27,081 bases of DNA from a virus, in the IMG/VR virus record IMGVR_UViG_3300003321_000852, positions 1 through 27,081 of that record. One strand, given 5' to 3'. Position numbers and translations under genes: made by a program. The notes below the pieces were generated by a model. That model was not told where the DNA came from. It worked only from the letters and a program-made list of their open reading frames with translations, and did no database searches. This document shows, piece after piece, positions 1-27,081 of the stretch (its first letter is position 1; the number at the start of each line of letters is the position of its first letter).

Positions 1-26
1 ACGGCCAGCCGCCACACTTCAACCAC
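1..26 (-). CDS. Possible 5' end of the next gene (partial)
   Basis: A GTG codon at 26-24 opens a frame reading VVEVWRLAV to the window edge, downstream of a G-rich SD-like stretch (AGGGGGAGGGGG on the minus strand, about 10 bases before the GTG). Beginnings of the type VxVWRL occur in small phage proteins, but only eight or nine codons are visible, so identity is unknown and even the start is uncertain. Confidence 0.3.
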
Positions 27-63
27 TTTTGCGAGACCCCCTCCCCCTACCTTGAAAACGAAA

Positions 64-327
64 TCATGCAGCGAGATCGTCGACCCAATCAGGAGGAGCC
101 GCGACCTTTCTGTAGATTCCCAAAACGTTTTCGTTCACAATCTCATCGATTGCTTGCTCGATCGCAAGAGATTGATCAGCATCAGACAGCTCAGTAGACG
201 TCATGGTGAGGCGTGCCAGGAACTGTGGTGTGTAGTAGCCTGATCGTGCATCCCATGAACTCCATTCATCGTACTCAGTGAACGGATTGTAGGGATTGTC
301 TACTGTCGTCAGCATGTGCACTGTCAT
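64..327 (-). CDS. Small hypothetical phage protein, 87 aa
   Basis: I do not recognise this 87-residue protein. It is acidic (for example a run rich in D and E around residues 46-70) and has no membrane segment, Cys cluster or nucleotide-binding motif. The ATG at 327 is preceded by AAGGAGA at good spacing, which supports the start. It follows the RNA polymerase-like gene by only 13 bases, so it is almost certainly co-transcribed with it as the downstream gene. No function can be inferred beyond belonging to the same operon. Confidence 0.7.
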   Translation of the reverse strand: MTVHMLTTVDNPYNPFTEYDEWSSWDARSGYYTPQFLARLTMTSTELSDADQSLAIEQAIDEIVNENVLGIYRKVAAPPDWVDDLAA

Positions 328-340
328 CGCTCTCTCCTTC

Positions 341-2980
341 CTACAGAGCGTCCTTCAGTGTAGTCAGTGACACACCCAATTGATCTGCTATCTCAGCCTG
401 TGTGTAGCCAAGATTGTCCATCGACCGCGCACGGTCCAGCATGGTAGCAGTCATCTTGATTGGTGTGCGTGGTGTAGCCAGTTCCTTGATCCTGTCTTGA
501 TCCGCGTTCAACAGGATCTTCTGCAGAGTGTTGTTACTGACCGCACCTGCCTGGATGGCTGCCCATTCCTGATCCGTGATGTCGATACGCTTCTTGCCTG
601 CGCCTGTGCGAACTCGAGCTTTCGCTAGTTCTTGTCCTTGAATCTTCTTGAGTTCGATTGCGTCCATGTCGGGATTGGCAGCCTGTCTAGCACGGACGGC
701 GGCATTTGCTAGAAGCTGGGCTTGTCTTTCGAGAGGCGCGTTCTTCTGGGCCGTGTCTAGTTTGACCCGGAGGGATTCAACCTCACGTGAATAGGCCACC
801 TTTGCAGATGGGCTGTATGGATTAGGCTTGGTGTTGACTGCGATCTGCCTAGCTTTGTTAGCCAGGGCCTTCAACTTGTTCGAGTGATCCGCGTAGATGC
901 GCTCGATGGTGGTGCCCGATGACAGGGTGTGGGCATTGTCGGTCTCTGCCAACTTGGTTGAGCGCTCACCACGAAGAACCACACGGCCCTTCTTGTCGAT
1001 GTATGTAGCGCCCGTATTGACAAAGACCTTCTTGCCAGTGGCCTTGTCTACAGGACCGCCTTGTGCTGCGGGGCGGGGCTTTCTTTCCGGAACGTGAATG
1101 TCCGATCGAGCGCGAGAGATCAGCGTTGCCGCGCCAGCACGAGGGCCGCCTTGATACTTGGCCTTCAGTTGCGCGATACCATTGTCAATCGCGGATTGCT
1201 TCCAATTGAGGTTGTGCTTTTCCGCATCGATGACAACCATGGAATGCCGAACAGCTCGAGCAAGCTCTTCTTGTTTGGCGCCATGAATCGTCATGTCTGT
1301 GATGAGATTGGAGATCTCACCCATTTGTGTTGCCTTGGTTCTAGCCGACATGCGTTTCATACCCTCATATGCTGGATACGAACGCTGCGGATCGAACCCC
1401 TTCAGACCGTCCAGTGCAGGTGCGGTCTTCACGCGGTTGTGATTGTTCGGGATGACCAGAACGGTATCACCATCGAAGTCTGCACCTGACAGACGTTCTG
1501 CCACCTTCGAGTGGATACCGACTGCGTCTTTCGCATTTCCCAAAGCCCGCTTTGCTTCAGGATGATTGTTGTTGACGGTGAGTTCGGGGATCTCGAACAC
1601 GCCACCGTGAGGATAGCGAACTAGCGCAACACGTTCGCCGTTCCTGAAGTTGGGTGCGTAGATCTCGTTCTGCTTCAATGTGTTGATCGGGAGAATGACA
1701 TTCGAGCGCTGGCGAGGAAGAGCCGCGGCCTTCAAATGAACAGCCGCAGAGTCAGTGCCATCGGCAAAGCTTTCCAACAAACTCTGGCGGACAGTCGGGT
1801 TCGTCAACTTCATGATGTCGTCGAACTCGCGCTGACGCCGTTCGTACGTCATATCGAGTTGCTGCTTGGCCAAGGCAGGGCTTTGCTTGGACAGCATCTG
1901 CGAAGACAGGTTCTTGGACCACTTGTCCCAATCGCCTTCTTCATTGACGATGTTCATGACGGACGTGACCTTGTGAGTCTTCGGATCCACCTTCTGGCGC
2001 ACGGTGGCGCCGAACGGATTCTCCGGGTCGTCCTTCAAGGACTTCATCGCGTCGAGCTTGTTGCCCGTGTTCTTCTTGTTAGTGTTGAATACAAGGTCAA
2101 CGCCAGCCGGCAGATCGTCCTTGTACATAGCCATACCTTTAAGGTAATGGGTACCATCGACTGCAATCCGAACCTGAGCGTATCGAGCACTACCAAGAGA
2201 GATGTCAGGTACGCCAGGTCGAACATGAATAACGCCGTCTGAATCAGCACCACCCTCTTCAGCATAACGAACCTTGACTCGCTTGCTGCTGATGGAGAGC
2301 GGGGGCTGGATTCCGATGTAGGATCGACCGCCGTCTTCAGAGAACGATCGGATCTGTCCAATGTTCGCACGATTTTGTGACACCTCGGAATACGGAATGC
2401 CAGGCGCCGCCAACACCTTGAGTGTGGTTTGTTTGCCGGTACCGAGCTGCTTGACCTTCAAGTAGTAGACGTTGTAGCCCTCTTCTTGAAGCACGGCAAC
2501 CGCAGTGGCCAGCTTTGTCTGGCTGATTCCCAAGTGGTTCTCGACGCCGGTACCGATGTCGAGATACTTCTTCTGCGCGATCTGCCCCTTCAGCATGACA
2601 CTAGTGCTGTGCAGGACGTCACTGCGATCCTTGGCGCTAGGCTGCAGTAGAGCCCTAATCGTCGACTCGGGCTTGCCCATCTGTTCGGCAATCGCCGTGT
2701 TGGACATTCCCTTGTCGCGAAGACGCTGCGCCATGTTGATATCGGCCTGACGCTCGGCGTTACGAGCAATCGATTTCGAAGCACGAAGCTGGGTAGTAGA
2801 AATGCCCATACCTTCGGCGATCTGTGCTTCACTCAGTCCCTGCTTCTGCAGCTGAGCCACATATCCCAAGAAACTCTTGTTGCTGGCGTTCTCAGGACCA
2901 CCAGAACCCCAAGGATACCTACCAGACCTACGGAGGATTCCGTAGTGCATGAGGTACTCGTCCTCCGAAAAGACGGTCAT
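341..2980 (-). CDS. Putative single-chain two-barrel RNA polymerase (YonO/QDE-1-like) with HTH domains
   Basis: This 879-residue protein carries the motif LSGADFDGDTVLV at about residues 498-510, matching the metal-binding NADFDGD signature of the beta' double-psi beta-barrel of cellular RNA polymerases and the DxDGD motif of QDE-1/YonO enzymes. The segment before it (LVRYPHGGVFEIP, 453-465, then GIHSKVAERL) parallels the beta' NRxP...HPLVC region. A Lys-bearing stretch (HYLKGMAMYKDDLP, 278-291) may be the other barrel, where the family keeps catalytic lysines. Helix-turn-helix-like segments lie at 41-66, 84-112 and 846-879, each with an A-E-x-M/L-G pattern. YonO of SPbeta is a known one-chain DNA-dependent RNA polymerase, so RNA synthesis for phage genes is the likely role. 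The ATG at 2980 overlaps the upstream stop as ATGA and has GGAGG eight bases before it. The DFDGD match is seen directly; polymerase activity and promoter choice are inferred. Confidence 0.72.
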   Translation of the reverse strand: MTVFSEDEYLMHYGILRRSGRYPWGSGGPENASNKSFLGYVAQLQKQGLSEAQIAEGMGISTTQLRASKSIARNAERQADINMAQRLRDKGMSNTAIAEQMGKPESTIRALLQPSAKDRSDVLHSTSVMLKGQIAQKKYLDIGTGVENHLGISQTKLATAVAVLQEEGYNVYYLKVKQLGTGKQTTLKVLAAPGIPYSEVSQNRANIGQIRSFSEDGGRSYIGIQPPLSISSKRVKVRYAEEGGADSDGVIHVRPGVPDISLGSARYAQVRIAVDGTHYLKGMAMYKDDLPAGVDLVFNTNKKNTGNKLDAMKSLKDDPENPFGATVRQKVDPKTHKVTSVMNIVNEEGDWDKWSKNLSSQMLSKQSPALAKQQLDMTYERRQREFDDIMKLTNPTVRQSLLESFADGTDSAAVHLKAAALPRQRSNVILPINTLKQNEIYAPNFRNGERVALVRYPHGGVFEIPELTVNNNHPEAKRALGNAKDAVGIHSKVAERLSGADFDGDTVLVIPNNHNRVKTAPALDGLKGFDPQRSYPAYEGMKRMSARTKATQMGEISNLITDMTIHGAKQEELARAVRHSMVVIDAEKHNLNWKQSAIDNGIAQLKAKYQGGPRAGAATLISRARSDIHVPERKPRPAAQGGPVDKATGKKVFVNTGATYIDKKGRVVLRGERSTKLAETDNAHTLSSGTTIERIYADHSNKLKALANKARQIAVNTKPNPYSPSAKVAYSREVESLRVKLDTAQKNAPLERQAQLLANAAVRARQAANPDMDAIELKKIQGQELAKARVRTGAGKKRIDITDQEWAAIQAGAVSNNTLQKILLNADQDRIKELATPRTPIKMTATMLDRARSMDNLGYTQAEIADQLGVSLTTLKDAL

Positions 2981-3537
2981 CCGTAAGCCTCCATCCTCAA
3001 CTGCTCGATGCGGGCATCAGCCACACGGATCTTGTCCATGATGCTGAAGATCGTCAGTGGGTCGCCATCGTAGAGGCGAACTTCGTCGTTCTGGTAAATC
3101 CGAAATTCCATCTCGATGGCGTTAGGACTCACGTCATATTCGAGGCAGAACAACGCTGCGTACACTTCGAGCTGAGTCACCGAGGTGGGATTCACTCCGG
3201 TCTTCAGATCATGGATGCGCAACATATTCTTGCGGAAAGAGATGGCGTCTGCTGTGCCGTAGCAGTTCAAAGAGTAGAACAACGTTTGCTCGGGGGTCAT
3301 CCGAAACCCGATGGCATCGTTCACGTAGGCGTTCAATGTCGCTCGAGTATCCGGAAGTTTCTGCCCCAGAACAATCAGATCCTTGGCCAGGTTGTGTAGC
3401 GCAGTTCCCCGGGCTGCGGCAAACGACTTCATGATGGCCGCATCGATCTGATCTTCGTTGTAGTTCACCCAATGATATTTGCTCGGGCTCAGCAAAGCGT
3501 GACTACCGCTAAGCCCCGAATGCTGCTTGAATCTCAT
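2977..3537 (-). CDS. PD-(D/E)XK nuclease, Cas4/RecB-like
   Basis: The 186-residue protein has the order of motifs expected of Cas4/RecB-type exonucleases: a His in RGTALHNLAKDL (H48), an acidic motif CYGTADAIS (D97), the catalytic D-x-K in IHDLKTG (D110, K112), and a Gln in TQLEVYAALF (Q122). Such phage enzymes usually process DNA ends in replication or recombination. No four-Cys iron-sulfur cluster is evident, which separates it from true Cas4, and no cas genes are nearby. Its start overlaps the end of the VRR-NUC gene by 29 bases and its stop overlaps the RNA polymerase-like gene, so the three form one translationally coupled unit. A GGGGCAGG stretch precedes the ATG at 3537. Confidence 0.8.
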   Translation of the reverse strand: MRFKQHSGLSGSHALLSPSKYHWVNYNEDQIDAAIMKSFAAARGTALHNLAKDLIVLGQKLPDTRATLNAYVNDAIGFRMTPEQTLFYSLNCYGTADAISFRKNMLRIHDLKTGVNPTSVTQLEVYAALFCLEYDVSPNAIEMEFRIYQNDEVRLYDGDPLTIFSIMDKIRVADARIEQLRMEAYG

Positions 3538-3805
3538 CGAGCACCTGCCCCTCGTTCTCAGGGTAGATGGTCGCTGTGTAGCTCATCTCGCCAAGAAGTT
3601 CTAGATAGTATTCCTGATTCGGCCTGTAAGGCTCCTTGGCACTTCTCTTAACCTCCAGCATGACCCAGTAGGTGCCGTACAGAATCGTCAGGTCGGGGAT
3701 GCCCTGGATATACTGCTCGTCGTTCTTCAGAATGAAACAGCCAGGAAACCGCATGGCGATGCGATCGATCAGTCCACTCTGATAGTCTCGCTCGAGCTTA
3801 CCCAT
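3509..3805 (-). CDS. VRR-NUC domain nuclease
   Basis: This 98-residue protein is essentially one VRR-NUC domain, the PD-(D/E)XK type found in FAN1 and in stand-alone phage nucleases that cut branched DNA. Visible motifs are KNDEQYIQGIPDLTIL (D38 in the GIPD turn), MLEVKRSAKEP (E-x-K, the catalytic E and K) and the following PNQEYYLELL helix with the usual Gln. The ATG at 3805 is preceded by AGGGAGGT at seven bases or less, a strong ribosome-binding site. It is the first gene of a unit led by a TATAAT-containing promoter at about 3858 and is followed by the Cas4-like nuclease. A role in resolving replication or recombination intermediates is inferred from the family. Confidence 0.85.
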   Translation of the reverse strand: MGKLERDYQSGLIDRIAMRFPGCFILKNDEQYIQGIPDLTILYGTYWVMLEVKRSAKEPYRPNQEYYLELLGEMSYTATIYPENEGQVLDEIQAAFGA

Positions 3806-3857
3806 AGCACCTCCCTAAAAATGAATGGTCTGTAATCGACCACAGGGTGTCCCTTTC

Positions 3858-3876
3858 ATTATAATCCATGTAAAAA
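3858..3876 (-). promoter_or_regulatory. Promoter of the repeated TTTACA-TATAAT type
   Basis: On the minus strand the sequence TTTTTACATGGATTATAATG lies about 53 bases upstream of the VRR-NUC start. It has a perfect -10 TATAAT and a conserved TTTACATGG box directly upstream, as in four other places in this window. There is no TTGACA-like hexamer at the normal 16-18 base distance. Unlike the other copies it lacks the upstream TTCGCAAG element. Confidence 0.6.
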
Positions 3877-3896
3877 CGGTGGGGTTTTGTAAAGTT

Positions 3897-4385
3897 TTAG
3901 ATCACCCACTCGAAAGTCTGAAACAGAGGAAAGACGTAAGTCTTGTTGTAGATGGACAACACCACATCGTTGTACAACACGCCGCGATCGAACACGACAT
4001 CCCACACAGTATCGTAGATGGTTCCGGTGTAGATATTGCGAACGGGATGCGGATAGTCGGGCAGCGTGAGTTTGAATTGCTCGCGGTGTCGCATAGCGAA
4101 CCACTTCGGGCGCCACATCAGATTGGCGGCTCGACAGTTGCCCTTGTCGCCATCGAGATAGATGGGCGTGTTGAATGTCTGACGCGGTCGATCGACGAAT
4201 GCCTCTGCCACGAGATGAGCAAGACTGCGATTGTACAGACGTCCTCCCGCAAAGAACGCCACCGTCAGATTGCCGTCTCGCGTGCGGTTGATCTTTCTCT
4301 CTTTGCCGAAGCGATCGTTGCGAACCTTCCCTTCGTCGCTGATCGAGTATCCGGGGAACTCTCTGACCGGGAGCCATCGCTCCAT
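3897..4385 (-). CDS. NUMOD4/HNH-like protein with altered HNH motif
   Basis: The N-terminus (W4, PGYSISDEGKVRN) fits the NUMOD4 DNA-binding motif of HNH homing endonucleases. The following AHLVAEAFV and IYLDGDKGNCRAANLMW (residues 75-91) match the HNH core, but the usual His of the HxDG motif is Tyr (IYLDGD), while the later Asn of NL-W is kept. Catalytic activity is therefore doubtful; a DNA-binding or regulatory role is possible. I chose the ATG at 4385 because GGGAGG stands just before it; a TTG 21 bases further up has no such site. The gene is isolated by AT-rich DNA on its upstream side and a promoter on its downstream side, which fits a mobile or independently regulated gene. Confidence 0.65.
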   Translation of the reverse strand: MERWLPVREFPGYSISDEGKVRNDRFGKERKINRTRDGNLTVAFFAGGRLYNRSLAHLVAEAFVDRPRQTFNTPIYLDGDKGNCRAANLMWRPKWFAMRHREQFKLTLPDYPHPVRNIYTGTIYDTVWDVVFDRGVLYNDVVLSIYNKTYVFPLFQTFEWVI

Positions 4386-4440
4386 GGTGCCTCCCAACTT
4401 TGCCAAGATTTTTCGCCGAAAAAACTTTTCTAGTGCTTTA

Positions 4441-4474
4441 GGTTTTGTTAAGTATTATATTTCTTTACAAAACC
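4441..4474 (-). promoter_or_regulatory. Palindromic operator/promoter-like element
   Basis: Two 12-base arms, GGTTTTGTTAAG (4441-4452) and CTTTACAAAACC (4463-4474), are inverted copies with one mismatch. The 10-base centre carries TATAAT on the minus strand at 4459-4454. This arrangement, about 70 bases upstream of the HNH-like gene, looks like a promoter whose -10 lies inside an operator. No convincing -35 hexamer is visible. Confidence 0.45.
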
Positions 4475-4513
4475 TTTCTTATCTAGAAACTTTTATAAGA
4501 GAAAAATCTAGGC

Positions 4514-4540
4514 AAGAAAATGACCTATAACTGCAGGTCA
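4514..4540 (-). terminator. Weak intrinsic terminator after the SF2 helicase
   Basis: Read on the minus strand, a six-base-pair stem TGACCT/AGGTCA (4540-4535 and 4526-4521) with an eight-base loop is followed by TTTTCTT. It lies about 36 bases after the helicase stop codon. The stem is short, so termination would be partial. Confidence 0.5.
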
Positions 4541-4575
4541 GAGCGATATGAGCCGTTTTCAAAATCTTGGCAACT

Positions 4576-5760
4576 TTACATGGTTGTAAAGAAATCGGCC
4601 ATGTTGAAGTCTCGCTTGTCCACGAACGCCTGTCTCAGAGCCACATCGATCGGCGCCTTCGATAGCGGAACGTAGTAGATCAAGTGAGCAAACGGCGTGT
4701 TGAGCCGATCAATTCGGCCGTAACACTGCTCCGTCAGCTTGTACGAGGGGTTCTGCGAGTAGAAAAACATGGTATTTGTCTCAATACATTCCCATGCTTC
4801 GGCCCCTGCAGTGTACTGAACCAAGTACAACCACGTGTCTGTTTTGGGTATTTCTTCGTGTTTATGCCCATTCCATTCTGCAACGGGGCGTGTCTGGATT
4901 GTCCGAAGTATCTCCAATTCATAGTCGAAATTGTAGAACACAATCAGCTTCGGACAGCTCTCCATCTTCCTCAGCAAGGTCTCAAACCGGCTAGGATGCG
5001 TTGCAACCACTCGTCGAGCCAGCATGTAGACCTCAGCAGAGGATCGACACGGCTTACTTTTGTACGGATTCCACCGTTTTTTCATCACCAAATCCATCAA
5101 TTCCTCGTCGTATTCGACCGGAATCGCGATGGCGTGGCGCTTCGTGTGCTTCTCGTAGGGCATCACGACGGTGATCTCATTCCGTCTCTTGATCAAGGTT
5201 CCCGTAGAAACATAGCGATCCACCGCAGGGAATTTCGTGTACGACTTGAATATCACGTGCTCTCGCAGGAACTCCGTCCGGTTGCGGTAGAAACCATTCG
5301 CAATGAAGACGGGGATGTAATCCATCCAACTGTCGCCAGGAGTCGCAGATAACAAGATCCACGGGTTGTTCTTGGCAATCTTCAGAAAGCTCTTGACCCA
5401 TCCGCCTCGTCCGATTAGTCGTTGTTCGTCAAAGATGAAAAATGCATTCGTGACGTCTTGGTATTTATGGATGTTATTCCATGAATCGACAGTCAGCAGG
5501 CCCGCCGTAGACGTCGCATATGCATCGTTTTTGGTCCCCACACCCCAACTCACAAACTCTCTCTGCCAATCCAGACTGTCCCTCTTCTTGGCTGTCGTGA
5601 TCACCACCACGTTCGCGTCCGCCCACACCTTCATGTAGTACGCCGCTGCTACTCGGCTCTTCCCGCTCCCCACTCCTCCGCAGAGGATGCAGCCGGATTT
5701 CAATCGCCCCAAAGCCTCCATTTGATGCGGACGGAGCTTCTCTTGCCATGACATCAACAT
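4576..5760 (-). CDS. SF2 DNA helicase (DEAD/SNF2-like)
   Basis: Motifs of superfamily 2 helicases are present in order: RPHQMEAL (Q-motif-like), Walker A GGVGSGKS, Walker B FIFDEQR in place of DEAH, motif III-like LLSATPGDSW, and motif VI QCYGRIDRLN near the C-terminus. It is about 394 residues from the chosen start, short but normal for phage SNF2-like helicases, which remodel replication or recombination DNA. The frame is open up to a GTG at 5847, but that codon has no ribosome-binding site; the ATG at 5760 follows CCAGGGGTCG, and a second ATG at 5754 is equally possible. The residues before 5760 in this frame look non-coding, whereas another frame upstream looks like a Zn-ribbon (see next entry). 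A leader with stem-loops precedes the gene. Confidence 0.85.
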   Translation of the reverse strand: MLMSWQEKLRPHQMEALGRLKSGCILCGGVGSGKSRVAAAYYMKVWADANVVVITTAKKRDSLDWQREFVSWGVGTKNDAYATSTAGLLTVDSWNNIHKYQDVTNAFFIFDEQRLIGRGGWVKSFLKIAKNNPWILLSATPGDSWMDYIPVFIANGFYRNRTEFLREHVIFKSYTKFPAVDRYVSTGTLIKRRNEITVVMPYEKHTKRHAIAIPVEYDEELMDLVMKKRWNPYKSKPCRSSAEVYMLARRVVATHPSRFETLLRKMESCPKLIVFYNFDYELEILRTIQTRPVAEWNGHKHEEIPKTDTWLYLVQYTAGAEAWECIETNTMFFYSQNPSYKLTEQCYGRIDRLNTPFAHLIYYVPLSKAPIDVALRQAFVDKRDFNMADFFTTM

Positions 5761-5881
5761 CGACCCCTGGAGTTCCGCAGAGAGGGCACCGCCCCTGATT
5801 GACCGAATCTTCTGCAAAGAGCAAGATCGTGCAGACGGGGTCCACACAGATGCAGGATGGCACCTGACTACCCAGTTCCAT
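5761..5881 (-). other. Zn-ribbon-like N-terminal segment, out of frame with helicase
   Basis: An ATG at 5881 has an excellent ribosome-binding site (GAGGAGAG three bases before it) and opens a frame with SCICVDPVC (Cys 10, 12, 17) and RCPLCGTPG (Cys 32, 35), the look of a small zinc-binding domain. This frame runs on to a stop at 5474 but after about residue 40 it resembles a shadow of the helicase. A +1 shift at the GGGG run at about 5766-5763 would join it in frame to the helicase as CPLCGTPGSMLMSWQEKL. It may be a programmed frameshift, a sequencing indel, or a short overlapping gene. Confidence 0.45.
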
Positions 5882-5914
5882 TATCTCTCCTCAAAAAAGC
5901 GAGTCACAGTAAAG

Positions 5915-5951
5915 GGCGCAGACACCCGAGGGAAGCCCAGGTGTCTGCGCC
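5915..5951 (-). promoter_or_regulatory. Perfect 12-bp stem-loop in helicase leader
   Basis: GGCGCAGACACC (5915-5926) and GGTGTCTGCGCC (5940-5951) are perfect inverted copies around a 13-base loop. On the minus strand the stem is followed by CCTTTACTG rather than a clean U run, and a TTTTTT lies about 16 bases on. It may be an attenuator, a protein-binding RNA hairpin or a processing site upstream of the helicase start. Confidence 0.6.
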
Positions 5952-5960
5952 TTCTTACCA

Positions 5961-5992
5961 CTCGATCAGCGGGCCACTAATAGCTGATCGAG
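5961..5992 (-). promoter_or_regulatory. Second stem-loop overlapping the mini-ORF
   Basis: CTCGATCAGC (5961-5970) and GCTGATCGAG (5983-5992) form a perfect 10-bp stem with a 12-base loop. One arm lies inside the 12-codon mini-ORF and the stop codon of that ORF lies in the loop, so a translating ribosome would unfold this hairpin. Confidence 0.55.
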
Positions 5993-6015
5993 AGCATGTA
6001 CGGAGGCCTCCACAT
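5977..6015 (-). CDS. Twelve-codon leader peptide candidate
   Basis: AGGAGGT stands five bases before an ATG at 6015 and the frame reads MWRPPYMLSISY then TAG. This ribosome-binding site is among the strongest in the window yet serves only 12 codons. The ORF starts right after the stop of the upstream gene and its last codons form one arm of a stem-loop. The setting suggests a regulatory leader peptide for the helicase; it could also be a chance start after a real upstream gene. Confidence 0.4.
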   Translation of the reverse strand: MWRPPYMLSISY

Positions 6016-6025
6016 AGCACACCTC

Positions 6026-6208
6026 CTATTCCCAGATGCGATGACCGTACGCGTCGTACTTGCGCACCTCACCGTTCGTGTCGCACGTGTGCGTCGGGAT
6101 CTTGTCACGCTTCGTGCCGTTGTTCTCGTGGCTGTGGTGCATGTTGCCCTGCAGTGAGTCCCAGTTCACCACGCCACACACGGAGCAGCACTTCTCGGTG
6201 AAGGCCAT
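6026..6208 (-). CDS. Small Cys/His protein, Zn-ribbon-like, 60 aa
   Basis: The protein starts MAFTEKCCSVCG and keeps a C-x2-C pair (C8, C11), then HHSH (24-27) and HTC (40-42), which suggests one bound zinc ion. It resembles the C-terminal half of the gene just upstream (TEKCCSVCG against IEKTCSVCG, then a His-rich turn and a Cys, and an aromatic, W/Y-rich end), so the two are probably diverged duplicates. I chose the ATG at 6208 because it lies two bases from the upstream stop (TGAGATG), typical coupling, and because residues upstream in this frame look non-coding. Function unknown. Confidence 0.65.
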   Translation of the reverse strand: MAFTEKCCSVCGVVNWDSLQGNMHHSHENNGTKRDKIPTHTCDTNGEVRKYDAYGHRIWE

Positions 6209-6209
6209 C

Positions 6210-6590
6210 TCAGTCCACCACCTTGACGAAGTCGCCGTCGGCGTTGCGGATCTCCACGAACCCGTCGGTGTACTGCCAGTACTGGAGTCCCGCAATGTTG
6301 CACAGCGAGACCTTGATCGTGTCGCCGATCTCCACGTTGTGCGTCTCGTGGTAGTACCCGACAGCGCTGTCCGCGCTGATCTTGCCGCAGACCGAGCAGG
6401 TCTTCTCGATGAACTGCAAGGTCCTGGCGGGCATGTTCTTCGGCGTGAGGCCCGTCTCGAGGTCCACGTTCCGGAAGTAGTCCCGCTCGTCCATCGAGAG
6501 CGAGCCCCAGAAGTCCCGGAACTCGTCCCGCTTCACGGGGCGGGTCCCCTCGCTGAAGTAGTTGATCAGCATGACAAACGAATTGGTCAC
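6210..6590 (-). CDS. Hypothetical protein with C-terminal Zn-ribbon-like region, 126 aa
   Basis: Residues 1-60 are charged and contain a GTRPVKRDEF start-like region with a run of acidic and aromatic residues. Residues 62-97 carry EKTCSVCGK (C65, C68), a YYHETH segment (H81, H84) and LCNIAG (C97), a possible zinc site shared with the next gene. The GTG at 6590 is preceded by AGGAG at seven bases. I do not recognise the family; a small nucleic-acid or protein adaptor is a guess only. It sits between the PGDYG-type genes and the SF2 helicase, in the same direction. Confidence 0.7.
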   Translation of the reverse strand: MTNSFVMLINYFSEGTRPVKRDEFRDFWGSLSMDERDYFRNVDLETGLTPKNMPARTLQFIEKTCSVCGKISADSAVGYYHETHNVEIGDTIKVSLCNIAGLQYWQYTDGFVEIRNADGDFVKVVD

Positions 6591-6621
6591 CGCAAACTCC
6601 TCATCAGTAAGGTACAGATAT

Positions 6622-6664
6622 TATGCAGGCCTAACCCCGTACCTGCTCGACAGCCCCCTGCATA
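6622..6664. repeat. Inverted repeat between two genes
   Basis: TATGCAGG (6622-6629) and CCTGCATA (6657-6664) are perfect inverted copies 27 bases apart. A competing pair GGTAC (6611-6615)/GTACC (6639-6643) would exclude this stem. It lies in the 121-base gap upstream of the gene at 6590, where no clear promoter or T run is seen. It may be an RNA switch-like fold or chance. Confidence 0.4.
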
Positions 6665-6711
6665 CCGCTGACACCGATATGCCATTCCAGCAGACTGTCT
6701 TCCCAAGTGTA

Positions 6712-7302
6712 CTACGCCGTTTCGTCCGGCGTGGTGTTCTCGTCGTACTGCGAACTGGGGATCCCGCGGCCGCGCACGTCTTCGGCCACCTCGGCGATCT
6801 TCTCGGCCCCCCATTTGCCCTCGTGCGTCAGCTCGGGCGGCAGAGTCATGAACTCCGTGCCCTGCTTCTTCCTGAGGGTGTCGTTGAGCTTCTGCACGTT
6901 CTCGGTCAGCTCGTTCGGCAGCATCGCGACGGCGTTGAACGACTCGTCGATCTGCTCCGGAAACCCATGCCGGTCGCCCTCGAACTTCGTGAACGTGGCG
7001 CCGAACACGTCCTCGGGGAACACGTGCACCTCGTCCTCGAGCACCACGAGCCAATCGCCGAGATTCAGCGTCCGCTCGACGAAGCCGCTCTCGCGCTTGA
7101 CGTTGTAGCGCTGCAGCAGAGCCGCGAGCCAGCGATAGTTCGGGTGGGCCGAGCCGACCTCACAGCCGAACTCGATCGCCATGGCGCCGATGGTCTCGCG
7201 GGTCACCTGGATCGCGATGGTCTGGAGGTTCTGCGGGACGTAGACCACCTGCTGGCACGGCAACCGCACGAGGTGAATCGGAGTGACGACCTGCTTCTTC
7301 AT
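6712..7302 (-). CDS. PGDYG-type conserved phage protein, 196 aa
   Basis: The central part has the pattern of PGDYG-family phage proteins: a first strand (TIAIQVTRETIGAMAIEFG), then ERTLNLGDWLVVLEDEVHVF with the GD-W core at residues 82-84, and PEDVFGATF. These small beta-rich proteins are common in phages and have no assigned reaction. The C-terminal 90 residues are polar and acidic. The ATG at 7302 follows GAGGTG and lies just behind the upstream stop at 7305. The frame is open much further upstream but that part is an arginine-rich shadow of the neighbouring gene. It is the last of three related genes in a row. Confidence 0.7.
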   Translation of the reverse strand: MKKQVVTPIHLVRLPCQQVVYVPQNLQTIAIQVTRETIGAMAIEFGCEVGSAHPNYRWLAALLQRYNVKRESGFVERTLNLGDWLVVLEDEVHVFPEDVFGATFTKFEGDRHGFPEQIDESFNAVAMLPNELTENVQKLNDTLRKKQGTEFMTLPPELTHEGKWGAEKIAEVAEDVRGRGIPSSQYDENTTPDETA

Positions 7303-7304
7303 GA

Positions 7305-7781
7305 TCACACCTCGCATTCCGTGTTGTGGGACTCGAGCTCCCGATGAGCGATGGTCAGGGCCTGGTTGACGGCGTCGTTGACCCGAGTGCTCAGGGTGCT
7401 CTCGTGGTTCGGAATCGCCCCCGCCGGCAGGATGTGGCCGTACAGCTCGAAACCGGCGTCCTCGATCATCTTCAGGACGTCCTGGATCGTCAGCTGCTGC
7501 TTCGGCACGAACGTGCGGTCGAACTGGTCCGGCTTGTAGATCCGGAACTTCTTGTTCATCTTGACCACCCAGAAGTTCAGGTAGCCCAGGTAGTAGTTCG
7601 CGTGATCGACGCCGGAGCCCTTGAGGCTGATCGTCGGCAGAAGGGCCGTGGTGTTCACCATCCGCACGGGGCGCTGCTCGATCGTGGCGCCGCACCACTG
7701 GGCGACCTCGTCGATGTTCTCGAGCGTGATCTGCACGGCTTCGACGTCGAAACCCCGTCGAAGGTAGGTCTGGATATCCAT
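7305..7781 (-). CDS. PGDYG-related phage protein, 158 aa
   Basis: The first 90 residues follow the family layout: FDVEAVQITLENIDEVAQWCG, a hydrophobic strand with TISLKG, then FWVVKMNKKFRIYKPDQFDRTF. The usual GD of the core loop is replaced (YLGYLNFWVV), so the loop has diverged. The C-terminal 65 residues, ending near ESHNTECEV, are helical and polar. The ATG at 7781 has AGCAGGAACG before it. It shares the ExxxWCG segment with the 73-residue protein encoded just upstream, which points to local duplication. Function unknown. Confidence 0.7.
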   Translation of the reverse strand: MDIQTYLRRGFDVEAVQITLENIDEVAQWCGATIEQRPVRMVNTTALLPTISLKGSGVDHANYYLGYLNFWVVKMNKKFRIYKPDQFDRTFVPKQQLTIQDVLKMIEDAGFELYGHILPAGAIPNHESTLSTRVNDAVNQALTIAHRELESHNTECEV

Positions 7782-7792
7782 CGTTCCTGCTT

Positions 7793-8014
7793 TCAGTCCT
7801 GGAGCAGCTGTCGATCGATTCGGAAAGTACCGTCGGGATTCTTGATGATCACATCGCCGAGCTGAGCGCGCTCGACCTCCGTCCCCACAGGGACGTTGAC
7901 CGCGGGGTAGGTCGCCGACTCGTCCAGCGCGTCATGCTGAACAACCCGGCGACCTCCACACCACTCCGCGATCTCTTCCGCATTGCTGCGCGTCAGAGTA
8001 CGGGCATCGATCAT
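7793..8014 (-). CDS. Minimal PGDYG-type protein, 73 aa
   Basis: This short protein is close to a bare PGDYG domain: SNAEEIAEWCGGRRV, a PAVNVPVG strand, then QLGDVIIKNPDGTFRID with the GD core at residues 53-54. The ATG at 8014 overlaps the stop of the ssDNA-binding-like gene as ATGA, so it is translationally coupled to it. The longer reading in this frame is a shadow of that gene. Its role is unknown; family members occur near DNA metabolism genes and tail genes of many phages. Confidence 0.7.
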   Translation of the reverse strand: MIDARTLTRSNAEEIAEWCGGRRVVQHDALDESATYPAVNVPVGTEVERAQLGDVIIKNPDGTFRIDRQLLQD

Positions 8015-8568
8015 GTCAGCTCGTACTCGCCATCGATGTAGTCCGGAGCCGCTTCCAGCTCGGGACGACGGCTCGGTGCTTCGAGAGCCTTGTTGTTTTC
8101 GACGTACGCGGTCCACTTCTGGTCGAGGTAGTCCTCGACGATCTTGATGTACAGCGAGTTCAGGTACGCCTTGATGCCCGACTTGCCGTTCACCGACCAC
8201 TGAGACGGATTGAGTGAGACATCCGCGGTCTCGACGTCCACCCAGTCCAGAAGCTCGACCTGCTCTTCGGGAACGTACGAGATTCCCCGTGTGGTGACCA
8301 GCGCGATCTTGGGCGGACGGACGCGATACGACACCGCCACTGGCAGATACGGCGTCGGCTCGTCGCCCTCGTCCCGCGGCTTGAGGTACTTGATGTTCCA
8401 GCCCTCGGCCTTGAGCTTCTCCGCGACCTCGGGCTTCTCGAAGATGATCGCGAAGTTCCGATCACCCTTGCGGTTGTAGACGTCTTCACGGCCCTCGAAG
8501 TTGCGGAAGGCGATCCTGATGCCGTCCACATCTCCCTCGAGCGTGATGTTGGTTCTGTCAGTCGTCAT
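8011..8568 (-). CDS. Probable phage ssDNA-binding protein
   Basis: The 185-residue protein has the shape of a phage single-stranded DNA-binding protein of the T7 gp2.5/Enc34 type: an N-terminal RNFEGRED...NRKGDRNFAII strand pair, GWNIKYLKPRDEGDE, a VSYRVRPPKIALV strand, then VNGKSGIKAYLNSLYIKI and an acidic tail ending DYIDGEYELT. Acidic C-terminal tails recruit replication partners in such proteins. Placement between the helicase-primase-polymerase and the SF2 helicase fits. The match is from remembered family pattern, not a search, so other OB-fold roles remain possible. The ATG at 8568 overlaps the end of a tiny upstream ORF, which probably provides coupling because its own SD is far away. 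Confidence 0.6.
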   Translation of the reverse strand: MTTDRTNITLEGDVDGIRIAFRNFEGREDVYNRKGDRNFAIIFEKPEVAEKLKAEGWNIKYLKPRDEGDEPTPYLPVAVSYRVRPPKIALVTTRGISYVPEEQVELLDWVDVETADVSLNPSQWSVNGKSGIKAYLNSLYIKIVEDYLDQKWTAYVENNKALEAPSRRPELEAAPDYIDGEYELT

Positions 8569-8650
8569 CGGTACCCGCGTTCTTGGCCTCCTCGGCCCAG
8601 ATCTCCTCCGCGAGCCGCTTGGCGTCCTCGGCGTCTTCCGGCGTGGTCAT
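8558..8650 (-). CDS. Tiny acidic ORF, 30 aa
   Basis: An ATG at 8650 preceded by GAGGAG opens a 30-codon frame beginning MTTPEDAEDAKRL and ending in three Asp. It is strongly helical and acidic. It overlaps the start of the SSB-like gene by 11 bases and its ATG overlaps the previous stop as TGATG. It may be a real small protein or a translational coupler that delivers ribosomes to the SSB gene. Confidence 0.5.
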   Translation of the reverse strand: MTTPEDAEDAKRLAEEIWAEEAKNAGTDDD

Positions 8651-8703
8651 CAGTTCACGCTCCTCACGATGGTGTTTCCGTCGTCGAACTCGTCGGTGTT
8701 CAC
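8650..8703 (-). CDS. Possible 17-codon ORF
   Basis: GTG at 8703 overlaps the upstream stop as GTGA and the frame reads VNTDEFDDGNTIVRSVN before a TGA that overlaps the next ATG. The ribosome-binding site is only moderate (GGGTGTGA). The exact overlaps at both ends suggest translation through it, but 17 codons is too little to be sure. Confidence 0.3.
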   Translation of the reverse strand: MNTDEFDDGNTIVRSVN

Positions 8704-9002
8704 TCGATCACACCCTGATAGGTGCCGTGGACCTCGACGAACCTGCCGTCCAGCGCCAACACGCCGACGAACTTCGTGTCCGCGTTAAGGCTCGAGGTCG
8801 TGATGCCCCTCAGAATGATGTAAGGGGGCTTGGGTTCGCTCGGAAGCTCAACGTCGACGACCTTGGGGTCGGTGGTCAACGGCGGGCTCGGCTGGTTGTA
8901 GTTCGGCAGCGTCAGCCCCTTGGCCTGCGCCATGATCGACTTCATCGTCTCGAGCTGGCCGACGATCTTCTCGAGAGCCCGTGCGATGCGCTCCTCACTC
9001 AC
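8700..9002 (-). CDS. Hypothetical protein, 100 aa
   Basis: The first 30 residues (SEERIARALEKIVGQLETMKSI) form an amphipathic helix or short coiled coil; a proline-rich linker follows, and the last 45 residues look like a small beta domain (PYIILRGITTSS, FVGVLALDGRFVEVHG). The GTG at 9002 has AGGAGGAG about six bases before it. It overlaps neighbours at both ends. No family is recognised. Confidence 0.65.
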   Translation of the reverse strand: MSEERIARALEKIVGQLETMKSIMAQAKGLTLPNYNQPSPPLTTDPKVVDVELPSEPKPPYIILRGITTSSLNADTKFVGVLALDGRFVEVHGTYQGVIE

Positions 9003-9111
9003 CGCTGCTCTCCTCCTGCTTCGGCTCCGGCGGCGGGGCCTTCGCGGCGCCCTCGTCGCTGAGCTGCTCGATGTACTCGCGCATCATGTCACTCGGGTCG
9101 GAACCCTTCAT
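8995..9111 (-). CDS. Small acidic protein, 38 aa
   Basis: ATG at 9111 with GGAGGA four to five bases upstream; the product begins MKGSDPSDMMREYIEQL and has a proline-glutamate-rich tail. It overlaps the next gene by eight bases and the previous stop as ATGA. No function is recognised. Confidence 0.5.
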   Translation of the reverse strand: MKGSDPSDMMREYIEQLSDEGAAKAPPPEPKQEESSGE

Positions 9112-9245
9112 TGCTGTCCTCCGTGCTCTCGGTCGAACTTCTCGCGTTCCTGCTGAGCCTTCTCGTCGATCAGCTTCTGGTTGTTCTCGTCCTCGAGCTC
9201 CTTGAGAAGCTTGCGAGCCTCTTCCTGTTCCTTGGGAGTCGGCAC
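9108..9245 (-). CDS. Small helical protein, 45 aa
   Basis: The GTG at 9245 overlaps the stop of the previous ORF as TAGTG. The product, VPTPKEQEEARKLLKELED and onward, is almost wholly charged helix (E, K, Q-rich) and may form a coiled coil. The frame continues upstream but those residues are arginine-rich and look non-coding, so the shorter start is preferred. Confidence 0.5.
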   Translation of the reverse strand: MPTPKEQEEARKLLKELEDENNQKLIDEKAQQEREKFDREHGGQQ

Positions 9246-9340
9246 TACTCTCGCCCCGTCGTGCCGTGGTCCCGCTTGTTGTCCTCGTCGAAACGCCTGC
9301 GCATTTCCTCGATCGTCTCGCCGCCGTCCGGATGTGACAT
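9245..9340 (-). CDS. Small charged protein, 31 aa
   Basis: ATG at 9340 overlaps the upstream stop (TGATG) and reads MSHPDGGETIEEMRRRFDED onward, ending in TAG shared with the next GTG. A GGATGACC stretch stands before it. Short, charged and of unknown role; the paired overlaps are the main support. Confidence 0.45.
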   Translation of the reverse strand: MSHPDGGETIEEMRRRFDEDNKRDHGTTGRE

Positions 9341-9540
9341 CAGTCCAGGTCATCCTTCTCGTAGTTCTCCAGAACACCCTTGATCCTGCTACCGCCCAGC
9401 TCCTCGATCAGCGGGAGACTGGTGATCGTGAGGTCGATCTCCACCTCACCCTTGCTGTTCTTCGTCAGGTGCGCGTAACCGTCGTGGTACGTCGTGTCAC
9501 CGATCTTGCTCTTGAGCTCGACCCGCTTCTCCTTGGCCAT
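9340..9540 (-). CDS. Hypothetical protein, 66 aa
   Basis: The product starts MAKEKRVELKSKIGDTTYHDG and continues through beta-strand-like stretches (EVEIDLTITSLP) to an acidic end. The ATG at 9540 follows GAAGGAACCC, a good ribosome-binding site. It heads the run of tiny overlapping genes that leads to the ssDNA-binding gene. Not recognised. Confidence 0.65.
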   Translation of the reverse strand: MAKEKRVELKSKIGDTTYHDGYAHLTKNSKGEVEIDLTITSLPLIEELGGSRIKGVLENYEKDDLD

Positions 9541-9571
9541 GGGTTCCTTCTCAGTGTCGTAGGGATGCGTC

Positions 9572-9784
9572 TCATCTGGTCGGCCAGACGATCATCGTCC
9601 AGATGTAGCCCAACAAGGTGAGCTTCTTCAACTGCTCCTCGTCGAACGGCAAAACTTCGCCACAGAAGAGTTCCACGTCAAGACCCCCGTGGACATTTCT
9701 GCCGACGATCTTGCCAATCTCGTCGAAGTGGTAATGCCATCTGTCCGCGATGCAAACGAGCCGACCCTTTTTGAATCGGTTCAC
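9572..9784 (-). CDS. Small beta-rich hypothetical protein, 70 aa
   Basis: From the GTG at 9784 the protein reads VNRFKKGRLVCIADRWHYHF and then alternating strands with turns (GKIVGRNVHGGLDVELFCGE), a pattern like a small SH3- or KOW-like barrel. AAGGA lies eight bases before the GTG, and the longer upstream frame is arginine-rich and lacks a ribosome-binding site. Function unknown. Confidence 0.6.
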   Translation of the reverse strand: MNRFKKGRLVCIADRWHYHFDEIGKIVGRNVHGGLDVELFCGEVLPFDEEQLKKLTLLGYIWTMIVWPTR

Positions 9785-9788
9785 GGAA

Positions 9789-9938
9789 TTAGTCCTTCTT
9801 TTCTTTGTCGGCGAATTTCGCCAGCATCTGACCAAGTGTGGTATCCGGTCCGTTGAAGACTATCGCGGCTTCTACAAATTGCTCAGCCACCGCAAGACGA
9901 ATCTTCTGCGGGAGATGTAGCGCGATCCAATAGATCAT
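9789..9938 (-). CDS. Small hypothetical protein, 49 aa
   Basis: The ATG at 9938 overlaps the polymerase stop as ATGA and has GAGGAG eight bases upstream. The product begins MIYWIALHLPQKIRLAVAEQ, with a hydrophobic helix first and a charged tail (ADKEKKD). The tight coupling to the polymerase gene suggests a replication-linked accessory peptide, but this is inference. Confidence 0.6.
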   Translation of the reverse strand: MIYWIALHLPQKIRLAVAEQFVEAAIVFNGPDTTLGQMLAKFADKEKKD

Positions 9939-12900
9939 GCCACGAACTCCTCGTACGAGCCGAACTTCTCGATCTGGGCCTTGGCGTCCAGCGCCAACTT
10001 CTCGAAGTACTCCATGTCGATGTCGAGGTCCAGGCCCTTCGCTCGAGCCATCTCCTCCTCGATCCAGAAGAACCCCTTCGTGCCCGCAACGGCGTATTCC
10101 TTGCCGTCATACACCCTGATCAGAGTCCCCCCAGACCCAGAGGATTCCGTGACTGGAACGAATCTCCCCGTGCGTCCCACGAAATGGGGGCCACTGGGGA
10201 ACTTCAGAACCATGTGGCCCTTGGAGACCTGCTTCGTCTCCGCCAGATCCGTTCTCAGAATCGGTTCCCCGTCGAACAGAGTCTTGAACACGTACGGGAC
10301 CTTGAATTGCGTACCAACGGCCGTCCATTCGACATCATCTCCGTGCTTGCTCTTCGCGATGTACACGGCGTCGTTCACGAGACAGAACTTCTCGTACGTG
10401 TTCTCGTGCTCGAACGTGTAGCCGAACTTCTCGCCGAAGTTGAAGACCATGTCGATGATCTCGTCGTCGGCATCGGCGATCTTGATGGAGTCGGTCTTGA
10501 TGTGGACAACCTGGTAACCGAGCTCCTGCACGTACTTCTTGAGCTCGATCATGAACAGAGCACCGCGCTTGGCCGCGATGTTGTCCTTGTTCCGCTTGTC
10601 CCTGAACGGACTGTCGAACGTCGCCGACGTCAGGCCGTACACGATGTTGATTACGATCTTCAGCGCGTACGACAACGCCGTGGCATTGCCCTCGTCCTCG
10701 AGGTAGGGGGCCAATTTCCCGCCCAGCATCTCCCGGGCCGATGTGTAGTCCCGGTGCTTGATCGCGAGCCGGGCCTCCATCAACGCCTTGAAGTTCTGGG
10801 TGTACCGATCCCCGAACATATTCAAGTGCACGATCGACGTCGGGTGCATCGACGCGATGTCCAGCAGAGCCACGTTCTTGTACATACCCGGTTCGGCGTA
10901 GACGTAGCCGCCCTCACCAACCGTCTCACCCATGTACGTGCTCTTGCCCGCCTCATACACGTAGCCGTCGAATTCCTCCGACAGATCCGTGTAGACGAAG
11001 GAGCTCTGCGGGTTCTTGTCGCCCTCGAAGATGATCTGGGCGGTGTGGTTCGCTGTCGTGTGGTTGACGGTCAGGCCACTGAGCTCCGCCAGGATCTTTC
11101 GCGCCACGAAGTCCTGCGCGCGGTCCTTCCACGTCGCCTTCGTCGCGAAGACATCATTGCAGCAGTAGTCCGCAACGAGCTCGAACTTCTCCGGCGGGAC
11201 CGGCTCGTCCCAAGGCAGATCCAGTTCCTGGTGGGGAACACCGAGCTCGATCTCGAACTTCTTGAGCGACTGCTTCTTGCTCGAGAACTCGTAGATATCC
11301 GCGTACGACAAGTGATACGCCGCCGCGAATGTCGCCCCCGGCCGGTTGGCCATGAGCCGCTTGCTGAGGTCGTACAACTGCTCGTTGCTGTAGCCCAGGT
11401 ATCTGCCGTAGCAGATGTGGTTGTCGTAGTTCCGGTTGAAGAATCCGACCAGCCTGAACTTGAACAGCATCTCCATCTCCGCGGGAGACGGATTGATCAT
11501 GCGCACAATCGTGTCGGAGTCTTCGTAGGACCAGCAAACCACGAAGAGGTTGGGGAAGACTTCGACGTCGAAGAACACGATCGGTGCCTCAACATCGGGC
11601 GCCGGATTGAGCTCAGTACCGATGCTGGGAGGTACGGCCTCACTAGAGAAACGCATACGCTGGACCTGCTGAAGGCAGTACATGGCGTGATTCGAACTGT
11701 TGTTCGCGAATGCGACCAGCTTGGGCTTGAGGTCGGACACGTCGTAGTTGAGACCATTGGCGTACGCGTCGTCGAGGATCTTCTTGATGAAGTCGATCGA
11801 CGGCTTGGTGCCGGGATGAATCTCCTTGCGAAAATTCTGAGCGATGAGTTGTCGCAACCCCGCTTCGCTCTGGATGGTTTTGGTGGGGAGCACGGTCGAC
11901 TTCTCCTTGATGGGAAGACCACTGTTGATGGTTGCGATGGGAACAGTATTGCACTTGGAGAGACGCCGGCGCAGTGCTGACTTCCCCGTGAATACCTTGA
12001 CCTCGATTCCCTCGGAGAAGAGTCGAGAGAGAGTCGTGACATCACCATCATAAAGGTAATGAAGGTGAACACCATTGCCGGACTTAGAGAGCTCAGCGTA
12101 CGTCGGAGGCCACACGGACGCCGCTTGGAGATTGCGTGCAAGGGCCTTGACACCGTTGTCTCCCTTCAAATCGAAATCAATCACAATGTGGTTGTCGGGC
12201 GGCCGAACGTAATGCTCCCGACTGGTATCGATATCAGAGAGCGTGGTGGTTACCTTTGCCCACGACGTCGAAGGAATTCCTTCGTCGGTTGCGTACTGCG
12301 CAGGACAGTCCGCGAGAACCTGGTCGAGAAGAGAAGCCTTCTCCTCGATGACCAGCGAGAAAACGTCATCGTCAGGCGCCGCAGTTTTGAACTCAGCAGC
12401 AGTGAAACCCGAATAATAGTTACGAACAGTAGCTCCATCGACTTCCGCCCTGTCTTTGAATTCGGCGAAGTAATTCCGCAATTCCTCACGGAACTTGTAT
12501 TGGGGTAGTGCTTTGTCAATCCCGGTAGAGCTGCAGTATTCCTTGTACATCTCATAGGCTTGCTTGAGCGTCACGCCATCTTGATATTTGAACACATCGT
12601 ACGACGCCTCGACGAAGTTGAAAATGATGTCCGTCTGGAACATCATCTCCGTCGGTCGGTAATCGTTGTAGTAGTTCTTACCGAGGCTTCGGTAGACGTC
12701 CAGACAATGTTGCGCGATGGCCCCGAGCTCGAAATCGATACGACTCAAAAGCGTATTGTAGAGATTTGCCGGAATTGTCACTCCAGTCGGATGAATATCG
12801 ATCAAGCGGCGAATCAAGCCCGACTTTGCATCGGAGATCTTGACTGCTTTGTTCGATCCCACAAACAAGAGCGCATTCACTCGGCCGGTATAGCTCGGCT

Positions 12901-13669
12901 TGTATTTCTCGTTCATCCTGATGTCTTCGTGGGACACGATAGAATTCAGGAGTGTGTTGTCGTCGATTCTGGAGAGATCCCCATCGTGCTGGATCGCAAC
13001 CAAGGGGTTTGATTTGAAGGCTTCCGTCGCGAAGCTGTTGTTGGATGAACCCAACGCTTTCGCTTCGAATGTCGCTGTATACCCCTCGAAGAGTTTCTGA
13101 AGAATCGAAATGACAGTACCTTTGCCGCTCCCAGGCTTCCCATAGAAGACGAAGAACTTCTGGATCTTCTTCGAATCCCCGGACACTACGGCTCCAATAG
13201 CCCACTCGATTTTCCTCCTCTCTTCGACAGAATACAACGTCCCGACTAGTTCGTCCCATGCAGAATGGTCACCCGCCGTCAACGAATATGGCAGCTTGCG
13301 ACTCACGTAATCCGACCGCTTGACCTCATCATTGGCGAACGTGAGACTTTCGTCCAGCTGTCGCGCGTTGTCCGAGATATTCGCCAGCAATGACCGATAC
13401 GCAATCCACGATTTGCTGCCGAAGTTGCGCATGGTCATGATACTCACATCACCGGGGAGCGTCTTCGCATGTTCCTGCAGCTCCCTGTCCACGATCCGAG
13501 CGACGTCATACTCATCCGTGGACCACAAACCCGCTTCCTCGTCCCAGATGGCATAGAACGCGCGTCCGCGTACCATCAGGTCTTTCGATTTTCCTACAAC
13601 AAAACTGGGGGAGAGAATAAGACCTCCGTCTTTCTTCTCCGTAACATGCATGTTGTAGAAGTCCACCAC
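9935..13669 (-). CDS. Fused D5/SF3 helicase - AEP primase - family B DNA polymerase
   Basis: This 1244-residue protein appears to carry a whole replication engine. Residues 1-160 resemble a D5_N region. SF3 helicase motifs follow: Walker A GKPGSGKGT (177-185), Walker B-like VAIQHDGD (224-231) and LLFVGSNKAVK with RR (267-289); a winged-helix-like segment lies at 365-420. Residues 450-580 look like an AEP primase: VIDFDLK (D498, D500), SKSGNGVHLHY with H535, then IEVKVF. Next come exonuclease motifs DVEVF (D701, E703), NRNYDNH (745-751) and YCCND (D839), and polymerase motifs DIASMHPTSI (937-946), KIVINIVYG (1004-1012) and IKTDS (1057-1061). Motif C has KTD where many family B enzymes have DTD; the catalytic Asp is kept. 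GTG at 13669 or 13666 follows a GGGGGGA ribosome-binding site. The helicase half uses AT-richer codons than the polymerase half. Confidence 0.85.
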   Translation of the reverse strand: MVDFYNMHVTEKKDGGLILSPSFVVGKSKDLMVRGRAFYAIWDEEAGLWSTDEYDVARIVDRELQEHAKTLPGDVSIMTMRNFGSKSWIAYRSLLANISDNARQLDESLTFANDEVKRSDYVSRKLPYSLTAGDHSAWDELVGTLYSVEERRKIEWAIGAVVSGDSKKIQKFFVFYGKPGSGKGTVISILQKLFEGYTATFEAKALGSSNNSFATEAFKSNPLVAIQHDGDLSRIDDNTLLNSIVSHEDIRMNEKYKPSYTGRVNALLFVGSNKAVKISDAKSGLIRRLIDIHPTGVTIPANLYNTLLSRIDFELGAIAQHCLDVYRSLGKNYYNDYRPTEMMFQTDIIFNFVEASYDVFKYQDGVTLKQAYEMYKEYCSSTGIDKALPQYKFREELRNYFAEFKDRAEVDGATVRNYYSGFTAAEFKTAAPDDDVFSLVIEEKASLLDQVLADCPAQYATDEGIPSTSWAKVTTTLSDIDTSREHYVRPPDNHIVIDFDLKGDNGVKALARNLQAASVWPPTYAELSKSGNGVHLHYLYDGDVTTLSRLFSEGIEVKVFTGKSALRRRLSKCNTVPIATINSGLPIKEKSTVLPTKTIQSEAGLRQLIAQNFRKEIHPGTKPSIDFIKKILDDAYANGLNYDVSDLKPKLVAFANNSSNHAMYCLQQVQRMRFSSEAVPPSIGTELNPAPDVEAPIVFFDVEVFPNLFVVCWSYEDSDTIVRMINPSPAEMEMLFKFRLVGFFNRNYDNHICYGRYLGYSNEQLYDLSKRLMANRPGATFAAAYHLSYADIYEFSSKKQSLKKFEIELGVPHQELDLPWDEPVPPEKFELVADYCCNDVFATKATWKDRAQDFVARKILAELSGLTVNHTTANHTAQIIFEGDKNPQSSFVYTDLSEEFDGYVYEAGKSTYMGETVGEGGYVYAEPGMYKNVALLDIASMHPTSIVHLNMFGDRYTQNFKALMEARLAIKHRDYTSAREMLGGKLAPYLEDEGNATALSYALKIVINIVYGLTSATFDSPFRDKRNKDNIAAKRGALFMIELKKYVQELGYQVVHIKTDSIKIADADDEIIDMVFNFGEKFGYTFEHENTYEKFCLVNDAVYIAKSKHGDDVEWTAVGTQFKVPYVFKTLFDGEPILRTDLAETKQVSKGHMVLKFPSGPHFVGRTGRFVPVTESSGSGGTLIRVYDGKEYAVAGTKGFFWIEEEMARAKGLDLDIDMEYFEKLALDAKAQIEKFGSYEEFVA

Positions 13670-13675
13670 TCCCCC

Positions 13676-14203
13676 TTACTCAAGTCCAAGGAGATATGCA
13701 TGCATTTGGTACCACAGTTCGACCGTACGTTGGTCTTTCTGAGCCCGTGGTAGCGGAAACAGCCCGCCTTCGCCGTACCGATTGTACGTGCGATCCATCA
13801 CCATTCTGATGCGATCATCGACATCTTCGGGTGCAAATTTGCTGCGGTCATTGTGACCCAGAAGCCCAAGGTTTCCCAGAAGATGCCAAAACCAGAATTC
13901 GCAGTCACGGCCGTCCTGAAATTCCAGACGGCGTGCGAGTGCGATCAGCATCTCCAGGAATGAACAACCGAGCTCCGCCCAGTTTGTGTCTACACGGACG
14001 CCGAATGAGTTTGCCCATTCGAATCGTAGATCACGCCCGTCTTCTGCTCTGTTGTCATCGCACGGAATATGCCAGATGAACTCCGTCGTGAAGAGCTGTT
14101 TGAGCAGATTCCAGTACGTTCTTGGGCCCTTCCGGATCTTGACGTCCGCTACCAGGCTGTACAGCCATTCAAAGTATTGGTCGTCAAGAGTTCCGGAAGC
14201 CAC
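13676..14203 (-). CDS. Conserved phage protein of unknown function, 175 aa
   Basis: The protein has many aromatic residues (YFEWLYSLV, EFWFWHLLGNLGLLG), and a D-N-R motif, HIPCDDNRAEDGRDLRFEW. I recall proteins of this pattern (Y-W-x-L-L near the start, then DxNRxxDG-LR) in many phages, with no known activity; the conserved acidic and Arg residues could mean an enzyme. The GTG at 14203 overlaps the previous stop by one base (TAGTG). It ends seven bases before the polymerase start, so the two are in one operon. No membrane segment is evident. Confidence 0.7.
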   Translation of the reverse strand: MASGTLDDQYFEWLYSLVADVKIRKGPRTYWNLLKQLFTTEFIWHIPCDDNRAEDGRDLRFEWANSFGVRVDTNWAELGCSFLEMLIALARRLEFQDGRDCEFWFWHLLGNLGLLGHNDRSKFAPEDVDDRIRMVMDRTYNRYGEGGLFPLPRAQKDQRTVELWYQMHAYLLGLE

Positions 14204-14880
14204 TATCTACTCCGGCCACTGGGAGGATCGGTGTTCCCCAAGACCACCTGAGAGTAAGACCCGGGGTTCTGGTTGACCTCCCATTCCATCTGCAGTCGAC
14301 GATTGCGGATGTGAACCGTGTTCGGATCGCTCGACATGTACCCGAACTTGAACATGTTGTCCTGGCCGACCGTGTCGTCGATGGATTCGATACGCTCGTC
14401 ACGCTCGTCCGCCAACGCACCATCTTCCACGTAGTACGTCAGGCTTCCCTGAATGTACCCCGATTCGCCCGACATGAACTCGTCCTGCGGGATGACCTCG
14501 GGCTTGTCGAAGATGCTCTGCGTGTGAGCGTCCACCGGCGGCGGAGTGAAGTCGACCATGGGCGTGTTTTCCCCCGGGGGAGTTTCCGTGGGATATTCCG
14601 ACTTCACAATCTTGTGGTACGCGATCTTCTCCGGCATATCGACGACGCTCGGAGTGTGGCCCTTGAGGTCTTCCTGGCTGACCATCGCGACCAGTGCTTC
14701 TTCTGGCGTCGCGAAGGGCTGCTTAGCCTGCGAGTAGAACACCCGCATACCAGCTGTCTCCTTCAAGATACGCTCTTCGAAGTGCAGCGTCAGTCGCTTC
14801 TCGGCGACCTTGTAGCCGACTACGGCGCCAGCCCCGGCGGAGATGAGGCTGGCAGCAGTCACAATCAAAAGGAGCTTCAT
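14203..14880 (-). CDS. Membrane-anchored hypothetical protein, 225 aa
   Basis: An N-terminal hydrophobic segment (LLLIVTAASLISAGAGAVVGY, residues 3-23) looks like an uncleaved anchor, followed by a coiled stretch and a long polar domain with proline-rich parts (TPPPVD around 112-118). The ATG at 14880 has AGCAAGGACG before it. The gene stands between the DUF6353-like protein and the 175-residue protein, so it belongs to the membrane-protein block. Orientation with the C-terminal domain in the cytoplasm or outside cannot be judged. Function unknown. Confidence 0.7.
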   Translation of the reverse strand: MKLLLIVTAASLISAGAGAVVGYKVAEKRLTLHFEERILKETAGMRVFYSQAKQPFATPEEALVAMVSQEDLKGHTPSVVDMPEKIAYHKIVKSEYPTETPPGENTPMVDFTPPPVDAHTQSIFDKPEVIPQDEFMSGESGYIQGSLTYYVEDGALADERDERIESIDDTVGQDNMFKFGYMSSDPNTVHIRNRRLQMEWEVNQNPGSYSQVVLGNTDPPSGRSR

Positions 14881-14893
14881 CGTCCTTGCTCCT

Positions 14894-15838
14894 TCACACC
14901 GGCAGGTCGTGCGCGGTCTTGTCGATCAACTTGAAGATCACGCCGTTGACGTTGAAGTCCAGCAGGATCGACGCCTCGTCACCGTTCACGAAGTCACGCA
15001 CGTGCGGGTTCGTGATGTCGTCAAAGATGCCGAAGTCGATGAAGTCGTCGCCCGGGCCGCCCAGCACCCAGCCCACAACCGCGCCAGCGCCGGTGTGCTC
15101 GAAGCCCAACGCCTGGTAGACCTCGTTCAGGAACACGTGACCGCGGGACTGCAGGAGATCGTTGAAGTAGCTCTGCTGGGCCTGCAGGAAGATCCGGTTG
15201 TACTCCGGGTTGCGCTGCCAGTCCTTGCACTGCTCCGCGAAGAAGCGCGCGTACTGCGACGGACCCTCGGCCCGCTTGTGGACGACCGTCTTCTCCTTAC
15301 CGTCCTTGCCCTGCACGGTCTCGGTGATCTCGCGTGTGCCGAACTGGAACTCACGATCGGCGTCGTCGCCCAGCTGCTCCCGGACGCGAGAACGGTACTT
15401 CTGGAACGCCTGGTCGACGGTCGCGTACGCCGCGGTCAGCGAGGCGTTCCGACGGTTCAGCGTGATGTGCGAGCCGGTCAGGAGCCCGATGGAGATCATC
15501 ATCAGGCCCGCGGCCGGCGCGTACAGCTTGGTGACCGCGAGAATCGTCTTGATCCGCAGCGCCATCTGGTCCTTGGCGTAGATCTTCTCGTCGTAGCCGA
15601 CCTCGAACCCGTGGCCGATCTGCTGCTTGTACTCCTCGTGCAGCAACTCGGACTTGGTCTGCTGGTCCTCGGTCTCGGACAGAGTCTCGCTGATCTTCAT
15701 GGTCGCGCGGCACGCGAGAACGGTGGCGCCCACGACGCCCACGACGCCCACGCCGAACATGATCTGCGGCGAGGTCTTCTGCAGGTGCAGCAGCGGACGA
15801 CCCAGCTTGTGGGCCACCGCATCCGGAAGGAACTTCAT
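14894..15838 (-). CDS. DUF6353-like phage membrane protein
   Basis: The N-terminal segment PQIMFGVGVVGVVGATVLACRATMKI and a second one (LYAPAAGLMMISIGLLTGSH) are the two membrane segments expected in this family, joined by a long helical region with EEYKQQ; the second is followed by RRNASLTAAYATVDQAFQKYR, matching the family pattern as I remember it. The soluble C-terminal half ends with a beta-like domain. I take the ATG at 15838 because AAGGATGATC precedes it; the ATG at 15844 directly touches the AAGG. A second member of the same family lies at 17495-18268. The role in infection is unknown; membranes of the host are the likely site. Confidence 0.7.
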   Translation of the reverse strand: MKFLPDAVAHKLGRPLLHLQKTSPQIMFGVGVVGVVGATVLACRATMKISETLSETEDQQTKSELLHEEYKQQIGHGFEVGYDEKIYAKDQMALRIKTILAVTKLYAPAAGLMMISIGLLTGSHITLNRRNASLTAAYATVDQAFQKYRSRVREQLGDDADREFQFGTREITETVQGKDGKEKTVVHKRAEGPSQYARFFAEQCKDWQRNPEYNRIFLQAQQSYFNDLLQSRGHVFLNEVYQALGFEHTGAGAVVGWVLGGPGDDFIDFGIFDDITNPHVRDFVNGDEASILLDFNVNGVIFKLIDKTAHDLPV

Positions 15839-15854
15839 GATCATCCTTGTCTGT

Positions 15855-16487
15855 TCAGTCGAGGGGAATGGTGTCGGGCAGAATCAGCGTATATCCCTCG
15901 CGGACCCTGCGAACGTCGCTTCCGCGGAGGTCGGTCCAGCCCCACTTCTCGTCGATGTATTCGGAACTCCATCCGATGAGGCTGTGCAGATCCCGCACGC
16001 TCACGAACTCGTATCCCTCGAGAAGCTCGTACATCTTCGTCAAGACCGCATCGGCCTCGACCCTGGTGGCGAACAACAGATCATCGATCGGCCGTCCCTT
16101 GAGAGACGCATTGGGCTGTCTCCCCATGGTGTGGCGTCCCACGGGGTTGTTTCCCCGCTCGCTGTACCGAGTGTAGTTCGTCGGACCCGGAGAAACGGTC
16201 GGTCGATATCCACCCGGACGGCGTGAGCCACGGCTGTCGCCGTACAGCATGCGTTCGAAGAACGTGCTGGCCATCTCGTTCAGCATGTCCTTGGCCTGAG
16301 GGATCAGCACCTCGGTCACGATGTAGTTCGTCACGGTCTTGCTGTCGCCACCGATGAAAATATCGTGGATCCGCCGTCCGAGAGGCTTCTTCCGCGACGC
16401 GACTTCACCGGTGACAACTTGCTCCACCACCTTGTCGGGCGTGGGTTTGGGAGCACCTGGCTGCGGCCTTCCCGGCAATTCGCTCAT
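15855..16487 (-). CDS. Conserved phage protein, companion of DUF6353 genes, 210 aa
   Basis: Residues 20-90 contain a basic stretch (GEVASRKKPLGRR), HDIFIGGDSKTVTNYIVTEV and LIPQAKDMLNEMASTFFERML, a pattern I recall from proteins next to DUF6353 genes in phages of other phyla. A glycine- and arginine-rich linker (GSRRPGGYRP) follows, then a compact domain containing SVRDLHSLIGW and WTDLRGSDVRRVREGY. The ATG at 16487 follows GGAAAGAGGACC. There is no transmembrane segment, though the middle helix could be membrane-associated. Function unknown; the repeated co-occurrence suggests it works with the membrane proteins. Confidence 0.7.
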   Translation of the reverse strand: MSELPGRPQPGAPKPTPDKVVEQVVTGEVASRKKPLGRRIHDIFIGGDSKTVTNYIVTEVLIPQAKDMLNEMASTFFERMLYGDSRGSRRPGGYRPTVSPGPTNYTRYSERGNNPVGRHTMGRQPNASLKGRPIDDLLFATRVEADAVLTKMYELLEGYEFVSVRDLHSLIGWSSEYIDEKWGWTDLRGSDVRRVREGYTLILPDTIPLD

Positions 16488-16502
16488 GGTCCTCTTTCCT
16501 GC

Positions 16503-16530
16503 GAAAACCTTGAGCCCTTGTAAGGGGCTC
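16503..16530 (-). terminator. Intrinsic terminator after the 86-aa membrane protein
   Basis: On the minus strand GAGCCC(C)TTACAAGGGCTC (16530-16512) forms a hairpin followed by AAGGTTTTC. The stem and the trailing AAGGTTTT resemble the terminators at 18913-18940 and 19427-19457. It lies ten bases after the stop codon at 16540. Confidence 0.6.
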
Positions 16531-16539
16531 GCGGGTTTG

Positions 16540-16800
16540 TCAGTCCTCGGATTCGGAAGTGTTCTTTCGGGTCTTGATGCTCTTGAAGGCGGTGATCAGC
16601 TCGTCGATCTGGTGGTCGGTGTAGTTGCCGGTGATCTCGCCCACGGCTCCACCAATCGCAACGCTGGCAGTCCCCACCATCACCTTGTTCGGGATGGATT
16701 CGGTGTCCACGTTGTTCTTGATGAAGTCGCTGACGATCTTGGCAGTACCCGCCGCGACGACGTACTTCACGACCTTCTTCAGAAGCACAATCTTGTCCAT
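16540..16800 (-). CDS. Small membrane protein, 86 aa
   Basis: The protein starts MDKIVLLKKVVKYVVAAGTAK, has a hydrophobic glycine-rich segment (VMVGTASVAIGGAVGEITG, about 43-61) and ends in a charged tail (KTRKNTSESED). The ATG at 16800 follows AAAGGAA at five bases; the upstream ATG in the same frame would put the start inside the promoter's transcribed leader. It has its own TTTACA-TATAAT promoter and terminator, so it forms a one-gene cassette. Small phage membrane proteins of this sort appear beside DUF6353 genes; the role is unknown. Confidence 0.75.
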   Translation of the reverse strand: MDKIVLLKKVVKYVVAAGTAKIVSDFIKNNVDTESIPNKVMVGTASVAIGGAVGEITGNYTDHQIDELITAFKSIKTRKNTSESED

Positions 16801-16825
16801 TGCATTTCCTTTGTCGTAGGGTCTC

Positions 16826-16850
16826 ATTATAGACCCTGTAATTCTTGCGA
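16826..16850 (-). promoter_or_regulatory. Promoter of the repeated TTTACA-TATAAT type
   Basis: Minus strand: TTCGCAAGAATTACAGGGTC then TATAATGAGACC. The TTCGCAAG, TTACAnGG, TATAAT and GAGACC elements keep the same spacing as in the copies near 19200 and 19664. The -10 lies 26 bases before the start codon of the gene at 16800, leaving a very short leader. Confidence 0.7.
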
Positions 16851-16893
16851 ATGGGAAAGCAGGGGCGCATCGGGGGTCACAATTGTCGTTTAA

Positions 16894-16936
16894 GATTCGC
16901 GTTGGTCAAGAGGTGAGACCGGGCCTCTCGCGAATC
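16894..16936 (-). terminator. Stem-loop after the 177-aa gene
   Basis: GATTCGCG (16894-16901) pairs with CGCGAATC (16929-16936), and an inner AGAGG/CCTCT (16909-16913, 16924-16928) extends it. It sits 17 bases past the stop at 16953, but the trailing bases on the minus strand (TTAAACGAC) are not a U run, so termination is only a possibility. Confidence 0.4.
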
Positions 16937-16952
16937 CCCCACCCGTGGTCTG

Positions 16953-17486
16953 TCAGGCGCCGAAGATCTTCGCGTATGTCGCCTTCTGCTGCTCCGGCGT
17001 CATGCTCGCGAACTCCTTGGGCGTGGGACGCCGGTTCTCCTTCTCCCAGGCCGGACGATTGTCCTCGGTCTTGCCCATGATCTCGGCCAGCTCGGAGTTC
17101 TTCTCGACCTCAGCACGGAACTTGTCCTGGACCTCCTTGGGCATGAGGGCCTCGAGGAACTCCACACCCGCGCTGGGAGTCGTGATGAACTTCCACAGCA
17201 GCTCGTCGATCGCCGGCGAGTCCATGATGGACTTCTTGGCCTCGGGAGTCTTGATGAAGTCGGCGCCGTCCTCGGATCGCACACCCGCGGCCAACTCGAT
17301 GATCTCGCGGTACGTGCTGACCAGCGCGCTGAAGTCCATCTTCTGGGCGGCCATCTGCAGACGCGCGTGCCACTTCTCCAGCTCCAGCTGGAGCTGGGCG
17401 ACCTCGAGCTTCGTCAGGTGGAACCAGAAGTCCTTCGTGTGCTCCACCTGGTTGAAGTCTTTCCAGGTGAGGGTCTGCTTGATCAC
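16953..17486 (-). CDS. Conserved phage protein, 177 aa
   Basis: From the GTG at 17486 (AGGAGA before it) the protein begins VIKQTLTWKDFNQVEHTKDF and continues FWFHLTKLEVAQLQLELEKW, then SEDGADFIKTPEAKK and AIDELLWKFITTP. This is the pattern of a phage family (I remember it as ...DFNG...FyFNLtkaE...DGkrFIKs...T.AY.eL) that is conserved across phages of Firmicutes and Actinobacteria and often lies near DUF6353 genes. Its task is not known to me. A C-terminal tail with PTPKEFASMTPEQQKATYAK is added. The reading frame upstream of the GTG is a shadow of the neighbouring gene. Confidence 0.7.
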   Translation of the reverse strand: MIKQTLTWKDFNQVEHTKDFWFHLTKLEVAQLQLELEKWHARLQMAAQKMDFSALVSTYREIIELAAGVRSEDGADFIKTPEAKKSIMDSPAIDELLWKFITTPSAGVEFLEALMPKEVQDKFRAEVEKNSELAEIMGKTEDNRPAWEKENRRPTPKEFASMTPEQQKATYAKIFGA

Positions 17487-17494
17487 GGTCTCTC

Positions 17495-18268
17495 CTACAT
17501 GCAACGGTCGTAGCCCCGAACGGGGCTGGTGCGGAACTGGATCGAAATGGCAGGCTTGTCGTCGACAAGTGTTGCCGTGTACTGCACGTCCAGGAGCTGA
17601 TCGGAATTCCATCCGACCTCGTCCGAGAAGATGGTGCCGCTGAGGCCGAGCTTCTCGTAGAACTCCGTGAGTGACGCGTGGTAGAAATTGTTGATCTGAT
17701 TGTTGATCTCGTTGACGGCCCGTTCCACCTTGGCGTACTCCTGCTTGAAGAGCCGACCAGTCAGCGCGTCGTGGAACAAGACTTCCGAGCCGGTGATGAT
17801 GATCGTGTTGGCGCCGTCGATCTTCTTGATCTGCTCCGCCGCCAGCTCCGCCCGCATTTTCTCTTCCTTCTGCGGGCCCAGCGTGGTGACGACCTTCTTC
17901 TTGTACTCCTCGGCCAACTCCTCCGAGAGCTTGAATGCAGCCGTGATCGCGGCAGCACGTCGCGTGCCAATACTGTTCGCAGCGATGATGCAGGTCGCAG
18001 TTCCCGCCAGCACGACCGCGCCGGGGATGAACTCCTTCCAGTACGTCTTGACGAGGTGCTTGGTCGACAGGAGCTCGTCGTCGGGCTCACCGTTCAACTG
18101 AATCTCTTCGTGGAACTGCGTACTCGCGTCCAAGCCCACACGAAACGCAGCACGGCCGGTCAGCGCTGCGGATGTGACGGCTCCGGCGACACCGAGACCC
18201 GTGAGGATTCCGGTGGAATTGTCGATGACGAACTTCTCTGCGGCTTTCAGAAACAACTTCACGTTCAT
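17495..18268 (-). CDS. DUF6353-like phage membrane protein, second copy
   Basis: The 257-residue protein matches the DUF6353 pattern more closely than the other copy: an N-terminal segment VIDNSTGILTGLGVAGAVTS, then KTYWKEFIPGAVVLAGTATC with the second membrane segment, IGTRRAAAITAAFKLSEELA, EEYKKKVVTTLG, a GSEVLFHDALTGRLFK segment, NEINNQINN, and LTEFYEKLGL...EVGWNSDQLLDV near the end. The ATG at 18268 follows CGAGAGACC. This family is found in phages of distant hosts, so the protein probably serves a general need at the host membrane; its activity is unknown. It is followed nine bases later by the 177-residue conserved protein. Confidence 0.75.
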   Translation of the reverse strand: MNVKLFLKAAEKFVIDNSTGILTGLGVAGAVTSAALTGRAAFRVGLDASTQFHEEIQLNGEPDDELLSTKHLVKTYWKEFIPGAVVLAGTATCIIAANSIGTRRAAAITAAFKLSEELAEEYKKKVVTTLGPQKEEKMRAELAAEQIKKIDGANTIIITGSEVLFHDALTGRLFKQEYAKVERAVNEINNQINNFYHASLTEFYEKLGLSGTIFSDEVGWNSDQLLDVQYTATLVDDKPAISIQFRTSPVRGYDRCM

Positions 18269-18281
18269 GGTCTCTCGTTTC

Positions 18282-18392
18282 CTACTGGTAGTGATGTCCG
18301 CCGAACACGAGCGCGATGACAGGGAGCGTAATACCGATCATGGCACAAATCGCGATAGCGATCAGTGCAGCAACCCACCAGGGCACCTTCAT
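18282..18392 (-). CDS. Single-span membrane peptide, 36 aa
   Basis: ATG at 18392, with AAGGAG nine bases upstream, gives MKVPWWVAALIAIAICAMIG and a second hydrophobic part ending GGHHYQ. An ATG at 18425 would add 11 residues and overlap the previous stop but has no clear ribosome-binding site. It is one of several very small hydrophobic proteins in this region; holin-like or membrane-regulatory roles are possible. Confidence 0.6.
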   Translation of the reverse strand: MKVPWWVAALIAIAICAMIGITLPVIALVFGGHHYQ

Positions 18393-18417
18393 GTAGTAAT
18401 GCTCCTTCGCGCTGTGC

Positions 18418-18876
18418 CTAGACATGTGTCAGATCGATCTGTCGCGAAACTCCCATCATCGTCATGGTGTACGACAGCGTGCCGTTGCCGACCGTGAACT
18501 CCTTGGTGTCGCTCTCCACCAGCAGCGCCTGCGTGTTGTCCTTGACCGACGCGATGTTGGTACCGGGCTTCGCCAAGTTGTCGAACGAACCCCGCCAGTA
18601 GGTGATCGTCGTGTTCTCGTTCGTCATGGTGATCACAATGGACTTGCCTTCGACGGAGGCACGGATCTGGACACCGTAGCTCTCACCCTCGTAGGCACCG
18701 TCCAGCGTACTGGCTTCGACGGGGACCACGGTCGGGGTCGGCTGCGCGGCGCCCGCGCGCTCGAAGCTGCTGTGGCCGTCCGGGCCCAGCGAGAACACGT
18801 ACAGCATGGCCAGGACGCCCGCGACGATCACGCCGCCGGTCAGGATCGGCCAGTACTTCTTCAGCAGGTGCTGCAT
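18418..18876 (-). CDS. Membrane-anchored extracytoplasmic protein, 152 aa
   Basis: From the ATG at 18876 (GAGGAATATC before it) the protein begins MQHLLKKYWPILTGGVIVAG and has one membrane segment to about residue 30. A Pro/Ala/Thr linker (AAQPTPTVVPVEAST) is followed by a beta-rich domain of about 100 residues (YGVQIRASVEGKSIVITMTN and onward). Positive residues before the segment favour N-in, C-out, so the beta domain should face outside the cell membrane. An ATG four codons further up has a poorer ribosome-binding site. It could be a superinfection-exclusion or surface protein, but nothing shows this directly. Confidence 0.7.
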   Translation of the reverse strand: MQHLLKKYWPILTGGVIVAGVLAMLYVFSLGPDGHSSFERAGAAQPTPTVVPVEASTLDGAYEGESYGVQIRASVEGKSIVITMTNENTTITYWRGSFDNLAKPGTNIASVKDNTQALLVESDTKEFTVGNGTLSYTMTMMGVSRQIDLTHV

Positions 18877-18912
18877 GATATTCCTCATTTCTAGTCGTTG
18901 TCTGACCCTACG

Positions 18913-18940
18913 AAAAAAACCTAAGCCCCTGTTCGGGGCT
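18913..18940 (-). terminator. Intrinsic terminator after the 74-aa gene
   Basis: On the minus strand AGCCCC-GAACA-GGGGCT (18940-18924) is followed by TAGGTTTTTTT, a classic stem plus U run. It stands between the gene ending at 18952 and the next start at 18876. Confidence 0.8.
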
Positions 18941-18951
18941 CGGTTCTTGTT

Positions 18952-19176
18952 CTACTTGTCGTCGGCCTTGAGTGCATTCACAGCGATCTGGCAAGCGGCG
19001 TTCAGTACAATCGTGGCGCCAACAATCACGCCAGCGACGATGAGCGTCTCCTTGATCATTCCACCTGCGATCTGTGCGATCTCAGTGGCTTCGGTCTTGG
19101 AGACCTCAACGGTCTGGGTCTTGTTGTCGTCCTTCTTGACGAGCGACACCTGGACAGCGCGGTTCTTGAACCACAT
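18952..19176 (-). CDS. Small membrane protein, 74 aa
   Basis: The N-terminal 40 residues are polar (KKDDNKTQTVEVSKTEATEI), and one hydrophobic helix lies at about 39-65 (MIKETLIVAGVIVGATIVLN, ACQIAV). The ATG at 19176 follows AAAGGATAAGCC, a leader sequence also found in front of the gene at 20062, which suggests copied regulatory DNA. The gene has its own repeated-type promoter and a strong terminator, making a monocistronic cassette. Function unknown. Confidence 0.75.
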   Translation of the reverse strand: MWFKNRAVQVSLVKKDDNKTQTVEVSKTEATEIAQIAGGMIKETLIVAGVIVGATIVLNAACQIAVNALKADDK

Positions 19177-19199
19177 GGCTTATCCTTTCGTAGGGTCTC

Positions 19200-19226
19200 A
19201 TTATAAGCCATGTAAATCTTGCGAAT
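19200..19226 (-). promoter_or_regulatory. Promoter of the repeated TTTACA-TATAAT type
   Basis: Minus strand: TTCGCAAGATTTACATGGCT then TATAATGAGACC, 24 bases upstream of the gene at 19176. This is the best copy of the motif. There is no -35 at normal distance; the conserved TTTACATGG abuts the -10. Confidence 0.75.
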
Positions 19227-19327
19227 CAGCGGTGATGTACGGCGAGCCACATGACTGCTGCCAGCACAAATCCCAATCCGATCAACCACGTGACCAAAAT
19301 GGCAATGGCTAGCTTCATGTCGTTCAT
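19226..19327 (-). CDS. Small hydrophobic peptide, 33 aa
   Basis: ATG at 19327 overlaps the stop of the upstream 30-codon ORF (ATGA) and gives MNDMKLAIAILVTWLIGLGF and VLAAVMWLAVHHR, one membrane helix. Its stop codon lies inside the upstream element of the next promoter. Coupled translation with the preceding peptide makes a two-component membrane pair plausible. Confidence 0.55.
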   Translation of the reverse strand: MNDMKLAIAILVTWLIGLGFVLAAVMWLAVHHR

Positions 19328-19416
19328 AGGCCCGCGGGGACGATCTTCTGCAGAAAATAGATCCACACCAGGAGAACAATCGTCACGATGATGGTCCAGA
19401 AAATGATCCTGCCCAT
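19324..19416 (-). CDS. Small hydrophobic peptide, 30 aa
   Basis: ATG at 19416 with GGAGG five bases upstream; the product MGRIIFWTIIVTIVLLVWIY (then FLQKIVPAGL) is almost entirely one membrane helix. The ribosome-binding site follows directly after the terminator hairpin of the previous gene, so read-through or a weak promoter must supply transcription. Confidence 0.55.
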   Translation of the reverse strand: MGRIIFWTIIVTIVLLVWIYFLQKIVPAGL

Positions 19417-19426
19417 GTCATCCTCC

Positions 19427-19457
19427 AAAACCTAAAGCCCTTGTGGGGGGCTTTAGG
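19427..19457 (-). terminator. Intrinsic terminator after the 54-aa gene
   Basis: On the minus strand CCTAAAGCCC (19457-19448) pairs with GGGCTTTAGG (19440-19431) across a seven-base loop and is followed by TTTTGG. The trailing AGGTTTT and the AAGCCC core match the other terminators of this region. Confidence 0.75.
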
Positions 19458-19475
19458 ATCGATTCGCGGGTGAGG

Positions 19476-19640
19476 TCAGTCCTCGTTGAGCGCGAGGTTG
19501 GCAGCGCCTTCCTTGCGGGCCTTGAGCTGGTCGATCTTCTTCCACACGAAGCTCACCGTCGCGTAGACGGCAAATCCGGTGGCAGCGGCAGCGATCAGCT
19601 GGGCGGCAAGACGGCCGTTGTCTTCCTGGTTCTCGTCCAT
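19476..19640 (-). CDS. Small membrane protein, 54 aa
   Basis: From the ATG at 19640 the product is MDENQEDNGRLAAQLIAAAA followed by TGFAVYATVSFVWKKIDQLK, one membrane helix with an acidic start and a basic end, finishing LNED. AAAGGAAACGTC lies before the start. A repeated-type promoter lies just upstream and a terminator just after, giving a one-gene cassette. The last codons and following bases (GAGGACTGAC) resemble the end of the gene at 16540, hinting that the cassettes arose by duplication. Confidence 0.65.
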   Translation of the reverse strand: MDENQEDNGRLAAQLIAAAATGFAVYATVSFVWKKIDQLKARKEGAANLALNED

Positions 19641-19663
19641 GACGTTTCCTTTCATCGGGTCTC

Positions 19664-19690
19664 ATTATAGCCCTTGTAAAACTTGCGAAT
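19664..19690 (-). promoter_or_regulatory. Promoter of the repeated TTTACA-TATAAT type
   Basis: Minus strand: ATTCGCAAGTTTTACAAGGG then CTATAATGAGACCC, 24 bases upstream of the gene at 19640, with all four conserved elements at the usual spacing. Confidence 0.7.
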
Positions 19691-19697
19691 CCCAAAA

Positions 19698-19713
19698 AAT
19701 ATAATCCCCGTAA
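19698..19713 (-). promoter_or_regulatory. Second, weaker promoter-like copy in tandem
   Basis: Minus strand TTTACGGGGATTATATT repeats the TTTACnGG box and an AT-rich -10 (TATATT) 8 bases before the full copy at 19690. It resembles the version in front of the VRR-NUC gene (ACATGGATTATAAT). It may be an old copy, a second start point or a binding site only. Confidence 0.4.
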
Positions 19714-19717
19714 ACTC

Positions 19718-19758
19718 GAAAAACCTTAAGACGTGTTTTCGGGTCACACGCCTTAAGG
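19718..19758 (-). terminator. Intrinsic terminator after the 92-aa gene
   Basis: On the minus strand CCTTAAGGCGTGT (19758-19746) pairs with ACACGTCTTAAGG (19736-19724) with one mismatch and is followed by TTTTTC. An outer CTCGAA/TTCGAG pair extends it. The stem is the longest of the four related terminators here. Confidence 0.75.
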
Positions 19759-19783
19759 CTTCGAGATTCCTCTGGTCTACAGT

Positions 19784-20062
19784 TCAGACGATCTTCTTCA
19801 GAAGTCCGAACGCCTTCGATGCGATCACGTGCGCACGCTCGTGGTGGAGGATCAGCAGCAAGCCAGCGAGGTGCGTCACGACGGGGGCAGCCACGACCAG
19901 GTTCAACTTCTCCTTGGAACGGAGTTCGTATGCCTTGGTCACGGCCGTCAACATCGCGGCGTAGTTCTCGTTGTACTCGGGCTCATCGTCCATCATCTGA
20001 TACGTGCGCATGATCATCGCGTCGAAACCGGTCTTGACTTCGTCTTCCGTACGCTTGAACAT
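19784..20062 (-). CDS. Conserved small phage protein, 92 aa
   Basis: The protein reads MFKRTEDEVKTGFDAMIMRT, then YNENYAAMLTAVTKAYELRS, and ends with APVVTHLAGLLLILHHERAH and VIASKAFGLLKKIV. A hydrophobic segment lies at about 62-73. I recall the ending ...ILxYERxHVITSKA from small phage proteins that accompany DUF6353 genes, so this is probably one of the conserved set. The ATG at 20062 has the same AAAGGATAAGCC leader as the gene at 19176. Own promoter and terminator. Function unknown. Confidence 0.75.
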   Translation of the reverse strand: MFKRTEDEVKTGFDAMIMRTYQMMDDEPEYNENYAAMLTAVTKAYELRSKEKLNLVVAAPVVTHLAGLLLILHHERAHVIASKAFGLLKKIV

Positions 20063-20084
20063 GGCTTATCCTTTCGGTGGTCTC

Positions 20085-20110
20085 ACTATAAGCCATGTAA
20101 ATCGTGCGAG
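20085..20110 (-). promoter_or_regulatory. Promoter of the repeated TTTACA-TATAAT type
   Basis: Minus strand: CTCGCACGATTTACATGGCT then TATAGTGAGACC, 23 bases upstream of the gene at 20062. The -10 is TATAGT and the upstream element is CTCGCACG, both one or two changes from the best copy at 19226-19200. Confidence 0.65.
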
Positions 20111-20470
20111 TTACTCCTGGATCTTCTGTTCTCGCTTCACGTTCAGGGTGACCTGGCCACCCTCCTTGAATATCGGGTTGACCGCAGTGTCCACGACCCT
20201 CATGCCGGCCACGGTACCGTCAGGATCCTGCGTGATCACCAGGTCACCCAGCGTGTTCTGGATCTGGTAGTTCTTGGAACTCTTCCCCAGCAACGCACCG
20301 AGGAAAGTGTCGAACGCGGTCACGACAGCCGCCACCACCGAAGCATTCTCCCAGTGGAGAATCAGCCCCAGGGTGATGATGAACGCCGCGACCGCGGGCA
20401 GCACGACCAGCGCGATCCACTTGAAGAAGTCATACCACTTGGGCGGCAAGGAAAAACCGTTGTCATCCAC
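20111..20470 (-). CDS. Holin (r1t-like), 119 aa
   Basis: The N-terminal part, LPPKWYDFFKWIALVVLPAV and AAFIITLGLIL, is a membrane helix, and ASVVAAVVTAFDTFLGALLG is a second; the sequence KWxAxVxLPA...TAFDTFLGxLLG(K)S is typical of r1t-type and actinophage holins that form the lysis hole in the host membrane. The charged C-terminal 55 residues (LVITQDPDGTVAGMRVVD) form a cytoplasmic tail longer than in the smallest holins. The ATG at 20470 overlaps the upstream gene. No endolysin lies in this window. Confidence 0.7.
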   Translation of the reverse strand: MDDNGFSLPPKWYDFFKWIALVVLPAVAAFIITLGLILHWENASVVAAVVTAFDTFLGALLGKSSKNYQIQNTLGDLVITQDPDGTVAGMRVVDTAVNPIFKEGGQVTLNVKREQKIQE

Positions 20471-20771
20471 TTCGTCTTCGTCCCTTCTCTAGCTCAGCCA
20501 CTCTTTGCTTCAGCAGAGCATTTTCGCCCTCAACAAACGTAAGCCTGTCCTGCAGCTTCTTGATTTCCGCTGCCTGCCTATCGATGGTCTCGATATCCAT
20601 CTTGCGTGCGCGGTTGTAGGCTTCGGTCTCCGCCTTGGTTCGCTCATTCGCGGTGCTGGCGTCAGCGCTGGATTGCGCAGCCTTCCTGGCTGATCGGCCT
20701 GCCAATGCTGCTGACACAAGGCCGATGGAAGCTACTACTGCACTGCCAACCCAGTTAAGATCGTCCACCAC
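20463..20771 (-). CDS. Membrane protein with coiled coil, 102 aa
   Basis: One membrane helix (GSAVVASIGLVSAALAGRSA, about 9-28) precedes a long charged helix with heptad character (IDRQAAEIKKLQDRLTFVEG, then ENALLKQRVAELEKGRRR). Such proteins often stand next to holins in actinophages, where a lysis accessory or second-holin role is suspected. GTG at 20771 (or 20768) overlaps the upstream gene by 17 bases. Function inferred from neighbourhood only. Confidence 0.6.
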   Translation of the reverse strand: MVDDLNWVGSAVVASIGLVSAALAGRSARKAAQSSADASTANERTKAETEAYNRARKMDIETIDRQAAEIKKLQDRLTFVEGENALLKQRVAELEKGRRRSG

Positions 20772-21231
20772 TAATCACCGCCGTTTGGTCCGGGTTCAAT
20801 AAACCAGAAATAGCCCACCACATGAAGGCGAGCAATCCCCACAGTACCACACCGGACACATTGGCTGACACTTGGTAGAACACATATCCTAGCAAGTACG
20901 TAGCACACCATGCCGCGGAAATGCCTGCGAGAAGCATATATCCCCAGGCTTCGGATAGTGGCGGCCATCTCGAAGAAATCATGACCAGCAGACCACACAC
21001 CACAAATACCCCACCCCAAAAATGCAGTGGGGCCACTTGCAGCAAGACGGTCAAACCTGCGTCACGATTGGGATTGCGTGGACCGAAACCATAGGCCCAT
21101 CCGATCAAGGAGTACATGATCCCTGCGACCATGAGAATGGTGCTGTGACGCTTCCACGGACGTAACCCCCAGAATTTCTCCCGGAAAGTCAGTTTGTGGT
21201 TCGCTTCCACACTCCCTGGGTCTTCACCCAT
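20755..21231 (-). CDS. Four-helix membrane protein, 158 aa
   Basis: After a basic start (KLTFREKFWGLRPWKRH) there are about four hydrophobic segments: ILMVAGIMYSLIGWAYG, LHFWGGVFVVCGLLVMI, AWGYMLLAGISAAWCATYLL and VVLWGLLAFMWWAISGLL. Four-span proteins like this lie between tail and lysis genes in many actinophages and are sometimes called holin-like. The ATG at 21231 lies 43 bases inside the upstream minor tail gene and follows AAGGTGG. No catalytic motif is visible. Confidence 0.7.
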   Translation of the reverse strand: MGEDPGSVEANHKLTFREKFWGLRPWKRHSTILMVAGIMYSLIGWAYGFGPRNPNRDAGLTVLLQVAPLHFWGGVFVVCGLLVMISSRWPPLSEAWGYMLLAGISAAWCATYLLGYVFYQVSANVSGVVLWGLLAFMWWAISGLLNPDQTAVISGGRS

Positions 21232-22163
21232 GGCTCAGCCACCTTCCATACTCCTCCGGATCGCACGAATGGAACCGCACGTTTCCACTGTCCACTGACG
21301 AGAACGCGAGTGCCCGCAACGAGATCTACTTGAGTTCGATCCGAATAGGAACCCCAGCCAACCGAATTTCGACTACGTCCCCAAATATAGTACGTAGCAC
21401 CCGGAGACAGACCCGTAAGGGTAAACGTGCCAGACGGATCACTAGCGAACGTCGTGGGGGCGGAGGGGTTGGTTCCGTATCCAATTTGCCGTTCCAGTGT
21501 CGGCGGGTTATTGTCGTTCTCGTCGAAATTGTAGGTCACGATCATTGATGTCTGGCTTGCGGCGACTTGACCGAGTTCCGGTGCTCGAGGAACTGTCCAC
21601 GTGATGCCTTCGGCGCGTGCCGACCAGTCGCCCCATCCGACGGCATTGTGACCTCGAGCCCAGAAGTAGATCAGATCGCCGGAGCTGAATCCACTGACAT
21701 CCGATGTGCCGTTCGAGTCCACGTAGGTCGGAGGACCATTGGGAACACTGTACGCCAGCTGCCACGTATCGACGGTCGAGCCGCCGTCACCATTTCCTAC
21801 GAAGACGACGTGGAACGCACTCGTCGACGTAGGCGTGACTTGCGTGATCGTCGGCGGAGGCGGAACTGTCGACCGAGAGATGAATTGGGTGAAACTGGTC
21901 GTAGCCCAACCCAGGCCCGAACCTTCGATGGTGAACGTGACGTTTTGACTACTGCCGACGTCGACGTGGTCAAAATACTGCCAGTTACCGCCTCGCAGCA
22001 GCCGAAACTTCTGTCGAACGTGGTTTCCGTTGGCGTCGTACGACCACCACTGATCGTTATTCCACGTATCCGGGCCGGTTTTGAACCAGAATTCGACCGA
22101 ATATCCCAGATCGCGGATCATCATCGTCGACGACCCGCCAATGCCGAGCGTGTAGTCGGTCAT
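21189..22163 (-). CDS. Minor tail protein with two FN3 domains, 324 aa
   Basis: Residues 1-100 form an N-terminal domain of unknown fold. Two fibronectin type III-like domains follow at about 103-190 (IYFWARGHNAVGWGDWS) and 195-282 (GATYYIWGRSRNSVGWGSYS), both with the GxxYYxWxRxxNxxGWGxWS ending. The C-terminus repeats a short unit three times (SGQWKRAVPFV, SGGVWKVAEPWV, TQGVWKRTTN). Such proteins sit at the tail tip and may bind carbohydrate or the host surface. The ATG at 22163 overlaps the upstream stop (ATGA). Confidence 0.8.
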   Translation of the reverse strand: MTDYTLGIGGSSTMMIRDLGYSVEFWFKTGPDTWNNDQWWSYDANGNHVRQKFRLLRGGNWQYFDHVDVGSSQNVTFTIEGSGLGWATTSFTQFISRSTVPPPPTITQVTPTSTSAFHVVFVGNGDGGSTVDTWQLAYSVPNGPPTYVDSNGTSDVSGFSSGDLIYFWARGHNAVGWGDWSARAEGITWTVPRAPELGQVAASQTSMIVTYNFDENDNNPPTLERQIGYGTNPSAPTTFASDPSGTFTLTGLSPGATYYIWGRSRNSVGWGSYSDRTQVDLVAGTRVLVSGQWKRAVPFVRSGGVWKVAEPWVKTQGVWKRTTN

Positions 22164-22390
22164 GGCAGGATCTTGAAGTAGATGTCGCCGTCAACACCGC
22201 CCACGGGATCCGCGGTCCCCGAGCTGATTCCCGCAGCGGTTCGAGCCGCGGACTTGGACTGAGGAATCTGGCTCAAAGCGATCGCGACCTCATCACGAGT
22301 TCGATTGATCTCCGTAGCGCCGTCCTTGACCTTGTCGGTACCGGCCACGAGAGGAAGACCTGCGGCTGCTGCCAAATCGCCGATGGCCAC
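22160..22390 (-). CDS. Short minor tail protein, 76 aa
   Basis: From the GTG at 22390 (AAAGGAGG at good spacing) the protein begins VAIGDLAAAAGLPLVAGTDK and then VKDGATEINRTRDEVA, a beginning typical of short minor tail proteins of actinophages. It ends DGDIYFKILP. The frame upstream of the GTG overlaps the previous gene and is not needed. It probably attaches to the tail tip with the neighbouring FN3 protein. Confidence 0.7.
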   Translation of the reverse strand: MAIGDLAAAAGLPLVAGTDKVKDGATEINRTRDEVAIALSQIPQSKSAARTAAGISSGTADPVGGVDGDIYFKILP

Positions 22391-22403
22391 AAGGGCCTCC
22401 TTT

Positions 22404-23621
22404 CTACTGAGTCGACCAGTATTCAGTCGAACCGAACAGGTCCCATTGTACATCGTACTTCCACGACGCCCACGTGCCAGGCGCGACGTAATCCTTCCGA
22501 ATTAGCGAAGGATATGACGCATAGCCACTGGCATCGTCCTTGAAGATCTGCTCCACCACACGCATGTACGCAATGCCACCATCGTCGCCTTGGATCTCGA
22601 CGACGTCGCCCAGATTGTAATCACGCTCATACAGATAATTACTGTTCTGCGCGACTTCACCATCGTAGACATTGATGGACTGTGACCGACTTAGTTCCCC
22701 TTGTCCTAATTGGGTCAAATATGCCGGTACATCCGCCAAAGCCATCCCCTCGGGAATTTGCGTGATAGTGACGAGCTTCGTCTTCTGCTGGAAACCGCCC
22801 CCCGACAGAGCAATATCCGGAACGGTGACGTAGACACTGATGTTGGCGTCGTTATTGCTCGCGTCCTTGTAGGAATAGACCATCCATACCGTGTTGACGT
22901 ATTCCGACTTGTCCACAAGATTCGTGGTGTCGATCAGATTCGCCATATCATGCGAGAATATGACCGGCGTGTACGTCGTTTGGCGAGTCGTGCGGTCGCA
23001 GCCCTGGACGGATTCGAAATAGAGCTTCGAGGCGTTGGGATCCTTGTAGAAACGGAATCCCACCTCGTATTGGGTGGTGAGCGTCTGGAAGGCCGCATAC
23101 AAGTTCATGGGCTTGATGGACCACTGGAAATCAGACGGGTACGTGACCGAAATATTCTCCGCGGGATACAGCGAGGGAGTCCCATCCGGTTGCAAAAATG
23201 GGATGACATCGCCGGGATCCAAAGGCTCCGTATAACACGCCTGGTAGAAGTAATATGTCAGCAATTCAGGAGGTGCTGCGCCGATCGTATCGGACGACAC
23301 AGAGATCATCCCGGTGACAATATTGAGGGCCGCACATAGACGCTTTTCGAGTAAGGAATTCAGGCAACGTCCCGTAATCTTGAGAACGTTCCCTTTTTCC
23401 ACGTCGTCGACTTCTTCGACCTTCTCGATGATCATCACACGCTTGGATTGCGTGATCGACAGCATCGCATCCGGGACGAATCGCCGCTTGTTGTTCGGAG
23501 TCGCCAAGGTCTCGATCGTGAAATCGCCCATGGTGGACCAGCGTTCAGTCCAGAGGAATGAAATATACTGGTCCACGACGTCGATGGGGCGGAGCAACGC
23601 GTCCAGAATGAAGATATCCAT
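22404..23621 (-). CDS. Siphovirus ReqiPepy6 Gp37-like tail protein, 405 aa
   Basis: The start MDIFILDALLRPIDVVDQYI and FLWTERWSTMGDFTIE, followed by MIIEKVEEVDDVEKGNVLKI and GRCLNSLLEKRL, match the Siphovirus ReqiPepy6 Gp37-like family, a baseplate or tail-tip protein found in phages of actinobacteria. The later part (YERDYNLGDVVEIQGDDGG) has the usual NLGDxVxI element near the C-terminus. Translation is coupled to the upstream gene by TAATG. It lies where siphoviruses encode proteins joining the tail tube to fibres. Confidence 0.85.
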   Translation of the reverse strand: MDIFILDALLRPIDVVDQYISFLWTERWSTMGDFTIETLATPNNKRRFVPDAMLSITQSKRVMIIEKVEEVDDVEKGNVLKITGRCLNSLLEKRLCAALNIVTGMISVSSDTIGAAPPELLTYYFYQACYTEPLDPGDVIPFLQPDGTPSLYPAENISVTYPSDFQWSIKPMNLYAAFQTLTTQYEVGFRFYKDPNASKLYFESVQGCDRTTRQTTYTPVIFSHDMANLIDTTNLVDKSEYVNTVWMVYSYKDASNNDANISVYVTVPDIALSGGGFQQKTKLVTITQIPEGMALADVPAYLTQLGQGELSRSQSINVYDGEVAQNSNYLYERDYNLGDVVEIQGDDGGIAYMRVVEQIFKDDASGYASYPSLIRKDYVAPGTWASWKYDVQWDLFGSTEYWSTQ

Positions 23622-24436
23622 TACAGACCTCCATACCTGACCACGTATTCCAAAACATAGGGGACAGGATCCCCCGGAGCATAAATGCGAAATTGATTAT
23701 TGCCTGGGAACAGCTGAATCCAATTTGACTGCGCAGAGCGCCCGTACAGCAGAGAACTCGGCACCCCAGCCCGAGTTCGCGTGATGCCCTTGGCGCCTTG
23801 CAGAGAACTGATGACCAACACATCGCCAGCCAGCAAGGGTGCAGAGAAGTCCAGCTGGCGGATGGCGCCGCTCTCGTCCGATACGTAAATCGAGAAATCG
23901 GACATCGCACGGTTCACATTCAAAGTGACGACCGTATCCGTCTCGACCGTGCCGGGGTAGGAAATCAGCGTGTTTGTCGTGGTACTGACTGTCGAGCCCG
24001 ACAAATCCACAATTCGCGGATCGGTGAAATCAGGCATGTAGCACATGATCGACACCGAGACGATGGGCGCTTGCGTGAACAGTGTGGAGGGCATTTTCTC
24101 CACCACACCATTGATGTCCACGTAGAGCCCATCGTCCTGGTAAAAGCGCATCTTGATCTGGCTCTTCGGCAGGAAATATGCGTAGAGTGCCTGCCGAAGA
24201 GCCGTGTACGTGCTGGTGTCCGGATCGAGATCGAGCTTCAGCACGATATTGCGAGGCCCACGCTTGGCAGTCTGAAAGACTTCTCCATCCTGCCCAGCGT
24301 AGGTGGAACTAGTGAGGATAGCGTCCACGGGGTCGAGACCGTCGATATCGGCCACCACGTATTCACTGTCATCGTCGTCGAACGGAAGCGTCAAGACGTT
24401 TCCGCGGCTGTTGGTGACCTCAACCTTCGTGAGCAC
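23621..24436 (-). CDS. Distal tail (Dit-like) protein, 271 aa
   Basis: The N-terminus VEVTNSRGNVLTLPF, the segment AKRGPRNIVLKLDLDPDTST with ALRQALYAYFLPKSQI, and DDGLYVDINGVVEKM followed by VSVSIMCYMPDF are features of the Sipho_tail/Dit family, the ring protein under the tape measure. The C-terminal half (NQFRIYAPGDPVPYVLEYVV) is a beta domain. Position directly after the tape-measure gene fits. The GTG at 24436 overlaps the upstream stop (TAGTG). Confidence 0.8.
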   Translation of the reverse strand: MLTKVEVTNSRGNVLTLPFDDDDSEYVVADIDGLDPVDAILTSSTYAGQDGEVFQTAKRGPRNIVLKLDLDPDTSTYTALRQALYAYFLPKSQIKMRFYQDDGLYVDINGVVEKMPSTLFTQAPIVSVSIMCYMPDFTDPRIVDLSGSTVSTTTNTLISYPGTVETDTVVTLNVNRAMSDFSIYVSDESGAIRQLDFSAPLLAGDVLVISSLQGAKGITRTRAGVPSSLLYGRSAQSNWIQLFPGNNQFRIYAPGDPVPYVLEYVVRYGGL

Positions 24437-27081
24437 TAGCTACCCTCCCTCGTCGCTGATACCAGATTCTTGGTCTGACGGTAGATCTCCGCCGTGGACA
24501 GAGCCTTGGGCGAAGTGTTGTACTGCGTGTAGTTGTACGTGGCGCCGGAGCCGTTCGTACTGTCCGTGGTATCCGTCGTGTCGCGGTTGCTCTCGAAACC
24601 GCTATTGGCACTCTGGGCACTAGACCGGGTCGAACTGACAGCCAGGGGCTGCAGGCTCAGAATATCGCCGATTGAGCTCGCGTCCTTCTGGACCTGAGAC
24701 AAATCCAACACCGGCGTGATCGTCGGGGTGAAATCGCCCAATTCCGTTCCGAGAGCTGCGGCCAAGCCAGTGAGTGGCTTCATCATGCTATCCAGCGTGT
24801 CCTGAGCAACACCGCCAGCGGCATTCGCCATCAAATGGCCGTATCGGTCGAAACCGACCACGCCACCTTGGACGATCATCTGAGACAGCCAGATCGCTTC
24901 CTTCGCCGGCGAATTCACGCCAAAGAAGTGCAAGACTTCGTTCCAGGCCTGCTGAGCCATCGCGAGCAGCTTCCCGCCCACACGGCTGGCAAACGTGCCC
25001 AGACCGTTGACGGTGCCCTGAATGATGGCTTCGGCAAGGTTCGCACCCGCGTTGCCCATCTCGGGGCCACCGGCGCGAATCGTCGCAGCAAGACTGTTGA
25101 TGAAGTTGACCGCGGTGTTCTTCGCGGCTTCAGCGACCTTGGCAGCGTTCTGCCCGATACCTTGGATGAACGCAATGACGACGTTCGTACCGGCATCGAT
25201 CATATCCTTCAGGTGAGCCGCGATTCCGTTCAAGAAGCTGATCAGAATCTTGGAACCCGAGTCGACCATGGAGGGCAGATGTGCCGCGATGGTCTGCAAA
25301 AGCTTGTCGAGCAGTTGATATATCGTGTCAACGACCTTGGGAATGACGTTGACAATCGCGTCCAAGAGCGCGTTCATGACCGCAGTCATGGCTTCGAGCA
25401 TCTTGGGTGCTGCTTGAGCAATGGTCAGCGTGAAAGCGACCAGACCCAAAGCCAATTGTGTGGCGACGTATGGAATCGTGGCTGCCAAACCCAGCACTGC
25501 CGCGATGGTGACGGCGATTGCCGCAGCACCAACGGTAGCCAGAATTGACAAACCTGTTGCGAACGCCAAGACGCCAAGACCTGCTGCAGCAATACCGATG
25601 CCGAGCAATGTCACCGCGGCGCCCAGTGCGACGATGGTCACGATGACCGGTGTCAAGACCAGACCCGCGGCGCCCAAGATCACAAATATCCCAGCAAGAC
25701 CCACCAAGCCGGCGATGATATCCGCCCAGCTCATTGCGCCCAATTCCTTGAATACCGGAATCAGGAGCGCGAGCGAGGCAGCCGCCACCGCCAAAGCCAG
25801 CGAACCGGGAAGCGTGCCGTCCATCACGATGAGAGCGGCGGCAATGATGATCAGAGAACCTGCGAGGGTGATGAGCCCCTTCGCGATCTCTTCCCAGCTC
25901 ATCTTGGCCATCTTGCCCAAGACGTTCCCGACAATCTCCAACGAGGCTGCGGTCACGAGGATCGCAGCAGCACTGAAGATGGCGCCTTGCGGGAGCAATG
26001 CCAATGCTGTACTGATGGCGAAAATCGAACCGCCCAGTACAGCAAGTCCGCGACCGATCTCATCCCACTGCAGTGCAGACATCTTCTTGACGGCGTCAGC
26101 GATGATCTCGAGTGCTGCACTGACAATGAGCACACCAGCGGCCTTAAACACTGCTCCCTGAGGAAGCAAGTTCATGGCGCCAGTGAGAATACCTAGGCCT
26201 GCAGCAACCCCAGCGAGGCCCTTCGCCATGCTCTTGAGATCGAACTTCGAGAAATCACTGACCGCTGCAGCAAGGATGCGCAGACCCGTGGCCAGCAGGA
26301 TGATTCCCGTACCCTGAGCAATGCCGCCCTTGTCCGCTTCAGCGAACTTGGTAAACAACGTCAGGGCCGCGAGCAGGGTGCTGACGCCCACCAACCCCTT
26401 AGCAAGCTCTTCCCAGCTCAGACCACTCAGCGCTTGTACGGAGCTGACCAGGATACGGATCGCCGCAGCCATCAAGGTCATTGCGGCACCGCTACGGATC
26501 ATGCCCGGGGCAGCGGCGTCCATCCCCTTGCTGACCAAGATCAAATCGCCGAGCAGAACTGTCACCGCGAGTAAACCCTTGGACAGTTCATTGAACGGCA
26601 TCTTGCCCAGCGTGGCCACACTGATCGACAGAACGTCAATCGCGGCAGCGAGCAAGATCAATCCGGCAGCAAGTACTCCTATTTTGAGCGCTGAGCCAGT
26701 GGACGTGATTTTGTTGAAAGCGAAGAACGCCGCGCCCAGCTGAGTGAACAACCCAGCGATGGCGATAGAGCCTCGCGTCAATCCATCCGCATCGATCTTG
26801 GACAGACCGATCAACGACAGAGTCAGAACACCAACCGCAACCGCGATCCCGAGCAGCGCTGCAGCATTGAGGGAATTCTGCATACCCTTGAGAGCGCCAG
26901 TGAAGCCCTCAAGCGCTTCCGTGATTCCCTTGAAGAGACCCCCGCCGTCGTTGAAGATCCCGGTGGCCTTCTTGACGAATCCCTTGATCTGCAGGATCAG
27001 TGCCGCGAAGACTCCGGTCCAAATGGTTTTGAAAATCGAATCGAAGTCCAAACCGCCGCTGAAGACTCCAGCTATGGCCTG
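24436..27081 (-). CDS. Tape-measure protein, C-terminal part (partial)
   Basis: The frame is open to the window edge (QAIAGVFSGG is visible before the TTG at 27051), so this is the last 881 residues of a longer protein. Most of it is hydrophobic and built from about seven copies of a unit near 55-60 residues, each opening with a form of LSWEELAKGLVGL (for example MSWEEIAKGLITL and LQWDEIGRGLAVL) and ending with ALxILxxAVxxxS. A helical part with MVDSGSKILISFLNGI and repeated HLKDMIDAGTNVVIAFIQGI follows, then FFGVNSPAKEAIW. The C-terminus TQYNTSPKALSTAEIYRQTK is typical of actinophage tape measures, which set tail length and pass into the host membrane. Confidence 0.9.
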   Translation of the reverse strand, partial: QAIAGVFSGGLDFDSIFKTIWTGVFAALILQIKGFVKKATGIFNDGGGLFKGITEALEGFTGALKGMQNSLNAAALLGIAVAVGVLTLSLIGLSKIDADGLTRGSIAIAGLFTQLGAAFFAFNKITSTGSALKIGVLAAGLILLAAAIDVLSISVATLGKMPFNELSKGLLAVTVLLGDLILVSKGMDAAAPGMIRSGAAMTLMAAAIRILVSSVQALSGLSWEELAKGLVGVSTLLAALTLFTKFAEADKGGIAQGTGIILLATGLRILAAAVSDFSKFDLKSMAKGLAGVAAGLGILTGAMNLLPQGAVFKAAGVLIVSAALEIIADAVKKMSALQWDEIGRGLAVLGGSIFAISTALALLPQGAIFSAAAILVTAASLEIVGNVLGKMAKMSWEEIAKGLITLAGSLIIIAAALIVMDGTLPGSLALAVAAASLALLIPVFKELGAMSWADIIAGLVGLAGIFVILGAAGLVLTPVIVTIVALGAAVTLLGIGIAAAGLGVLAFATGLSILATVGAAAIAVTIAAVLGLAATIPYVATQLALGLVAFTLTIAQAAPKMLEAMTAVMNALLDAIVNVIPKVVDTIYQLLDKLLQTIAAHLPSMVDSGSKILISFLNGIAAHLKDMIDAGTNVVIAFIQGIGQNAAKVAEAAKNTAVNFINSLAATIRAGGPEMGNAGANLAEAIIQGTVNGLGTFASRVGGKLLAMAQQAWNEVLHFFGVNSPAKEAIWLSQMIVQGGVVGFDRYGHLMANAAGGVAQDTLDSMMKPLTGLAAALGTELGDFTPTITPVLDLSQVQKDASSIGDILSLQPLAVSSTRSSAQSANSGFESNRDTTDTTDSTNGSGATYNYTQYNTSPKALSTAEIYRQTKNLVSATREGS

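Follow-up and report, generated by a model that had tools for sequence, protein, structure and literature searches.

Can a single phage polypeptide unwind, prime and copy DNA? The question is raised by a long open reading frame on the minus strand of the DNA analyzed here, a 27,081-base stretch (hereafter the window) that is the entire virus record IMGVR_UViG_3300003321_000852 and probably only part of a longer genome, so that further replication genes may lie beyond it. An initial annotation had read motifs of four activities in one stop-free frame, and all four regions were found between 9935 and 13669, where 1244 codons and a stop codon run without interruption (Table 1). They follow each other in the order SF3/D5-type helicase, AEP primase, four-helix domain, 3'-5' exonuclease and family B polymerase (PolB). 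The annotated frame stands, but its start at the first GTG (13669) is probably one codon too early: relatives open with VDFY or MDFY, and the distance from an AAGGGGG ribosome site suits GTG 13666 better, which would give 1243 amino acids. In a profile search, PHROG 4210 ('DNA polymerase') spanned residues 2 to 1243 with 1921 bits. This end-to-end match, together with motifs that are invariant in 105 relatives, rules out chance motif matches. No Rfam RNA or tRNA was found in the window.

Table 1. Positions of the replicase, its domains and motifs, neighboring genes and promoter-like elements in the window; residue numbers count from GTG 13669, and fractions give conservation among aligned relatives.
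Feature	Position	Strand	Basis or remarks
Whole replicase gene	9935..13669	-	GTG 13669 or, likelier, GTG 13666; stop 9935-9937; 1243-1244 aa
N-terminal SF3/D5-type helicase with winged-helix end, residues 1-427	12389..13669	-	DUF5906, Pox_D5, structure matches
Walker A YGKPGSGKGT, residues 176-185	13115..13144	-	K183 = GP55 K189; K in 105/105
Walker B region IQHDGD, residues 226-231	12977..12994	-	D229 103/105, D231 103/105
Candidate arginine finger R287-R288	12806..12811	-	105/105 each; sensor 1 = N273
AEP (PriS-like) primase domain, residues 446-598	11876..12334	-	profile matches, motifs
AEP motif I DFD, D498/D500	12170..12178	-	D500 = GP55 D509; 105/105
AEP motif II SKSGNGVHLH, residues 528-537	12059..12088	-	H535, H537 105/105
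AEP motif III EVK, E556/K558	11996..12004	-	E 105/105, K 104/105 (one gap)
Four-helix domain, aHD equivalent, residues 599-675	11645..11875	-	Y642 = GP55 Y655, F654 = GP55 F667
3'-5' proofreading exonuclease, residues 697-860	11090..11581	-	D701/E703 = GP55 D712/E714
Family B polymerase core, residues 861-1244	9938..11089	-	profile and structure matches
PolB motif A DIASMHP	10841..10861	-	D937 = GP55 D949
PolB motif C KTDS, residues 1058-1061	10487..10498	-	K, T, D, S each 105/105; KTDS in GP55 too
ssDNA-binding protein (PF24083)	8011..8568	-	relative of 1706 gp66
SF2-type helicase	4576..5847	-	relative of 1706 gp67
VRR-Nuc-type endonuclease	3509..3805	-	relative of 1706 gp68; VRR-Nuc name from Petito record
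Cas4-like exonuclease	2977..3537	-	relative of 1706 gp69; Cas4 name from Petito record
Single-chain RNA polymerase, PHROG 4291	341..2980	-	relative of 1706 gp75; linked gene, outside replicase
Promoter-like element copies	16820-16850, 19194-19224, 19658-19688, 20079-20109	-	

Single-base errors can in general join frames, and the first alternative to weigh was that an error of sequencing or assembly had fused distinct genes for helicase, primase and polymerase. The replicase lies in one frame at 106 of 107 loci, the window's own copy counted. Among phage records, 366 match it and 252 do so over at least 80% of its length, many of these being isolate genomes; full-length matches come mostly from Arthrobacter, Gordonia and Streptomyces phages and also from Lactococcus, Rhodococcus, Curtobacterium and Microbacterium phages. 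The one relative in two frames belongs to Bifidobacterium phage BitterVaud1 (locus L003, 2968-7598), the sole split member seen, in which a helicase-AEP-exonuclease part of 959 aa and a polymerase part of 368 aa are cut immediately ahead of PolB motif A, with a 213-aa frame of unknown family lying between them; in this single genome the polymerase may be naturally split or interrupted by an insertion. The isolate genomes rule out an erroneous join for the family, and an orthologue, GP55, has been expressed and purified full-length (PMC12205980), leaving the artefact a vanishingly small probability.

The N-terminal region matched the helicase-core family DUF5906 at residues 175-288 (Pfam, E=4e-12) and the Pox_D5 winged helix at residues 347-419 (E=7e-4, slightly short of the Pfam cut-off). 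In an AlphaFold model of residues 1-700 (pLDDT 84.6), residues 1-425 superimposed on the SaPI5 primase-helicase (Z 21.5, 371 aligned, rmsd 4.6) and on poxvirus D5 (Z 18.6), and structure comparison also matched the helicase fold to the C-terminal region of NrS-1. Walker A, Walker B, a sensor 1 asparagine and a D5-like fold with a winged-helix end are all present, as is a candidate arginine finger, R287-R288, assigned this role by analogy.

The AEP region is more divergent. As a lone sequence, the window protein matched Prim-Pol weakly (Pfam, E=0.24, short of the cut-off), whereas 35 of 42 relatives matched this family (best 3e-4, in a scan up to E=1) and 40 of 42 matched a phage DNA primase family (best 2e-8). 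The hallmarks of the AEP superfamily are present, namely DxD, an SxH-like motif, an acidic third motif and a profile match, and the DxD, GxHxH and ExK residues are invariant or nearly so in the 105 aligned relatives. The helicase and AEP regions, either of which would have refuted the initial annotation by failing to match its family, both match. Structure prediction bore out the helicase and exonuclease-polymerase folds; for the AEP region, which was included in both multi-domain models, helicase and polymerase entries took up the structure match lists. A profile search of the PDB with the AEP domain alone gave no AEP hit, no plasmid relatives of the domain were found, and phage records showed the AEP-aHD part solely within the fused family (253 records, the listed organisms being those with the full-length family).

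Directly after the AEP domain the window protein has, instead of the helix bundle of PrimPol, a four-helix domain that corresponds to the aHD of GP55. The model places helices at residues 602-613, 621-637, 645-656 and 662-670, in the position of the GP55 aHD, and these carry Y642 and F654. Catalytic motifs are kept across the 105 aligned relatives; Y642 is replaced by Phe in 12. The divergence of the AEP sequence, and the frequency with which these phages have an RNA polymerase of their own, would suit a domain that no longer primes and persists as a regulatory or DNA-binding remnant, with primers made by the phage RNA polymerase (341-2980) or a host primase. The invariance of the catalytic residues across the relatives argues against such a remnant, which we regard as very improbable.

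The C-terminal part contains the Exo I, II and III residues, polymerase motifs A, B and C and the fold of a proofreading family B polymerase. The exonuclease residues D701/E703, D749 and Y835/D839 are invariant among the 105 relatives, and the PolB part matched phrog_1252 (E=1e-42). An AlphaFold model of residues 425-1244 (pLDDT 87.2) resembled family B polymerases with an exonuclease, namely Pol alpha (Z 17.3), KOD (Z 17.1) and E. coli Pol II (Z 15.7). Motif C of family B polymerases is usually DTDS, and the lysine of KTDS stands at the first aspartate; since the same KTDS occurs in GP55, an active polymerase, this lysine alone is no argument against activity.

Profile, motif and structure matches place helicase, primase, exonuclease and polymerase regions in one chain, an arrangement for which there is a biochemical precedent. 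GP55 of Lactococcus phage 1706 is a four-in-one replicase of 1317 aa, purified full-length, for which UTP/dTTP-dependent helicase, RNA primase, polymerase and 3'-5' exonuclease activities were assayed (Zhang et al., NAR 2025, PMC12205980). It copies ssM13 completely de novo, requires its aHD for RNA priming and dimerizes through its helicase part; its primase and polymerase can cooperate in trans, with hand-over of the primer, and removal of the PolB part almost abolishes helicase activity (PMC12205980). The supplement to that paper lists more than 1000 homologues (PMC12205980).

The window protein is about 40% identical to GP55 over its whole length (1218 aligned residues) and shares with it the order helicase, PriS-like AEP, aHD and exonuclease/PolB in one chain as well as the KTDS motif C. 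With 1244 aa it is shorter than GP55 (1317 aa), part of the difference being an insertion close to the C-terminus of GP55 that the window protein does not have. All seven GP55 mutant positions that were mapped are identical in the two proteins (GP55/window: K189/K183, D509/D500, Y655/Y642, F667/F654, D712/D701, E714/E703 and D949/D937). We consider it highly likely, with a probability of roughly 93%, that the window protein is an orthologue of GP55-type four-in-one replicases and would work as GP55 does. By orthology it would have the same activities and a GP55-like mechanism, and the earlier proposal that unwinding, priming and copying of DNA could reside in one protein gains support from the activities shown for GP55 (PMC12205980) and the conservation of its mapped mutant residues. 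The N-terminal SF3/D5-type motor would open the duplex and give the polymerase strand displacement; the AEP domain with the four-helix aHD would lay short RNA primers along the single strand so exposed; and the C-terminal family B polymerase would extend them while the exonuclease domain proofreads. Primers could be handed over within one chain or between chains, and the phage itself would supply a single-stranded DNA-binding protein (SSB).

A further alternative concerns the state of the chain in the cell. The two linkers, residues 428-445 and 676-696, are variable and modeled with low confidence. In five close pairs of relatives drift was limited to them; every domain kept its first and second codon positions far better than its third. 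Such linkers could be the sites at which a genuine fusion is cut into helicase-primase and polymerase pieces; the cooperation of GP55 primase and polymerase in trans would be compatible with separate pieces, and BitterVaud1 provides a natural split, though within the polymerase. The linker sequences, however, do not show the conservation expected of a cleavage site and no phage protease was found among the ORFs scanned. GP55, moreover, was isolated intact and its helicase activity nearly disappears upon PolB deletion. We therefore consider processing as a polyprotein very improbable and favor a replicase that acts as one four-activity chain.

How does this replicase compare with other systems? 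The closest proteins are annotated as 'DNA primase/polymerase' in phages of Gordonia, Rhodococcus, Arthrobacter and Streptomyces, such as Petito gp64 and ReqiPoco6 gp072; they are about 50-63% identical to the window protein over their full length, and sequence divergence is the sole difference. The ReqiPoco6 record annotates a primase part belonging to COG3378 together with a PolB part resembling that of a Lactococcus phage. No assays of these actinophage orthologues were found in the literature searched. The window phage is a relative of these actinobacterial phages and, unlike the Lactococcus phage 1706, is environmental, with relatives that infect Actinobacteria. The PrimPol-helicases of NrS-1 and pRN1 (ORF904), poxvirus D5 and SaPI5 likewise combine AEP with a D5/SF3-type helicase, and the helicase folds match. 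In proteins of the NrS-1, ORF904 and D5 type, AEP lies ahead of the helicase and there is no PolB. The window protein, by contrast, begins with the helicase and has a separate proofreading PolB for extension; with the domain order reversed and this PolB present, assignment to the NrS-1/ORF904 type was rejected. The small, separate PolB enzymes known from phages of Enterococcus, Pseudomonas and Listeria are related in their exonuclease and polymerase part; their matches span about 12-29% of the window protein, and neither a helicase nor a primase matches at the same place.

The genes around the replicase also correspond to those of phage 1706. Both phages carry an SSB, an SF2 helicase, a VRR-Nuc gene, a Cas4-like nuclease and an RNA polymerase, and these shared companions support a co-inherited replication module. 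The SSB was present in 96 of 105 related loci, and the PF24083 form in all eight related records checked. Neither a separate primase nor another DNA polymerase appeared among the family hits of the window ORFs scanned, and the fused protein would be the main replicase of its phage. The RNA polymerase (879 aa) matched PHROG 4291, labeled RNA-dependent RNA polymerase, with 1349 bits; it contains ADFDGD, is YonO/QDE-1-like on motif grounds and has helix-turn-helix segments at both ends. Its orthologue in Gordonia phage Petito is gp92. Between the VRR-Nuc and SF2 helicase genes lies an HNH/NUMOD4 homing-endonuclease-like gene (3897-4406, minus strand), relatives of which occur at 36 of 105 loci.

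A repeated promoter-like element, TCGCA-N4-TTACA-N5-TATAATGAGACC, lies upstream of many genes in these phages. A total of 237 copies were counted, spread over 60 of the 106 replicase loci (L004, L005, L006, L021 and L030 among them); every copy lies on the strand of the replicase, and the opposite strand has none. A ribosome site usually follows, and then a start codon at a median of 18 nt downstream. The search, in which an unrelated cyanophage served as negative control, returned no copies from shuffled DNA and did not find the element in phage 1706. The element alone retrieved 26 long contigs. The replicase is present in 23 of these, and 21 have a large or nearly full match to the RNA polymerase of the phages, as raw counts uncorrected for background. 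In seven of the 26 (G007, G019, G021, G023, G026, G028 and G031), a further frame standing by itself, about 190-330 aa long and roughly 2-3 kb upstream of the replicase, matches the helicase part of the family. The string TATAATGAGACC had no match among the top-ranked results of a literature search, and the promoter of YonO was reported as undetermined in 2017 (PMC5467207). The element is a candidate promoter for the single-chain RNA polymerase of these phages. A broader and rather doubtful reading joins these observations: the phages would form a group with a self-contained replication and transcription kit, comprising the one-chain replicase, an SSB and a YonO-like RNA polymerase that recognizes TCGCA-TTACA-TATAATGAGACC. 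A second part of this reading concerns the replicase alone: its actinophage branch could depart from GP55 in what fuels it (ATP), in how it oligomerizes or in the type of primer.

The fusion of four activities in one chain is already known from GP55, published in 2025, and belongs to a widespread phage family; the novelty of the replicase is therefore low, and the replicase finding alone leaves current understanding as it is. The promoter-like element associated with the RNA polymerase of these phages may merit more attention than the replicase itself. What the replicase adds is that environmental phages with actinophage relatives, too, carry the one-chain replisome known from a dairy phage. 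It provides a new sequence, of 1244 rather than 1317 aa, for testing de novo, strand-displacing DNA synthesis, and enzymology of the family can use the invariant KTDS motif C and the aHD as constraints.
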